NCBI RefSeq assembly: GCF_014692515.1
Contig: NZ_JACOIK010000001.1
Span: 62,001 to 126,000, forward strand
Length of the DNA stretch: 64,000 bases
Direction: 5' to 3'
DNA from: Sphingobacterium micropteri
Lineage (GTDB): Bacteria > Bacteroidota > Bacteroidia > Sphingobacteriales > Sphingobacteriaceae
Part shown: positions 1 through 64,000 of the stretch, piece by piece
Numbering within the stretch: position 1 is the stretch's first letter
Layout of the letters: each line of letters opens with the position of its first letter
Translations under genes and position numbers: made by a program
The notes under the pieces: generated by a model
The model's input: the letters and a program-made list of their open reading frames with translations, nothing else
The model's database searches: none
Told to the model about the DNA's origin: nothing

Positions 1-1
1 T

Positions 2-952
2 GTAGATAAACATGTCGAGATTTTGCGTGATGTAAACCTGTATAGTAGCGGTTTATATGACGAATTGGCAAAAATGCCGGGATTCGATTTTGAATTGGAA
101 CAGAACGGAATTATGTTGCTTTATAAGACCAAAGAGGTGCAACATGAGGAAATAGAACTTGCCAAGCGTGCACAGGATTTGCAGTTGGATGTAGAAATCT
201 TGGATACAGAAGCGATACAAGCATTAGAGCCTCAGATGAAATTGGATGTGTTGGGTGGAGCATTCTATAAATGTGACGGGAAATTGTATCCACAAAAACT
301 TATGAAACAACTGATTGCCTATTTAAAAGACGCTGGTGTAGAATTTCATGAGCAAACGACCGTTACGAAGTTCCTGCTCAGCGGACAGAAAATAAAAGAA
401 GTAAATACGACCAAAGGCAATTTCGCTGCGGATGAGGTGGTACTTGCAACGGGAGCAGATATTTCTAAATTGGCCGCGAAACTTGGTGTGAAAATACCGA
501 TTATGCCCGGAAAAGGATATTCCTTTATGTATACCCCCTCGGAAAGCCATCGTCTTCGACACGCCGCGCTTTTGTTAGAAGCGCGTGTTGCGGTCACACC
601 CATGGCGGGACAAATTCGGTTCAGTGGAACGATGGAATTGGGGTCGACAAATGATATAATATATAGAAATAGGGTACAAGGTATTGTGGAATCTATTCCG
701 AAATATTTCCCAGATTTGAACGTGGCATATCCCGAAGATAACGTCTGGTTCGGATATCGACCTTGTTCTCCTGATGGCATACCTTATTTAGGCCGGCTAA
801 GTAAAATCTCAAATGTGACGGTTGCCGGAGGAGCAGGTATGATGGGGTTGAGTGTAGGTCCGGCATTCGGAAAGATTGTCGCCGATACGCTGGCGAACCG
901 ATCACCGCAAATAAAAATCGAGACGTTTAAACCAGATAGGTTTTCTCCATAA
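2..952 (+). CDS. DadA-type FAD-dependent oxidoreductase, 5' truncated by window edge
   Basis: The frame is open from base 2, so the gene enters from outside; the TTG at 23 is only an internal codon. The N-terminal FAD-binding GxGxxG is missing. What remains is the substrate-binding and C-terminal part of the DAO superfamily. The motif GYRPCSPDGIPYLG and the glycine-rich GGAGMMGLSVGPAFGK near the end are typical of D-amino acid dehydrogenase-like enzymes, which oxidise D-amino acids or D-hydroxyproline to imino acids. It lies 21 bp before a DUF885 gene and heads a run with a permease and two proline-specific peptidases. In Bacteroidota, close relatives often sit in 4-hydroxyproline degradation clusters, so cis-4-hydroxy-D-proline dehydrogenase is a reasonable guess. 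Plain D-amino acid dehydrogenase or glycine oxidase-like activity cannot be excluded. Confidence 0.8.
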   Translation, partial: VDKHVEILRDVNLYSSGLYDELAKMPGFDFELEQNGIMLLYKTKEVQHEEIELAKRAQDLQLDVEILDTEAIQALEPQMKLDVLGGAFYKCDGKLYPQKLMKQLIAYLKDAGVEFHEQTTVTKFLLSGQKIKEVNTTKGNFAADEVVLATGADISKLAAKLGVKIPIMPGKGYSFMYTPSESHRLRHAALLLEARVAVTPMAGQIRFSGTMELGSTNDIIYRNRVQGIVESIPKYFPDLNVAYPEDNVWFGYRPCSPDGIPYLGRLSKISNVTVAGGAGMMGLSVGPAFGKIVADTLANRSPQIKIETFKPDRFSP

Positions 953-973
953 TAAGACGTAAATCCCTAAAAT

Positions 974-2737
974 ATGATGATATCAATAAACGTAACCAAG
1001 ACGATGGCCTGCCTATCGTTCGTATTCTTTTCAACCATGATCAGTGCCCAAAAACAAAATCTATACAATCATACCACACCTATTGAACCGCTTGTTATAC
1101 AATATGGTCATGATGTACAGGCAATAAACTATTTTTACGGTCCTATGCCCAAAGACTGGGGCACTCAGCGGGCGACCGCTTCTCCGGAGCAGCTGCAACG
1201 CTTGGCGGAATTAGACCAATCGTATTTGGAGAAACTGAAAGCTTTTCCATATGACCTGCTGGAAACAAACGGGCAGGTAGATTATATTCTGCTGAATCGG
1301 AAGATAAAACAAAATATAGAGAAACTACAGGACGAGAAAAAGCAGTATATGCAATTAGGACGTTATTTCCCATTTGCAGAAGATATTTACGACTTGGAGA
1401 AGAAGAGAAGAAGAGGTGTCCCGATTAACGGAGAAGAAGTCGCCGGAAAACTAAACGCTATCACTAAAAAAATAGAACAAACAGAAAAAAGCGTTGCATA
1501 CGATACCTCATTGACGTTTGAGGATGTGGCGTTCTTAAACCAGGTGCTGGAATCGCTAAAACTTAGATTGAGTAGCGTGTACGATTTTTATAACGGTTAT
1601 GATCCGATGTTCACTTGGTGGGTACCGCAACCGTACAAGCAGCTTTCTGAAAAATTGGATCAATATACAGCGGTATTGAACGGGTCGGTAGAACGTCAAG
1701 TTTTTGATGACGGTAGCCAGATAGGTGGCAATCCTATCGGACGGGAAGCGTTAAACAAACAACTAAGAGACGAGATGATAGTTTACACGGCAGATGAACT
1801 GTTACGCTTGGCTGATCAAGAATTTGCATGGTGTCAGGCAGAGCTATTAAAAGCATCTCGGGAAATGGGGTTTGGAGACGACTGGAAAGCTGCGCAAGAG
1901 AAATTGAAAGATGCATACGTTTCCCCAGGCCAACAACCAGAACTGATCTTGAAGCTATACAACGCCGCACAGGAATTTATTCGGGAGCACGATTTAATGG
2001 ATATCCCATCCTTGGCGGATGAAACCTGGGGGATGATCATGATGACGCCCGAACGACAATTGGTGAACCCATTCTTTACAGGCGGTCGGGAAATAAGTAT
2101 TTCTTATCCTACCGATGGGATGACACATGAACAGAAACTGATGAGTATGCGTGGCAATAACCCCTATTTCTCCTACCCGACGGTGCAACATGAGCTAAAT
2201 CCCGGACACCATTTACAGTACTTTATGAATAGGCGGCATAAGCCCTATCGTGAGCACGCTTTTAATACGCCATTTTGGACAGAAGGCTGGACATTGTATT
2301 GGGAGCTCCTGTTGTATGATAAAGGATTTGCGAAAACTCCGGAAGAACGTATGGGTATGCTGTTTTGGCGGATGCACCGATGTGCGCGAATCACCTTTAG
2401 CATCAAGTTCCATTTAGGCGAATGGACTCCGCAACAGTGCATCGACTATTTGGTCGATAACGTAGGTTTTGAAGTGGCGAATGCCCACGGTGAAGTAAAG
2501 CGTTCTTTCGAAAGCCATTATGGTGAGTTGTATCAATTGGCCTATTTAGTGGGTGGTTTGCAATTAATGGCAATTAAAAACGAACTGGTAGATGAAGGAG
2601 GAATGTCTTACAAAGCATTTCATGATCGTGTTATCAAGGAGAATTACATGCCCATGGAGATGTTAAGGGCTGTTTTGATTGGACAGGATTTGTCTCCTAA
2701 CCATGAAACGAAATGGGAATTCTATAATTTCAAATAA
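974..2737 (+). CDS. DUF885 family protein, putative exported zinc metallopeptidase
   Basis: The 587-residue product starts with a signal peptide (hydrophobic stretch ending near SAQ, residues 1-26), so it is probably periplasmic. The C-terminal half carries the family hallmark HELNPGHHLQ followed by FWTEGWTLYWE, which resembles the HExxH-plus-downstream-Glu zinc site of gluzincin peptidases. DUF885 proteins are generally regarded as metallopeptidase-like, but their substrates are poorly known. Two adjacent ATGs (974 and 977) could start translation. The stop is 8 bp before the APC permease ATG, so the two are almost certainly co-transcribed. The neighbours (permease, S9 and M24 proline peptidases) suggest a role in peptide degradation; the exact cleavage specificity is unknown. 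Confidence 0.8.
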   Translation: MMISINVTKTMACLSFVFFSTMISAQKQNLYNHTTPIEPLVIQYGHDVQAINYFYGPMPKDWGTQRATASPEQLQRLAELDQSYLEKLKAFPYDLLETNGQVDYILLNRKIKQNIEKLQDEKKQYMQLGRYFPFAEDIYDLEKKRRRGVPINGEEVAGKLNAITKKIEQTEKSVAYDTSLTFEDVAFLNQVLESLKLRLSSVYDFYNGYDPMFTWWVPQPYKQLSEKLDQYTAVLNGSVERQVFDDGSQIGGNPIGREALNKQLRDEMIVYTADELLRLADQEFAWCQAELLKASREMGFGDDWKAAQEKLKDAYVSPGQQPELILKLYNAAQEFIREHDLMDIPSLADETWGMIMMTPERQLVNPFFTGGREISISYPTDGMTHEQKLMSMRGNNPYFSYPTVQHELNPGHHLQYFMNRRHKPYREHAFNTPFWTEGWTLYWELLLYDKGFAKTPEERMGMLFWRMHRCARITFSIKFHLGEWTPQQCIDYLVDNVGFEVANAHGEVKRSFESHYGELYQLAYLVGGLQLMAIKNELVDEGGMSYKAFHDRVIKENYMPMEMLRAVLIGQDLSPNHETKWEFYNFK

Positions 2738-2745
2738 CGGAATTT

Positions 2746-4164
2746 ATGGTAGAAACTAAACAGTCGTTTCATAAATCTATGGGGCTTTTGGATGCAACAA
2801 TGCTTGTTGCAGGAAGCATGATTGGATCCGGTATCTTTATCGTTTCTGCAGATATTGCCCGTAATACAGGGTCTGTAGGTTGGATGATGCTGGTTTGGGT
2901 AATATGTGGTTTTATGACACTCATCGCCGCACTCACCTATGGCGAACTCAGCGCGATGTTTCCGAAAGCCGGCGGACAGTATATATATATCCGCGAAGCC
3001 TATAATCCACTAGTAAGCTTCGTATTTGGGTGGACATTTTTTGCCGTGATACAAACCGCTACTATTGCAGCAGTCGGCGTTGCATTTGCAAAATTTACGG
3101 CGTATCTTTTTCCTGTATTGGATGAAGATGTGTATCTGTTGGTCGTGGGGAATTATCAAGTATCTTCCGCACAGTTGGTGTCTATAGGCGTCATTATCTT
3201 ATTAACCTTTATTAATTCGCAGGGTATCAACAGTGGGAAACGTGTGCAAACAACCCTTACGTTGATTAAGATTTTTAGTCTCTTGCTACTCATACTTTTT
3301 GGTTTCTTGGCCTTTAAACATGAGATATGGAACCTTAATTGGCATGCAGAAGAGATGTGGAACTTACGACGTTTGAACATCGATGGGACGTTTGAGAATT
3401 ATACGACGTTTGGCGCCTTTGGCGCGCTTTCCGCAGCTTTGGTAGGAGCACTGTTCAGTAGTGATTCTTGGCATTCCTCATCTGCTGTGGCAGGCGAAAT
3501 TAAAAATCCGCAACGTAATATAGGTCTCAGCTTGGCGTTGGGAACGACAATCGTAACGGTGGTTTATATCTTGGCAAACATTATGTATACGAGTGTTTTG
3601 GATTTGCAAGCGATGGTGAGTGCTCCTAAAGACCGTATCGCGATGAGCGCTGCCCAAGAGATTTTCGGACCTTTTGGAATTACGATTATAGCCGTCATGA
3701 TTATGATCAGCACATTTGGCTGTAACAACGGTATTATCTTAGCCGGTGCGCGCGTTTATTATTCTATGGCACAAGACGGGTTGTTCTTTAAAAAGGTAGG
3801 GATATTGAATAAGAATGCTGTTCCGGCATATGCTTTATGGATACAGTGTGTTGTAGCCTCTCTGTGGTGCCTTAGCGGTAAGTATGGAGACTTATTGGAT
3901 ATGATTACAAGTGTAGTTGTTATTTTCTATGTGTTGGCAGTCGCGGGGGTTATTCGCCTGCGTTATACGCGTCCAACCTTAAAGCGTCCTTATAAAGCTT
4001 TTGGATATCCTTACTTACCACTTGTTTACATTTTGATGGGCCTTTCCTTTGTGCTGCTGATGATAATCTATAAGCCAAATTATACGCTCCCTGGGGTTTT
4101 TATTGCCTTGTTAGGGATTCCTATTTTTTATGTTGTAAATAATAAAAGAAAGAAACATGTTTAA
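2746..4164 (+). CDS. APC superfamily amino acid permease
   Basis: This is a very hydrophobic 472-residue protein with about 12 membrane segments. The first segment contains the APC signature GSMIGSGIFIVSADIAR. The closest general type is the amino acid/polyamine/organocation family, which takes up amino acids across the inner membrane by proton symport or exchange. The C-terminus ends in a basic tail (NNKRKKHV). Its last 8 bases overlap the start of the S9 peptidase gene, which indicates translational coupling. Given the neighbours, free proline, hydroxyproline or another product of peptide hydrolysis is a plausible substrate, but the substrate cannot be read from sequence. Confidence 0.88.
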   Translation: MVETKQSFHKSMGLLDATMLVAGSMIGSGIFIVSADIARNTGSVGWMMLVWVICGFMTLIAALTYGELSAMFPKAGGQYIYIREAYNPLVSFVFGWTFFAVIQTATIAAVGVAFAKFTAYLFPVLDEDVYLLVVGNYQVSSAQLVSIGVIILLTFINSQGINSGKRVQTTLTLIKIFSLLLLILFGFLAFKHEIWNLNWHAEEMWNLRRLNIDGTFENYTTFGAFGALSAALVGALFSSDSWHSSSAVAGEIKNPQRNIGLSLALGTTIVTVVYILANIMYTSVLDLQAMVSAPKDRIAMSAAQEIFGPFGITIIAVMIMISTFGCNNGIILAGARVYYSMAQDGLFFKKVGILNKNAVPAYALWIQCVVASLWCLSGKYGDLLDMITSVVVIFYVLAVAGVIRLRYTRPTLKRPYKAFGYPYLPLVYILMGLSFVLLMIIYKPNYTLPGVFIALLGIPIFYVVNNKRKKHV

Positions 4165-6394
4165 AAAAAGTTTGAATACATGCCTATGTCTCCTTGTATT
4201 CTCTGGAGGCTTTGCGCAAGGTACAATAGAAGATTATGCCCGTGCAAAGGAATTACCCCATAAAATAGCAGACAAACTCTTCGATGTACCTCTACATGTG
4301 CAGTGGAATGAAGAAGGTACATTATGTTGGTATGAAAAAAATACCCTGAGCGGGAAAACGTATGTGTTGGTGAATCCTGCGTCGAAATCAAAATCTGTGC
4401 TATTTCAAGCAAAAATCGTAGAGCAGGCGCTGAGCAAGCAGCTGGGTAAAACAGCTAAATGGGACGCTGTCTCCACAAGGGACATGAAATTAATCGACAC
4501 CACACGATTTGAGTTTGTGTATGATTCGGTTCGGTGGATATGGGATAACGAGGTACGAGAATTGACAAAAAGGGATAGTATAAAAAAAGGAGATAGACGC
4601 GGTGGTTATTGGGGACATCGTTTTGACGATAGCAAAGGAGAGCCCGTAGAATCACCAGATAAAACAAAGATTGCCTATCTTAAAAATAACAATATATATG
4701 TAGCCGACAGGAGTAACCCTACAACGGAACGACAGCTGACGTTTGATGGTAGCCCCGGTGAATTTTATGCGGCTAATATAGTATGGTCGCCTGATGGAAA
4801 AAAAGTTGCAGGCATGAAGGTACGGAAGGCAGCGATCCGTCAGCTTACCCTTTTGGAATCTTCTCCCACAGATCAGTTACAACCAAAACTCCAGACAAGA
4901 GATTATGTGAAGCCTGGAGATGCATTGCCGCAGTATTACCCGGTAATTGCTAATTTGGAATCAAGCAAGTTGATCGAAGTCGATAAAAAGATGTTGGATA
5001 ATCAATTTTCCTTGAGTCGACTCGAATGGAGGCAGGATAGCCGAGCAATAACTTTTGAATTTAACAAACGCGGACACCAACAGTACGCTGTTTTGGAACT
5101 CGACGCCGCACAAGGAAATACGAGGGCTGTAATTAACGAAACAAATAAGACGTTTATCGATTACAGTGGCAAACGATATCGGTACGACATCGACGATGGG
5201 AAGGAAGTAATTTGGGCTTCTGAACGGGATGGCTGGAATCATCTGTATCTCTATAATGGGGAAACCGGACGAGTTACCAATCAGATTACAAAGGGGGATT
5301 GGGTTGTACGTAATGTTGTGCATGTAGATGAACAAAAACGAGAGATTATCTTTGAGGCGAGTGGAAAAAATACGAAGCAGGATCCGTATTTTATCCACTA
5401 TTACAAAATAGGCTTTGACGGAAAGAATTTACGCGAGTTGACGGAGGAAGATGCCAGTCATAAGGCTTATTTTAACACGAGTCACAGTTGTTTTGTGGAT
5501 GTCTATTCGAGAATCGACCAAACACCTACCGCAGTTCTGCGTGATGCAGCAGGACGTGTGATGATGGAATTGGAAAAATCCGATGACGGAGCATTAAAAG
5601 CGACAGGCTGGAAAGCACCAGAGGTATTTACTGCGACAGGCCGTGATGGTGTGCATGCTATATGGGGGATTATTATCCGGCCTACAAACTTTGATCCTCA
5701 TAAACAGTATCCGGTCATTGAATATATCTATGCGGGGCCACACAGTTCATTTGTTCCAAAGACATTTATCCCTAATCCGAGTGGTATGCAGGAATTAGCA
5801 GAACTAGGATTTATTGTCGTGCAGATTGACGGTATGGGAACATCTAACCGCTCGAAGGCTTTCCATGATGTCTGTTGGAAAAACCTTAAAGATGCTGGTT
5901 TTCCCGATCGTATACTGTGGCTGAAGGAAGCCGCTAAAAAATACCCGTATATGGATTTAGAACGTGTCGGCATTTACGGAACATCCGCTGGGGGGCAGAG
6001 TTCTACCGCTGCCTTGTTGTTTCATCCGGAATTCTATAAAGTTGCGGTATCCTCTTGCGGATGTCACGATAACCGTATGGATAAAATTTGGTGGAATGAA
6101 CAATGGATGGGATGGCCTATAGGTCCGGAATACGCTGAATGCTCTAACATTGAGAATGCCGGGAAGTTGGAAGGGAAATTGTTGTTAATCGTTGGCGAAT
6201 TGGATGACAATGTCGACCCGTCTTCGACCTATCAGCTGACAAATGCGTTGATTAAGGCGAATAAAGACCACGAATTAATTATGGTGCCTGGAATGGGGCA
6301 TTCTTCGGGAGGTGAATATGGTGAAAGGAAACGCCGAGACTTCTTTGTGAAGCATTTGATCGGGATAACTCCGCCGGATTGGAGGATGAATTAG
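4157..6394 (+). CDS. S9 family prolyl oligopeptidase, dipeptidyl peptidase IV type
   Basis: The 745-residue protein has a signal peptide (residues 1-20, ending FAQG), an N-terminal beta-propeller with WSPDGKK-type blades, and a C-terminal alpha/beta-hydrolase domain. The catalytic serine is Ser610 in GTSAGG. By family alignment the acid is Asp683 in GELDDNV and the histidine His715 in GMGHSSGG. DPP IV enzymes release Xaa-Pro or Xaa-Ala dipeptides from peptide N-termini, probably in the periplasm here. The start overlaps the permease stop by 8 bp, and the next gene, an M24 Xaa-Pro aminopeptidase, begins 10 bp after its stop. Together these two peptidases would dismantle proline-rich peptides. 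The exact S9 subfamily (DPP IV versus related exopeptidase) is inferred. Confidence 0.9.
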   Translation: MFKKSLNTCLCLLVFSGGFAQGTIEDYARAKELPHKIADKLFDVPLHVQWNEEGTLCWYEKNTLSGKTYVLVNPASKSKSVLFQAKIVEQALSKQLGKTAKWDAVSTRDMKLIDTTRFEFVYDSVRWIWDNEVRELTKRDSIKKGDRRGGYWGHRFDDSKGEPVESPDKTKIAYLKNNNIYVADRSNPTTERQLTFDGSPGEFYAANIVWSPDGKKVAGMKVRKAAIRQLTLLESSPTDQLQPKLQTRDYVKPGDALPQYYPVIANLESSKLIEVDKKMLDNQFSLSRLEWRQDSRAITFEFNKRGHQQYAVLELDAAQGNTRAVINETNKTFIDYSGKRYRYDIDDGKEVIWASERDGWNHLYLYNGETGRVTNQITKGDWVVRNVVHVDEQKREIIFEASGKNTKQDPYFIHYYKIGFDGKNLRELTEEDASHKAYFNTSHSCFVDVYSRIDQTPTAVLRDAAGRVMMELEKSDDGALKATGWKAPEVFTATGRDGVHAIWGIIIRPTNFDPHKQYPVIEYIYAGPHSSFVPKTFIPNPSGMQELAELGFIVVQIDGMGTSNRSKAFHDVCWKNLKDAGFPDRILWLKEAAKKYPYMDLERVGIYGTSAGGQSSTAALLFHPEFYKVAVSSCGCHDNRMDKIWWNEQWMGWPIGPEYAECSNIENAGKLEGKLLLIVGELDDNVDPSSTYQLTNALIKANKDHELIMVPGMGHSSGGEYGERKRRDFFVKHLIGITPPDWRMN

Positions 6395-6404
6395 TTGAAG
6401 AACA

Positions 6405-7811
6405 ATGACATATAAAGATTTGAATGGTATGTTTTCAGCAGAAACATACCAAAATAGACGGAAGATATTAAAGAAAAATGTATCAAGTGGGGTGATCCTT
6501 TTGTTAGGTAATATTGAAAATCCCATCAATTTTGAGCATAATACTTATCCTTTTCGACAAGACAGTTCTTTTCTATACTATGTAGGTGTGCGGGAGCCGC
6601 GGCTAGCCGCTGTTTTCGATATAGAAGAAAATTTGAACATCGTCTTTGGGGATGAATTACGTTTAGAAGACTTGGTTTGGAAGGGCAGGCAAGAAACTTT
6701 ACGGGAGAAATGCTCAAAATCCGGTATTATAGAAGTCCGGCCATTTCATCTGCTGGTAGACTATATCCAACTCGTATTGAAAAAAAACAGAAAGGTACAT
6801 TATCTTCCGCCTTACCAGTCACATAACAAAATTCTATTAAGTCAACTTCTAGACATCCCTATTGCAGAAATTCGATCTTCCGTAGATTTGATAGAGACGG
6901 TTGCAGCCCAACGCTCGGTTAAGGAAGCGCAGGAAATCGAAGAAATAGAACGCGCCATTCAGGTATCTGTGGATATGCATTTGTTGGTAATGCAGATGAC
7001 AAAGCCGGGGATGAAAGAATATGAACTTGTTAATGCCATTCAGAAATTTGCGGCAGATCAATGTTGTCCTTTAGCGTACCCGCCTATTGTTACGATACAC
7101 GGAGAAATATTGCATAATCAGTATCGTCAACATACGATTAAAAGTGGTGATATGATTTTGAATGATTCCGGTGCCGAGACAGCGCTAGGATATGCAGCTG
7201 ATTTAACACGCACGTTTCCGGTGGATCGATCATTCACCGTACAGCAAAAAGAGATATATAATATTGTGTTGAAAGCTTTTACAAGTGCTCGCAATATGTT
7301 GCAGCCAGGAACCAGATTCAAAGATGTACATCTGTATGCAGCGAAGACATTGGTAGAAGGTTTGATCGAACTGGGGATCATGCGTGGAGATCCGGAAGAA
7401 GCTGTCCAAAACCACGTCCATACACTATTTTTCCAATGTGGCTTAGGGCATCTGATGGGATTGGATGTACATGATATGGAAGATTTAGGCGAACAATACG
7501 TTGGCTATACAGCGGATGAGCCTAAAGATACAGCGACTTTTGGATTAAAATCTTTACGGCTGGGGAAAGCGTTATGTCCCGGCTATGTCGTAACCATAGA
7601 ACCCGGTATATATATTATTCCAGATTTGATTGACCAATGGAAAGCAGAAAAAAGACATGAAAGCTTTATTAACTATGCCACACTGGAACGATATCGAAAC
7701 TTTGGAGGTATCCGTATAGAAGATGATTTTTTGATCACAACGGATAGTTACCGCTTATTAGGCCCGGAACTGGCAAATACGGTAGAAGAAATAGAGGGAA
7801 TGAGAAGTTAG
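6405..7811 (+). CDS. M24B family Xaa-Pro aminopeptidase
   Basis: The 468-residue protein has an aminopeptidase P N-terminal domain (about residues 10-150, with FEHNTYPFRQDSSFLYYVG) and a pita-bread catalytic domain. The metal ligands are visible in order: Asp254 (NDSGAE), Asp266 (ADLTRTF), His349 (GLGHLMGLDVHD), Glu399 (IEPGIYI) and Glu439 (RIEDD). It has no signal peptide and is likely cytoplasmic. It removes the N-terminal residue from peptides with proline in second position. It is the last gene of the tightly packed plus-strand run starting with the FAD oxidoreductase; 142 bp separate it from the next susC. The start ATG at 6405 is the first in frame after the previous stop. Confidence 0.92.
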   Translation: MTYKDLNGMFSAETYQNRRKILKKNVSSGVILLLGNIENPINFEHNTYPFRQDSSFLYYVGVREPRLAAVFDIEENLNIVFGDELRLEDLVWKGRQETLREKCSKSGIIEVRPFHLLVDYIQLVLKKNRKVHYLPPYQSHNKILLSQLLDIPIAEIRSSVDLIETVAAQRSVKEAQEIEEIERAIQVSVDMHLLVMQMTKPGMKEYELVNAIQKFAADQCCPLAYPPIVTIHGEILHNQYRQHTIKSGDMILNDSGAETALGYAADLTRTFPVDRSFTVQQKEIYNIVLKAFTSARNMLQPGTRFKDVHLYAAKTLVEGLIELGIMRGDPEEAVQNHVHTLFFQCGLGHLMGLDVHDMEDLGEQYVGYTADEPKDTATFGLKSLRLGKALCPGYVVTIEPGIYIIPDLIDQWKAEKRHESFINYATLERYRNFGGIRIEDDFLITTDSYRLLGPELANTVEEIEGMRS

Positions 7812-7923
7812 AGCAATACTAAAACGAACTTTCCCAAAATTCATTTAGGTGTTTCTTATGTTAAAATTTGGTTAATCTTTGGTAATATAGATGTGTTATT
7901 GACATTTATTCGATTGTAACTTT

Positions 7924-7948
7924 AATGTTATTAAACACTAATAACATT
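7924..7948 (+). promoter_or_regulatory. Hairpin just upstream of the susC start codon
   Basis: AATGTTATTA at 7924-7933 and its exact reverse complement at 7939-7948 flank a 5-base spacer. The structure ends 5 bases before the ATG at 7954, so in RNA it would sit over the ribosome landing site; in DNA it could be an operator. I saw no convincing TTG/TAnnTTTG promoter in the 142-bp gap. Confidence 0.55.
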
Positions 7949-7953
7949 TAGTT

Positions 7954-10899
7954 ATGAAAAGAATCATGATATTGTTTTTATTACTGTGGAATGTAAGCTT
8001 TTCGACCCACGCTCAGCAAAAGTTGAGTTTGCGTGGAAAGGTGATCGATTCCACCGGAGACCCGATAACGGGTGCAACGCTATCTGTTGAAGGACAAGAT
8101 GGTCAAACCTCCTCTAGGGCAGATGGCACATTCTCGTTGGAATATCAGAAGGGGGATGTGCTACTCGTTTCCTCGATCGGATACCTGCCATTTCGTGTAG
8201 TATTAGCGGGACAAACAACATTGGATGTACAATTACAGTCTTCATCCGAAGCCTTGGATGAAGTGGTGGTTGTGGGTTATGGAACACAGAGGCGAGGGGA
8301 AGTAACCAGCTCCATAGCCAGTGTAAAATCAGAAGATTTTACGAAAGGAGCTGTAAAGGATGCCGGGCAGCTTGTCCAAGGTAAAGTTGCCGGATTGCGG
8401 ATCAGTACACCGAGTGGAGATCCCGGAGAATCCTCACAAATAAACCTTCGGGGGCTTAATTCCATCAACGGTTCACAAAACCCATTGGTTATCGTTGATG
8501 GTGTCCCCGGCGACCTGAATACCGTAGCGCCCGAAGACATCGAATCTATCGATGTACTGAAAGATGGATCGGCAGCGGCAATTTACGGAACACGGGCAAC
8601 AGCCGGGGTCATCTTGGTGACGACACGCAGGAATACGGCTACCGAAAACCGGACCACAATCGAATACAACGGCTATGCAAGTTTGCAGACCTTGTTTAGA
8701 AAACCGGAAATGATGGATGCAAGTGATTACCGTAGGCTGATTGCCGAAGGCGTTCCTTATGATGATTTAGGCGGTGAAACCAATTGGATCGATGAGGTGA
8801 CACGCAACCCGTCTAGCCATAACCACAACCTCACCTTATTTGGTGGAAATTCACGCACCAACTTTACCGGATCGATCAATTACCGAGATTGGCAAGGTGT
8901 TTTGTTAAAAAGCGGACAAGAACGCTTGAATATCCGCACCAATCTGAACCACGATATGTTTGATGGTAAGCTGAAGACCAATGTGCAGTTGATCAGCCGT
9001 AGTGCGAAGAGTAATAATGGAGGTTCCACTCCTTATATGTGGAGACAAGCGATTATTCGGAACCCAACGGATCGTATATATAATGACGAAGGGAAATGGC
9101 AAGAGCGTGATGCTTACTTTTATGACAACCCACTGGGTATGATCCACGAGTCTATCAATGATTCGCAATTTCGGGAAACCCGCTTGAATGGTTCGGTAGA
9201 TTACCGACCGCTTGAAGGGTTGAGTTTGAAAATGCTATTGTCACGTGTGCAAAATAATAATTTGTTTGGAGGGGCAACAACGTTTGATCACGTGAACACT
9301 ACAAAAAATAACTTGAACGGTACCGCATCCCGCGATACACGTTCGGCGGTTGAAAACCTGATGGAGCTCACGGCCAATTATACGAAAACCTTTGAAGGAC
9401 ATAAAATAGACGTTCTTGGAGGATATAGCTGGCAAGACGATACCTATGAACAGTTTTATGCTTATAACTTTGATTTCCCGACCGATAATTACACCTATAA
9501 TAAGCTAGAAGCCGGTATGGCACTGCAGCGTGGTCTGGCAGAAATGACGAGCTATAAAGAGAATCGGAAGTTGGCTGGTTTTTTCGCCCGTGTAGCCTAC
9601 AATTACCAAGAGAAGTATATGGTCATGGCGAGCATCCGTCGAGAAGGATCCTCAACTTTCGGTGAAAATAATAAATGGGGCAGTTTTCCCGCGATTTCCG
9701 TTGGTTGGGATATTGCCAAAGAGGATTTTATGGCGAATGTAACACCCATAAATCAGTTGAAATTAAGAGCCGGATTCGGTGTGACAGGTACAATCGTATC
9801 GGCCGCGTACATGTCGCAGACCAGCTATAATTTTGATAGGGGCCAAGGAGGTTATGTCAATGGCCGATGGGTGCCGGGCTTTGTGCCGACACGAAACTTC
9901 AACCCCGATTTACGCTGGGAGAGAAAGCACGAATACAATGTCGGACTGGATTTTAGCATACTCGACAATAGAGTTTACGGATCACTCGATTATTATACTC
10001 GTCGGGTAAAAGATTTGCTGTACCAGTTTAATGTACCCTCGCCACCTTATCTGTATCCAAGTATGATGTTAAACTCCGGAGAGATGAGCAACAGTGGTTT
10101 TGAAGCCTTGATCAATGTGGACGCTTTTCGTCAGGGCGAATTTAAATGGAAGACCGGCTTGACAGTATCGACCAATAAAAATAAGCTGATCAACCTTTCA
10201 AACGATCAGTTTAACGTAACGGTTCCTTTCTTTGAAGCAGGCTATACGGGCGAACCGATACAGATTGCGACACACCGCGTAGAACTGGGTCGTGCAGTGG
10301 GTGATTTTTTTGTATTGAAAACAGTGGGCGTAGACGAAAATGGGAAATGGCTGGTTGAGAACAAAGAAGGTGAAACGATACCGATCAGTGAATCGTCGCC
10401 AGACGATCGACAATATTACGGGAACGGGATACCGGATGTCAATTTAGGCTGGAACAACAGCTTCAGTTACAAAAATGTCGATTTCAGTTTCAACTTACGC
10501 GGTTCTTTTGGTCACCAGATACTGAACATGACGCGATTGTATTACGAGAACCCGATCAATAAAGCTTATAATGTACTGAAAACAGCCTATGATCCGGTGT
10601 ATGGACAAACGTTGACCAACGACCTTGTGTACGTATCGCACTATATCGAGGATGCTGATTTCCTCAAACTGGATAACGTGACCTTAGGGTATACCTTTAA
10701 ACCCAATGCGATCAAAGGAATCCAGAACCTGCGTGTATATGCGTCTGGTTTTAATCTTATGACGATAACGGGCTACAAAGGGCTAGATCCGGAAGCTGCG
10801 AGCTATGAAGGAGATTTTACGTTTGCACCAGGTATAGAACATCGGGATCGTTATCCTACAACGCGGACGTTTACTGTTGGATTGAATGTTACATTTTAA
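7954..10899 (+). CDS. SusC/RagA-type TonB-dependent outer membrane transporter
   Basis: The 981-residue protein has a signal peptide (ending near THAQQ, residue 22), a carboxypeptidase-like regulatory domain (about 25-100), the signature DEVVVVGYGTQRR at the start of the plug, and a long outer membrane beta-barrel ending in an aromatic residue (VGLNVTF). It is the importer half of a SusCD complex; SusD (12 bp downstream) is the surface lid. SusCD pairs carry oligosaccharides, but the RagAB branch imports peptides. Here the upstream neighbours are all peptide or amino-acid genes, while the convergent downstream gene is a beta-L-arabinofuranosidase, so the cargo could be peptide, glycopeptide or arabino-oligosaccharide. 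No STN domain is present, so FecI/FecR control is not expected. Confidence 0.93.
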   Translation: MKRIMILFLLLWNVSFSTHAQQKLSLRGKVIDSTGDPITGATLSVEGQDGQTSSRADGTFSLEYQKGDVLLVSSIGYLPFRVVLAGQTTLDVQLQSSSEALDEVVVVGYGTQRRGEVTSSIASVKSEDFTKGAVKDAGQLVQGKVAGLRISTPSGDPGESSQINLRGLNSINGSQNPLVIVDGVPGDLNTVAPEDIESIDVLKDGSAAAIYGTRATAGVILVTTRRNTATENRTTIEYNGYASLQTLFRKPEMMDASDYRRLIAEGVPYDDLGGETNWIDEVTRNPSSHNHNLTLFGGNSRTNFTGSINYRDWQGVLLKSGQERLNIRTNLNHDMFDGKLKTNVQLISRSAKSNNGGSTPYMWRQAIIRNPTDRIYNDEGKWQERDAYFYDNPLGMIHESINDSQFRETRLNGSVDYRPLEGLSLKMLLSRVQNNNLFGGATTFDHVNTTKNNLNGTASRDTRSAVENLMELTANYTKTFEGHKIDVLGGYSWQDDTYEQFYAYNFDFPTDNYTYNKLEAGMALQRGLAEMTSYKENRKLAGFFARVAYNYQEKYMVMASIRREGSSTFGENNKWGSFPAISVGWDIAKEDFMANVTPINQLKLRAGFGVTGTIVSAAYMSQTSYNFDRGQGGYVNGRWVPGFVPTRNFNPDLRWERKHEYNVGLDFSILDNRVYGSLDYYTRRVKDLLYQFNVPSPPYLYPSMMLNSGEMSNSGFEALINVDAFRQGEFKWKTGLTVSTNKNKLINLSNDQFNVTVPFFEAGYTGEPIQIATHRVELGRAVGDFFVLKTVGVDENGKWLVENKEGETIPISESSPDDRQYYGNGIPDVNLGWNNSFSYKNVDFSFNLRGSFGHQILNMTRLYYENPINKAYNVLKTAYDPVYGQTLTNDLVYVSHYIEDADFLKLDNVTLGYTFKPNAIKGIQNLRVYASGFNLMTITGYKGLDPEAASYEGDFTFAPGIEHRDRYPTTRTFTVGLNVTF

Positions 10900-10911
10900 A
10901 ATACCTATATC

Positions 10912-12534
10912 ATGAAAAGAATATATAAATCTATATATAGTACAATGTTGATGGGTGTCGGGCTGTGCGGCTTCGTGTCATTCAATGCCTGCACCAATCT
11001 GGACGAAGAAGTGTTTTCGGAAGTTCTGGAGAAGGATTTTGCGCCGACAGAGCGGGATTTGCCATTTATCGTTGCACCTGTATATGCCTCCTTTCGTAAC
11101 CTGATGTTTGGATGGCAGGGCTATTTCGACCTGCAGGAAGAATCGGCAGATCATATTATTACGCCGGTCAGACCCAATGGATGGGACGATGCCGGAACAT
11201 ACCGGCGTATGCACCAACATACGTGGAATACCATCCAATGGCAACCTTACAATACTTGGCAACAGGCCTATTCCAGTATTACCAAAGCTAATATGATCAT
11301 CATGCAAATTGAAGAGGGAACGCTCCCTTTGCCTGAGGATATTGCTGCTTCCGCTATTGCGGAACTGCGCGCTGCGCGGGCTTTAGCCTATTATTTATTG
11401 TTGGATAATCACGGGAATGTACCGATCGTAACGGATTACAGGGACGTTGATCTGCCCGATCAAAAAACGAGACAAGAGGTTTATGACTTTGTTGTTGACG
11501 AGTTGAAGGAAGTGATCCCGCTACTGTCTGAAGATGTAAGTGCCATGTACGGGCGTATGAATGTATGGGCCGCAAAAGCGCTTCTGGCAAAAATATACCT
11601 CAATGCCGACGTGTATATCGGGCAGCAACGCTGGGGCGAGGTTATCACAGAAACGAATGATATCATCCAATCTGGCGCATTTCGGTTAGATCCCGAGTAT
11701 AAGAATATTTTTTCCCATACGAATGATGAATCTCCTGAAATTATTTTTGCCGTACCTTATGATGAAGTGTATGGACACGGAAACCAATTGCACATGAAAA
11801 CCTTATCTCCGCTGAGCCGCCTGGTATATAATATGGCAGCAGGGCCGTGGGGTGGAAATTGTGCGGTACCACAGTTTATCGATACGTATGATGAGGACGA
11901 TCAACGTCTTTATGACAGTTGGTTGCAGGGACCGCAATACCATGCCGTAACCGGAGAACTGGTGATTACCTACGGTAAAGAGGTTCCCGGTATTGGTGGA
12001 GATGGAACGATTGCCGCTGATAATGCGGGGTATCGACTAGGGAAATATGCTATTAAAAACGGGGCAACGAACAATTTGGACAATGACTACCCGATGTTTC
12101 GTTATGCGGATATTTTAATGATGAAGGCGGAAGCACTCCTCCGTACAGGAAGATCAAATGAGGCAGCCTTGTTAGTTTCCGAAGTTCGGGAACGCGCATT
12201 TAAACTAACTCCTGAAAAAGCGACAGTGACGGGGGCAGATCTTGAAAAAGGAAGTACATACAACTATGGTTGGCAAGATAAAGACGGAACAGTTGCCGGT
12301 CAAAATGGTGGAGCAGATATCGAGTTCGGTCGGTTCTTGGATGAGCTGGGATGGGAGTTTGCCGGAGAAGCACGCAGACGTCAGGATATTATCCGCTTCG
12401 GTGTGTTTCAGACAAAATCATGGTTTAACCACCGTCCGCATGCACGGGCACAAAGCCGGACATTATTCCCTATTCCGAATGATGAGAGAAACAAAAATCC
12501 AAAGCTAGACCAGAATCCTGGTTATGATGATTAA
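10912..12534 (+). CDS. SusD/RagB family surface nutrient-binding lipoprotein
   Basis: The 540-residue protein has a lipoprotein signal peptide with lipobox Cys27 (FNAC). TPR-like helices typical of SusD follow (for example LRAARALAYYLLLDNHG), with the usual C-terminal part (RRRQDIIRFG, then PIPNDERNKNPKLDQNPGY). It is 12 bp downstream of its SusC partner and ends just before a strong terminator. It should sit on the cell surface and bind the substrate imported by that SusC. The substrate is not evident from the sequence. Confidence 0.92.
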   Translation: MKRIYKSIYSTMLMGVGLCGFVSFNACTNLDEEVFSEVLEKDFAPTERDLPFIVAPVYASFRNLMFGWQGYFDLQEESADHIITPVRPNGWDDAGTYRRMHQHTWNTIQWQPYNTWQQAYSSITKANMIIMQIEEGTLPLPEDIAASAIAELRAARALAYYLLLDNHGNVPIVTDYRDVDLPDQKTRQEVYDFVVDELKEVIPLLSEDVSAMYGRMNVWAAKALLAKIYLNADVYIGQQRWGEVITETNDIIQSGAFRLDPEYKNIFSHTNDESPEIIFAVPYDEVYGHGNQLHMKTLSPLSRLVYNMAAGPWGGNCAVPQFIDTYDEDDQRLYDSWLQGPQYHAVTGELVITYGKEVPGIGGDGTIAADNAGYRLGKYAIKNGATNNLDNDYPMFRYADILMMKAEALLRTGRSNEAALLVSEVRERAFKLTPEKATVTGADLEKGSTYNYGWQDKDGTVAGQNGGADIEFGRFLDELGWEFAGEARRRQDIIRFGVFQTKSWFNHRPHARAQSRTLFPIPNDERNKNPKLDQNPGYDD

Positions 12535-12554
12535 GTTTAGCTTGTTTTTATAAG

Positions 12555-12588
12555 AAAAAGGCTATCGCATTACGCGATGGCCTTTTTT
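12555..12588. terminator. Bidirectional intrinsic terminator between susD and the GH127 gene
   Basis: The arms AAAAAGGCTATCGC (12555-12568) and GCGATGGCCTTTTTT (12574-12588) pair around a 5-base loop with one G-U type mismatch. The A-tract and T-tract let it work on both strands, which fits the convergent genes on either side. Confidence 0.85.
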
Positions 12589-12616
12589 GTATGCAATTAC
12601 TTAATCTGTTTTTGTT

Positions 12617-15600
12617 TTATTTCAACGTGACATCCAAATAAACAGAATGACGTCCATAAGTATCGTAAAACGGTTTAAAGACGATATCATCTATTGAAAA
12701 CTGCAACTGTTGCGGATCGCCTTTGATTGTCTTGCCGATATCGTTGGCATCCAATGTTACTTTCCGCCATTCTTTTCTAGCTTCTGTTTCCTGAGCTGCG
12801 AGTAAGATCGGGCCATAAAACAAACTAGCAACATTTTGCTGATCCATCACGGGATCCAAGTGGAATTGGAAAGGCATTTTTAATTCAACGACATCGTCAT
12901 CTTTCCACGCACGGCTTATCTTAAGATAGCTGCCCGGTTTGCTGTCGAGTTTTTGCGCTTTACCGTTGATCGTGACAAAGAAACCTTTGGTAGCCCAGTT
13001 CGGTACACGTACGTGAAGATCAAACTTACCGCTTCCTTTTATGGTTAGGCGCGTATGGTCTTCTTTCGGGAAGCTTGTGGTCTGCTCCACAGTTATCTGG
13101 CGCTCTGTCCAGTCAAGGGTAGATGGAATATAGAGATTGACGTAAAGAGCCTGGTCATCCTTGCTCTTAAAGTAAATGGAGTTTTGAAGTTTTGTGCTGC
13201 TCTCTATCGCCGTTCCATTACAACAGGTAAAGCCGGTCATATTCGGGTTGCCAAACTGTTTGATCGATCCCGGTCTAAGCGGAACGTGATAGGTGTTGGC
13301 CGGGCTATCTTCAGCGACAGACGCCAGGATATGGTTGTATAGCGCACGCTCATAGTAGTCCATGAGTTCTGCCCGCTGGTCGAAGAGGAAAAGGCTACTG
13401 GTGAGCTTTAACATGTTGTACGTCGCGCAGGTTTCATTTTGTCCGCCACTGGAAAAGCCGTTTTCGTATAAGGTAGCTGGCTGGCTGATAAAACATTCTG
13501 CATTGGCTGGGTTACGTGCACCGGCAACACCGCCGATACTGTACATGTAATCATTGACCGCCTTATACCAGAAATTGTCTGCTACTTTATAATATTCCGG
13601 GAAGTTCGATACATGATACATTTCTATACTTCCAACAACCTGCGGAATATGCTGATTGGCATGCAGTCCACGGAATGTATCTACATTTTTGGCCAGTCCG
13701 TGTGCGTGGTCGGCATCTCCAAAGAACATATCGATATTATCAAATAATTGGGCCGCTTTGAGGTATTTCTCTTGATTGGTGATGCGGTATAGGTGGGCCA
13801 TGGTCTCGTTCATTCCGCCAAACTCACCCGCGATATAGGTGTTCCATACGCTGATGAGCGTTTCCTTAGGTAGTTGCTCCAAACGCGCGTATACCCAGTC
13901 ACTCATGCCGATGGCTATTTCAAGCGCTTTCTCATTGCCACTGACCTCATATATATCGATCAAACCAGCCAAGATTTTATGAAGGGTATAATACGGCGCC
14001 CAAACTTGCGTGTTTTGCCCACCGTAAGTAGCTCCTTTTTCGAGCATAATAAATTGATCCGGTGGATAAGCACTGATATATCCTTCTCCCCAGTTCCAAT
14101 AATCGGTGCGGATGCCTTCTTCACTAAGATCCGAATCGTAGCCTGATTTGCCCGGACCCGGTGGCACGGCAGTAGGATCGGAAACAAGCTCGCCACCCGC
14201 TGTAGCTGCTTTGCCAGACAATTGATATAAGTCGTAGAGGGCATTGACCATGTACGCTATTTTTTCGGAGAAATTGGCCTGTAGCTCCTTATCATAACCT
14301 GTGCTGGCGTAGGCTTGAGCTATCGCTGTCAGGTAATGACCCGTCGCATGCCCTCTTAACTTTGTATCCTGGCTATCCCAGACGCCTAGAGGTTTGGCAC
14401 CCGCCGGCTGTGGTTGGCCAAAGGCATTACGGAACATATAAAGGAAAGAGTTCGGATCGGTTTGCACTAAGGTATTGATAAATTTATCGCGATTTTCGAT
14501 AAATTTCGTTTCGCCATTGTGTGTGTCCGTCTCCAACGAAATCTGATCCAGATTAAAAGTTGCTAGGGTGACACTCGGGGTAGCCGATTTGTTGTTGCCT
14601 TTAATCGTGACGCTCGCTTTCGGTCTGAAATCGGTGCCGGGTACGCGTCCTGTAATCGTATAACGACCTGCACTTAGGACAGCACTGTTATCGATAGGAG
14701 AAGGCCAGAGGACACGGACTTTGGGGCCTACCATGCCGTCTTTGTATGTGCCCTGCACATAGGCCGGTAGCCGGGGAAGGTATCCTATTTCAGTTTCGAC
14801 CTCAACGTCCGAAACTTCCAAGAGATAGGCATTATAAAGCTGTGCATGGGTGAGTGCAAACTGCTGAACGTCATCCTCCGATTCGCGTACATTGACCGAA
14901 ACGTCTGCGGCAACGCCCCAGGAGTTGTTGTAAATACCCGCTACCTGATTTCTGCTCAGTGCAACACGGTACACGCGGAAGTCGTGTATCAGCGCGTTTA
15001 AATTTGGTGTGCCACCGACGAAAGATTTTCCGATATAAAGTTGGTTTTTGTCTGTCGACTGCTTGCCGAATACTTCAGCCAATTCCGCAGGGATGTCTTT
15101 TGTTTCGCCTGCCGGTTTGCCATCCACGTAGGTTCTTAACGATTTTGACGGAATATCGACCACAACGGCTATATGTGTCCATTTATTGGATGCAACAGCT
15201 GGAGAGACAGCTTCTTTTTTATCGCTTCCACCGGATGTGATAATCGCCTGAAAGCCGTCTTGTCCGTTGCGCCCTACGGGAGCCGCAGAAAAATGTTTCG
15301 AGGCATCCTGACCAAAATCAAACAGATGTTGGCCGGATTGATCGGAGCGCAGGTATATCCATCCCGATATACTCAGGGACTCGAGGTCTGTCAATACCGC
15401 GGAGGGTAGTGTGATAAAGGCAGAACCGTTGCCAGAGAGCGATAGAACTTTTCCGAATCGCTCATCGCTCGTAAATTCGGCTTCGCCTCCGCTGAATTTA
15501 GCATGTAGGTTGTTTCGTGACCAGTCTCTGAGATCCCCGTCGAAGAGGTAGCGTGCAATCATGTCTGTCTCGCCGATCCCATCCAATATCTGGTCTCCAC

Positions 15601-15682
15601 TTTGTGCGTGGATGATGTTGATACCTAGTGTATAACCACCAATAAATAAGATAATACGTAAGAGTATGTTTTGTATTTTCAT
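12617..15682 (-). CDS. LamG-domain GH127/GH146 (DUF1680) beta-L-arabinofuranosidase
   Basis: The 1021-residue exported protein has a signal peptide (residues 1-26, ending IHAQ), a LamG/concanavalin-like domain (about 40-235), an Ig-like bacterial domain (about 275-370) and a C-terminal (alpha/alpha)6 catalytic domain of the DUF1680 family. Known members use a zinc-bound cysteine nucleophile. The matching residues are Glu750 and Cys752 (NETCATYN) and Cys820-Cys821 (FTCCNGT), where Cys820 corresponds to the HypBA1 nucleophile Cys417. Such enzymes release beta-linked L-arabinofuranose from hydroxyproline-linked arabinosides or pectic side chains. The LamG domain may bind glycan. The gene is convergent with the SusCD pair and divergent from ldhA. 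Family membership is firm; the choice between GH127 and GH146 is open. Confidence 0.88.
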   Translation of the reverse strand: MKIQNILLRIILFIGGYTLGINIIHAQSGDQILDGIGETDMIARYLFDGDLRDWSRNNLHAKFSGGEAEFTSDERFGKVLSLSGNGSAFITLPSAVLTDLESLSISGWIYLRSDQSGQHLFDFGQDASKHFSAAPVGRNGQDGFQAIITSGGSDKKEAVSPAVASNKWTHIAVVVDIPSKSLRTYVDGKPAGETKDIPAELAEVFGKQSTDKNQLYIGKSFVGGTPNLNALIHDFRVYRVALSRNQVAGIYNNSWGVAADVSVNVRESEDDVQQFALTHAQLYNAYLLEVSDVEVETEIGYLPRLPAYVQGTYKDGMVGPKVRVLWPSPIDNSAVLSAGRYTITGRVPGTDFRPKASVTIKGNNKSATPSVTLATFNLDQISLETDTHNGETKFIENRDKFINTLVQTDPNSFLYMFRNAFGQPQPAGAKPLGVWDSQDTKLRGHATGHYLTAIAQAYASTGYDKELQANFSEKIAYMVNALYDLYQLSGKAATAGGELVSDPTAVPPGPGKSGYDSDLSEEGIRTDYWNWGEGYISAYPPDQFIMLEKGATYGGQNTQVWAPYYTLHKILAGLIDIYEVSGNEKALEIAIGMSDWVYARLEQLPKETLISVWNTYIAGEFGGMNETMAHLYRITNQEKYLKAAQLFDNIDMFFGDADHAHGLAKNVDTFRGLHANQHIPQVVGSIEMYHVSNFPEYYKVADNFWYKAVNDYMYSIGGVAGARNPANAECFISQPATLYENGFSSGGQNETCATYNMLKLTSSLFLFDQRAELMDYYERALYNHILASVAEDSPANTYHVPLRPGSIKQFGNPNMTGFTCCNGTAIESSTKLQNSIYFKSKDDQALYVNLYIPSTLDWTERQITVEQTTSFPKEDHTRLTIKGSGKFDLHVRVPNWATKGFFVTINGKAQKLDSKPGSYLKISRAWKDDDVVELKMPFQFHLDPVMDQQNVASLFYGPILLAAQETEARKEWRKVTLDANDIGKTIKGDPQQLQFSIDDIVFKPFYDTYGRHSVYLDVTLK

Positions 15683-15875
15683 TTTATAAAACTAATAAGA
15701 CACTTCGTATTTCTGTACGTCTATTTTAGCTAATGATCACAAGATATTAACGCATTATCCTTATATTAGCCCTATGAGACTATCATGATTTATTCAACCA
15801 TTATCTTTAAAGACAACCGAGTGCAACGAGTTCATTTATTTCATTGAAATCTTACACTTATAAATAATTATATCG

Positions 15876-16874
15876 ATGAGAATAGCTTTCTTTTCAACCC
15901 AACCTTATGACCGTATGTTTTTCAATCGCGAAAACCAAGACGAACGGTTTACGTATCAGTTTTATGAAACACATTTAGGCCCGCATATCGTGCAAGCTAT
16001 AAACGATGTGGATGCGGTATGTGTCTTTGTCAATGATCGCGTAAACCGTGAAGTAATCGAGGTGCTCGCATCGCGTGGCGTGAAAATAATAGCATTGCGC
16101 TGTGCCGGCTTCAATAATGTCGACTTGGATGCAGCCAGAGAATTTGGTATATCCGTATGCCGCGTGCCGGCCTATTCTCCGGAAGCAGTGGCAGAACATG
16201 CGATGGCTATGCTCTTGACGTTGAACCGCAAAACGCATAAAGCCTACAACCGGGTTCGAGAGCAAAATTTTTCGTTAAACGGTTTGTTAGGTTTCAACCT
16301 TCACGGAAAAACAATTGGTGTTGTTGGAACCGGGAAGATTGGCAAGGCCTTTTGTCGGGTAGTAAAAGGGTTTGGTTGTGAATTGCTTGCTTTTGATGTC
16401 TATGAAGATGAACAACTAAAGGACATAGGCGTGTTGTATGTTGATATGGATACTTTATATAGATCCTCCGATATTATTTCACTCCATTGCCCATTAACAC
16501 CCGAGAATAAACATATGATTACTCAATCGACCATTCAACAAATGAAAGATGGGGTTATTTTACTCAACACGAGTCGAGGTGCGTTAATCCATACTGAAGC
16601 GGTTATCGATGGGCTGAAGAAACACAAAATTGGGGGGCTCGCCCTCGATGTGTATGAACAGGAAGAGAAATTGTTTTTTAAAGATTTAAGTGGTACCATC
16701 ATCGAAGATGATACGATTCAGCGCCTGATGAGTTTTCCGAATGTATTGATTACAGCCCATCAAGCATTCTTTACGGAGGAAGCATTGACGCAAATAGCCT
16801 CTACCACGCTAAGGAATATCGAGGAATTGCTCCTCGGTCGTGAACCGTCTAATAAGCAAGCTATACTTGTGTAG
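15876..16874 (+). CDS. ldhA: D-lactate dehydrogenase (2-hydroxyacid dehydrogenase family)
   Basis: The 332-residue protein closely resembles fermentative D-lactate dehydrogenases from its first residues (MRIAFFSTQPYDR) on. It has the NAD-binding motif GVVGTGKIGKAF, the catalytic arginine Arg234 (NTSRGALIHT), the acidic motif DVYEQEEKLFF and the catalytic histidine His295 (TAHQAFF). It reduces pyruvate to D-lactate with NADH in the cytoplasm. It is divergent from the GH127 gene across a 193-bp gap and its 3' end overlaps the convergent DUF6266 gene by 14 bp. Length and domain order are normal for the family. Confidence 0.93.
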   Translation: MRIAFFSTQPYDRMFFNRENQDERFTYQFYETHLGPHIVQAINDVDAVCVFVNDRVNREVIEVLASRGVKIIALRCAGFNNVDLDAAREFGISVCRVPAYSPEAVAEHAMAMLLTLNRKTHKAYNRVREQNFSLNGLLGFNLHGKTIGVVGTGKIGKAFCRVVKGFGCELLAFDVYEDEQLKDIGVLYVDMDTLYRSSDIISLHCPLTPENKHMITQSTIQQMKDGVILLNTSRGALIHTEAVIDGLKKHKIGGLALDVYEQEEKLFFKDLSGTIIEDDTIQRLMSFPNVLITAHQAFFTEEALTQIASTTLRNIEELLLGREPSNKQAILV

Positions 16875-17532
16875 ACGCTGTTACAGTTTTACCCAGGTAT
16901 ATACTATCGGTGCTGATATTACTCCCATCAGAAGCAAGAAACGCTAGGTATATGTGATAGACTATGTCTTGGGGTGCCTGTTCTATAGAAATAATCTGTT
17001 CACAATATTCTAGATAACTATCTTGCAATACGCCGGCAGTATGTGTAGGATCTACACCGTTATCGGGATAGAGTAATGCTATGCACCGAAACATTCTGTC
17101 TCCGTACTTCTGTCTGAAGACATCGTCGACATTCCATCGTATGATGATATGTCCGCTCTCCTGATGGAATTCAGCACTGGAAACCGGAGATGGCAGTCCG
17201 CGGCTTATAGCAAACTTTTCGTAATCCAAACGATAGCATCCATTTTCCACGATGACACTTTCACGTAAATTATACGACATCGCCGAGTTATGGCCTGTAC
17301 GATTTGGAGCATACTGCATAAAGCCTAAACGGACAAAACGGACAATGGATGACAGAGATTCTTGCATAAAAGCAAATTTGCTCTGATTCTTTTGCTGCCC
17401 TAAGGTAGGTTTTCGCTTTTTCTTTATTCGGGGCAAGCTTCTAACATAATAAATGTCTTTCCATTTACAAAAAACGGATGATCCTACTTTACCTGAAACA
17501 GTTCCATTCACACCATTTTTAACTCTTGCCAT
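16861..17532 (-). CDS. DUF6266 family protein of unknown function
   Basis: The 223-residue protein opens with a conserved-looking block, MARVKNGVNGTVSGKVGSS, followed by a basic stretch (RIKKKRKPTLGQQKNQ). This fits the DUF6266 family, which is common in Sphingobacteriaceae and has no known function. There is no signal peptide or membrane segment; the second half looks beta-rich. The gene stands alone on the minus strand with its stop codon inside the 3' end of ldhA, and its upstream region is AT-rich. DUF6266 genes often occur in several copies per genome, but this window holds one. I cannot assign a role. Confidence 0.7.
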   Translation of the reverse strand: MARVKNGVNGTVSGKVGSSVFCKWKDIYYVRSLPRIKKKRKPTLGQQKNQSKFAFMQESLSSIVRFVRLGFMQYAPNRTGHNSAMSYNLRESVIVENGCYRLDYEKFAISRGLPSPVSSAEFHQESGHIIIRWNVDDVFRQKYGDRMFRCIALLYPDNGVDPTHTAGVLQDSYLEYCEQIISIEQAPQDIVYHIYLAFLASDGSNISTDSIYLGKTVTASTQV

Positions 17533-17660
17533 AGTCTGAGAATTTATAATACAGGATTAAAATAAGAAATAGTAAGACATAAATCAAATATTAATTTTAT
17601 AACAAAAAAATATCTTAAATTGATATCATAGGAATTTAAATCGGATTTTATTCGTTTTTA

Positions 17661-17691
17661 TCCGAATAAAGTCCGAATAAGGTCCGAATAA
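17661..17691. repeat. Three direct repeats of TCCGAATAA at 11-bp period
   Basis: Copies lie at 17661-17669, 17672-17680 and 17683-17691, in the 296-bp AT-rich gap between the divergent DUF6266 and HTCS genes. The 11-bp period puts all copies on one face of the helix, as expected for a cooperative protein-binding site. The upstream TCGGATTTTATTCG (17641-17654) partly echoes the unit. Confidence 0.6.
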
Positions 17692-17766
17692 TACCCCTAT
17701 AAAACCCTATCTATTTATTGAATAAAAGATAAATTGAAATAGGGATCCTTAGCGGAATTTTTATTC

Positions 17767-17796
17767 TTGATAAGAAAGATGTTATTTTTACATTTG
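17767..17796 (+). promoter_or_regulatory. Bacteroidota-type promoter for the HTCS gene
   Basis: TTG at 17767-17769 and TACATTTG at 17789-17796 are separated by 19 bases. This matches the Bacteroidota consensus TTG-N19-TAnnTTTG exactly. It predicts transcription starting near 17803, about 25 bases before the GTG start codon. Confidence 0.7.
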
Positions 17797-17828
17797 TAAT
17801 CAAGAATCTAAGTAAACCTAGGCGTATA

Positions 17829-20800
17829 GTGGTCACAAAAGTTGTTTGGGATAAACTGATGTTACTCGTCATCATGATGATCATGGGCACTATGGTCCTG
17901 GCTCAGGAGCATTATATTTTCAGACATATCGATGCGAATATTGGACTGTCGGATAACATGGTGAAAGGGATAAGTAGCCTGCCGGATGGCCGTATTAGTA
18001 TTCGTACCCAAACCATGCTGAACCTCTATAACGGAGCAACATTTGATTATTTTAGAAAAGGAATCAGTTCTGTATATCAATGGCATTTTAATGGTTACGA
18101 GCGTGAGTACATCGATGCCCAAGATCGTTTGTGGATCAAACAACATCAACAATTACAATTATTGGATCTGAAAACGAATCGGTTTGTAGGAGATATTAGC
18201 CACGTGATAAGGTCCTATGGTGTTCAAAAGAAACTTGTCGATTTTTTTATAGATAAATCAAAAAATCTCTGGTTTCTTGCTGACGACAACGAATTTTCAT
18301 ACTACGATGTCGTAAAAGAAGAGTTGGTTTCCTTGCTAAAAATGGATTCGGTGTCGCAAAAGAAGTATGGTGTGCCGCGGCAGATCGAACAGGACGGTGA
18401 TGACTGTTGGATTCTCTATTCTAAAGGGCTGGTGCAGAGGTGGAGTTATAAAACGCGGAAGATCATCGGTCATGATGAGCGTTTGACAGGACAGATAAAC
18501 CCCGATTCCCATAATATGGTCATGCGAATATCCGCTAAGGGAGGCCTTTGGTTGATGCATCATACGGACGTTTTCTTTTATTCCTTTTCATCGGGGAGCT
18601 GGGATGTCATTAACAGTATTTCAGGTCTGTCCAATTTCTTCACTTGTATGGATGTTGATAACGAAGGGTTGGTATGGATTGGAACGTCCCAATCTGAAAT
18701 ACGCATTATCCGGGGAACAGGACAAAAGGTACAATCATTTGTGGGTATGCCTTTGACTTCTGGCGGGGTGCTCATAAACGACATCAGTTCATTGTATATT
18801 GATGACGACAATGGGGTGTGGATAGGAACATTGTTTCAAGGCGTATGTTACTATCACGCCAGCATGCGAAAGATTCACCTTCTGCACACGGGGGCACATG
18901 ATAGTCCTATTACCAATGAAAATGTACGTTGTTTTCTAGAAGAGCCAGACGGCACGATATTGATCGGTACGATAAACGGCTTATTTAGATATTTCCCCCG
19001 TTCCGGTAAAATCATACCGGTTTATAAAGAACTGAATGGAAAGCTCTGTATGTGGATCTATCGGGATAGTAAAGGGCGCATCTGGATCCCTACCTTTCTA
19101 AATGGTATCTTCTGTATCGAAAACGGAAAGGTAAGGCAATATGAAAAGAAGGGAATATCCATACATGCTGATCCCAATCCCAATAACGGTCGGATGATCA
19201 TGGAAGATGGACAAGGGCAGTTATGGGTCAGTGTGTATGGAGGCGTTGGACGTTTCGATCCGAATACGGGAGATATTGATTTTCTGTATGAAAAACATCC
19301 GGAAATCAAGCACCTGAAATTAGGGTTGACATTTTCACGTATGGATGAAGAGACAATCGCCGTTGCTGCGGAGGAATTGTATTTTTACAACACCGTCAAA
19401 GATAGCGTTTGGTTCCCTTCTTATCGTAAACAGATAGACACCTATGGCGCTGAATTTAACTTTATTCATCCAGACAATAGAGGTTTGCACTGGATTAGTG
19501 TCGACGGCTTGAAAGTATGGGATGAACAGGATAAAAAGCTGTATGAAATCATGTTGCATGATGATATACCAAATCAAACGGTGTCCGCTATATTAGAAGA
19601 CAAAAATGGAGATATATGGGTGTCTACTGTAAATGGAATTAGCAAGATAACCACCGAACGCCAAGAGAATGGATATGTTTTTTCCGTCACGAATTTTGGA
19701 CGTATAGATGGAGCGGGTATACAGGCGGGACGGTTCAATATAGGAGCATCCTTAAGAGCAAGCGATGGTACGATGTATTTCGGTGGTGTACATGGTGTAA
19801 GTGTTTTCAACCCGAGTCGATTTATCTACAACGCCAGTAACCATAAACCAATTCTTTCCGGTTTCCGGTTGTTTAATATACCGGTTCGATTTGGAAGTGA
19901 ATATAACGGTCGGGTTTTACTGGAGCAGCCCATTAATCAAAACCGTAAAATCCGCCTTAAGCATGACGAAAACTTTATTACGCTTGAATTTGCCGGGTTG
20001 AACTTTGTAAATCCATCTCGAACCTATTTCCGTTATATCATGGAAAATTACGATCAGGGTTGGACAGAAATACAATCTGATGGTGTAGGCCGTATCAATT
20101 ATACGGGTCTGCCTCCCGGAGATTATACATTTAAAGTTTATACCGCCAATAGTGATAAAGTATGGGGCGAGGAATACGCCGAAATCATTATTATTATTGC
20201 TCCACCGTTTTGGGCAACAGCGTGGGCCAAGGCTTTCTACGCTATATTGTTTGTTTTGGCTATTATAATAGTTATCCGCTATTTCAATAGACGAAATCAT
20301 TTGCGTCTACTACGTCAACAAGAACTGGAGACACAACGACAAAAAGAGGAACTGGATCAATTTAAACTGAATTTTTTTACCAACTTAAGCCATGAGTTGA
20401 GGACACCGTTGTCGCTCATCATGACGCCGCTTGACTTATTGATTAAAGAAGCTGCAGATTTATCCATGAAAGATAAGCTTACTTCGATATATCGGCGGTC
20501 CAAGGATCTTCTTCTAATGGTCAATCAACTGCTCGACTTTCGCAAGTTAGAGGTGAAGGGGGAAGAATTACGTCTTAGCCATGGCGATATTGTCGAATTT
20601 GTGGAGGGGATTTATACCGCTTTTAAACAGTTAGCAGAAAGCAAAAAGCTAAATTTTATTTTCGAAGGATCCGATACAGCGATATACCTTTATTTTGACA
20701 AAGACAAACTATTAAAAGTGATAAATAATCTTTTGTCCAATGCTTTCAAATTTACGGATATAGGGGATGTAGTTAGGTTATCCATATCCAGAGAGGATGT

Positions 20801-21881
20801 TTCTTCACGGGATTATGTCAAGATTATGGTTGCAGATAGCGGGGCGGGAATTCCGGATGCGGATCTTTCGGGAATTTTTGATCGCTTTGGACAAGCTAAT
20901 AATCAGCGGGACGATCATACAGGAACAGGAATCGGACTGTATCTCGTAAAGGAATACGTACAATTGCATGAGGGGCAAGTCGATGTCCGGAGCAAATTGG
21001 GAGAAGGAAGTACTTTTACCGTGCAGCTTCCTACTGATTTATTTGAAAAGCAAGAGGAGCCTTTACCGATGGAGGACGTTGAACATCCAAAAGATAATCT
21101 TTTGCAGCATCTTCCAACAAAAAAGATTCTTATCGCCGAGGACAATTATGAGTTTCGTAAGTTTCTGCGCGATGAGCTCGGCAAATATTACATCGTCATG
21201 GAAGCTCCCGATGGAAAACAGGCTTACCAACTGGCTTTGACGGAAGAACCGGATCTTATTCTTTCAGACATGATGATGCCTAATGTAGACGGTATTACCT
21301 TATGCCAGCAGTTGAAAAGTAACATCGAGACTTGCCATATTCCAATAATACTGCTCACGGCACGTATGTCTGATGAAGCACGTATGTCTATATATGCGGC
21401 GGGTGCTGATTCCTATTTGTCTAAACCTGTTGTATTCGATGTATTGCATACCCGTATCGAGAGTCTGATCGAACAACAGGAAATGCGGAAGAAGTTATTT
21501 CATACGACTATTGAAGTTACGCCGAGCAGCATTACGATCAATTCGTTAGATGAGGAACTGGTGCAAAAAGCATTACGAAGTGTAGAAAAAAATATGGATA
21601 ATCCGGAATATGGTGTCGAACACCTTGGACAGGATATCGGCTTGAGCAGAGGTCATCTCTATCGCAAGCTACAGTCTATAACAGGACAAAGTCCGGCAGA
21701 TTTCATTCGAGCTATACGTCTAAAACGAGCTGCTCAGCTCCTACGGGATAGCCAACTAAACATAACGGAGATTGCTTACATGGTGGGTTTTAATACGCAA
21801 AAGTATTTTAACAAACATTTTAAAAGTACTTTCGGTGTGACTCCATCACAATATAGAAATAACGAAGACGATTCGATTTAA
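17829..21881 (+). CDS. Hybrid two-component system (HTCS) sensor/AraC regulator of the PUL
   Basis: The 1350-residue one-protein regulator begins with a signal peptide (ending LAQ, about residue 26). A periplasmic two-propeller sensor with Reg_prop-type repeats (such as GLVWIGTSQSEI) and a Y_Y_Y domain ending near residue 790 follow. A membrane segment spans about 798-820. The cytoplasmic part has HisKA with His855 (SHELRTP), HATPase boxes (NNLLSNAFKF, GTGIGLYLVKEYV), a receiver with Asp1147 (LILSDMMMPNVDG) and a C-terminal AraC helix-turn-helix. The GTG at 17829 is preferred because it gives a lysine-containing signal peptide n-region; the ATG at 17859 would leave almost none. It probably senses an oligosaccharide from the polymer degraded by the locus starting at 22148 and activates it. 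Confidence 0.95.
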   Translation: MVTKVVWDKLMLLVIMMIMGTMVLAQEHYIFRHIDANIGLSDNMVKGISSLPDGRISIRTQTMLNLYNGATFDYFRKGISSVYQWHFNGYEREYIDAQDRLWIKQHQQLQLLDLKTNRFVGDISHVIRSYGVQKKLVDFFIDKSKNLWFLADDNEFSYYDVVKEELVSLLKMDSVSQKKYGVPRQIEQDGDDCWILYSKGLVQRWSYKTRKIIGHDERLTGQINPDSHNMVMRISAKGGLWLMHHTDVFFYSFSSGSWDVINSISGLSNFFTCMDVDNEGLVWIGTSQSEIRIIRGTGQKVQSFVGMPLTSGGVLINDISSLYIDDDNGVWIGTLFQGVCYYHASMRKIHLLHTGAHDSPITNENVRCFLEEPDGTILIGTINGLFRYFPRSGKIIPVYKELNGKLCMWIYRDSKGRIWIPTFLNGIFCIENGKVRQYEKKGISIHADPNPNNGRMIMEDGQGQLWVSVYGGVGRFDPNTGDIDFLYEKHPEIKHLKLGLTFSRMDEETIAVAAEELYFYNTVKDSVWFPSYRKQIDTYGAEFNFIHPDNRGLHWISVDGLKVWDEQDKKLYEIMLHDDIPNQTVSAILEDKNGDIWVSTVNGISKITTERQENGYVFSVTNFGRIDGAGIQAGRFNIGASLRASDGTMYFGGVHGVSVFNPSRFIYNASNHKPILSGFRLFNIPVRFGSEYNGRVLLEQPINQNRKIRLKHDENFITLEFAGLNFVNPSRTYFRYIMENYDQGWTEIQSDGVGRINYTGLPPGDYTFKVYTANSDKVWGEEYAEIIIIIAPPFWATAWAKAFYAILFVLAIIIVIRYFNRRNHLRLLRQQELETQRQKEELDQFKLNFFTNLSHELRTPLSLIMTPLDLLIKEAADLSMKDKLTSIYRRSKDLLLMVNQLLDFRKLEVKGEELRLSHGDIVEFVEGIYTAFKQLAESKKLNFIFEGSDTAIYLYFDKDKLLKVINNLLSNAFKFTDIGDVVRLSISREDVSSRDYVKIMVADSGAGIPDADLSGIFDRFGQANNQRDDHTGTGIGLYLVKEYVQLHEGQVDVRSKLGEGSTFTVQLPTDLFEKQEEPLPMEDVEHPKDNLLQHLPTKKILIAEDNYEFRKFLRDELGKYYIVMEAPDGKQAYQLALTEEPDLILSDMMMPNVDGITLCQQLKSNIETCHIPIILLTARMSDEARMSIYAAGADSYLSKPVVFDVLHTRIESLIEQQEMRKKLFHTTIEVTPSSITINSLDEELVQKALRSVEKNMDNPEYGVEHLGQDIGLSRGHLYRKLQSITGQSPADFIRAIRLKRAAQLLRDSQLNITEIAYMVGFNTQKYFNKHFKSTFGVTPSQYRNNEDDSI

Positions 21882-22092
21882 GTCCCACGCCCTTACTGCT
21901 CTTATAACACTATTTATAACGGATGATTTGTACCATTTTAGGTGCTTATTTATGCTTATTTGATGTGTTATGTTTTCATTACTAGTCTGTTATGTGGTTG
22001 GACAAATGAACCCATGATTTGAGACAAAATGTCCTAGTGTATCCGCATCAAAGGGCTGATATTTGTTTCGTTCAAGGTTATGATACCAAGAA

Positions 22093-22110
22093 TTGTCACA
22101 ATGATGACAA
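22093..22110. promoter_or_regulatory. Palindrome TTGTCA-N6-TGACAA upstream of PUL susC
   Basis: Perfect 6-base arms at 22093-22098 and 22105-22110 lie 38 bp before the susC ATG, in the 266-bp gap after the HTCS gene. A wider pair, GGACA near 22004 and TGTCC at 22030, lies upstream. These could be operator sites for the HTCS or another regulator; I saw no exact TAnnTTTG promoter in the gap. Confidence 0.4.
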
Positions 22111-22147
22111 CCAATTTTAAACAGTTAAATTAATAAACTAACTATGT

Positions 22148-25100
22148 ATGAAACAAATTACAAACTTTAATTTTTTTGCATTTGTTGCGATGTGTAGTAT
22201 CTCGTTGTTCTATTTAACACCGATATATGCGCAGCAGATACAGGTGCGGGGACTTGTGAAAGATGCCGCTACAGGGGATCCACTTGCTGGAGTGTCCATC
22301 CGTGTGGATAATGTGTCACTAGGAAGCTCCGGGGACAATGGACGATTTTCGCTTGAAGGCGTTTCGGCTGGCGCTTCGGTAGAATTTCGTTTGATCGGCT
22401 ACGAAACGCAAGTACAAAAGGCAGCCGCCAACATGGAGGTATCGCTGGTTTCTACCGGCGATGAATTGGAAGAAGTGGTCGTGGTGGGTTATGGTACGCA
22501 GAAAAAGGCAACGCTGACGGGTGCCGTGGAGGTGGTAGACAGCAAGGTGTTTGAGGACCGTGCCGTCACCAACGTAGGTTTGGCATTGCAGGGGCAGACC
22601 CCCGGTTTGGTGGTTACCCGTAACTCACCGCGTCCGGGCAACGAGGGTCTGGGTTTTCGGATTCGTGGTAATTCATCTGTTAATGGTAGTGATCCTTTGA
22701 TTATCGTCGACGGTGTACCCACATTAAATTATTATTCCTTTCAGAATTTGAACAGTGATGATATCGAATCTGTGACGGTATTGAAAGACGGAGCAGCGGC
22801 GATATATGGTTCACGTGCTGCTAACGGCGTGATCTTGGTGACGACTAAACGCGGCAAAGGAAAAGTAAAGGTCGACTATACCGGCAATTTCAGATTTAAT
22901 ACGAACGGATTGGTCAATTACTCGCCCACGATGCAGGAGTATGCTAATGTATGGATTGAAGCGAATAAAGAAGAGACGGTGCCAAATTGGTGGATATGGG
23001 GGGAAGACAATCTGAGAGAAATGGCTGCCGGTCATGAGGGATTGTATAATATGTCTAATATCACCGCTTCGGATTTCTATATTTATAATGCGAACCGTAT
23101 TGATGAGATGTTTGCTACCCGGTACTCGTATCAACATAATTTGAGCTTATCTAATAGCGGCGATCGCTCTGGCTACCGGTTGTCATTTAGCTACGCCGAT
23201 AACCAAGCCAATCTAGCAACGGCGTATGACGGACAAAAGCAAATGAATGCACGTTTCAACTACGACTATCAACTTACCGATAAATTAAAGTTAGAGTCGG
23301 GTGTCAGCATAATTAATGCCCGCACGGCTATGCCATCCAGAGGGTTAGGGAATATCCTATATTCTTTTGATATGCCATTTTATCCGGCAAAGAATCCGCT
23401 CGGGCAGTGGTTGGCTCCTTTTAATGGTATCGACAATGGCTCGATTAGAAACGCTGCAGCTACGACTTCCGATGCAGGGCGGTTTAATAAAAACTCCTTG
23501 ACAGGGAGATTAGATCTAAAAGCCACTTATGATATATGGAACGGGATATCGATCGAGGGGATGGCCTCTGTCCAGACGGAGCGCTACGATGATGAACGCT
23601 ATGTAGTACCGGTGATGCTGTACGATTGGTATGGCAACCCTACTCGAAATGCACACATGACAGATGGTACAAACAATACTTTCGGAACGAAGTATTATAC
23701 AAGTTATTATGAGTACTACCAAGGCTTATTACGCTATGACAAAACATTTAATGGCGTACATAATCTGTCGGCTATGGCAGGTATCACGGCAGAAAAGACG
23801 CGATCACAACAACTAACGGGCAGTAGATTAGGATTTGAAGATAACGGTATCTACGATATTGGCTTGGCCGATACCGAGCTGCAGACAAATACGGGTGGGA
23901 AAAGTCTGAATGGTCGTTATTCGTATATATCTAGGTTGAACTATAACTACGATGAAAAATATATTATCGAATTAATCGGCCGTCGCGATGGTAACTCCCG
24001 TTTTGCAAGAGGATTTAAATTCAAGAATTTTGGATCAGCACAAGGAGCGTGGGTCTTCACGAGAGAAAGCTTTATGGAGCCCGTTTCGCATATCCTGAAT
24101 TTCGGTAAAATTCGGGGAAGTTATGCTTCGACAGGGAACGAAGCTTCTGGTTTGGGGGAATTTGATTATTTATCCTTGATTCAAATCCTAACCACGACAC
24201 TGGGGAATCCAGCTTCCTCTCAGACGTCTTCGGGTTTGATCAATGACGGATTAATTTCTTATACCCGTACCTGGGAAACCGTCGCTCAAAAGAATATCGG
24301 TATTGATTTAGCTTTTTTGAATAACAGGTTGACGACCTCTTTTGATACGTATGAGAAAGAGAATATTGGCATGTTAACTGGTGTAACATATCCTAGTGTG
24401 TTAGGTGGAAGCGCGCCTTTAACCAATTCCGGCAATTTTAATACGCGAGGTTGGGAGTTTGTGATTGGTTGGAAAGAGACCAAGCCAGATTTCAGTTACA
24501 ATATCTCCTTTAATATCGGCGATGCAACAAATATTGTTTCAGGTGTTGAAAATGCAGATCAATTTAAGGTAGGTGAAAATAATATTGTCAACGGGTTTCC
24601 GCACAAGTCGTGGTTTTTGTTTAAAACCGATGGCTTTTTTAAAGACCAGGCTGATGTGGATGCTTATTATGCGAAATACGGTGAAAACGAAGCTTTAGCG
24701 GGAGTACCGTCGACCAATCCACAGAGAACATTACGTCCCGGCGATACGAAAAGAGTGGATGTAGCGGGTACAGGTGAGATCACCCCTGCAGGTAGCGAGG
24801 CCAGCTCTTTGGTCTACATGGGTGACGGCATGCCGCATTATACGTATGGGATTAACCTTGGCGGATCTTGGAAAGGAATCGACTTGAATATGTTCTTTCA
24901 GGGACATTTAAAGCAGAATGTCATGCGGGACGGCTATATGGCTTATCCGTTCCGCGCACAATATACCAACCAGAATCCAGCATTTTTGGGGCAGACTTGG
25001 ACGGAAGATAACCCAAATGCTCCGTTTCCACGTCTAACGACGAATGTTGACCGTGCTAAATGGAATTATGAGAACAACGATTTTATGCTTCAAAATAGTC

Positions 25101-25330
25101 GTTATATCCGCCTAAAAAGCTTAATCGTCGGGTACACCCTCCCGAAACATATTACCGACCGGGCCAAGATGAGTAGAGTAAGGGTTTATTTTTCGGGTAA
25201 TGACTTGTGGGAGGCAACGGCTATTAAAGACGGGTTTGATCCAGAAACAGGTAGAAACTCGACCGATGGCGATAATGCGGGATATCCGTTTGCAAGAACC
25301 TGGTCATTTGGTGTAAACATTGGTTTTTAA
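22148..25330 (+). CDS. SusC/RagA-type TonB-dependent transporter (main PUL)
   Basis: The 1060-residue protein has a signal peptide ending near IYAQQ (residue 28), a carboxypeptidase-like regulatory domain (about 30-105), the signature EEVVVVGYGTQKKA, a plug and a barrel ending in VNIGF. It forms the outer membrane importer for the polysaccharide fragments handled by this locus. It has no STN domain, consistent with control by the upstream HTCS rather than by FecI/FecR. The SusD partner follows after 20 bp. An overlapping out-of-frame ATG at 22144 is not the start because only the 22148 frame is open. Confidence 0.94.
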   Translation: MKQITNFNFFAFVAMCSISLFYLTPIYAQQIQVRGLVKDAATGDPLAGVSIRVDNVSLGSSGDNGRFSLEGVSAGASVEFRLIGYETQVQKAAANMEVSLVSTGDELEEVVVVGYGTQKKATLTGAVEVVDSKVFEDRAVTNVGLALQGQTPGLVVTRNSPRPGNEGLGFRIRGNSSVNGSDPLIIVDGVPTLNYYSFQNLNSDDIESVTVLKDGAAAIYGSRAANGVILVTTKRGKGKVKVDYTGNFRFNTNGLVNYSPTMQEYANVWIEANKEETVPNWWIWGEDNLREMAAGHEGLYNMSNITASDFYIYNANRIDEMFATRYSYQHNLSLSNSGDRSGYRLSFSYADNQANLATAYDGQKQMNARFNYDYQLTDKLKLESGVSIINARTAMPSRGLGNILYSFDMPFYPAKNPLGQWLAPFNGIDNGSIRNAAATTSDAGRFNKNSLTGRLDLKATYDIWNGISIEGMASVQTERYDDERYVVPVMLYDWYGNPTRNAHMTDGTNNTFGTKYYTSYYEYYQGLLRYDKTFNGVHNLSAMAGITAEKTRSQQLTGSRLGFEDNGIYDIGLADTELQTNTGGKSLNGRYSYISRLNYNYDEKYIIELIGRRDGNSRFARGFKFKNFGSAQGAWVFTRESFMEPVSHILNFGKIRGSYASTGNEASGLGEFDYLSLIQILTTTLGNPASSQTSSGLINDGLISYTRTWETVAQKNIGIDLAFLNNRLTTSFDTYEKENIGMLTGVTYPSVLGGSAPLTNSGNFNTRGWEFVIGWKETKPDFSYNISFNIGDATNIVSGVENADQFKVGENNIVNGFPHKSWFLFKTDGFFKDQADVDAYYAKYGENEALAGVPSTNPQRTLRPGDTKRVDVAGTGEITPAGSEASSLVYMGDGMPHYTYGINLGGSWKGIDLNMFFQGHLKQNVMRDGYMAYPFRAQYTNQNPAFLGQTWTEDNPNAPFPRLTTNVDRAKWNYENNDFMLQNSRYIRLKSLIVGYTLPKHITDRAKMSRVRVYFSGNDLWEATAIKDGFDPETGRNSTDGDNAGYPFARTWSFGVNIGF

Positions 25331-25350
25331 TTTTCAAAACAGATTGTAAC

Positions 25351-27162
25351 ATGAAAAGTATTTTAAAACATATATTGATCGGCGGTTTCTGTATGAGTCT
25401 GGCAGGCTGTCAGGACAGCTTCATCGATTTGACCCCGCCGGCGACACGTACTGATGCGGTATATTTTAAGCAGGCAAAGGATTTTAAGGAATATACCGGA
25501 CGTTTTTATGGTTATCGGGAGACATGGGGAGGTATGGCTTGGAGAAATGGTATTCTCGAGGGCTGGAGTTTTGGTAATATGGACAACTGGACGGATTTAT
25601 CGGCCAATAATAACAATAATGGACAAGGCTTAGGAACAGGAACCATCGGTTCGGCTGGTACCGATTGGGGATATGGTGGGATACGACATTGTAATATCTT
25701 GTTGGAAAAGGCTGCTGAGTATACCGGAACGGATATCGACCAATATGTGGGAGAGGCTTACTTTTTCCGAGCATATTCCTATTTTGGGTTATTAAAATCT
25801 TATGGTGGGGTTCCTTTGGTAACAACCGTATTGGACGTCGATTCTCCCGAATTGTTTGGGAAACGAAACAGCCGATACGAAGTTACTGCACAAATTTTAG
25901 CCGATTTGGATGAAGCTATAGCCAAATTGCCGGTCGAACAAAATATTCCGGCTGCTGACAAAGGCAGGGTGAGTAGATGGGCGGCAAAAGCGTTCAAGGC
26001 TCAGGTACAATTATATGAAGCTACTTGGGAAAAATACGTCGGACGTGGGCCTGACGGAGATGGAACATCGATAGGAGCGGGTACAGCAGGCTATGACCCC
26101 GCTAACGTCAATAAATACCTAACCGACGCGATTGCCCAATGTGAAGATATCATAGCCAACGGAGGTTATGAATTGTGGAACAAGAATTCAGATTCCAGAA
26201 TGGGTAACCGAAGTTCTTGGTATCTATTTAATCTGGAAGACGAAGAATCAAATCCTGGCGGATATGACAAGACGACCAATAAAGAATTTATATTGTACAG
26301 TGTGTATGATTTTACGCATCGGCAGGGAAGGCTTAATGTGACCTGGACTTCTGATCAATTGGCACCAAGCCGTAAGTTTGTCGATATGGCCGTCTGTACC
26401 GATGGTTTGCCACCAGAGAAATCGCCTTTATTTCAGGGATATCATACGGTTACTTCTGAGTTTCAGGATAGGGATTTACGTTTGTTGAGTTATCTGTACG
26501 GGCCGTCTAACCCACCAACAAGTGTCACATTGGATTACGCAAGTCTTTACTCAACCAGCGGATACGGTAACAAAAAATATGCAGCTTATAATGTTGAAGG
26601 ACGTCGACCCGATGCTACAGAATCTGCTAACTGGTCGATCATCCGTTTGGCGGAGGTATATCTGATGTATGCAGAGGCTCTTTATGAGTTAAATGGTTCG
26701 ATTACAGATGAGCAATTAAACAATTCGATAAACAGACTACGCGTACGTGGAGGAGTAGCGCCGTTGACCAATGCGTTAGCAACAACACATGGCTTGGATA
26801 TGTTGGAAGAAATCAGAAGAGAGCGTGCTGTTGAACTATATCGGGAAGGTAAGCGGTTTGATGACTTGAAGCGATGGGGAATCTTGGAAGAAAGCCTAAA
26901 CGAATCCCGGATGGGAAGAATTGTCGGCAATGCGACGTACGCGACCCCGTTTAAAGATGCCAGTGGCACGCCAACTACTGCGTATAATGCTTCTAGCTTC
27001 ATCTGGGGAGAGGAGAATGCTGAAACAGCAGATGGAAGTCTGCCGGCAATTGTTATATCCAGCCATTTAAACCATTCGGTAACACAACGACATTATCTGA
27101 ATCCGATTCCACTGAACCAGCGACAGCTGAACGATGCATTGCTGCAAAATCCCGGTTACTAG
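25351..27162 (+). CDS. SusD/RagB family glycan-binding lipoprotein (main PUL)
   Basis: The 603-residue protein has a lipoprotein signal with lipobox Cys20 (LAGC) and SusD helical features (YVGEAYFFRAYSYFGLLK; LEEIRRERAVELYREGKRF). It ends with the usual PIPLNQRQLNDALLQNPGY. It is the surface lid and substrate-binding partner of the SusC 20 bp upstream. It is slightly longer than many SusD proteins. Aromatic residues for sugar stacking are likely, but cannot be placed without a structure. Confidence 0.93.
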   Translation: MKSILKHILIGGFCMSLAGCQDSFIDLTPPATRTDAVYFKQAKDFKEYTGRFYGYRETWGGMAWRNGILEGWSFGNMDNWTDLSANNNNNGQGLGTGTIGSAGTDWGYGGIRHCNILLEKAAEYTGTDIDQYVGEAYFFRAYSYFGLLKSYGGVPLVTTVLDVDSPELFGKRNSRYEVTAQILADLDEAIAKLPVEQNIPAADKGRVSRWAAKAFKAQVQLYEATWEKYVGRGPDGDGTSIGAGTAGYDPANVNKYLTDAIAQCEDIIANGGYELWNKNSDSRMGNRSSWYLFNLEDEESNPGGYDKTTNKEFILYSVYDFTHRQGRLNVTWTSDQLAPSRKFVDMAVCTDGLPPEKSPLFQGYHTVTSEFQDRDLRLLSYLYGPSNPPTSVTLDYASLYSTSGYGNKKYAAYNVEGRRPDATESANWSIIRLAEVYLMYAEALYELNGSITDEQLNNSINRLRVRGGVAPLTNALATTHGLDMLEEIRRERAVELYREGKRFDDLKRWGILEESLNESRMGRIVGNATYATPFKDASGTPTTAYNASSFIWGEENAETADGSLPAIVISSHLNHSVTQRHYLNPIPLNQRQLNDALLQNPGY

Positions 27163-27210
27163 TTTCGGAAGCGTAAGTTGATTCGAATACAAAATAAAGA
27201 AAGACGAGTG

Positions 27211-28524
27211 ATGAAAATAAAATATCAAAAAAATATGTACACGATATTGTTTGGAGCGATATTGTTGGTTACGGGAGCGTGTAAACACGATGTTCCGGAA
27301 ATTATACGGCCGACACCGGAACCGCCACAAGAGGAGGACGTTGTATCCGTGATCGATACGTTAGAACCAAATATTCCTATGAAACACGTAGGGGCATTGC
27401 ATACGCCGGAGGACTTTGCGCGTATCAAGGCAAAACTTGACGCCGGAGAGGAAGCGGTTACTGCAGGATGGGATAGGTTGATAAACAATTCACATGCGCA
27501 GTTGATGCGTACAGCTAGCCCTGTGGTCAAATTGGTCAGAGGTGGTGGAAGTCGCGAAGAGCCTGATCCCGACAACTATGGTAACGCGATGCGCGACGTA
27601 GCGGCAGCTTATCAATTGGCTTTGCGTTGGAAAATAAGTGGCGATGACGCTTATGCGGAGACGGCCATCAATATCTTGAATGCTTGGGCAGCTACCTGTG
27701 AACGGATCAGTGGTGATACCAATACAGCTTTAGCAGGTGGAATCTACGGCTATCAGTTTGCGGTGGCGGGAGAACTGTTGCGCGATTATGACGGCTGGGA
27801 AGCTCAAGATTTTGAAGCCTATAAACAATGGATGTTGGATGTATTTTATAGCTTGAATATGGCATTCTTGACGTCGCACTGGGGTACTTGTGATTCGCAT
27901 TATTGGGCAAACTGGGATTTGGCAAACATTGCTTCAGTAATGGCAATCGGGATATTGACCGATAACCGCAGTATATACAATTATGCAGTAGATTACTTGC
28001 AAAATGGTAACGGAAACGGTAACTGGTATAAAGCTTTTAACCATGTATTTGATGGTGAAAATGCCGGATTGGCTCAGATTCAGGAAAGTGGACGTGACCA
28101 AGGGCACACCGTGATGGTGATCGGTATTGCCGGACACATTGCACAGCTGGCGTGGAATCAAGGTGACGATTTCTATGGTCTGGACGACAACCGATTCTTA
28201 AAGGCATGTGAGTACGTGGCAAAATACAATGTGGCGAATCTAGAGGTTCCGTTTCAGGAATATACCCGTCGATGGGCAGCAAATTGTGCACAGACAGAGA
28301 TACATACGCAGATCAGCAATGCCGGACGAGGAGAAACAAGACCGGTGTGGGCAGGACCGTACTATCATTATACTAAAATTAAAGACAAAGATGCACAAGC
28401 TACACAATACACCGAATTGGGGATGAAATCGGTATACCCCGAAGGTGGTGGCGGTAATTATAGCCCCAATAGTGGCGGTTATGATCAACTTGGGTTCGGT
28501 ACATTGATGTATACGTTGGATTAA
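27211..28524 (+). CDS. Alginate-lyase-superfamily polysaccharide lyase, lipoprotein
   Basis: I place the start at the ATG 27211, not the TTG 27178, because it gives a clean lipoprotein signal with lipobox Cys24 (VTGAC). The 437-residue product has an (alpha/alpha) barrel of the alginate lyase type (PF05426-like): the motifs RDVAAAYQLALRWKISGDD, SHWGTCDSHYWANWDLANI and ESGRDQGHTVMVIGIAGH look like substrate-cleft segments. Such enzymes cut uronic-acid polymers by beta-elimination. PL5- or PL38-like assignment is possible; PL38 members act on glucuronan. It directly follows susD, the usual place for the surface endo-enzyme of a PUL, so it may make the first cut. Confidence 0.75.
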   Translation: MKIKYQKNMYTILFGAILLVTGACKHDVPEIIRPTPEPPQEEDVVSVIDTLEPNIPMKHVGALHTPEDFARIKAKLDAGEEAVTAGWDRLINNSHAQLMRTASPVVKLVRGGGSREEPDPDNYGNAMRDVAAAYQLALRWKISGDDAYAETAINILNAWAATCERISGDTNTALAGGIYGYQFAVAGELLRDYDGWEAQDFEAYKQWMLDVFYSLNMAFLTSHWGTCDSHYWANWDLANIASVMAIGILTDNRSIYNYAVDYLQNGNGNGNWYKAFNHVFDGENAGLAQIQESGRDQGHTVMVIGIAGHIAQLAWNQGDDFYGLDDNRFLKACEYVAKYNVANLEVPFQEYTRRWAANCAQTEIHTQISNAGRGETRPVWAGPYYHYTKIKDKDAQATQYTELGMKSVYPEGGGGNYSPNSGGYDQLGFGTLMYTLD

Positions 28525-28561
28525 TGTAACAGGCGTGAGCAACCAATTAATAAAAAATTAT

Positions 28562-30109
28562 ATGAAAAGATTAACATATAGAAAACTGTCACTAGCTTGG
28601 CTAGGGATGGTCATGGCGCTAATCATCGCTTCTTGCGAAAAAGGGCCTAATTTTAGAGAATTTTCATACCCTGCACCGATCGTGAATGACTTTTATCCGA
28701 AGCAGGGATATGTGGGAAGCCTGATTACCATTGAGGGAGCAGACTTCGGTACAATAAAAAATGCTGTCAACGTATATTTTGGCGATGTAAAGGCAGATTC
28801 TGTAAACCACGTGGAGGATAATAAAATCGAAGTATTGGTGCCGGAAAATGCTGTTTCAGGTGTTTTGACGGTAGAAATATTCGGAAAAAAGGATCAGACC
28901 AAGGATGATTTAACATTGTTGCCTTCGGCTAGGGTGATTCTGGTTAGTACGGATAAAGCGCAGGAAGGTGATGAGGTAACGATAACAGGAGAGCACTTTG
29001 GTGAAAACTTAGAACTGGTTCAGGTATTTATCGGTGAAGCGGAAGTAGACGTAATCAGTGTCAAACCTACAGAGGTACGATTTACAGTTCCAGATGTATC
29101 TTCGGGAAGTATTATCTTAATTGTCGACGGCCAACGTCTTACAGCTGGTTACCTGATGATTGGTCTTGAAAAATTAGAGGGCACACTGATCGGACATAGC
29201 GGATCTTGGGGAAATGATCCTAACACAACTATCCAAGCGGCAATAGATGGTGATTTCGCGACTTTTGTTGACGGGCCTTCCGGTGTGGTAGGGCATGTAG
29301 GTTATGATTTGGGTGTAGGCAAAGCCGCGATATTGAGTTCTGTCCGGTATGCACCACGTACACCTATCAACACCGGAGGAGGTAACTATCCTACGCGTAT
29401 GATCGGTGGTGAGATCCGAGGATCCAATGATCCTTCGTTGGCGACATACGAAGTCTTGCATACGATTACAGTAGCACCACTGTCCGGAGATTTCACTGAA
29501 GCAACAATAGAGACGGAAAATTCCTACCGATATATCTATTACACAAATCCAGCTATTCCCGGCTGTAATATTGCAGAGATCGAGTTTTACGGTAATATCG
29601 TCGAGCAAGAAGTGATTGTTGGGCATTATATCTGGGAATTTACCACAGATGGAGATGCTGAAGGTTGGGAAGCACAGCAGGGAGGAGTGATGACCGTGAG
29701 CGGAGGTAAATTGAATGTTAAGTTTACACAAACTTCGGGAAATAAACGTGCCGATTTGAAGCAAACCAAATTGCCGGTTATTGTTCATACGGGTACCTAT
29801 CCGATTTTCGCTATCAAGATGAAAAAACCGGAAGGAGCAAGGATTACCTTCGATACCAATAACGGTGCATTTGGTAATGGCTTTAATAAATATGCCACTG
29901 ATTATGCAACCGAAGATGTGTATTTCTGGGATATGTCCGCTCTCAGTATGGGCAGTGGACCAGCAAGACCCAATGAAGAAATCAGCCTGAATACGTTCCA
30001 GTTGAAAATTGCCGATATACCACAGGATGATCCGGCTACTGACTATGAAATAGATTGGATCCGTACCTTCGAGAGCAAAGAACAGCTTGCAGCATTTTTG
30101 GGTAAATAG
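28562..30109 (+). CDS. TIG/IPT-domain surface glycan-binding lipoprotein
   Basis: The ATG at 28562 is chosen over the GTG at 28535 because it gives a lipoprotein signal with lipobox Cys25 (IIASC). The 515-residue protein has two IPT/TIG repeats (about 40-115 and 118-195; VNDFYPKQGYVGSLITIEG is a typical opening). A discoidin-like beta-sandwich (about 205-330) and a C-terminal jelly-roll-like domain (about 340-515) follow. This is the layout of SusE/SusF-position glycan-binding proteins, which hold polysaccharide at the cell surface and have no catalytic site. It follows the lyase gene closely and precedes a long hairpin. Confidence 0.75.
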   Translation: MKRLTYRKLSLAWLGMVMALIIASCEKGPNFREFSYPAPIVNDFYPKQGYVGSLITIEGADFGTIKNAVNVYFGDVKADSVNHVEDNKIEVLVPENAVSGVLTVEIFGKKDQTKDDLTLLPSARVILVSTDKAQEGDEVTITGEHFGENLELVQVFIGEAEVDVISVKPTEVRFTVPDVSSGSIILIVDGQRLTAGYLMIGLEKLEGTLIGHSGSWGNDPNTTIQAAIDGDFATFVDGPSGVVGHVGYDLGVGKAAILSSVRYAPRTPINTGGGNYPTRMIGGEIRGSNDPSLATYEVLHTITVAPLSGDFTEATIETENSYRYIYYTNPAIPGCNIAEIEFYGNIVEQEVIVGHYIWEFTTDGDAEGWEAQQGGVMTVSGGKLNVKFTQTSGNKRADLKQTKLPVIVHTGTYPIFAIKMKKPEGARITFDTNNGAFGNGFNKYATDYATEDVYFWDMSALSMGSGPARPNEEISLNTFQLKIADIPQDDPATDYEIDWIRTFESKEQLAAFLGK

Positions 30110-30140
30110 TGGGTTTACCAAAAAGATAATGAACCATGGA

Positions 30141-30185
30141 AAAGATAGATTCTTTTGTACGTCCTGTACAGCAGAATCTATCTTT
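30141..30185 (+). other. Long imperfect hairpin between the binding-protein and GH88 genes
   Basis: AAAGATAGATTCT (30141-30153) pairs exactly with AGAATCTATCTTT (30173-30185), and inside it TGTAC (30156-30160) pairs with GTACA (30166-30170) around GTCCT. There is no long T-tract after it, so it is not a standard terminator. It may stabilise the 3' end of the upstream mRNA or act as a partial attenuator, lowering expression of the enzyme genes relative to susCD. Confidence 0.6.
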
Positions 30186-30205
30186 CAAAAATTAATATAG
30201 TTTAG

Positions 30206-31426
30206 ATGAGAAAAGCCTTTTTTGTAATGCCCCTGGTATGGATGGCGGTGAGTTGTCAACAGCCAAAATCTGTAGATATTGATGCGGAAAAAATATATAT
30301 AGTCGATCAGATTAAATCCACCTTACATACGATTCCCGATACCGGTTTGAATATTCCTCGTAATATACAGGACGACGGTAAAACATGGCGCTATGTCTCT
30401 TATCAGGATTGGACGAGTGGATTCTGGGCAGGACAACTTTGGTATGCCTACGAACTTGCAGATAAACCGGAACTGAAAGAAGCAGCCAATCGTTTTACGG
30501 TAGAACTTAAACCTTTAGCCTATGAACCGGTCATTGACCATGATTTAGGGTTTCAAGTGTTCAATTCATTCGGACATGGCTACCGTTTGACAGGTAATGA
30601 ATCCTATAAAGAAGTTGTTTTAGCCGCGGCAGATTCGTTGGCAACATTGTTTAATCCTGCCGTGGGAACAATTCTATCCTGGCCCCGATCAGTTCCGAAT
30701 ATGGAGTGGCCTCAACACAATACGATTATCGATAATATGATTAATTTGGAATTGTTGTTTTGGGCCTCGAAGAATGGCGGAGCAGATTCATTGTATAACA
30801 TCGCGGTTAAACATGCAGAGACGACGATGAAAAATCATTTTCGGGATGACCATACGTCTTATCACGTGGTGATATATAATAAAGATACGGGTGAAATGAT
30901 TAAGCAGGTGACCCATCAAGGCTACGCGGATGACACGATGTGGGCCAGAGGGCAAGCTTGGGCAATTTACGGTTATACGATGGTATATCGGGAGACGCGT
31001 GATCCTCGGTTCTTGGATTTTGCGCAAAAGGTGACTGATGTATATTTGGAACGGCTGCCGGAAGATTTAGTTCCATATTGGGATTTTAATGCACCGGATA
31101 TCCCGGATGCACCACGTGATGTATCAGCAGCCGCTGTTGTGGTTTCGGCTCTTTTAGAACTGGCGCAATACGTGCCGGAAAACAAACAGGAACTTTATCG
31201 CGGCAAGGCAGAAGAGATGTTGAATTCTTTGGCACTTCGTTACCATGCAGGCCCACACAATTCAGCACTTTTATCGCAGTCGACCGGACATTATCCCGGC
31301 GGAACAGAAATTAATACCTCTATAAACTATGCAGATTATTATTATTTAGAGGCATTGCTTCGTTTTAAAAAGTTAACTAGTGAGAAACGGTTATACGGAA
31401 TTAATGATGACAAAAAAAGCTTCTAA
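30206..31426 (+). CDS. GH88 unsaturated glucuronyl hydrolase, lipoprotein
   Basis: The 406-residue protein has a lipoprotein signal with lipobox Cys17 (AVSC). The fold is the six-hairpin (alpha/alpha)6 type of GH88. Asp113 (IDHDLGFQ) and Asp176 (IIDNMINLE) fit the two key aspartates of characterised enzymes, and QGYADDTMWARGQAW is a family block. The enzyme hydrates the 4,5-double bond of unsaturated uronic acids at the non-reducing end of lyase products, releasing the sugar. Its presence is the strongest sign that the lyases in this locus act on a uronate polymer. Its 3' end overlaps the start of the permease gene by about 20 bp. Confidence 0.9.
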   Translation: MRKAFFVMPLVWMAVSCQQPKSVDIDAEKIYIVDQIKSTLHTIPDTGLNIPRNIQDDGKTWRYVSYQDWTSGFWAGQLWYAYELADKPELKEAANRFTVELKPLAYEPVIDHDLGFQVFNSFGHGYRLTGNESYKEVVLAAADSLATLFNPAVGTILSWPRSVPNMEWPQHNTIIDNMINLELLFWASKNGGADSLYNIAVKHAETTMKNHFRDDHTSYHVVIYNKDTGEMIKQVTHQGYADDTMWARGQAWAIYGYTMVYRETRDPRFLDFAQKVTDVYLERLPEDLVPYWDFNAPDIPDAPRDVSAAAVVVSALLELAQYVPENKQELYRGKAEEMLNSLALRYHAGPHNSALLSQSTGHYPGGTEINTSINYADYYYLEALLRFKKLTSEKRLYGINDDKKSF

Positions 31427-32729
31427 TATTGCTCTTATTGCCGCTCTGGGTGGTTTTCTTTTCGGATTTGAAGTATCTGTTATATCTGGTGCGGAACAGG
31501 TCATTCAAAAATTATGGGAATTGGATTCTTTTTGGCTGGGCTTCACGGTTGCTTCTAGTTTGATCGGCACAGTATTGGGTTCCCTAATTATTGGAAAACC
31601 AACACAAAAATATGGGCGTAAGCCAGTTCTTTTTTTAATAGCCGCATTGTATTTGCTATCGGCTATCGGTTGTGCGATAGTATCCTCTTGGTTGATCTTT
31701 GTTTTATTCCGTTTCTTAGGGGGTATCGCTGTGGGGGCATCTTCAGTTGTCGGTCCGATGTATATCTCGGAGATCGCACCAGCTAAAATCCGCGGCCGAT
31801 TGGCGGGTATGTTTCAGCTTAATATCGTAGCGGGTATCTTGGTCGCCTATCTAACGAATTATTTATTGGCTGGATATGGGGGTGACGAATCCTGGCGCTA
31901 TATGTTGGCGGCAATGGGTGTTCCGGCAATTGTATTTTTTATATTATTGTTCTTTATTCCCGAGAGCCCGCGGTGGCTCGCTGTATCAGGGAAAATTACG
32001 GAGGCACAGCTCATTTTTCAGCAATTAGGGCAAGAAGAAGCGCTAAAACAGGTGTTAGATGAGCATAATAAACAAGATAAAGGAAAGAAAGAAAGCTTGT
32101 TTAACGGCAAGTACAATAAACCTATTTTTTATGCGATGTTGCTCGCGATGTTTAACCAGCTCTCGGGTATCAATGCGATTTTGTATTATGCTCCACGTGT
32201 ATTTGAGATGGCCGGATTTGACCGGGCGGATGCGTTCCAGCAGTCTGTCTTTATCGGTTTGGCCAACTTTATTTTTACGATGCTGGCCATGACGGTTATC
32301 GATAAGTTTGGACGTAAAAAGCTCTTGCTTATTGGTGCTGCAGGAATGACGGTATTCTTAGTATTGACAGCGACTAATCTGATGAATGTATCCGAAGCGA
32401 ATCCGTTGACTTTGGTGTATTTGGTTGGATTTATTGCCTGTTTTGCTTTTTCTCAAGGTGCCGTTATCTGGGTATTTATAGCGGAGATTTTTCCCAATGC
32501 CGTACGGGCGCAAGGTGCGGCACTCGGAAGTTTTACACATTGGATTATGGCTGCTGTAATTTCGTGGGTATTTCCGATTATTGTCGAAGGTAGTGTTTTG
32601 GGTGGATTTTATTCCTTTGTTTTCTATGGAATCATGATGCTGCTGTCGTTCTTGTTCATTTGGCGGGTAATGCCCGAAACAAAAGGTAAGAGCTTGGAAC
32701 AGATACAGCAGGAGCTGGGAATTAAGTAA
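31404..32729 (+). CDS. MFS sugar porter family permease
   Basis: The start is taken as ATG 31404 (or the adjacent 31407); the GTG at 31380 would extend the protein into the GH88 gene without benefit. About 441 residues form 12 membrane segments with sugar-porter signatures: KYGRKP after segment 2, PESPRWL before the central loop, and PETKGKSLEQIQ at the end. It imports a monosaccharide or uronate across the inner membrane. Its position right after GH88 suggests that the released sugar, possibly a 5-keto-uronate or a neutral pentose/hexose, is the cargo. Confidence 0.88.
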   Translation: MMTKKASNIALIAALGGFLFGFEVSVISGAEQVIQKLWELDSFWLGFTVASSLIGTVLGSLIIGKPTQKYGRKPVLFLIAALYLLSAIGCAIVSSWLIFVLFRFLGGIAVGASSVVGPMYISEIAPAKIRGRLAGMFQLNIVAGILVAYLTNYLLAGYGGDESWRYMLAAMGVPAIVFFILLFFIPESPRWLAVSGKITEAQLIFQQLGQEEALKQVLDEHNKQDKGKKESLFNGKYNKPIFYAMLLAMFNQLSGINAILYYAPRVFEMAGFDRADAFQQSVFIGLANFIFTMLAMTVIDKFGRKKLLLIGAAGMTVFLVLTATNLMNVSEANPLTLVYLVGFIACFAFSQGAVIWVFIAEIFPNAVRAQGAALGSFTHWIMAAVISWVFPIIVEGSVLGGFYSFVFYGIMMLLSFLFIWRVMPETKGKSLEQIQQELGIK

Positions 32730-32738
32730 ATCCCCTAT

Positions 32739-32751
32739 CCCCCAAAAGGGG
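32739..32751. repeat. Short C-run/G-run intergenic hairpin
   Basis: CCCCC at 32739-32743 and GGGG at 32748-32751 enclose AAAA, following TCCCCTAT. C-run/G-run hairpins of this look recur between genes in Bacteroidota genomes. Only one clear copy is visible here, so its repeat nature is inferred. Confidence 0.3.
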
Positions 32752-32789
32752 AAAATAAAGGAAAGGATAAAATAATAAACGTAACGATT

Positions 32790-34751
32790 ATGATGTATAA
32801 AAGCGGCTTAATTATTTTTTTGATCAGCATGGCGTTTTATTCGAACGCACAGACCATCTTGGAGAACACAATACAACAGTTGGCTTCGCCTGATGGAAAT
32901 TATCAGTATACACTGTATCAAAAGCAATTTCCGGATAATACAAAACAACTTTTTTACTCCGTCTCCTACAAAGGGAAAAGCATAATTAAAGAATCGGAAC
33001 TAGGCGTGCTGATCGAGAACCAGCTATTTGAGTCGGCATTGGCCATTCCTAACGATACAAGTAAGATTTGGGGGGAGAATTTGTCGCTTACAGATGTTGA
33101 AACAAGAACGGTAAACGAAACATGGACACCTGTATACGGTGAGAGGAACAAGGTGAAAAACCACTACAACGAATTGGTGTTGAAGTTCCAAAAAGGCGGT
33201 GTTCCCGAAGCAGAAGGTATTTCTTCGACTTCTTCGGAAGGGCAGGGGCAAGCCTATGATAAAAGACAATATTATTACATGGATTTTATTGTTCGCGCTT
33301 ATGATGAGGGCGTTGCTTTCCGCTACTTCTTTCCAGAAGCCACTAATGGACTTTTCCTGCATATCGTTGGCGAGCAAACACAATTTACCCTGCCAGAAGG
33401 TACTATGGCCTATCACGAACATTGGGCACAAGCGCCTTCCTTGTTAAAGCCGCTGAACGATTGGGATGGTGAAAGTGAGCGTCCATTGACCATGAAACTT
33501 GCCAACGGACTAACGGTTGCTTTGCTCGAAGCAGAAATGATCGACTACGCCCGCATGAAATTCCGTTTGGCAAAAGAGAATACCTTACAAGCATCACTTT
33601 ACAGTTCAGTAGATGTCATTACGCCTTATGCAACGCCCTGGAGGGTGATCATGGCGTCGGAAAAACCGACTACACTCATCGAGAACAATGATATTGTCCT
33701 GAACCTAAATCCCCCGAACAAGATAGAAGATACCTCGTGGATCAAGCCCGGTAAAGTCATCCGTGTGGCAAGGCTGACACAGGCTGATGCTATAAAATGC
33801 ATAGACTTTGCTGCCGAACGGAACTTACAATACATCCACATCGATGCCGGATGGTACGGTTCAGAAGTGCTGATGGCTTCAGATGCCACTTCTGTCGCGG
33901 AGAACCGTGATTTTGACATGCCGGAACTGATCAGCTATGCGGCTTCCAAGGGGATAGGTGTTTGGGTGTATGTTAACCAACGTGCCTTGTTGCAACAGCT
34001 GGACCAACTCCTTCCGCTTTACCAGAAGTGGGGATTAAAAGGGATTAAATTTGGTTTTGTTCAAATCGGTAACCAACGTTGGTCTACATGGCTACACGAT
34101 GCGATACGCAAATGTGCTGAATACGGCTTGCAGGTAGATATCCATGATGAATACCGCCCTACAGGATTTAGTCGTACATATCCTAATCTATTGACACAGG
34201 AAGGTATCCACGGCAACGAAGAGTTTCCGGACGCGACCAATAACACAATTTTACCGTATACCCGCTTTCTTGCTGGCGCGGGAGATTACACCATCTGTTA
34301 TTATGATCCACGTATAAAAACAACACATGCCCACCAACTGGCATTATCGGTTATCTATTATAGTCCACTCCAGTTTTTGTATTGGTATGATCAGCCTTCC
34401 GCCTATCAGGGCGAGCCGGAAATTGCATTCTTCGATAAAGTAAAGACCGTTTGGGATGATACGAAGGTACTTAACGGGGAGATCGGCGAGTATATCACCA
34501 TGGCACGTCGGAGCGGCGAAGAGTGGTTTATCGGGGCAATCGGTAATAACGAAGCACAGCAGATTTCTGTATCGTTTGATTTTTTGGATAAAGGAAAAAC
34601 CTATCTCGCCGATATATACATCGATGATGATTCGATAGATAGTCGTACGAAAGTTGGCGTATCACAAATGAAAATGAACGCTGCTACGGTCAAAGAATTT
34701 AATTTAAAACCAAGTGGTGGTGTGACACTACATGTTTACCCGAAAAAATAA
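32790..34751 (+). CDS. GH97 family alpha-glycosidase
   Basis: The 653-residue exported protein (signal ending SNAQ, about residue 21) has the GH97 layout: N-terminal beta-sandwich, central TIM barrel (VARLTQADAIKCIDFAAER; YIHIDAGWYGSE) and C-terminal beta-domain. The blocks DEYRPTGFSRTYPNLLTQEG and HGNEEFPDATNNTILPYTR are strongly conserved. In retaining GH97 enzymes the nucleophile Asp sits in a KxDF context; here that site reads KFGF, as in inverting members related to SusB, which use glutamates. It likely removes alpha-linked glucose or galactose side residues. It is followed by the beta-helix gene with only 25 bp between stop and preferred start. Confidence 0.9.
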   Translation: MMYKSGLIIFLISMAFYSNAQTILENTIQQLASPDGNYQYTLYQKQFPDNTKQLFYSVSYKGKSIIKESELGVLIENQLFESALAIPNDTSKIWGENLSLTDVETRTVNETWTPVYGERNKVKNHYNELVLKFQKGGVPEAEGISSTSSEGQGQAYDKRQYYYMDFIVRAYDEGVAFRYFFPEATNGLFLHIVGEQTQFTLPEGTMAYHEHWAQAPSLLKPLNDWDGESERPLTMKLANGLTVALLEAEMIDYARMKFRLAKENTLQASLYSSVDVITPYATPWRVIMASEKPTTLIENNDIVLNLNPPNKIEDTSWIKPGKVIRVARLTQADAIKCIDFAAERNLQYIHIDAGWYGSEVLMASDATSVAENRDFDMPELISYAASKGIGVWVYVNQRALLQQLDQLLPLYQKWGLKGIKFGFVQIGNQRWSTWLHDAIRKCAEYGLQVDIHDEYRPTGFSRTYPNLLTQEGIHGNEEFPDATNNTILPYTRFLAGAGDYTICYYDPRIKTTHAHQLALSVIYYSPLQFLYWYDQPSAYQGEPEIAFFDKVKTVWDDTKVLNGEIGEYITMARRSGEEWFIGAIGNNEAQQISVSFDFLDKGKTYLADIYIDDDSIDSRTKVGVSQMKMNAATVKEFNLKPSGGVTLHVYPKK

Positions 34752-34776
34752 TATGTTATCTGTAAAACTACATACT

Positions 34777-36201
34777 ATGAAATCTCTTTCTTTTTTATTT
34801 TTTTTTCTCGCGTTTGTTTCCGTATCGTTTGCGAACGATCCTTCTCAATTAGTGGTTTACCCAGCTCCGCAAGGCGCTTTATTGAATGACGATTTTGTGG
34901 TCAAAGTAAAGAATCCTGGCAAGGACTGGCAAGTTGTTCCAAACCATCTCGTTAAAGTTGATGAAGTTCGGGATGCGAAACATCATGTAGAGGATGCCTC
35001 TATGGCGTTTTTTGATTTTTCAGGAAACGTAGAAGTGTCCGTTACTTACAAAAAGGGAGATATATCCAAAGCACGCGTACGCCCCTTGTCTTATGGTATT
35101 GAACCGCAAATTAAAGGCAATACGTTGACATTTGTTTTGGATGAACCGCGTAATCTATCCGTGGAAGTGAACGATGATATTTTTCATAACCTGCATCTGT
35201 TTGCCAATCCAATGGTAGAAGAGATCCCCGATAAAAACCGTGCAGATGTGGTATACTTTGGGCCCGGGATACATGAGTTTAAGGATGCGGAATTTCATGT
35301 GCCATCCAACACGACGGTATATGTAGATGGTGGAGCAATCCTACGCGGTCAATTGTTGATACACGATGCAGAAAACGTGAACGTGATCGGTCGGGGCATG
35401 GTGGAGCATACAGTGAAGATGGGAATCCATATTGCCAATGCAAAGAATATCTACGTAGAAGGTCTTTTTACGACCCAATGTGCGGTGGGCGGCTCCGATG
35501 GGGTAACGGTACGGAATGTGAAAAGCATCAGTTATTATGGTTGGGGTGATGGAATGAATGTCTTTGCCAGTAACAATGTGTATCATGACGGTGTTTTTTG
35601 TAGAAACTCAGACGACTGTACCACGGTATACGCCACGCGCAAGGGGTTCGAAGGTGGGTGTAAGAATATACGGATGGAAAACTCCACTTTGTGGGCAGAT
35701 GTGGCCCATCCGATTTTTATTGGTATCCACGGAAATGCGGATAATCCGGATACGATTGAAGATGTTGTTTATCGGAATATCGATATTCTGGATCATAAGG
35801 AAGTACAGTTGGACTATCAAGGTTGTTTGGCGATTAATGCTGGCGACAATAATACCATTCGGAATGTACTTTTTGAGGATATACGCATTGAAGATTTTCG
35901 GCAGGGACAGCTTGTGAATTTGCGTGTCTTTTTCAACGAAAAATATTGTCCTGCTCCCGGGAAGTTAATTGAAAATATCACCTTTAAAGATATCAGCTAC
36001 GAAGGTGACGGTGGAGAGATATCTATTATTGCCGGATATAACGAAGAACGTAAGGTAAAGAATATCACGTTCCAAAATCTGCGTATAAACGGCAAACTGA
36101 TTACAGACAATATGCCGGATAAACCAAAATGGTATAAGACGGGCGACATGGCACGTATTTTTATCGGGGAGCATGTGGAAAACGTTCAGTTTATTCCGTA
36201 A
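34777..36201 (+). CDS. Right-handed beta-helix glycosidase, GH28/GH49-like
   Basis: Three in-frame ATGs exist (34732, 34753, 34777). The last gives a compact signal peptide (ending SFAND) and avoids overlap with GH97; 34753 is also possible. The 474-residue mature-type protein has an N-terminal beta-sandwich then a parallel beta-helix with repeated coils of the NVNVIGRG and NIRMENS kind. The block CRNSDDCTTVYATR resembles the aspartate pair of GH28 polygalacturonases and GH49 dextranases. The GH28 Gly-His-Gly motif is not obvious; FIGIHGN lies where it might be expected. It is probably periplasmic and acts on oligosaccharides from the locus. Family assignment below the fold level is uncertain. 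Confidence 0.65.
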   Translation: MKSLSFLFFFLAFVSVSFANDPSQLVVYPAPQGALLNDDFVVKVKNPGKDWQVVPNHLVKVDEVRDAKHHVEDASMAFFDFSGNVEVSVTYKKGDISKARVRPLSYGIEPQIKGNTLTFVLDEPRNLSVEVNDDIFHNLHLFANPMVEEIPDKNRADVVYFGPGIHEFKDAEFHVPSNTTVYVDGGAILRGQLLIHDAENVNVIGRGMVEHTVKMGIHIANAKNIYVEGLFTTQCAVGGSDGVTVRNVKSISYYGWGDGMNVFASNNVYHDGVFCRNSDDCTTVYATRKGFEGGCKNIRMENSTLWADVAHPIFIGIHGNADNPDTIEDVVYRNIDILDHKEVQLDYQGCLAINAGDNNTIRNVLFEDIRIEDFRQGQLVNLRVFFNEKYCPAPGKLIENITFKDISYEGDGGEISIIAGYNEERKVKNITFQNLRINGKLITDNMPDKPKWYKTGDMARIFIGEHVENVQFIP

Positions 36202-36229
36202 TTATAATAATACTTAAAATCATTTTATT

Positions 36230-37855
36230 TTGAACACTTGCAATAACTTCCTTTCTGGTAAATGTATAACACTTCTGTTTACGTTCTTGCTATCGATTAT
36301 GCAAGCTAAGGCAACAGAATATCAATGGTCTGTTTCCGTTCCGGGTTATATTTCGGAAGAAACGAAGAACAATCCACGGGCTTTTTTATGGATTCCGGAG
36401 GATTGTGTGCAGGTGAAAGCCGTTGTGTTCAGTCAGCAAAACATGTGTGAAGAAACCATTTTCGAGCATCCCAGTTTTCGGAAAACGATGGCAGAACTTG
36501 GTTTTGCGATCGTTTGGATTGCACCAGGGATTGATTATCCGTGGGATGAGACAAAAGGTCTACAGGAAATCTTCAATAAAATATTAAATGACCTTGCCGA
36601 AGTCAGTGGTTACACCGAGGTGAAACATGCGCCGTTGGTTCCTTTGGGACACTCAGCGATGGCTACTTTTCCGTGGAATTTTGCCGCTTGGAATCCTGGT
36701 CGCACTTTAGCAGTAGTGTCGTACAAGGGAGATGCCCCCCGAACCAATTTGACCGGATATGGTCGGGAAAACTTAGAATGGGGGCGTAATCGTAATATCG
36801 ACGGTATCCCTGGATTGATGATAGAAGGGGAGTACGAATGGTGGGAAGCGCGCGTCAATCCTGCGTTAGCCTTTCGGATGATGTATCCCGAAAGCTGCGT
36901 TTCATTTCTTTGCGACCGAGGGCAAGGACATTTCGATGTGTCGGATAAGGTGGTGGATTATATCAACCTGTTTCTGCGAAAAGCGGCGCAATACCGCCTA
37001 CCGGAAAGCCAACCGCTGGAAAAGCCTATGGAATTGAAAAAAATCAATCCAACGGACGGTTGGTTAGTCGGTCGTTGGGAGGCTAATGCGAAACGTGAAA
37101 AAGGGGCTCCTTTCAACCAATATAAAGGAAATAAGCATGATGCATTTTGGTATTTTGATCAAGAAATAGCACAAGCAACGGAGGATTATTACAGAGAAAT
37201 CCCAAACAGAAAATTACAGTATATCAGTTTTCTTTCGGGTGGTAAATGGTTGAATTTCAAAAAAGAAAATCATTCGCAATATGAGCTGACTCCTGAGATC
37301 AATGATAAACTCACGTTCAACCTTTCAGCAGTTTATTCGGATGAAAATCACGTACAACTATCTGGCAACCATGCAAAGGAAAAGATTGTAATACATAAGG
37401 TAAACGGACCCATAGAAAAATTGAACGATACGACTTTTGCTTTACAGTTTTATCGCACAGGGTTCAACAACATAAAGCGCACCGGAGGAATCTGCTTAGT
37501 AGCCCAAAGTCCCGGTGATGAGAAATATAAGAGTGCCGTTCAACAGATTTATCTGAAGATACCTTACCCATTGAACCAAGGTGAAAGGCAATATATTCTG
37601 TTTCCGGGATTGCCCGATGTTGGTCAGCAAACCAAAGAAATGAAATTGAACGCAACAAGCGACAAGAATCTTACGGTTTCTTATTACATTCAGGAAGGTC
37701 CTGCCAAAATAGAAGGCGATAAAGTAATCCTAACAAAGATTCCGCCACGCGCTAGGTTCCCGATAAAAGTGACGGTTGTGGCATGGCAATACGGCGTGAA
37801 TGGTAAAATTCAATCGGCGCAGCCGGTTGAACGTAGTTTTTACATTAAAAAATAA
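36230..37855 (+). CDS. Exported alpha/beta-hydrolase-like protein of unknown function
   Basis: The only start compatible with a signal peptide is the TTG at 36230; an in-frame stop lies at 36215, and the next ATG (36299) would remove most of the signal. Of 541 residues, about 30-260 look like an alpha/beta hydrolase. A nucleophile elbow GHSAM places Ser142, and GQGHFDVSD places a candidate His234. The rest (about 265-541) looks beta-rich and I do not recognise it. In a PUL context an esterase removing acyl groups, or a lyase/esterase helper, is possible. The next gene starts 4 bp after the stop. Function is not assigned. Confidence 0.6.
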   Translation: MNTCNNFLSGKCITLLFTFLLSIMQAKATEYQWSVSVPGYISEETKNNPRAFLWIPEDCVQVKAVVFSQQNMCEETIFEHPSFRKTMAELGFAIVWIAPGIDYPWDETKGLQEIFNKILNDLAEVSGYTEVKHAPLVPLGHSAMATFPWNFAAWNPGRTLAVVSYKGDAPRTNLTGYGRENLEWGRNRNIDGIPGLMIEGEYEWWEARVNPALAFRMMYPESCVSFLCDRGQGHFDVSDKVVDYINLFLRKAAQYRLPESQPLEKPMELKKINPTDGWLVGRWEANAKREKGAPFNQYKGNKHDAFWYFDQEIAQATEDYYREIPNRKLQYISFLSGGKWLNFKKENHSQYELTPEINDKLTFNLSAVYSDENHVQLSGNHAKEKIVIHKVNGPIEKLNDTTFALQFYRTGFNNIKRTGGICLVAQSPGDEKYKSAVQQIYLKIPYPLNQGERQYILFPGLPDVGQQTKEMKLNATSDKNLTVSYYIQEGPAKIEGDKVILTKIPPRARFPIKVTVVAWQYGVNGKIQSAQPVERSFYIKK

Positions 37856-37859
37856 CTAT

Positions 37860-40598
37860 ATGAAAAAGATTTACATATTCATATGGACATTGGTTATCGG
37901 AGGTTCTCTGTATGCGCAGCGGATACCATTACCCGCAACACTACCCGATACGCGACCTCGGCTGTTGAGTAATCCATCAGAAAAGCAACCATTGTTGCAG
38001 AAAATCCAACAGGAAAGATGGGCTGCTGAAGTGTTTTCCGGTATCAAAAATCGGGTGGATGGTTATGTGGAACGAACCACGACTCAGCCCGACTGGCTCT
38101 ATTCCCGACTGATGATGTACTGGAAAAGCAAGGCTACTCAAGTTTATATCAACGGAGGTGTATATGCGAAAGCGGATGGCGAAGCACCAGTCCCTACGGT
38201 GCGTTTTGGGAGTAGCCGTGGGGTGAGTTCCCCGATCAAACGACCACAGCTAGAAGACATCGTGCCGTATATGGACGATACCAAAGGCGTTTATTTCCAC
38301 AATACGGCAAAGGAGGGAAATCCTTTGGAATGGGCTGAGCAGGCAAATGTGTCTGGCAGTCAGATTGAAAGTGTGAACGAAGAAATTATTCGTATCGGTC
38401 GAGATGCTGCATTTTTATATTGGACGACGGGAGAAGAACGCTATGCAAAATTGGCGTATGGTGTGCTGGATACCTATCTGATGGGAATCTATCATCGTAA
38501 TGAGCCTATTGATTTAGGCAACGGACATGCACAAACCTTGGTAGCTATGACGACTTTTGAGGTTATTCAAGAGCGTATTCTTGCCGATTTGGCCGAATAT
38601 TATGATTTTCTACACGATTATATCAAAGAAAAACATGCCAATAAAATAACGGTATTTGAAAGTGCTTTCAAAAAATGGATAGATGTTACCATCAAAAATG
38701 GCGTTCCGCACAATAACTGGAATCTTCACGGGGATAAATTTATTCTACCAGTGGCGATGGTATTAGAAAACAATGCAAAATACGAAGATGGCAAAGGACG
38801 GGAATACTATATCGATTATATCCTCAACAAGAATTCGGCACGTCAATGGTCCGTACCGAAGTTGATGGCTTATGGCTACGATGCTGACAATGGCATTTGG
38901 AACGAATCTCTGGGCTATGCGCAGAGCGTGACGAGTATCTTTATGGATTTTATTGTTCACTACGACCATACGTTTCATCAGAACCTGCTGCCGTATATGC
39001 CGGTGATGCACAAAGCGGTGCAAGTGTTGCCACAGTATCTGTTCCCGAATGGACAAACCTCCGCTTTCGGCGATTCGTATTATGGGGGACTCAATACATC
39101 GGCCATGTATCAGATGATTCGATTGGCGCAAAAATATGGGCAAACCGACGACGAAGCGTTATATACGCGAATGTATAAATTGTTCAGCGGTGAGCAGGAG
39201 CTAAGTGATAATAAGCCGGTAAACTATTCGGCGCAAGTTGCTTCTTTCTTTTCGAGTAATCCGATAACGCTTCGAAAAGATGTATCGGCAGGGAAGCTAT
39301 CCGATTATGTTACGCAGACTTTTTATGCACCCAATGTCAGTTGGTTTGTGCAGCGGAACAAGTTTACCGACCCCGAAAATGGGATGATGATTTCGCAATA
39401 CGGTTCATTGGGAAATCACGCACATGCAAACGGCGTGGCAATGGAGCTTTATGGTAAAGGATATGTGTTGGGCGCGGAATCCGGCATAGGATCTTCCTAT
39501 TTTGAAAAACCGTATTTGGAATATTACTCACAGTTTCCAGCGCACAATACCGTGATGGTGGATGGTGTTTCCAAATATCCGGAAATGTTGAGCAATCATC
39601 CTTTTGACTTACTCAGTAATTATCCTGCATCCGGACAAAAAGAAGGATATTACACCGATATTTCTTACTCGGATGTATATTTTCTCGAACCCGAAAGCCG
39701 AAGCGACCAGCGGCGTTTTTTAAGTATTGTACGTACAGGCGAAAATACAGGCTATTACATTGATGTTTTCCGCTCCAAGAAGCAGCGGTCGGGCGATAAA
39801 TTCCATGATTATTTTTATCATAACCTCGGTTTGGAATTAACGATTCAAGATACCAAAGGCCAACAACTTGATTTGCAAACCAACGATGAAATGGCGTTCG
39901 CCGGCGGACATTTGTTTGCTTTGGATTATATGTGGGACAAGCGTTCGGCACGATCCGAAGACGATTACGAAGCGGTTTGGAAAATGCCAAGGCCGGATAG
40001 TAACCAAGTTTATATGCACTTATGGATGAAAGGCTACCCGGATCGAGAGGTATTCTCTATCAAGGCGCCGCCGGCGAAATCGTTCCGCGGAAACGGTGGT
40101 TTGCCATACGACCCCGCTAAAGTGCCGTTCCTAACAATTGCTGCGCGCCAACATGGCGAAGCGTGGAATCGTCCGTTCGTTTCGGTATTTGAACCTTACA
40201 CCAGCAAAGAAGGGCGCTCGATCACTTCTATTCAGGCATTTGAAGTTGCAGGTAGTTCCGCTGATTTTGTTGGATTGGAAATCGAAAGTAAAAGTGGTCA
40301 GAAGGATATTGTTTTTTCTTCTGTAAAAGACGAGAATATTACGTATAAACAGATCAGCGCTAACGCAACGTATGCGATGGTCCGTGAGCATGGTAAAGAT
40401 TTTGCCCTGTTTTTAGGAGGGGGGAAGGTGCTGCAGGCGAAAGGAATTACGATTCATGCTGAAAATCCAACGAATGTAGTTTTGGAATACAAGAGTGGGA
40501 AATATTACTTGCATACTGAAGGGACGATAACCGTCGCTAGGGGAAAAAGTAAAAAGAAGAAAATAGAAGCGCAAGGTTACAGTGAGATACTGTTGTAG
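37860..40598 (+). CDS. Heparinase II/III-superfamily polysaccharide lyase
   Basis: The ATG at 37860 begins a good signal peptide (ending LYAQR, about residue 20); the earlier ATG at 37800 overlaps the previous gene. The 912-residue protein has an N-terminal (alpha/alpha) toroid (about 40-460) and a C-terminal beta-sandwich domain. The heparinase II/III hallmark is seen as GNHAHANGVAMELYGKGYVL followed by AHNTVMVDG. Relatives in PL12, 15, 17, 21 and 33 cleave uronic-acid polysaccharides by beta-elimination, often exolytically. Together with the alginate-lyase-type enzyme and GH88 it supports a uronate target. The exact PL family cannot be settled by eye. Confidence 0.8.
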   Translation: MKKIYIFIWTLVIGGSLYAQRIPLPATLPDTRPRLLSNPSEKQPLLQKIQQERWAAEVFSGIKNRVDGYVERTTTQPDWLYSRLMMYWKSKATQVYINGGVYAKADGEAPVPTVRFGSSRGVSSPIKRPQLEDIVPYMDDTKGVYFHNTAKEGNPLEWAEQANVSGSQIESVNEEIIRIGRDAAFLYWTTGEERYAKLAYGVLDTYLMGIYHRNEPIDLGNGHAQTLVAMTTFEVIQERILADLAEYYDFLHDYIKEKHANKITVFESAFKKWIDVTIKNGVPHNNWNLHGDKFILPVAMVLENNAKYEDGKGREYYIDYILNKNSARQWSVPKLMAYGYDADNGIWNESLGYAQSVTSIFMDFIVHYDHTFHQNLLPYMPVMHKAVQVLPQYLFPNGQTSAFGDSYYGGLNTSAMYQMIRLAQKYGQTDDEALYTRMYKLFSGEQELSDNKPVNYSAQVASFFSSNPITLRKDVSAGKLSDYVTQTFYAPNVSWFVQRNKFTDPENGMMISQYGSLGNHAHANGVAMELYGKGYVLGAESGIGSSYFEKPYLEYYSQFPAHNTVMVDGVSKYPEMLSNHPFDLLSNYPASGQKEGYYTDISYSDVYFLEPESRSDQRRFLSIVRTGENTGYYIDVFRSKKQRSGDKFHDYFYHNLGLELTIQDTKGQQLDLQTNDEMAFAGGHLFALDYMWDKRSARSEDDYEAVWKMPRPDSNQVYMHLWMKGYPDREVFSIKAPPAKSFRGNGGLPYDPAKVPFLTIAARQHGEAWNRPFVSVFEPYTSKEGRSITSIQAFEVAGSSADFVGLEIESKSGQKDIVFSSVKDENITYKQISANATYAMVREHGKDFALFLGGGKVLQAKGITIHAENPTNVVLEYKSGKYYLHTEGTITVARGKSKKKKIEAQGYSEILL

Positions 40599-40615
40599 AT
40601 AGAAAACTAAAGAAA

Positions 40616-42301
40616 ATGATAAACTCGATTATTCATAGATACTTTCTGGCAATCTTTTTGGTGTCGTGCATTGCGTTACCTGTTTTGAAAGCCCAAGTTC
40701 CGATTTCGAAAAGCTGGGTCTCCGACCAAGGCAACGGTACGTACAAAAATCCGGTTTTATACGCTGATTATTCCGATCCGGATGTGATCCGCGTCGGCGA
40801 CGATTATTATATGACGGCTTCCAGTTTTAATTGTGTGCCTGGCTTGCCGATATTGCATTCCAAGGATTTGGTCAACTGGCAGATCGTGAACTATGCCCTT
40901 CGCGACTTAAATCTGGAAGGCACACCCGAAGGATTTTTTGATAAAGCGCAACACGGAAAAGGGGTATGGGCACCTTGTATCCGTTATCATAATAATGAAT
41001 ATATGATCTACTGGGGAGACCCGGATTTTGGTATTTATGTGGTCAAGACCAAAGATATTTTGGGTAAGTGGGACGAACCGATTTTGGTCTTGCCAGGTAA
41101 GGGACGTATCGATCCTAGTCCGTTATTTGATGATGATGGCAAAGTTTACCTAACACATGCTTGGGCGGGAAGCCGTGCTCAGTTCAATAGCGTAATGACC
41201 GTTTGTGAAATGGACGAAACGGGAACAAGGGTAATCAGTGAAGAAAGTCTGATTTTTGATGGAAATGATGGGGTCAATCACACGATAGAAGGGGGGAAGT
41301 TTTATAAAAAGGACGGATATTATTACCTATTGGCACCAGCGGGTGGGGTAGAAATGGGGTGGCAGATTGCTTTGCGTTCAAAAGAAGTATTTGGTCCTTA
41401 CGAGGTTAAACGTGTTTTGGATCAAGGGAATACCAATATCAATGGTCCGCATCAGGGTGGGCTGGTACAGACACAGACCGGTGAATGGTGGTTTATTCAT
41501 TTTCAGGATAAAGGGCCCTACGGTCGCGTGGCACATTTACAGCCTGTGCAATGGAAAGATGGTTGGCCGGTAATGGGCATAAACGATAAAGACTATTGTG
41601 GCGAGCCGGTTACAACCTATCAAAAACCGAATGTGGGAAAGCTATATCCCATTGCCACGCCGGCAGAGAGCGATGACTTTAACGCTCCAAAGCTCGGCCT
41701 GCAATGGCAATGGCACGCCAATCCACAACAGGGGTGGGGATTCCCATCGGCCAATGGCTATATACGTTTATACGGACAATACTATCCGGAGAACTATACC
41801 AATTTCTGGGATGTTCCTAACTTATTATTGCAAAAGCTGTCAGCACCGAAATTTACAGCTACAGCGAAACTTACGGCTGTATTACAAAATGAGGGTGACC
41901 AGGTCGGTTTGATCATGATGGGATGGGACTACGGTTATATTGCATTGAAAAAAACAGCTGATGGTTATGCCATAATATATGCGACTTGTGAAGATGCGGA
42001 ACAAAAAGGAGAGGAAAAATTAAGGATAACTATCCCTGCCAAAAATTTGAAAACAGACGTGAAATATAATTACCAAACCCGGTTGGAACCGACGGATGTC
42101 TATTTGCGTGTTCACGTAGATGAAGGTGCTGTTTGCCGGTTTTCGTATAGCGTGGATGGCAAAGACTTTGTTCCAGTCGGTCAACCATTTCAGGCGAGAC
42201 AGGGGAAATGGATTGGTGCTAAAACGGGGTTGTTTATATTAAATAAAGAACAGAATACAGCGCGTTCTTGGATGGATGTGGATTGGTTTAGGGTGGAGTA
42301 A
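40616..42301 (+). CDS. GH43 family beta-xylosidase/alpha-L-arabinofuranosidase
   Basis: The 561-residue exported protein (signal ending KAQVP, about residue 28) has a five-bladed GH43 propeller (about 40-330) and a C-terminal concanavalin-like domain of the DUF1349 type (about 350-560). The catalytic triad is visible: Asp54 (DYSDPDVIR) as base, Asp166 (GRIDPSPLF) as modulator and Glu225 (HTIEGGKF) as acid. The layout fits subfamily GH43_12-like enzymes acting on xylose or arabinose side chains. It is the last enzyme gene of the locus, and the ECF sigma gene starts 12 bp after its stop. Confidence 0.9.
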   Translation: MINSIIHRYFLAIFLVSCIALPVLKAQVPISKSWVSDQGNGTYKNPVLYADYSDPDVIRVGDDYYMTASSFNCVPGLPILHSKDLVNWQIVNYALRDLNLEGTPEGFFDKAQHGKGVWAPCIRYHNNEYMIYWGDPDFGIYVVKTKDILGKWDEPILVLPGKGRIDPSPLFDDDGKVYLTHAWAGSRAQFNSVMTVCEMDETGTRVISEESLIFDGNDGVNHTIEGGKFYKKDGYYYLLAPAGGVEMGWQIALRSKEVFGPYEVKRVLDQGNTNINGPHQGGLVQTQTGEWWFIHFQDKGPYGRVAHLQPVQWKDGWPVMGINDKDYCGEPVTTYQKPNVGKLYPIATPAESDDFNAPKLGLQWQWHANPQQGWGFPSANGYIRLYGQYYPENYTNFWDVPNLLLQKLSAPKFTATAKLTAVLQNEGDQVGLIMMGWDYGYIALKKTADGYAIIYATCEDAEQKGEEKLRITIPAKNLKTDVKYNYQTRLEPTDVYLRVHVDEGAVCRFSYSVDGKDFVPVGQPFQARQGKWIGAKTGLFILNKEQNTARSWMDVDWFRVE

Positions 42302-42313
42302 AATAGTATTGAT

Positions 42314-42883
42314 ATGAATGATTGTACAGAAGAAAATAGGTTATTATGGCTTTCTTTTTTAAAGGGAGATCAAGATGCTTTTTCTACACTGTATAAAAAC
42401 AATTATAGGATGTTATACGCTTACGGTCGGCGATTGCAGATGGAAGAGAACCAGATACGGGATATTATCCATGATATATTTCTAAAACTTTATGCTAAAC
42501 CTGATCTCATAAAAAATGTGACGACGATAAGGCCCTTTTTATTGGTGTCTATGCGTAATGCATTTATTAACTGGAAAAAGAAAATGCAACGGCAAACCGA
42601 TATGGATGTGTTGGATTTTGACCTTCATTATACAGTAGAAAATGAATTTTGGGATAAAGAACAGTTAATGGATGTTAAAAAGAAAGTAGAACATATTGTT
42701 CAACAATTGACCCCCCGTCAAAAAGAGATTATTTATTTACGTTTCCTATATGAGATGAGTTATGAAGAAGTGGCACAGATCATGGGCATGTCTGAACAAG
42801 CAGCTAGAAATCTGGTTTACCGTACAATGGATCGAATCAGAAAAGATAATTTGCAGGCAGCATTTGCACTTTTTTTATTTTAG
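42314..42883 (+). CDS. ECF-type RNA polymerase sigma factor (FecI-like, sigma-70 family)
   Basis: The 189-residue protein has sigma region 2 (about 20-90, with IRDIIHDIFLKLYAKPD) and region 4 (about 125-180, LTPRQKEIIYLRFLYEMSYE). It would direct RNA polymerase to promoters released by a FecR-type anti-sigma and an STN-bearing SusC, both of which lie downstream. It starts only 12 bp after the GH43 stop, so it may be read with the PUL enzymes, and it is followed by an intrinsic terminator. This separates it transcriptionally from its anti-sigma gene. Confidence 0.92.
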   Translation: MNDCTEENRLLWLSFLKGDQDAFSTLYKNNYRMLYAYGRRLQMEENQIRDIIHDIFLKLYAKPDLIKNVTTIRPFLLVSMRNAFINWKKKMQRQTDMDVLDFDLHYTVENEFWDKEQLMDVKKKVEHIVQQLTPRQKEIIYLRFLYEMSYEEVAQIMGMSEQAARNLVYRTMDRIRKDNLQAAFALFLF

Positions 42884-42915
42884 CCCACCCCCTAAAAATT
42901 TTTTTCATAAAAAGT

Positions 42916-42948
42916 AAAAAAGACTGATTACATAATCGGTCTTTTTTT
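42916..42948 (+). terminator. Intrinsic terminator between ECF sigma and anti-sigma genes
   Basis: AAAAAAGACTGATT (42916-42929) pairs with AATCGGTCTTTTTTT (42934-42948) around a 4-base loop, with one G-U pair. The T-run makes a good plus-strand terminator just after the sigma gene. Confidence 0.8.
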
Positions 42949-42977
42949 GTACTACCTATATAACCACTGATATAAAC

Positions 42978-44132
42978 ATGGGGAAAACAGCAGAAGATAT
43001 GATGGAGCAGTTCCTGTTTCATGCAGAATTGATGGCCATTGCAAAAGAAAATAACGAGGAAAAACTTGCGACATTTCTAGATCGACATCCAGGTCAAGAG
43101 CAAGTTATTCGTCAAGCATTTTTATTACTTCAAAATTTAAAAATAGAGGAAGAAGAGGTCTCCGAGCAGCTGATAGAAGCAGATTATCAACGTTTACGAA
43201 AACAAACGAGTCGTACTAAGATACGAAAAATGTATCTATGGATTGCGTCGCCCGCAGCTTGCATACTGTTAGTTTTGTTTTCATTATGGTTTAAAAAAAC
43301 AACTTCAGATTCTTCTGCTATACGGAAGGATGTGCTCATTCTCTTGGATTCTATGAACGTGGATACCGGATCGGTTTATCTGGCAAATGGGCAATCGCAA
43401 GTGTATATTACCGATGAAAAAACTATTCAACAGACAGCGGAAGGTGGAATCGCGATACATGATCAAGATTTGTTACAATCAGCGGATATAAAGAGTGATT
43501 TTCTTCAGCTGGTAGTGCCTAGAGGAAAAAGAACGACGATCAATTTTAACGATGGCACACGTGTTTGGGTTAACTCGGGGACCAAACTTATTTATCCCAA
43601 AAAATTTGCATCAGATACGCGTGATATTTTTGTTGATGGAGAAGTGTATTTGGAGGTGGCCAAAGATACAAACAGACCTTTTTTTGTACATACGAAGCAT
43701 ATAGATGTACGGGTTTTGGGTACAAAATTCAATGTTAACGCATACTCGAGCGAGGAAGAGATGTCTGTTGTGCTAGCTGAAGGTAGTGTCGACGTGTTGG
43801 CAAAAGATGCACAGAAGTCCGGTATCTTAAAGCCGAGTCAAGGATTCTTTATTAAAAACGATGAAGTGAAAATACATGCTGTAGATGCTTATGCCTATAT
43901 TTCTTGGAAAGACAATGTGATGAAGATTAACCGACAGCCGCTTCATATAATCTTGAATCGATTATCTAGACATTATGCCGTTAAATTTCATGTCGATAAG
44001 GATTTATCAAATGAGCGATACACCGGTACGTTGAAACTAAACGAATCCTTGGATAAAGTGCTGAATAGTTTGTCGTTTAGTACAGCATTCACCTATGTTC
44101 GAGAGGGAGATGATATTTATTTGAAATTTTAA
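42978..44132 (+). CDS. FecR family anti-sigma factor
   Basis: The 384-residue protein has a cytoplasmic N-terminal part (about 1-82), one membrane segment (about 84-102, MYLWIASPAACILLVLF), and a periplasmic FecR domain (VPRGKRTTINFNDGTRVW; VLGTKFNVNAYSSEEEMSVV) ending with a DUF4974 domain. It should hold the upstream ECF sigma at the membrane until the STN domain of the downstream SusC signals substrate. It starts 30 bp after a terminator, so it likely has its own promoter, which I could not pick out. Confidence 0.92.
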   Translation: MGKTAEDMMEQFLFHAELMAIAKENNEEKLATFLDRHPGQEQVIRQAFLLLQNLKIEEEEVSEQLIEADYQRLRKQTSRTKIRKMYLWIASPAACILLVLFSLWFKKTTSDSSAIRKDVLILLDSMNVDTGSVYLANGQSQVYITDEKTIQQTAEGGIAIHDQDLLQSADIKSDFLQLVVPRGKRTTINFNDGTRVWVNSGTKLIYPKKFASDTRDIFVDGEVYLEVAKDTNRPFFVHTKHIDVRVLGTKFNVNAYSSEEEMSVVLAEGSVDVLAKDAQKSGILKPSQGFFIKNDEVKIHAVDAYAYISWKDNVMKINRQPLHIILNRLSRHYAVKFHVDKDLSNERYTGTLKLNESLDKVLNSLSFSTAFTYVREGDDIYLKF

Positions 44133-44193
44133 GACAATAATGAACACCAAATTATGATGAAAGGAGGGTGCATCAAGTAATAGAGAATAAAAA

Positions 44194-44225
44194 AGCCGTA
44201 TAATACTTCGACTCATTATACGGCT
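44194..44225 (+). terminator. Strong hairpin after the FecR gene
   Basis: AGCCGTATAAT (44194-44204) and ATTATACGGCT (44215-44225) are exact reverse complements with a 10-base loop and a preceding A-run. The following sequence is only moderately T-rich, so termination may be partial. It lies between fecR and the STN-susC gene. Confidence 0.6.
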
Positions 44226-44279
44226 GTAATTTAATTAGAACATAAACACGTAATTAAATCATTTCAAATTTATGAAACC

Positions 44280-44324
44280 ATCATGATTTATCGAAATCAC
44301 GCTTCAAAAGAATGAAATCATGAT
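44280..44324. promoter_or_regulatory. Two ATCATGAT palindromes upstream of STN-susC
   Basis: Copies at 44280-44287 and 44317-44324 lie 37 bp apart, 34-78 bp before the susC ATG. They could be binding sites or part of a sigma-dependent promoter. A close match of the first copy with its flanks lies upstream of ldhA near 15773. Confidence 0.35.
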
Positions 44325-44357
44325 AGCTTCATCTCCATTGAAGAGAAAATTAAACAG

Positions 44358-47300
44358 ATGAAAAAAGCCAAGAAAAAAAACACGAAAGCTAGTTGGGGCT
44401 TTCTATTTAAAGTTATGAGGATACAAGTAATAATATTTTTAATAGGCCTATTGAATAGTGGTCTATTTGCTAATCCTGCCCTGTCACAAACGACAATTTC
44501 TTTAGATTTAAAGAAAGCGAATCTGAAGACACTGTTTACGGCGATCGAAGGGAATACAGAATATGTTATTTTGTATAAGGATAATGTTCCGGTCAATACG
44601 ACAGTTTCTATACAGGTGAAAAATGAGGCAGTGGGAAAAGTGCTAGAAACAACATTAAAGCCTTTGGGATTGAAATATAAAATTGTCGATAATCAAATTA
44701 TAGTAACAGCTAATGTACAGGCTTTAGAAAGTTTCCCTACTTCGAATCGTGTAGTCGATCAATCGGAAGTAGCGGGGACGGTATTGAATAACCAAGGCGA
44801 GCCATTGCAGGGTGTTTCTGTTGTGGTTAAAGGAACATCGAAAGGTACCACAACGGATGCTGGAGGAAAGTTTTTGCTCTCCGATCTAAATGATAGCGAT
44901 ATACTGGTGTTTTCTTACCAGGGGTATGCCCAGCAGGAGATATCTTTAAACGGTAGAAATCTACTCCATATACGGATGCAGGAGCAGTTGGAGGAATTAG
45001 AAGATGTTGTCGTTGTAGGATACGGTACACAGCGTCGGTCAGATTTGACCGGTGCCATTACCAGTGTCAAATCGGAAGAAGTTGCCCGCACATCAGGTGG
45101 AAATGCAACGGAAGCTCTGCAGGGTAAAAGTGGGGTACATATTTTAAGTGCCGGAAGCCCGGGAACTTCTCCCGTAGTGAGAATTCGTGGTGTAGGTACC
45201 AATGGCGATCCAAATCCGCTATATGTAGTTGACGGAATGTTTGTGGATGACATCCAGTACTTAAATCAACACGATATTGAATCCATGGAAGTTTTGAAAG
45301 ACGCGTCAGCGACCGCTATTTATGGTTCGAGAGGTGCCAATGGGGTGATCTTAGTGACGACAAAAAAGGGACGTTCTGGCCGGGCATTGATCAACTTTAC
45401 AGGTGGGGAAGGTTTTCAGTTTCTCGCACGGAAATATCAAATGGCAGATGCCACAGAATATGCTACACTTCAAAATATAATAGCCGACGGGCGTGGCGTG
45501 GATCGAAATCCGGCATACAGCAATCCATCTTCATTCGGAAAAGGAACCAATTGGATCGACGCAACAACACAAAATGCGGCTATGCGAGATTATCAGCTTT
45601 CTGCTAGCGGAGGGAATGAAGATATTACCTATCATGCCAGCGTGGGCTGGTTCGATCAAGATGGAGTATTGCGCCATACGGATTATGATCGATTGACGGC
45701 TCGGTTGAATAATACCTACAAAGTGCATGACAAAATTCGTTTGGGACACAACCTGACATTTAGCAATGCAAAGAATACACCTTATGGCAGTATGGCGGCT
45801 ATGCGGATTATGAATTCAATTTACACAATCTCTCCGCTTATCGCAGCAAGAAATGATGCTGGCGATTTCAATGTAGCGCAACACACGGAGATTATTAACC
45901 CGTATGCTGCATTATATTATAGTAAGGATGCCGTGTACAATACGAAACGCTTTATGGGGAATGCCTATGCGGATGTAGATCTTCTACCTGGATTGACCTT
46001 CAGGAGTAGCTTCGGTTTTGATTACTCCGATGTTAAAAATAAGATATTTGAAGATGCTTACGATCTGGGAACTACTCATCAACAGCATTTTGTAAACAGT
46101 TTACAGTACGATTTTAATTCCCTGTATACCTGGTTGTGGGAAAACACCTTGACATACGATAAGCAGTTTGGTAAACATCATCTTAATCTATTGGGGGGTA
46201 TTACGGCACAGAATACGGATGCTGATTTTATGACGTTGACAGGTTCGGGTGTACTCTCGAACGATCCGCGTTTTCTTCAACCGCAAACCATCCCACCGTC
46301 CAGTATAGGTGTAGGAACAGAGTTATATCCGTACTCAAATTCGATTATGTCATATCTGTTTAGGGCAAATTATAACTATGAGGACCGCTACTTATTGACA
46401 ACAAGTTTCCGGGCAGATGGGTCATCAAAATTCCATCGTGATAACCGATGGGGTTATTTCCCTTCCGTCGCTGTTGGCTGGCGTATTTCGCAGGAAGATT
46501 TCATGCAAGATGTGTCTTGGGTGAATAACCTGAAACTTCGTGCCAGCTGGGGGCAAATCGGTAATGAAAAAATCGATAATTATCTTTATATCCCCGTAGC
46601 TATACAGGATCCGGTATACAATGGTGTGTTCAATGGCGCACCCATGGCTAATTTTGCGATTACCAATGAATTTAACAGAGATATTAAATGGGAACATACG
46701 GAACAACTTGATGTCGGGTTAGAATTTTCGACGTTGGCAAACCGTTTGTCTGTTGAATTTGATTATTTCAATAGAGATACTAAGAATTTATTGTTTGCTC
46801 CGGCTCATCCGGGAGGCTCTACAGGTATTGCACCAGCGACCCGAAATGTGGGATCAGTGCGCAACCGTGGGTATGAATTTACAATAGGTTGGAATGATAA
46901 TATCAATGACTTTAACTACGGTGTGCGGTTTGCCGGAAGCCACTTTAAGAATACGGTACTGAATTTTGACAATCAAATATTGACTGGAGGAGAATGGATG
47001 TCTAGTGCTGTAACACGTGGCGAAGAAGGATATCCACTTTGGTATTTTTACGGGTATGATGCTATAGGTGTATATCAAACATCGGAAGATCTTCAATATT
47101 GGAATGACTATGCAAGTGCATTGGGAAGAAGTCAATACGATCCGAATGCGAAAGTCGGTGATCTGATTTTCCGTGATGTTAATGGAGATGGTCAGGTTAC
47201 CGGTGATGACCAAACGTACCTCGGTTCTCCTTATCCTAAATTTACGGGTAGTCTTTTTTTAAGCGCTTCATATAAAGGATTTGATTTGGCAGTAGATGTG

Positions 47301-47702
47301 ACAGGCGTATGGGGTGCTTCTATATATAACAATGCCCGTAATCGTTTTGTTGATGCTTCTTTCAATATGCACCGGGAATGGTTGGGGGCCTGGACGCCGA
47401 CAAATACAGATACGGATATGCCTCGTTTGGATCCCAGCGCTATATCATTCAATAGGAGCTCTAGTTTTAATGTACAAAATGCAGATTATGTGAAATTTCG
47501 GCATATTGAATTGGGATATACGTTTGGTGAAAACTTTCTTTCTAAATGGAACATACAGAAAATTCGCTTATTCGCCAATGCTTCTAATCCATTTTACATA
47601 ACTAAATATCAGGGCTTTTCTCCCGAAGTATCATCCGGTATTGATTTCTCCACATATCCAGTGGCAGGATCGTTTAGGGCAGGGCTTAATTTGACATTTT
47701 AA
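44358..47702 (+). CDS. STN-domain SusC-type TonB-dependent transporter (signal-transducing)
   Basis: The 1114-residue protein has a long signal region (residues 1-38, ending ALSQT), a secretin/TonB short N-terminal (STN) domain (about 40-115, LKKANLKTLFTAIEGNTEY). A carboxypeptidase-like domain (about 130-205), the signature EDVVVVGYGTQRRS, a plug and a barrel ending in GLNLTF follow. The STN domain is the part that talks to FecR, so this transporter both imports substrate and triggers the nearby sigma factor. The SusD partner starts 27 bp downstream. The substrate is not evident, but the position beside the uronate PUL suggests a related glycan. Confidence 0.94.
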   Translation: MKKAKKKNTKASWGFLFKVMRIQVIIFLIGLLNSGLFANPALSQTTISLDLKKANLKTLFTAIEGNTEYVILYKDNVPVNTTVSIQVKNEAVGKVLETTLKPLGLKYKIVDNQIIVTANVQALESFPTSNRVVDQSEVAGTVLNNQGEPLQGVSVVVKGTSKGTTTDAGGKFLLSDLNDSDILVFSYQGYAQQEISLNGRNLLHIRMQEQLEELEDVVVVGYGTQRRSDLTGAITSVKSEEVARTSGGNATEALQGKSGVHILSAGSPGTSPVVRIRGVGTNGDPNPLYVVDGMFVDDIQYLNQHDIESMEVLKDASATAIYGSRGANGVILVTTKKGRSGRALINFTGGEGFQFLARKYQMADATEYATLQNIIADGRGVDRNPAYSNPSSFGKGTNWIDATTQNAAMRDYQLSASGGNEDITYHASVGWFDQDGVLRHTDYDRLTARLNNTYKVHDKIRLGHNLTFSNAKNTPYGSMAAMRIMNSIYTISPLIAARNDAGDFNVAQHTEIINPYAALYYSKDAVYNTKRFMGNAYADVDLLPGLTFRSSFGFDYSDVKNKIFEDAYDLGTTHQQHFVNSLQYDFNSLYTWLWENTLTYDKQFGKHHLNLLGGITAQNTDADFMTLTGSGVLSNDPRFLQPQTIPPSSIGVGTELYPYSNSIMSYLFRANYNYEDRYLLTTSFRADGSSKFHRDNRWGYFPSVAVGWRISQEDFMQDVSWVNNLKLRASWGQIGNEKIDNYLYIPVAIQDPVYNGVFNGAPMANFAITNEFNRDIKWEHTEQLDVGLEFSTLANRLSVEFDYFNRDTKNLLFAPAHPGGSTGIAPATRNVGSVRNRGYEFTIGWNDNINDFNYGVRFAGSHFKNTVLNFDNQILTGGEWMSSAVTRGEEGYPLWYFYGYDAIGVYQTSEDLQYWNDYASALGRSQYDPNAKVGDLIFRDVNGDGQVTGDDQTYLGSPYPKFTGSLFLSASYKGFDLAVDVTGVWGASIYNNARNRFVDASFNMHREWLGAWTPTNTDTDMPRLDPSAISFNRSSSFNVQNADYVKFRHIELGYTFGENFLSKWNIQKIRLFANASNPFYITKYQGFSPEVSSGIDFSTYPVAGSFRAGLNLTF

Positions 47703-47729
47703 TAGGTTTATCAATAAAAGAACATCATA

Positions 47730-49235
47730 ATGAAAAGGAAATATATATTAGTTTTACTTTTAGCGGTATCCCTGTCGGGATGTAGTGATTTTTTGGATAA
47801 GGAGCCTCTAGGAAGAGCATCGGATGAAGTGATATTGGCGGATGAAAACAATATCGATATGTTTGTGAGTCGATTGTATGGAACACTTAATTGGAGAGAG
47901 TGGTTCATCGGAAGACAAATGTATAACCTATGGGAATTTGGGGCGGACGATTATGCGGGAAGGCCGGGAAATGGACAATACAGCAATTACAAAAATTTCA
48001 CGTATGATCCGTCAGAAGGAGCCATTAATGAGTATTGGGACCGCACGTATAACTGTCTGAACCATTGTAACCAAATTATTGCCCGGACACCAGACTTTGA
48101 GAATCGTGAAATAGCGGAACTTGCAGAAGCACAGGCCAAGTTTTTTAGGGCATACTACAATTTTGGGTTGGTGACGATCTTTGGAGAAGCACCGTTGAGG
48201 GATAAGATTCCCGAGGATCCTGCTGAGTATGATCTCCCCAAAAGCTCTTCGCAAGCTTTTTATGAGTTGATTATCGCTGATCTCGAGTATGCTATAGCAC
48301 ATTTGAGAACACGTACGGAATGGGGAGCTGAAGGTTTAGGTAGGGTAACAAAGGGTACTGCACAAGGATTGTTGGCTAAAGTCTATCTGTATATGCAGGA
48401 CTATCCAAATGCCCAAAAATACGCCAGTGATGTGATTATGGGGCAAGAGTATCAACTGGAGAACAATTATCGCGAACTGTTTAGTCCCAACAATCCCTAT
48501 TCTGCGGAGAATATGATGCCTGGACATTACCAATTTGACGACCAAATCTGGAATGGACGTTGGTGGAACCCGTTAGCGCAGTATAATGGGATTGGTAACG
48601 GTGTCGGGAATGCGGAACTCATCGTAACACAACATTTGGTGGATAGCTATGAAAATGGGGATCCGCGTAAGGAAGCATCTATTTTTGAGGCGGGTACAGA
48701 TCAGATTCAGGGAGCTGAAGACGTGACGCCGGCGGATTATTTGGATTATGCGAATAAGAAGTTAATTTGGCCAAAATCGTATTGGAACCAAGAACAGTTC
48801 AGTTGGACAAATGTTAATCCGATGTTTTTGCGATATGCGGATATTCTTTTGATATACGCGGAAGCTAGTAACGAATTGGGTACTTCTCTTTCCGGATTGA
48901 CCGCCGAACAGGCTTTAGAACAAGTACGCTTCAGAGCCCGCGGTAACAAAACGTTTGCAGAGGCCGGCGTGTTGCCGGAGATAAATGGCTTAGGCAAAGA
49001 TGCGATGCGGCTAGCGATTTGGCAAGAAAGACGTGTGGAACTGGCGTTCGAATTTCAACGTTGGCCGGATTTGGTACGTTACGAAAAGGTGGTGCCGGGA
49101 TACATGACAAATCTATTGCGGAATACTTATGGAAAAACGGCTTTCGATTATGAGAAACATAGTAAATTCCCAATTCCGCTGTTAAAAATAAATAGTTCCC
49201 AAGGGGTGTTAATACAACATGACGCTTGGAATTAA
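47730..49235 (+). CDS. SusD/RagB family lipoprotein paired with STN-SusC
   Basis: The 501-residue protein has a lipoprotein signal with lipobox Cys18 (LSGC) and SusD features: FRAYYNFGLVTIFGEAPL, RYADILLIYAEASNELG, and the RRVELAFEFQRWPDLVRYE block. It ends in KFPIPLLKINSSQGVLIQHDAWN-like sequence, a usual SusD finish. It forms the surface lid of the transporter 27 bp upstream and is the last gene of the PUL region. Confidence 0.93.
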   Translation: MKRKYILVLLLAVSLSGCSDFLDKEPLGRASDEVILADENNIDMFVSRLYGTLNWREWFIGRQMYNLWEFGADDYAGRPGNGQYSNYKNFTYDPSEGAINEYWDRTYNCLNHCNQIIARTPDFENREIAELAEAQAKFFRAYYNFGLVTIFGEAPLRDKIPEDPAEYDLPKSSSQAFYELIIADLEYAIAHLRTRTEWGAEGLGRVTKGTAQGLLAKVYLYMQDYPNAQKYASDVIMGQEYQLENNYRELFSPNNPYSAENMMPGHYQFDDQIWNGRWWNPLAQYNGIGNGVGNAELIVTQHLVDSYENGDPRKEASIFEAGTDQIQGAEDVTPADYLDYANKKLIWPKSYWNQEQFSWTNVNPMFLRYADILLIYAEASNELGTSLSGLTAEQALEQVRFRARGNKTFAEAGVLPEINGLGKDAMRLAIWQERRVELAFEFQRWPDLVRYEKVVPGYMTNLLRNTYGKTAFDYEKHSKFPIPLLKINSSQGVLIQHDAWN

Positions 49236-49250
49236 AGCCATACTTTTGCT

Positions 49251-49290
49251 ATAACCGATATGTGGAATATATTTATCACGTATCGGTTAT
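49251..49290. terminator. Hairpin downstream of susD, possible terminator
   Basis: ATAACCGATATGTG (49251-49264) pairs with CACGTATCGGTTAT (49277-49290) around a 12-base loop, with one G-U pair. There is no T-run after it, so termination strength is doubtful; it marks the end of the PUL. Confidence 0.5.
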
Positions 49291-49554
49291 GGCTAATAAA
49301 AACAATAAAAGAAGTTTAATCATTTGCTCGATAGGATGAATCTTGACAGATATCTGGGAACCTTCGATTCATAGTGGACGTTTAAAACGACAAATCTCCA
49401 CTTTTCTTCCGTTCGCCCTTTTCCTGCCGAGACAAAATTGCCGTTTTTGTGCTGTTCACGGAGGGATTCGCTTATCTTTCGATATCTTCGGAATTTACAC
49501 TGCCATTTATAGCGTTAGAATAGTTATATTTACCATGTACCAAATATCAGACTG
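49291..49554. other. Non-coding gap, no gene seen
   Basis: The 319-bp gap between susD and the NYN gene holds the hairpin at its left end. A 70-codon frame from a TTG at 49343 has no RBS, no family resemblance and runs into the next start. TATATTTA at 49525-49532 may be the -7 element for the NYN gene, but no TTG lies at the right distance. Confidence 0.5.
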
Positions 49555-50307
49555 ATGCAAGATCATAAACTCGCAGTTTTAATTGATGCTGATAATGTTC
49601 CGTACGCTAACGTGAAGGAGATGCTAGAAGAAATATCAAAAAGTGGAACGCCTACCGTAAAGCGCATATACGGGGACTGGACTAAGCCAACTGTTTCCGG
49701 TTGGAAGAATGTTTTACTCGAAAATGCTATTACACCCGTGCAGCAGTACAGCTATACCACAGGTAAGAATTCTTCCGACAGTGCATTGATTATCGATGCC
49801 ATGGATATTCTGTATTCAGAAAAAGTAACCGGTTTTTGCATCGTTTCAAGTGATAGTGATTTTACCAGATTGGCAACTAGGCTTCGGGAGGCTGGTATGC
49901 TTGTCATTGGTATAGGCGAGAAGAAGACCCCTCAGCCATTTATTGCTTCGTGTAATAAGTTTATCTATCTGGAGATATTGAAACCTGTTGAAAAGGAGGA
50001 AGCAATTAAAGCACCGGTTAAATCAGTGACTAAGCAAAAGCCTGCTCAAAAAGCAATCGATAAAGTGGATAGGCGGACTATCAAAATGATTGTCGACAGC
50101 GTCGATGACCTGGCAGATGAAACAGGTTGGACTTTCTTGGCATCCTTGGGTAGCTTCATTTCAAAAAAGAAACCAGAGTTTGACCCTCGTAACTACGGAT
50201 TTAATAAACTATATGACCTAGTTAAATACATCGATAGGTTTGAAATAGACGAAAGAGATTCGGGTGGGTATAAGCATGTGAAACATATTTATTTGCGGTT
50301 GAAGTAA
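49555..50307 (+). CDS. NYN-domain protein with C-terminal OST-HTH/LOTUS domain
   Basis: The 250-residue protein has an N-terminal NYN (PIN-like, DUF88/LabA-type) nuclease domain (about 1-145). Acidic residues stand where the family binds metal: Asp11 and Asp13 (LIDADNVPY), the NSSDSALIIDAMD block and CIVSSDSDFTRL. A lysine/proline linker (about 150-170) leads to an OST-HTH/LOTUS domain (about 175-250, FISKKKPEFDPRNYGFNKL), which binds RNA in other proteins. It probably cleaves or binds RNA in the cytoplasm; the target is unknown. It is 4 bp before the DUF1080 gene. Confidence 0.85.
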   Translation: MQDHKLAVLIDADNVPYANVKEMLEEISKSGTPTVKRIYGDWTKPTVSGWKNVLLENAITPVQQYSYTTGKNSSDSALIIDAMDILYSEKVTGFCIVSSDSDFTRLATRLREAGMLVIGIGEKKTPQPFIASCNKFIYLEILKPVEKEEAIKAPVKSVTKQKPAQKAIDKVDRRTIKMIVDSVDDLADETGWTFLASLGSFISKKKPEFDPRNYGFNKLYDLVKYIDRFEIDERDSGGYKHVKHIYLRLK

Positions 50308-50311
50308 AATC

Positions 50312-51142
50312 ATGAGATATTCTACCATAATTATATTGATCTGTCTAGGTTTTCTTACACAGGCTTGTCAAGGTTCTAAGGCACAGAAAAATGACGAGGG
50401 ATGGATAGAACTGTTTAATGGAAAAGACTTAGCAGACTGGTTTGTAAAAATAAATGGTCATGAAATTGACGTAAATTACGGGGAAACCTTCCGGGTAGAT
50501 AGTGGTATTCTAAAAGTGAGTTATGATCAATACGACGATTTTAACGAGCAGTTTGGTCATCTCTATTATAAAAGACCATTTTCCCACTACCATTTGGTGG
50601 TTGAATATCGTTTTGTGGGAGAACTGCACAAAGGAGCACCAAGTTACACCTTACGCAATAGCGGTGTGATGTTCCACGCTCAAGATCCTCGAAAAATGCT
50701 TAAAAATCAAGATTGGCCCATATCTATTGAGATGCAGTTTCTTGGAGGATTGAGTGATGGGAAAGAAAGGCCCACAGGAAATATGTGTTCACCTGGCACG
50801 CATGTCGTGTACAACGGAAAACTGTCTGAAGAGCATTGTATTAACTCTACATCCAAAACATACGATGGCGATCAATGGGTTACGGCAGAACTTATCGTCC
50901 TTGGGGATTCTTTAATCCAACATGTGATCAATGGGGACACGGTGTTGCAATATTCAAAACCCCAAATCGGTGGACCTGTGGTCAATGGTCACGATCCGGC
51001 AGAAAAAATCGACGGTAAATTACTGAACAATGGTTTTATTGCATTGCAAAGTGAGGGACAGCCAGTGCAATTTCGAACAGTGAAATTATTAGATCTTAGT
51101 CAGAAAACGCGATCAGGACAGAAAGATAGATCCTTAAATTAA
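50312..51142 (+). CDS. DUF1080 family lipoprotein (3-keto-disaccharide hydrolase domain)
   Basis: The 276-residue protein has a lipoprotein signal with lipobox Cys19 (TQAC) and a single concanavalin-like DUF1080 domain. The typical opening WIELFNGKDLADWFVKING is present, along with YRFVGELHKGAPSYTLRNSG, EMQFLGG and NNGFIALQSEGQPVQFR. Some DUF1080 proteins hydrolyse 3-keto-disaccharides; many remain uncharacterised. It starts 4 bp after the NYN gene, so they are likely read together although no functional link is apparent. Confidence 0.85.
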   Translation: MRYSTIIILICLGFLTQACQGSKAQKNDEGWIELFNGKDLADWFVKINGHEIDVNYGETFRVDSGILKVSYDQYDDFNEQFGHLYYKRPFSHYHLVVEYRFVGELHKGAPSYTLRNSGVMFHAQDPRKMLKNQDWPISIEMQFLGGLSDGKERPTGNMCSPGTHVVYNGKLSEEHCINSTSKTYDGDQWVTAELIVLGDSLIQHVINGDTVLQYSKPQIGGPVVNGHDPAEKIDGKLLNNGFIALQSEGQPVQFRTVKLLDLSQKTRSGQKDRSLN

Positions 51143-51295
51143 ACACCGCTCCGTTGATTAACCCAAACCTTGAGCTGATATCTTCATAGTCCCCGGATGA
51201 GATCTAAAATATTCACGGATCCATATGTGGGAGTATCTAGTTTTTTTACGCTTTAATTTCTGGATTTTACTTGTTAAAATCCTTATCTTCGTGCA

Positions 51296-53101
51296 ATGGA
51301 TAATTTTATTGTTTCAGCACGGAAATATCGCCCCGTTACCTTCGACTCTGTTGTTGGTCAGCAGCATATTACCAGCACGCTCAAAAATGCGATCCACAAC
51401 AATCAACTGGCACAAGCCTTTTTGTTTTGTGGGCCACGTGGCGTAGGGAAAACAACCTGTGCCCGTATTTTGGCGAAAACAATAAATTGTGAACAGATCA
51501 GCGAACAGGTAGAAGCTTGTGGTACTTGTGATAGCTGCAAATCTTTTCAACAAGGAAATTCCTTCAGTATTCATGAGTTAGATGCGGCCTCTAATAATTC
51601 GGTAGACGATATCCGGAGCCTAATTGAGCAAGTTCGAATTCCTCCTCAAGCCGGTAAATATAAAATCTATATTATTGACGAGGTGCACATGCTTTCGCAG
51701 GCAGCTTTCAATGCCTTTTTGAAAACGCTGGAAGAACCTCCGTCGTATGCTATTTTTATCTTGGCAACGACAGAAAAACACAAGATTCTTCCTACTATTC
51801 TTTCCCGTTGTCAGATATTTGACTTCAATCGGATAAAGGTAGAGGATATGGCGAACCACCTAGCTTCCATTGCACAAAAGGAAGAAATAGCGTTTGAGTC
51901 GGATGGATTGCATATTATTGCCCAAAAAGCGGATGGCGGACTTCGGGATGCGTTGTCCATGTTTGATCAGATTGTTAGTTTTTCGAATAAAAATATTACG
52001 TATCAAACGGTTATCGATAATCTGAATATCCTGGATTACGATTATTATTTTCAGCTGATGGATCGTGTGGCGGCAGAAGATGCGGCACAGGCATTGCTGA
52101 TTTTTGATAAAGTCTTAAATAATGGCTTCGATGGAGGTCACTTCATTAGCGGTCTGGCAACACATACGCGGAATCTATTAGTTTCTAAAGAACCGGCAAC
52201 GCTAAAATTGCTTGAAGTGAGTGAGAATATAAAACGAAAGTATCTGGAGCAATCCCAGGCACTTAGTTCAGGACTCTTACTCTCGGTGTTGAATATTGCC
52301 AACCAGTGCGAAATTAATTATAAAAGCAGTAAGAACCAACGTTTACAGGTAGAGTTGGCATTATTAAAGATGTGTCATCTCGCGTCAGCTATTTTACTGA
52401 GTCAGCAGGGAAATTTTACACCCTCTGTTACGGCAGAGGTAAAAAAAAAACTCCCTGACCCAGCTGTAAGCCGCCCAAAGGCTGTCGTTAACGATATTCC
52501 TACACCAAAACCATCAACAACACCTACGGTACCGCAAGCATCTGCGCCTATACAGGTACCAGCTACCGCTTCTACGCCGGTTATAGAGAAATCTACCGGA
52601 GCAGATACGAATACCTCCGTGAAAAAGGGATGGGGTAAAATTTCAGCCTCTGTGAACGTACCCAACTTAAATACGATATTTGAGGATAAGGTTGAAGCAG
52701 AGACGGATGAACCAGACCTTGTTCAAGGGGATACGTTTCGAGAGGTTACTTTCAATACATTTATTACGCAATGGAATGCATTTGCAGATCGTTTGAAGCA
52801 AACGAACCGCATTACGCTATATACGATTATGACGGCTAACCCTCCACGTTTAAACGGTGTGATGGTTGAAGTGGACGTGGAGAACGGGGTACAGATGGAC
52901 GAACTCAAATTAGGTAAAATAGATATTCTAAATTACTTGCGCGTGGAGCTGCAAAATTTTTCACTCGACTTAACGGGTGTACAAGTAGAAGTCACCAAAG
53001 TTCGAAAGCCTTATACTTCGGTGGAAAAATACCAGGCAATGGTTTCTAAGAACCCTGCATTGGAAACCTTGCGTAAAGCATTTAATCTCGGGTTGAGTTA
53101 A
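51296..53101 (+). CDS. dnaX: DNA polymerase III subunits gamma/tau
   Basis: The 601-residue protein is the clamp-loader ATPase of the replisome. It has Walker A GPRGVGKTT (residues 46-54), a zinc module with four cysteines (NCEQ, CGTCDSC), Walker B IIDEVHML, and a sensor SRC motif. Domain III helices follow to about residue 380, then a proline/threonine-rich linker and a C-terminal domain (about 470-601) for polymerase contact. Ten adenines at codons 382-385 lie exactly at the end of domain III and could yield a short gamma form. The start ATG is immediately before the conserved FIVSARKYRP opening. It follows DUF1080 after 153 bp; TATCTTCG at 51284 may be its -7 element. Confidence 0.96.
   Translation: MDNFIVSARKYRPVTFDSVVGQQHITSTLKNAIHNNQLAQAFLFCGPRGVGKTTCARILAKTINCEQISEQVEACGTCDSCKSFQQGNSFSIHELDAASNNSVDDIRSLIEQVRIPPQAGKYKIYIIDEVHMLSQAAFNAFLKTLEEPPSYAIFILATTEKHKILPTILSRCQIFDFNRIKVEDMANHLASIAQKEEIAFESDGLHIIAQKADGGLRDALSMFDQIVSFSNKNITYQTVIDNLNILDYDYYFQLMDRVAAEDAAQALLIFDKVLNNGFDGGHFISGLATHTRNLLVSKEPATLKLLEVSENIKRKYLEQSQALSSGLLLSVLNIANQCEINYKSSKNQRLQVELALLKMCHLASAILLSQQGNFTPSVTAEVKKKLPDPAVSRPKAVVNDIPTPKPSTTPTVPQASAPIQVPATASTPVIEKSTGADTNTSVKKGWGKISASVNVPNLNTIFEDKVEAETDEPDLVQGDTFREVTFNTFITQWNAFADRLKQTNRITLYTIMTANPPRLNGVMVEVDVENGVQMDELKLGKIDILNYLRVELQNFSLDLTGVQVEVTKVRKPYTSVEKYQAMVSKNPALETLRKAFNLGLS
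52441..52450 (+). promoter_or_regulatory. A10 slippery tract in dnaX, candidate gamma/tau switch
   Basis: Ten consecutive adenines follow AGAGGT within codons Val382-Lys385. In the -1 frame (or with one extra A) reading continues Thr-Pro-stop; in the +1 frame (or with one A lost) it meets TAA after six codons. Either slip would give a protein of about 387-390 residues, ending right after clamp-loader domain III. Confidence 0.6.
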
Positions 53102-53126
53102 ATACTTCTTTCTTTTCTTATCTTTG
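53093..53126 (+). promoter_or_regulatory. Bacteroidota-type promoter for rlmB
   Basis: TATCTTTG at 53119-53126 matches TAnnTTTG exactly; TTG at 53093-53095 lies 23 bases upstream, at the long end of the allowed spacing and inside the end of dnaX. The start codon is at 53164. Confidence 0.5.
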
Positions 53127-53163
53127 CCGGATAAAAATGTGTTAGATATTTAAAAATTAAAAT

Positions 53164-53937
53164 ATGCGAAATTTCCAACAACGGGAAAGAGGAGAAAAGC
53201 GCGAATCAAACCACATGGTGTTTGGTATCCGTGCTGTTATTGAAGCCATAGATAGTGGTAAGGAAATAGAGTCGTTGTTTGTGCAGCGGGGATTGAGTGG
53301 TAGTCTCTTCCTAGAGTTGAAATCGTTGTTGAAAGAGCATAATATAGGCTATCAGCAGGTACCTATTGAGAAGCTAAACCGTATTACTCGTAAAAATCAT
53401 CAAGGCGTTATAGCGGTCATCTCACCTATTACTTATCAGCATATCGAAGACTTATTGCCGGCGATATATGAGAAAGGCGAAACACCGCTTTTATTGATGT
53501 TAGATGGTGTGACCGATGTACGCAATATGGGGGCTATTGCACGGACGGCGGAATGTGCCGGAGTCCATGCGATTATTGTACCCAAAAAAGGGTCGGCAGA
53601 AATCAATCCTGATGCGATTAAAACTTCCGCAGGTGCATTATATAAGATTCCAGTATGTCGTGAGGATGCTTTGGGACGTACCGCACGTTTTCTTATCGAA
53701 TCGGGCGTACAACTGGTCGTGGGTACGGAGAAAACACAAGATTCCGTGTATGATGTGGATTACACGGTTCCTACTTGTATTGTTTTAGGTGCCGAAGATG
53801 TCGGTGTATCAGACGACCTGATTCGTGTTTCAGATAAACTGGCGAAGATACCGATGTTTGGAGAAATAAAATCACTCAATGTATCCGTTTCCGCGGGTAT
53901 TGTTATCTATGAAGCTATACGTCAACGTCATAAATAG
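53164..53937 (+). CDS. rlmB: 23S rRNA (guanosine-2'-O-)-methyltransferase RlmB-type (SpoU/TrmH family)
   Basis: The 257-residue protein has an N-terminal L30e-like substrate-binding domain (about 15-90, ending KNHQGVIAVI) and a SPOUT knot methyltransferase domain. The three family motifs are visible: NMGAIARTAECAG, IVLGAEDVGVSD and IKSLNVSVSAGIV. RlmB methylates the 2'-O of a conserved guanosine in the peptidyl-transferase loop of 23S rRNA. Related TrmH-type enzymes modify other sites, so the exact nucleotide is inferred. The next gene begins 10 bp after the stop. Confidence 0.88.
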   Translation: MRNFQQRERGEKRESNHMVFGIRAVIEAIDSGKEIESLFVQRGLSGSLFLELKSLLKEHNIGYQQVPIEKLNRITRKNHQGVIAVISPITYQHIEDLLPAIYEKGETPLLLMLDGVTDVRNMGAIARTAECAGVHAIIVPKKGSAEINPDAIKTSAGALYKIPVCREDALGRTARFLIESGVQLVVGTEKTQDSVYDVDYTVPTCIVLGAEDVGVSDDLIRVSDKLAKIPMFGEIKSLNVSVSAGIVIYEAIRQRHK

Positions 53938-53947
53938 TTCGCAATAG

Positions 53948-54556
53948 TTGAAAAAGCAAATTTACAGACAGCTTCGAGTATATCGATATGTCTTCTATCG
54001 AGAAACACTTGTTGACCCTCGTGAACATTTTTGGTCTTTTGTCGGCGCTTTCGTCGGCATTTTTATTATCGCGTTTATTCAATCGCTACATTTGCCCATA
54101 TTGGAGAATGTGTTTTTAATTGGCTCGTTTGGTGCTTCTTCCGTATTAGTATATGGTGCAATACAAAGCCCGTTGGCACAGCCCCGAAATCTAGTTGGGG
54201 GACATGTGGTATCGGCATTTGTCGGGGTGACTGTTGCATACTTATTGCCACCTGTTATCTGGCTTACAGCTCCGCTAGCGGTTGCGCTCTCCATTGTGTT
54301 TATGCAGATTACCCGTACACTCCATCCTCCGGGTGGTGCGACGGCATTGATCGCTGTGGCCAGCAGCACGAAAGTAGCTTCGATGGGATATTGGTATGTA
54401 TTAAGTCCAGTTTTATCGGGGGCATTGATTTTACTCTTTACCGCACTTATATTTAATAATATTACGGATAAACGTCATTATCCGGTTAAATATTCGCGAT
54501 TGCGTCGTTCTCGAAGAAGGCATTTAAAAGCCAGACGACTTGGAGTAAGACGTTAA
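53948..54556 (+). CDS. HPP family integral membrane protein
   Basis: The 202-residue protein starts at a TTG (53948), the only start before the conserved region; no in-frame ATG lies nearby. It has a basic N-terminus, four or five membrane segments, and the HPP family block TRTLHPPGGATALIAVA after a second family-like block PRNLVGGHVVSAFVG. The C-terminus is very arginine-rich (RLRRSRRRHLKARRLGVRR). HPP proteins are proposed transporters; nitrite transport is shown for a plant/cyanobacterial relative. It follows rlmB closely and ends at a terminator. It has no CBS domain. Confidence 0.85.
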   Translation: MKKQIYRQLRVYRYVFYRETLVDPREHFWSFVGAFVGIFIIAFIQSLHLPILENVFLIGSFGASSVLVYGAIQSPLAQPRNLVGGHVVSAFVGVTVAYLLPPVIWLTAPLAVALSIVFMQITRTLHPPGGATALIAVASSTKVASMGYWYVLSPVLSGALILLFTALIFNNITDKRHYPVKYSRLRRSRRRHLKARRLGVRR

Positions 54557-54575
54557 GATTTTCTGAAGAACAGAA

Positions 54576-54610
54576 AAAAGCCGGATTTTCATGCAGAAAA
54601 CCCGGCTTTT
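54576..54610. terminator. Bidirectional intrinsic terminator
   Basis: AAAAGCCGGATTTTC (54576-54590) pairs with GAAAACCCGGCTTTT (54596-54610) across a 5-base loop with one mismatch. It lies between the convergent HPP and DEAD-box genes and has A/T flanks on both sides. Confidence 0.85.
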
Positions 54611-54632
54611 AAATAATGATAAATCGTAATGA

Positions 54633-56447
54633 TTAATATCTAGAGCGAGAAGAAGAAGACTGACGTCTTCCGGAGCGCTCTCCACCACCGAAGCCACCAG
54701 AACTACGTCTGTCGCCTCTGAAAGAACCTCCTTTTCTGTCTCTATCTCCACCTCCACTTCTGCGTCTTCCGCCGCCGTCGCCGCCTCTAGAGCGACCACC
54801 GCTGTGACTTTCGTCGCCAGATACTTCAACGCGAACTGCGCGGCCATTGTACTCTGTACCTTGGAAGCCTTCGAATACTTTGTTTACCTCTGCATCTTGT
54901 ACCTCGAAGAAAGTGAATACACCTTTCATATCGATTTTTCCGACTGATTTTCCAGATATATTTGCGGCATCGCAAATAAGACCAAGCATATCACCACGTG
55001 AAAACTCATCTACAGAACCAAGGTTGATGAACAAGCGTGTGTATCCGTTTGAAGCAGCTCTGCTTCTGCGTTCACCACGTTCTCCGCGATCACCACGTTC
55101 TCCACGATCACTTTCACGAGCATCAACGTTCAAGTCTGGTGCATTTTGATAATAATCTAAGAAACGGTTAAACTCTAGCGAAGCGAAACGTGTAATGATG
55201 TCTTCTTTTGACAAATCTTGCATGCTTTCCATAATACTTGGAAGGTATGGAGCGATTCTTTCTTCGTTGATCTCCGCGTTACGTATTTTATCCGTCATAG
55301 CAAGAAGTTGTTTTTCAACGACTTCGCCAGCTTGAGGTACTTGTTTCTTTTCAAACTGTTTGCCTATGATTTTTTCGATGCGACGGATCTTTCCTAATTC
55401 TTTAACGTTAATTAAGGAAAGGGAGACACCGGTCTTTCCGGCGCGGGCCGTACGACCGGAACGGTGTGTGTAATTTTCAACCTCATCCGGTAGGGAGAAG
55501 TTAATAACGTGTGTCACATCGTTCACATCAATACCACGAGCCGCTACGTCTGTTGCAATTAATAGTTGCAAACTGCGATCACGGTAGCGTTTCATTACCT
55601 TATCACGTTGTTGTTGAGACAAGTCTCCATGCAACGAGTCGGCATTGTAGCCATCTTTTACCAAAGCTTCCGCTATTTCTTGTGTTTCAATCTTTGTACG
55701 ACAGAACACAATACCGAAAATCTCTGGGTAATAGTCTACAATACGTTTGAACGCCGCATATTTGTCCCTAGCCTTAATGACATAATAATGGTGTTCAATG
55801 TTTGCATTACCGGTGTTTTTTGTGCCAACGGTAAGCTCTTGAGGGTTGGTCATGTAGTTTTGTGCTATACGACGTACCTCTTTTGGCATAGTTGCTGAAA
55901 ACAACCATGTTTTCTTTGTGTCGGGCGTTTCCGAAAGAATGTTGTTGATATCCTCTTGGAATCCCATGTTCAACATTTCATCTGCTTCATCCAATACAAC
56001 ATACTTCACATTGGAGAAGTCGATTGCTTTTCTGCCGATGATGTCTAGCATACGTCCAGGGGTAGCTACGACAATCTGTACACCGCGACGAATCTGGCGT
56101 AATTGGTCAGAAATATTTGCGCCACCGTAAACGGCAACAACGTGTACATCGTCAATGTACTTAGCAAATTTCTCTAAATCTTTTGCGATTTGTAAGCATA
56201 GCTCACGCGTAGGACATAATACTAAAGCCTGCGGATGCTTTTGAGTAAAGTCGATTAACTCTAAAAGTGGAAGACCAAATGCCGCTGTCTTTCCTGTGCC
56301 GGTTTGGGCTAATCCGACAAAATCGTCGTTACCAGTCAATAAAACAGGAATGGCTTTTTCCTGAATAGGAGATGGTTTCTCGAAACCCATCTCAGTGATG
56401 GCATTAACAACTTCATGACGGATCCCCAAGTCTAAAAATGGGTTCAT
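54633..56447 (-). CDS. DEAD-box ATP-dependent RNA helicase with Arg/Gly-rich tail
   Basis: The start is set at the ATG at 56447 (MNPFLDLGIRHEVVNAI), since a longer frame to 56540 would cover the promoter. The 604-residue protein has Q motif, AQTGTGKTAA, DEAD, SAT, ARGID and HRSGRTAR motifs in order. A DbpA-type RNA-binding domain (about 470-550, RLFINLGSVDEFSRGDML) follows. A disordered tail of about 50 residues rich in Arg, Gly and Ser closes the protein. It resembles DeaD/CsdA helicases acting in ribosome assembly and RNA decay, particularly in the cold. The tail should bind RNA non-specifically. Confidence 0.93.
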   Translation of the reverse strand: MNPFLDLGIRHEVVNAITEMGFEKPSPIQEKAIPVLLTGNDDFVGLAQTGTGKTAAFGLPLLELIDFTQKHPQALVLCPTRELCLQIAKDLEKFAKYIDDVHVVAVYGGANISDQLRQIRRGVQIVVATPGRMLDIIGRKAIDFSNVKYVVLDEADEMLNMGFQEDINNILSETPDTKKTWLFSATMPKEVRRIAQNYMTNPQELTVGTKNTGNANIEHHYYVIKARDKYAAFKRIVDYYPEIFGIVFCRTKIETQEIAEALVKDGYNADSLHGDLSQQQRDKVMKRYRDRSLQLLIATDVAARGIDVNDVTHVINFSLPDEVENYTHRSGRTARAGKTGVSLSLINVKELGKIRRIEKIIGKQFEKKQVPQAGEVVEKQLLAMTDKIRNAEINEERIAPYLPSIMESMQDLSKEDIITRFASLEFNRFLDYYQNAPDLNVDARESDRGERGDRGERGERRSRAASNGYTRLFINLGSVDEFSRGDMLGLICDAANISGKSVGKIDMKGVFTFFEVQDAEVNKVFEGFQGTEYNGRAVRVEVSGDESHSGGRSRGGDGGGRRRSGGGDRDRKGGSFRGDRRSSGGFGGGERSGRRQSSSSRSRY

Positions 56448-56487
56448 GAAATAAATTATACAATAGGCTCTATTGCCTAAGGCGGTG

Positions 56488-56515
56488 CAAAGATAGGGAT
56501 AATATTTGAAAACAA
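56488..56515 (-). promoter_or_regulatory. Promoter of the DEAD-box helicase gene
   Basis: On the minus strand TATCTTTG (plus-strand 56488-56495) is an exact -7 element and TTG (56513-56515) lies 17 bases upstream. It predicts a leader of about 35 bases, with a small CAATA/TATTG hairpin, before the ATG at 56447. Confidence 0.6.
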
Positions 56516-56550
56516 AAAATAATATTCTTTTTTTGAGCAAGATTATAATA

Positions 56551-56586
56551 AAAAATGGCTGCCTATACTATAGCGCAGCCATTTTT
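56551..56586 (-). terminator. Intrinsic terminator of the OmpA gene
   Basis: AAAAATGGCTGC (56551-56562) pairs exactly with GCAGCCATTTTT (56575-56586) around a 12-base loop. On the minus strand it follows the OmpA stop codon by 26 bases and ends in a T-run; A/T flanks may let it work on both strands. Confidence 0.85.
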
Positions 56587-56612
56587 ATTTTACTGTTTAA
56601 TGTTTACTAGTT

Positions 56613-57959
56613 TTAGTATAGCGTAAATTCTACGCGACGGTTTTGTTGACGACCTTCTGCTGTCGCATTGGTAGCAATAGGTTGTGTCGGGCCATAGCCT
56701 GTAGCTTCAATGCGGGAAGCGTTCGCTCCTTTGGAAACGAGATAGGATTTGACAGCCTCCGCACGTTCTTTCGATAAACGCATGTTCGTTTGCATAGAAC
56801 CGGTATTATCAGTGTGGCCAGCAAGTTTTAAGCTGAAGTTTTTCTCGATAAGAAGTGCAGCTACACTATTCAATGAAGGGTAAGAGGTGGAACGGATAGT
56901 TGATTTCCCTAAATCAAACTCTAGGTTTTTAATAGCCTCATCCACCACTTTTCTATCTTCTTCTGTCACGACGATCTTTTCGATTACTTTTGTTTCGTGT
57001 TTTAATTCCGGAAGAGGACAACCGGATCCATCTACTTTGACGCCTGCAGGTGTTTCCGGACATTTATCAAATTTATTGGCTACACCATCACCATCATCGT
57101 CTTGCAAATCGCTGTTTAAACTGGACAGGCGAGAAGACAATGCCTGGTTCTCCTGTTTTAACGCGTCGTTTTGTGCTTTTAGGTCGTCATACTTCATGCT
57201 GTAGTCGTTTACCAGTGTCGCAACAGGATTGGAGTTGTTGAGTGCTGGTTTAGAACTATTGCCCAAGGTAATCTCCAGTCCAGCATGTGCATAGGAGAAC
57301 AAATCATTTTTAAATGTACCGCCTGGTTGTCCATCAAAATGTTGGTTTGCCCAATTTAGCTGATAGCCTAGGTCAATGTTGATGCCCCTAGCAACTGCAA
57401 ACTTGAACCCGAAATCTGCAGGTACATATAATTTGGTAGTTGCATCATGTGTCGTTGCTGCACCATCTGCATCGGTTACGGTTGTTTCAAAATTCAGTGC
57501 GCCAAGACCTACTGCGAAATAAGGTTTGACAAAGCTGTTGAAGAAACGCCAGTTGGTGTTGGCCATTGTCCATTCACCTGACAAGGCGGCCGACCAAGGT
57601 GCTTTTGTTTCAAATGCTGCAATAGCTGTTCCGGTCGCATCTTCATTTTTACCAGCAACTTTCCCGCCCATATATTGTGCTTTTAGGCCGAAAGATGGAG
57701 AAATTTGTTTTTTAATGTAGGCACTATACCCGAGGTTGTGTTCGAGTTTGTCAAAACCGTCGCGGTTGAAACCAAAGATGTTAGACTGGTTCAATACGCC
57801 GGCATTCAGCCCTATTGACCAGGTTCTGTATTGTGTTTCCGCACCTAGGGGAGTCGTACCTTCAATACTTGCTTGTTTTTGTGCTTGCGCAACAGAGACG
57901 CTACCCAATAAACTGGCCATCCCTGCAATCGCTACATTTTTTAAGTTAAAATTCCACAT
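56613..57959 (-). CDS. OmpA family outer membrane protein with TSP3 repeat
   Basis: I place the start at the ATG at 57959 (MWNFNLKNVAIAGM), which gives a signal peptide ending VAQAQ; a longer frame to 58082 would run through the promoter -7 element. The 448-residue protein has an N-terminal eight-strand-type barrel (about 30-225), a coiled linker (about 240-275) and a calcium-binding thrombospondin type 3 repeat (DDDGDGVANKFDKCPET). The C-terminal OmpA peptidoglycan-binding domain (about 330-448) contains LAGHTDNTGS, RLSKERAEAVKSYL and RQQNRRVEF. It anchors the outer membrane to peptidoglycan. It is monocistronic. Confidence 0.93.
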   Translation of the reverse strand: MWNFNLKNVAIAGMASLLGSVSVAQAQKQASIEGTTPLGAETQYRTWSIGLNAGVLNQSNIFGFNRDGFDKLEHNLGYSAYIKKQISPSFGLKAQYMGGKVAGKNEDATGTAIAAFETKAPWSAALSGEWTMANTNWRFFNSFVKPYFAVGLGALNFETTVTDADGAATTHDATTKLYVPADFGFKFAVARGINIDLGYQLNWANQHFDGQPGGTFKNDLFSYAHAGLEITLGNSSKPALNNSNPVATLVNDYSMKYDDLKAQNDALKQENQALSSRLSSLNSDLQDDDGDGVANKFDKCPETPAGVKVDGSGCPLPELKHETKVIEKIVVTEEDRKVVDEAIKNLEFDLGKSTIRSTSYPSLNSVAALLIEKNFSLKLAGHTDNTGSMQTNMRLSKERAEAVKSYLVSKGANASRIEATGYGPTQPIATNATAEGRQQNRRVEFTLY

Positions 57960-58019
57960 ATAAGAGCTATTAATAATTATTTGATTATATGAACACGTAT
58001 GGCTAAGCAATTGTTTTGC

Positions 58020-58027
58020 CAAAAGTA
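58020..58027 (-). promoter_or_regulatory. Promoter -7 element of the OmpA gene
   Basis: On the minus strand TACTTTTG is an exact TAnnTTTG match about 60 bases before the ATG at 57959. No TTG is found at the usual distance, so only the -7 half is supported. It lies between the stress-protein terminator and the OmpA gene. Confidence 0.45.
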
Positions 58028-58061
58028 ATGTGAAACGAGTGGGCAGTCCTGAAATCGAATA

Positions 58062-58096
58062 GAAAAAAATCTCTTGTAGCAACTATGCTACAAGAG
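58062..58096 (-). terminator. Intrinsic terminator of the universal stress protein operon
   Basis: CTCTTGTAGCA (58071-58081) and TGCTACAAGAG (58086-58096) are exact reverse complements around ACTA. On the minus strand the stem is followed by a run of seven T residues, a classic terminator 27 bases after the stop of the second stress gene. Confidence 0.9.
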
Positions 58097-58122
58097 GAAG
58101 AATGTTTTTACAGAAAAATCGT

Positions 58123-58983
58123 TTATTTGCTTCGTACAGGAGCGAACAAGGTCGGTATGGTCATATTGTAGGCCATTTTACGCACAATATTTTCCTCTAC
58201 CAATCGTCGGAAAATACTTTTACGGCTACGGGTAATGAGTAAGAAATCTATCTGTTCGTCAATTAAAACGTTAGAAATCGCATGCGATACATTTTCTGCC
58301 GCCCGATTATAAAGTACTTGGGGTTTTATCGTATACGAAATATTCTGAATGCCAGTCCGGTTAATGATTTCTTCGATCCAGCCTTTGAACTGTACATCTA
58401 TATCGCTGATACGGCGGTCGTCTTTGTTTACGTAAATCAATACCAGTTCGAATTCATTGCCAATAAGCCTAATGGCATGCTGGAGTACCTCTATTTCACC
58501 CTCTTTAAAATTACAGAGCAAGCCTACTCGATCTTTCTGGAGTCCTTTCGTATTTTGCGGAACGCCAAGAACGGGAGTTTTGGTGTTGAGTATAACATCA
58601 TACGTATTGCTGCCTAGAAAGATCGCTTCTAATCCGGAGGAGCCTTTCGTTCCCATGACAACAGCATCGTAGTCAAATCCGGCTGTTATCTTGCTGATTT
58701 CTTCAAAAAGGTTACCTTCTTTGAATATACTGTTGAACGTAATATCTGGATGTTCTTTTCGGATATTTGCTAAGAGTTTTTCCATATCCTTTTCCGATAT
58801 TTTCACCTGCGGATCTTCAATAGGGTAGGCTTGCCGGTTTACATACGAATTAGAATGATGCGTGAAAACATGGACGAAGTCTACTTCTTGTTTTCGTTCA
58901 TTTTGCGAAATAAGCTGACAAGCATATTGAATAGCAGTTAGCGAATCCTCGGAAAAGTCAACGGGTATTAATATTTTGCTCAT
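58123..58983 (-). CDS. Universal stress protein, tandem UspA domains (second of pair)
   Basis: The 286-residue protein has two UspA folds (about 1-145 and 150-286). The first opens MSKILIPVDFSEDSLTAI and carries the nucleotide-binding-like block VVMGTKGSSGLEAIFLGSN; the second is more degenerate, ending MAYNMTIPTLFAPV. Such proteins are cytoplasmic and induced by stress or energy limits; the Gly-rich block suggests ATP binding by the first domain. It begins 11 bp after its paralogue and the pair ends at a strong terminator. Confidence 0.9.
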   Translation of the reverse strand: MSKILIPVDFSEDSLTAIQYACQLISQNERKQEVDFVHVFTHHSNSYVNRQAYPIEDPQVKISEKDMEKLLANIRKEHPDITFNSIFKEGNLFEEISKITAGFDYDAVVMGTKGSSGLEAIFLGSNTYDVILNTKTPVLGVPQNTKGLQKDRVGLLCNFKEGEIEVLQHAIRLIGNEFELVLIYVNKDDRRISDIDVQFKGWIEEIINRTGIQNISYTIKPQVLYNRAAENVSHAISNVLIDEQIDFLLITRSRKSIFRRLVEENIVRKMAYNMTIPTLFAPVRSK

Positions 58984-58994
58984 GGGTATATTGT

Positions 58995-59849
58995 TTATAT
59001 AGTTTTTCCAAAAAAAGCCGGCTTTTGCAGCTTCAATGTCATGGCTTTGGATACCGATGACGTAAACAATCTTTCAAAAAATGTTTTTCGGGTTTTTGAA
59101 ACTAAAATAATGTCGATGTCCTGGGTATCGATCAAGGTGCTGAGAACTTCTGGTATCGTATCTTGGTTCTTATCCTCTTTTAAAGTAGGCGCTATGAGTT
59201 TATTGGTTTGCCGTACCGCTGAAAACTCGTCTACATTAAAAGCCCATGAATCTATCCGGTTGTTGACCGAAGCAACCTTTTCACTTTCTTTGTATACGTG
59301 GATAAGAGCAACGTCGATCTCCTGTTTGAAAATATGGACAAACTCTTGAAGCGTTGTCAATTCCTCTTGTTTAAAATTCGTTAATAATCCTGCCTTTTTT
59401 ATTACTGTCGGAATGTATTCGATATTGGGTATGACAATAACCGGAATAGGTGATTTTGCGACAATTAATGCTGTATTACTTCCCCAGAATATATTTTTGT
59501 TTGCTGATGCTCCTGTTGTTCCCATGGCAATAGCGACATAATCTTCCTTTTTTGCTTCTTTAGGGAGTGCCTCCTCCAAAAGTCCGCGATCATTATGATA
59601 AGATATCGGTGTGTCAGGGTATTGGTCTTGAAGCCGATGTACCCATTCTTTCATCGTCAGATCGGCCTTTAATACGTCAGATTGCACACGTTCTCCTTCC
59701 AATTCGTTTTCGTCAAAACCGGATGAAACTGCTGTGTAGAAATGAATAATATGCAAACTGTATTGGTGCTTTTTAGCCATTTCCGCGGCATATCGGGCAG
59801 CCAAAAATGCGTTTTCCGAAAAGTCAGTCGGTACTAAGATCTTCTTCAT
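58995..59849 (-). CDS. Universal stress protein, tandem UspA domains (first of pair)
   Basis: The 284-residue protein has the same two-domain plan as its downstream neighbour: MKKILVPTDFSENAFLAARY at the start and AIAMGTTGASANKNIFWGSN as the ATP-binding-like block. The second domain ends LKLQKPAFFG. The two genes are probably an old tandem duplication, now well diverged. It is the first gene of a two-gene minus-strand operon and is divergent from alaS across 151 bp. The targets are unknown. Confidence 0.9.
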   Translation of the reverse strand: MKKILVPTDFSENAFLAARYAAEMAKKHQYSLHIIHFYTAVSSGFDENELEGERVQSDVLKADLTMKEWVHRLQDQYPDTPISYHNDRGLLEEALPKEAKKEDYVAIAMGTTGASANKNIFWGSNTALIVAKSPIPVIVIPNIEYIPTVIKKAGLLTNFKQEELTTLQEFVHIFKQEIDVALIHVYKESEKVASVNNRIDSWAFNVDEFSAVRQTNKLIAPTLKEDKNQDTIPEVLSTLIDTQDIDIILVSKTRKTFFERLFTSSVSKAMTLKLQKPAFFGKTI

Positions 59850-59939
59850 TATAAGTCGATGATTACTGTATAAAAGTACAAATAATAAGTGGTTTTAAGA
59901 ATTTAAAAGTAGGTTACTGTATACGCTATATGCTAAGCG

Positions 59940-59970
59940 TTGTGAGAGCAAGCATTTTTAGCTATTTTTG
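59940..59970 (+). promoter_or_regulatory. Bacteroidota-type promoter for alaS
   Basis: TTG at 59940-59942 and TATTTTTG at 59963-59970 are 20 bases apart, an exact consensus fit. Transcription would start near 59977, about 24 bases before the ATG at 60001. Confidence 0.7.
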
Positions 59971-60000
59971 TACCTCGAAAATAAGTATATATAGGATTCC

Positions 60001-62613
60001 ATGACCAGCAAAGAAATACGCGAAGCTTTTTTAAGTTTTTTCAAGAACAAATCACACGATATCGTGCCTTCCGCTCCAGTTGTTGTGAAAGATGATCCCA
60101 CGTTGATGTTTACCAATGCAGGGATGAACCAGTTTAAGGAGATTTTTTTGGGAGAGACGCTTCCGAAGCATACACGTGTGACCGACACGCAACGATGCCT
60201 ACGCGTATCGGGGAAGCACAATGATTTGGAAGAAGTCGGTATTGATACTTATCACCATACGTTGTTTGAAATGTTGGGCAATTGGTCGTTTGGTGATTAC
60301 TTTAAGAAGGAGGCGATTGCTTGGGCTTGGGAGTTGCTCACAGAAGTATATCAACTGGATCAAGATCGGTTGTATGTGACCATTTTTGAAGGAGATGAAA
60401 AAGAAGGGCTGGAACGGGACAGTGAAGCATACGATCTCTGGAAGAGCCACGTAGCGGAGGATAGGATTTTATTGGGTAACAAAAAAGATAACTTTTGGGA
60501 AATGGGCGAAACCGGACCTTGCGGCCCCTGTTCAGAAATCCATTATGATATGCGTTCGGATGAGGAACGTGAAGCCATAAGAGGGCAACAACTGGTCAAC
60601 GCCGATGATCCACAGGTTATCGAGATATGGAACCTGGTATTTATGCAGTTCAACCGATTGAAGAGTGGAAAATTGGAGCCCCTGCCGGCAAAACATGTGG
60701 ATACGGGCATGGGATTCGAACGCTTGGTACGTGCTATCCAGGGGAAGACGTCGAATTATGATACGGATGTTTTCCAGCCTATTATCCAATTTATTGCAGA
60801 GAGGGCTGGAATAACGTATGGTGCTGACGAGAAGACCGATATCGCTATGCGTGTATTGTCCGATCATATACGCGCCGTGAGTTTTGCAATTGCTGACGGG
60901 CAGCTGCCTTCCAACAATAAAGCAGGTTATGTTATACGGCGTATATTGCGTAGAGCGGTGCGTTATGCCTACACTTTTCTTGGTTTCAAAACACCGTTTA
61001 TTAATGAGCTGGTCCCGCTTTTGGCGAAGCAATTTGAAGGTGTGTTCGATGAACTTATACAACAGCAGAGTTTTGTACAGAAGGTGGTGTTGGAAGAAGA
61101 GGTTTCTTTTTTACGTACGCTAACAACAGGTATACAACGTTTTGAGAACTACATTGCTGAACATAGTGCAATCGAGGGTGATTTTGCTTTTGAATTGTTT
61201 GATACCTATGGTTTTCCGATAGACCTTACCGGGCTATTGGCACGGGAAAAAGGACTACGCGTAGATATGGAGGGGTTCCAGCGCGCCCTGCAACAACAGA
61301 AAGAACGCTCGCGTGCTGCTACAGCAATTGATACTGGCGATTGGGTTACGGTATCGAATGGTGATGAGACAGAATTTGTCGGATATGACTACCTAGAAGC
61401 AACTACACAGCTATTGAAATACAGAAAGGTCACGTCAAAAGGTAAGCAACAATATCAGCTTATCTTATCCGTTACGCCATTTTATGCGGAAGGTGGAGGA
61501 CAGGTCGGAGATTCTGGGTGGTTGATCTCTGACGCCAACGAAAAGGTCTATATTACCGATACCAAAAAAGAAAATGCACTTATTGTACATTTTGTAAACG
61601 AACTTCCGCCCGTATTAGAAGGTGATTTCAAAGCGGTCGTGGATAAGCATAAACGGCTTGATACGGAAAGCAATCACTCCGCTACACATTTATTACATGC
61701 TGCCTTAAGACAGGTGCTGGGAGATCATGTCGATCAGAAAGGCTCATTGGTCTCTCCGGATATATTGCGTTTTGACGTTTCGCATTTTGCGAAGATTACG
61801 CCGGAAGAACAAAAACAGGTAGAAGATATCGTCAACGCGAAAATAAGGGAGAATATTGCACTGAAAGAAGAACGTCAAGTTCCATATCAGGAAGCGATAG
61901 CGACTGGTGTCCGCGCATTATTCGGTGAAAAATATGGCGATTATGTGCGTGTGATTACGTTTGACGACGTCTTTTCGAAGGAGCTTTGTGGCGGTACACA
62001 TGTGCGGAGCACCGGCCAGATTGGTTTTTTCAAGATTATATCGGAATCTGCAGTAGCTGCCGGTGTACGACGTATCGAAGCGATAACAGGCTCGAAAGCA
62101 GCTGCGGTAATCCGCGAACAGTTTGAATTGGTGGACAAAATGCGGGAGCTGATGAACAATCCGAAAGATTTCGTTTCGACGGTGGAGAAAGTGTTGAACG
62201 AGAACCATGAACTGAAAAAAGCGATGGAGAACCATATCCGCGAAAAATCCTTGCAGATGAAAAAGGAATTGGAAGCAAAAGTGGAGCAGGTGGATGGTGT
62301 TAACTTTTTATCGCTGATAGTTGATCTCCCTAGTGCTGATGCGGTGAAAACATTGGCTTATGCTTTGAAAGGCGCTTTGGACAACGCATTTGTGGTGCTG
62401 GGAGCAGAGATTGATGGAAAACCCAACTTAACCGTAATGATTTCTGATGACTTGGCAAAAGCACGTGGATGGAATGCCGGAGCTATTGTTAAGGATTTGG
62501 CGAAAGATATTCAAGGTGGGGGAGGCGGACAGCCGTTTTTTGCGACGGCTGGCGGAAAGTTGGTCGAAGGACTTCCGAAAGCAATTGCTCGGGCAAAAGA
62601 TTTTGTAAAATAA
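60001..62613 (+). CDS. alaS: Alanyl-tRNA synthetase
   Basis: The 870-residue enzyme attaches alanine to tRNA-Ala. The class II catalytic core lies in the first 240 residues (MFTNAGMNQFKEIFLGE; GNWSFGDYFKKEA; ETGPCGPCSEIHYD). The tRNA-binding domain spans about 245-450. The editing domain has the zinc-binding motifs HSATHLLHAAL and CGGTHVRSTGQIG. The C-terminal domain ends with the glycine-rich block KDIQGGGGGQPFFATAGG. Length and order are normal. It has its own promoter and is followed after 5 bp by a TlpA-like gene that is probably co-transcribed. Confidence 0.97.
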   Translation: MTSKEIREAFLSFFKNKSHDIVPSAPVVVKDDPTLMFTNAGMNQFKEIFLGETLPKHTRVTDTQRCLRVSGKHNDLEEVGIDTYHHTLFEMLGNWSFGDYFKKEAIAWAWELLTEVYQLDQDRLYVTIFEGDEKEGLERDSEAYDLWKSHVAEDRILLGNKKDNFWEMGETGPCGPCSEIHYDMRSDEEREAIRGQQLVNADDPQVIEIWNLVFMQFNRLKSGKLEPLPAKHVDTGMGFERLVRAIQGKTSNYDTDVFQPIIQFIAERAGITYGADEKTDIAMRVLSDHIRAVSFAIADGQLPSNNKAGYVIRRILRRAVRYAYTFLGFKTPFINELVPLLAKQFEGVFDELIQQQSFVQKVVLEEEVSFLRTLTTGIQRFENYIAEHSAIEGDFAFELFDTYGFPIDLTGLLAREKGLRVDMEGFQRALQQQKERSRAATAIDTGDWVTVSNGDETEFVGYDYLEATTQLLKYRKVTSKGKQQYQLILSVTPFYAEGGGQVGDSGWLISDANEKVYITDTKKENALIVHFVNELPPVLEGDFKAVVDKHKRLDTESNHSATHLLHAALRQVLGDHVDQKGSLVSPDILRFDVSHFAKITPEEQKQVEDIVNAKIRENIALKEERQVPYQEAIATGVRALFGEKYGDYVRVITFDDVFSKELCGGTHVRSTGQIGFFKIISESAVAAGVRRIEAITGSKAAAVIREQFELVDKMRELMNNPKDFVSTVEKVLNENHELKKAMENHIREKSLQMKKELEAKVEQVDGVNFLSLIVDLPSADAVKTLAYALKGALDNAFVVLGAEIDGKPNLTVMISDDLAKARGWNAGAIVKDLAKDIQGGGGGQPFFATAGGKLVEGLPKAIARAKDFVK

Positions 62614-62618
62614 TAGAA

Positions 62619-63713
62619 ATGAGGAAAATAGCTGGTTTATTGGGGGCATTGATGGTGTTGTGTTCTGCGTGTTCGAACAAGGATGTAATTCATATATCGG
62701 GGTACATAGACAACCCGGGGAATGTGAAGGTCATTGCTTTTCACGAAGGTGATAGAAAGTTAGATTCTGTCTACCTTGCCGATGGAAATAAATTTAAATT
62801 TGAGCGGCAGGCTACACAGCCTCGCTTGCTTTCTGTCGTGCTAGGGAACAATAAGTATCCTGTCATTTTGACCCCCGGTGAGCCCTTGAAATTTGTTGCC
62901 GATATGCATCATCCAGAGGATTATCAGGTAGAAGGCTCCGCGTTGACGACAGCGTTAAAAGAGTTTGCCCCTTACCAACGTCGTAAAGAACTGGTTCAGG
63001 ACTCATTACAAGGTGCGTTTGCGAAAGCAACCTTAAATAAGTCAGCCGAAGAGATCGAAAGTTTACGCTTTGATTACTTAACGGAGTTTAAATCGAAATT
63101 AGCGGCGTATACGCAGCAAGTGGTAACATTTGCGGAACAACATAAAAATCTTGCGGGGTTTTATGCTATGAGTACATTAGACCCCGAGATTGCTGAAGCA
63201 GAGATTATCACTTATGCAGATGAAATTGAAGATGCATTCACGGATAATCGTTATGTGTCTCAATTTAAAGAGGAAGCAAAGAAACTAAAGCGGTTGGCTG
63301 TAGGGCAGCCGGCGCCGGAAATCGAATCATTTACACCGAATAACAAAGCTGTAAAACTTTCTGATTTTAAAGGACAATATGTACTGGTTGATTTTTGGGC
63401 TTCGTGGTGTGCGCCGTGTAGAGAGGAAAATCCTAATATCGTGAAGCTGTACCATACCTATAAGAATAAAGGATTTACGGTGTTGGGTGTATCGTTGGAT
63501 AATAATCCAGGTAGTTGGATACGAGCGATCGAAGCGGATAATTTAGATTGGACGCAAGTTTCCGATTTGCAGGCTTGGAGTTCTGATTTGGTTGTAAACT
63601 ATCGTATTAAAGCGATTCCGTCATCGTATTTACTAGATCCTGAGGGGAAGATACTAGCTAAAAATTTAAGAGGTAAGGCGCTAGCTGAATTTTTGCAGCA
63701 AACTTTAAATTAA
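62619..63713 (+). CDS. TlpA-like thioredoxin-fold lipoprotein (DUF4369 N-terminal domain)
   Basis: The 364-residue protein has a lipoprotein signal with lipobox Cys18 (CSAC). A DUF4369-like beta-domain (about 25-115) and a helical stretch (about 120-225) follow. The C-terminal AhpC/TSA-TlpA thioredoxin domain has the active site WCAPC (Cys264 and Cys267) in VDFWASWCAPCREENP and the cis-proline loop IKAIPSSYLLDPEG. It likely reduces or rearranges disulphides on the periplasmic face of a membrane. It starts 5 bp after alaS. Such proteins are abundant in Bacteroidota and the partner proteins are not known. Confidence 0.9.
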   Translation: MRKIAGLLGALMVLCSACSNKDVIHISGYIDNPGNVKVIAFHEGDRKLDSVYLADGNKFKFERQATQPRLLSVVLGNNKYPVILTPGEPLKFVADMHHPEDYQVEGSALTTALKEFAPYQRRKELVQDSLQGAFAKATLNKSAEEIESLRFDYLTEFKSKLAAYTQQVVTFAEQHKNLAGFYAMSTLDPEIAEAEIITYADEIEDAFTDNRYVSQFKEEAKKLKRLAVGQPAPEIESFTPNNKAVKLSDFKGQYVLVDFWASWCAPCREENPNIVKLYHTYKNKGFTVLGVSLDNNPGSWIRAIEADNLDWTQVSDLQAWSSDLVVNYRIKAIPSSYLLDPEGKILAKNLRGKALAEFLQQTLN

Positions 63714-63721
63714 GAAGATAT

Positions 63722-63795
63722 TTAACAACTGTTAAGCAGTTAACAATTTGATAACACATCCTTAACGTTGTTTTACCATTTAGTACATAATTTAG
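63722..63795 (+). promoter_or_regulatory. TTAAC repeat array plus promoter before the response regulator gene
   Basis: TTAAC-like units start at 63722, 63732 (TTAAG), 63740, 63751 (ATAAC) and 63762; the last three are exactly 11 bp apart. Right after the array, TTG (63768-63770) and TAATTTAG (63788-63795) form a 17-base-spaced near-consensus promoter. OmpR/PhoB-family regulators bind such 11-bp direct repeats next to the -33 element. Confidence 0.5.
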
Positions 63796-63808
63796 CAAAA
63801 AAACAACA

Positions 63809-64000
63809 ATGAATGCCAATCAAAAAATACTAGTGGTAGATGATGAACGAGATATCGTTGATTTAATATCATACAGTCTGACGAAAGAAGGTTATCAAGT
63901 TTATCAAGCATACAACGGGAAGGAAGGAATAGAAGTTGCTAAGCAGGTTAATCCAGATTTAATTATTTTAGACGTCATGATGCCGGAAATGGATGGTATA
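63809..64000 (+). CDS. OmpR/PhoB-type response regulator, 3' truncated by window edge
   Basis: A frame opens at the ATG at 63809 and runs off the right edge, giving 64 residues: MNANQKILVVDDERDIVDLI at the start and LIILDVMMPEMDG near the end. The acidic pair Asp11-Asp12 and the phosphate-accepting Asp55 of a receiver domain are visible. The output domain lies outside the window; the start resembles PhoB/PhoP-type regulators of Bacteroidota, usually followed by a winged-helix domain and a sensor kinase gene. The AT-rich leader with TTAAC repeats may be its own control region. Confidence 0.85.
   Translation, partial: MNANQKILVVDDERDIVDLISYSLTKEGYQVYQAYNGKEGIEVAKQVNPDLIILDVMMPEMDGI

Follow-up and report, generated by a model that had tools for sequence, protein, structure and literature searches.

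A conserved A run with a predicted 5' hairpin in Bacteroidia dnaX genes, a candidate transcriptional-slippage site for tau and gamma

The dnaX gene of Thermus thermophilus is expressed by transcriptional slippage (Larsen et al. 2000), which yields messages with one or several extra A, according to the passages on this gene in PMC1088944 and PMC5009743. The RNA-DNA hybrid within RNA polymerase is given there as 9-10 bp (PMC5009743, Figure 18 legend). E. coli dnaX uses -1 ribosomal frameshifting at a shift site A_AAA_AAG that is preceded by a Shine-Dalgarno stimulator and followed by a stem-loop (dnaX passage of PMC5009743). The GeneTack screen collected 17 two-ORF dnaX genes from 12 genera in which tau needs a change of frame, and its authors propose slippage; the dnaX part of that paper lists nine genes with 10 As and gives runs of 9, 8 and 7 for Chloroherpeton and two Chlorobium species (PMC3711429). 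In a Roseiflexus IS element (Penno et al. 2015) a stem-loop in the nascent RNA, immediately 5' of the slippage motif, enables RNA polymerase to realign, as described in the corresponding section of PMC5009743. Here we analyze a dnaX gene in a 64-kb stretch of DNA (64,000 nucleotides, hereafter the window) together with its counterparts in related genomes. Sequence comparison makes it quite probable that a run of ten A (A10) in this gene is a programmed transcriptional-slippage site making both tau and gamma.

The A run and nearby stops in the window dnaX

The gene was identified as DNA polymerase III gamma/tau by profile matches to NCBIfam PRK14971 (825.9 bits, cut-off 685) and TIGR02397 (439.7 bits, cut-off 250). 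The features that bear on its expression are given by window position.

51296 to 53101, + strand: dnaX, a single open frame for full-length tau of 601 aa (from sequence and profile matches)
52441 to 52450, + strand: A10, the putative slippage run, from the last base of codon 382 to the end of codon 385 (from sequence; of 252 genomes, 225 have nine or more A here)
52456 to 52458, + strand: TGA that would end a putative gamma of 387 residues upon gain of one A or a ribosomal -1 shift (from sequence)
52467 to 52469, + strand: TAA that would end a putative gamma of about 390 residues upon loss of one A or gain of two (from sequence)
52451 to 53098, + strand: tau-specific linker and C-terminal tail, made only when the frame is kept (from sequence and an NCBIfam match; shifted-frame tails elsewhere match the tail HMM)

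The clamp-loader domains end at residue 364 with domain III (Pfam DNA_pol3_gamma3, residues 243-364), and A10 lies just downstream. The in-frame context is GCA GAG GTA AAA AAA AAA CTC CCT GAC, in which GTA is codon 382. Past the run the -1 frame reads ACT CCC TGA, with its stop (52456-52458) two codons away, so that one additional A leads to TGA after Thr-Pro. The +1 frame reads TCC CTG ACC CAG CTG TAA and closes five codons away (52467-52469). The preliminary description had placed ten A at codons 382-385 with close stops in both shifted frames, and on re-reading the sequence its account proved exact.

The dnaX run is the longest homopolymer of the window, where the sole other homopolymer of nine or more is a T9 at 34798-34806. 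A first-order Markov model of the window gives an expectation of about 0.9 runs of ten or more A per 64 kb, whereas both strands of the 4.85-Mb genome hold only nine separate sites (11 hits, three of which overlap in one A12), so such runs look avoided. A hairpin of the kind found upstream of the dnaX run (-10.1 kcal/mol) is present at dnaX only, the other eight sites giving 0 to -3.5 kcal/mol.

Three further A10 runs lie within open frames of the genome, at G000:C13:8461-8470, C36:74457-74466 and C36:267382-267391 (L350, L352 and L354). Their frames have about 611, 598 and 394 codons with the run at codons 109, 99 and 251, and they lack an upstream hairpin; these may be further slippage sites or noise. 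At G000:C34:144413-144422 and C38:255593-255602 (L351 and L356) an ATG followed by A10 starts an open frame.

The run and the frame layout among relatives

The best named loci belong to Mucilaginibacter and Pedobacter, which places the genome in their family, Sphingobacteriaceae; compared by eye, the contexts of two of these loci are the same, or almost the same, as in genomes of genera g14 and g15 of this family. The genus is probably Sphingobacterium. The homologous run was defined as the longest A run inside the 65 codons past DnaX residue 355 and was read in 252 genomes, each counted once. These comprise 68 genomes of the genus (60 plus eight more), 66 from the rest of the family (62 of 71 with a dnaX match, plus four; 23 genera), 78 of 144 other-family genomes from the rest of the class and 40 of 111 from other classes of the phylum. 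Loci past the automatic best 30 were hand-picked, before the runs were read, to span genera and families, and a few of these were taken because dnaX appeared split in two or had a short open frame. As related genomes are not independent, group means and a tree were used.

A run of nine or more A was found at the homologous place in 225 of the 252 genomes and was missing from 27. It is present throughout the genus (68/68) and the rest of the family (66/66), in 67/78 genomes from the rest of the class (49 of 60 families) and in 24/40 from other classes (12 of 23 families). Lengths are strongly concentrated, with 175 runs of ten, 28 of nine, 20 of 11, one of 12 and one of 13, plus four of seven and none of eight. 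In the same genes the longest A run of the N part (codons before 355) is eight or fewer in every genome, and in 540 nt of the tail it reaches nine or ten in five genomes and is shorter in the remainder. To judge from these comparisons, the A run at the dnaX place is not due to chance. Depending on lineage, the run begins at codon position 1, 2 or 3, and the codon phase of the run has changed at least 40 times on the DnaX tree. That all three phases occur, with so many changes between them, indicates that the nucleotides are kept rather than the peptide. The preliminary description had proposed as a check that the run should be kept in relatives while the codons drift, and the outcome was strongly positive.

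The stops near the run show a similar regularity. Where tau is in frame, an early double stop (within three codons in the -1 frame and five in the +1 frame) follows the run in 153 of 177 genes and is lacking in 24; at control codons of the same genes such double stops occur at 7.7% (N part) and 8.9% (tail). The 177 include two genes cut by a contig end, and the tail-HMM analysis counts 175. A run kept for a lysine-rich peptide, as in a basic linker, with stops and fold as by-products, has one point in its favor, in that AAA accounts for 66% of Lys codons in the N part of the genes and short AAA runs therefore arise easily. This explanation is scarcely credible, however, given that the phase changes yield different peptides, that A10 is uninterrupted and without AAG, that close double stops occur in 153/177 genes versus 8-9% at control codons, that synonymous sites favor the hairpin described below and that out-of-frame forms exist. 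Peptide-level selection was rejected because the run changes both codon phase and frame.

A shifted tau tail, with a zero frame that closes within five codons of the run, was found in 45 genomes, although owing to the hand-picking of loci this share is not an unbiased frequency. An HMM built from the tau tails of in-frame genes matched 44 of the 45 shifted tails at E <= 5.3e-7, and that of G453 only at 0.07. The -1 frame holds 41 of these tails, for which one extra A restores tau; the other four, in G005, G110, G257 and G354, are in the +1 frame. In-frame and shifted layouts share a common rule, which is that after the run two frames close soon and the third opens into the tau tail. The layout switched at least 24 times among 219 genomes on a FastTree tree, an approximate count in which some single-genome cases may be assembly errors; G005, which has several stops within dnaX, and G050, G037, G224, G126 and G130, in which the tail is cut or broken, were excluded from the tree.

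Changes of length in the DNA itself, by phase variation or by assembly errors in homopolymers, might account for the shifted forms and would leave the run of this genome inert. Lone out-of-frame genomes within in-frame genera (G036, G042, G074, G108 and G110) could indeed be real indels or base-calling errors, and G005 carries several stops inside dnaX. Against this, the shifted layout is shared consistently by entire groups, namely each of the six species examined in genus g11 (of which five have a readable tail), 2/2 of family f67, 3/3 of f80 and 4/6 of f69. Length change in DNA also leaves the close double stops and the covarying hairpin unexplained, and it is at odds with the essentiality of dnaX, a gene essential in well-studied bacteria. 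We consider this explanation very unlikely.

Outside the class, a layout mostly with gamma in frame and tau in the -1 frame was seen at L237, L245 and L253 (f80), L241 and L251 (f67) and L255, L256, L259 and L260 (f69). Taken as a group f80, f67 and f69 give no 5' hairpin signal; as single genes, L259 and L260 fold well upstream of the run. Two other loci, L084 (G037) and L221 (G130), have the usual A10 layout and a second break in the tau tail, 53 and 87 codons past the run, which is due to either a pseudogene or an assembly error.

A second set of 80 named dnaX loci, drawn partly from the same genomes as the 252, contains a run of nine or more A in 58 and lacks it in 22. Loci with the run include members of Pedobacter, Mucilaginibacter, Hymenobacter, Dyadobacter, Chitinophaga, Aureispira, Chryseobacterium, Rikenellaceae and Odoribacteraceae. 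Both shifted frames close early in 30 of 45 named loci, and where the tau tail is shifted it is in the -1 frame at 13 loci and in the +1 frame at none. None of the eight named loci of Bacteroidaceae (five: L301, L302, L312, L322 and L331) and Prevotellaceae (three: L296, L335 and L346) has a run of nine or more A, the longest run there being 3-4. As other families of the class keep the run, its absence from these loci appears to be a natural loss of the putative slippage site. With the run absent from 27/252 genomes and 22/80 named loci, gamma made by slippage would be dispensable in some lineages.

The predicted hairpin 5' of the run

A predicted RNA fold directly precedes the run.

52422 to 52439, + strand: RNA hairpin CCUCUGU-UACG-GCAGAGG, seven pairs with a UACG loop, ending 1 nt before the A run (predicted fold)

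Its energy is -10.1 kcal/mol (z -3.70), and none of 200 shuffled sequences folded as low. No Rfam match at gathering score was obtained in the window. In the relatives, folding z of the 30 nt ending at the run is -1.54 for the genus, -1.55 as a mean over 23 genera and -1.03 as a mean over 49 families, and six or nine nt further upstream it is zero or above. Against a null in which amino acids were kept and synonymous codons resampled, the fold at the run deviates with p 2.5e-5 over genera and 3.8e-5 over families; weaker deviations occur upstream in the family at -60 (group z -0.50, p 0.0089) and in the class at -30 (z -0.35, p 0.027). A fixed-geometry stem scan points in the same direction as folding and is noisier; its group-level p is 6e-4 across 23 genera and 1.7e-6 across 49 families, and in other classes it falls short of significance (p 0.15).

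Covariation was observed by exchanging hairpin arms between genomes. The exchange raised the mean energy from -6.4 to -3.9 in the genus, from -7.0 to -4.0 in the family and from -6.2 to -3.8 in the class, with z at the run of -10.0, -13.2 and -9.0, respectively, whereas control windows 12-90 nt upstream in the genus, family and class sets gave z between -2.5 and +1.6. Within the genus single stem pairs are seen as A-U, U-A and C-G, in a table of sequences selected for at least four consecutive pairs. There are two main hairpin geometries in the genus alone, and stem length and loop vary between clades.

At the run, 151 of 201 Bacteroidia genes have a fold of -5 kcal/mol or lower, whose end is mostly 0-5 nt away, compared with 60, 52, 30 and 39 of the 201 in windows 30, 60, 90 and 120 nt upstream. 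The effect is weaker in the named loci, where such folds occur at the run in 26/56 versus 14, 25, 13 and 9 of 56 at 9, 30, 60 and 90 nt upstream, and mean energy is -5.56 at the run versus -3.31, -4.31, -3.23 and -2.66 at the same distances. Among the 24 genomes of other classes that keep the run, no hairpin signal was detected by folding z, the synonymous null or arm exchange (exchange z -1.2), and folds of -5 kcal/mol or lower occur in 5/24 at the run versus 5 to 7 of 24 in control windows. The modeled hairpin is best described as a position-specific, covarying trait of the class, not of all dnaX genes with an A run. Since the signal is absent from other classes that keep the run, the hairpin would not be needed everywhere.

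The position of this structure bears on whether the ribosome could make gamma by a programmed -1 shift on an A_AAA_AAA inside the run in the manner of E. coli (and likewise tau, for tails in the -1 frame). That heptamer is present in A10 whatever the phase. Under insertion-dominated slippage, tau tails are expected to be more common in the -1 frame, and the 41 of 45 shifted tails found there fit a ribosomal -1 shift equally well. Downstream of the run a weak fold signal is seen as well (z -0.71 at +18 in the genus, group z -0.60 at +9 in the class), although no peak there compares with that on the upstream side. Seven A suffice for a ribosomal A_AAA_AAA site, whereas the runs are nine or longer, with seven in four genomes and eight in none. 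A -1 shift likewise does not call for the close stop in the +1 frame, nor for the four tails in the +1 frame (one of them, that of G005, from a doubtful assembly). The window dnaX has no A_AAA_AAG heptamer, as its run reaches ten A and is then followed by C. The E. coli Shine-Dalgarno stimulator has a spacing of about 10 nt; in the run-bearing genes a Shine-Dalgarno-like motif was found at -18 to -6 in only 1/225 and in 0/68 of the same-genus genes, the window gene included. Finally, the structure sits 5' and abuts the run, and PMC6321510 reports that -1 shifting is attenuated by an upstream hairpin next to the shift site. Ribosomal frameshifting is therefore an unlikely source of the two products, though a less improbable one than length change in DNA.

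Proposed mechanism and comparison with known systems

The preliminary description had suggested that a truncated gamma of about 387 residues is made by RNA polymerase slippage or by frameshifting. The comparison with relatives supports the truncated product as a reading of the sequence, and of the two mechanisms the run lengths, phases, double stops, tails in both directions and 5' hairpin favor RNA polymerase slippage. Two points go beyond that description, namely the hairpin and the reversed forms, in which gamma is in frame and tau would be made by slippage.

We infer that RNA polymerase slips at this site, that the hairpin has a role in slippage and that gamma is made and used. As RNA polymerase transcribes A10, the RNA-DNA hybrid would turn into pure rA:dT and could realign, and a nascent hairpin abutting the run would help the polymerase to slip. 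Messages with ten A (or 10 + 3n) would give tau of 601 aa, whereas those with other numbers of A would run into a nearby stop and give gamma of about 387-390 aa, which would consist of domains I-III without the tau tail. For most Bacteroidia lineages we lean, with less assurance than for the site itself, toward a broader proposal. In these lineages an essential replication gene would carry a slippage cassette, a nascent hairpin plus an A tract as long as the hybrid, resembling an intrinsic terminator in which A replaces U. The gamma:tau ratio would be set by RNA polymerase instead of the ribosome, and the default product would have been switched some twenty times or more through small changes in or beside the run.

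If this is correct, programmed RNA polymerase slippage would be a regular element of how replisome genes are expressed in much of a major phylum of bacteria, and dnaX genes of the phylum that look truncated or frameshifted could be intact. The hairpins, lengths and frames of about 200 natural variants could then be used to work out how a nascent hairpin drives slippage. The natural losses (none of the eight Bacteroidaceae and Prevotellaceae named loci has the run) would allow one to ask whether gamma is needed.

Slippage in Thermus dnaX and two-ORF dnaX genes with 10 As are already known, the latter from the dnaX part of PMC3711429. What appears to be new is the hairpin abutting the 5' side of the dnaX run. 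Among the matches listed, no title or abstract dealt with a 5' hairpin at dnaX or with the in-frame Bacteroidota genes; that search covered main texts and few subscription papers, and is thus not proof of novelty.

The window dnaX resembles Thermus dnaX, in the aspects that the slippage passages cover, in having an A run, close stops in both other frames, a full-length tau and a gamma that would arise by slippage. It differs in that the Thermus run has 9 A, whereas here there are 10 A and a conserved predicted hairpin, together with relatives whose tau needs a slip. The GeneTack screen detects broken frames, so that in-frame genes such as the window dnaX would escape it, and its account of dnaX, in the passages concerned, mentions neither a 5' hairpin nor a count of layout switches (PMC3711429). 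With E. coli dnaX the window gene shares the gene itself, a comparable place in it and the same two products, gamma here being a predicted one (compared with the dnaX passage of PMC5009743). Unlike in E. coli, the upstream motif is found in 1/225 genes and the clear structure lies upstream. The Roseiflexus IS element likewise has a stem-loop directly 5' of its slippage motif, the one here being a predicted fold. That element has a T5C5 motif, loses one C and encodes a transposase, whereas the present site is an A10 in a chromosomal replication gene (section on this element in PMC5009743). In its geometry, with a predicted hairpin right next to a tract that equals the hybrid in length, the dnaX site matches the Roseiflexus slippage site.
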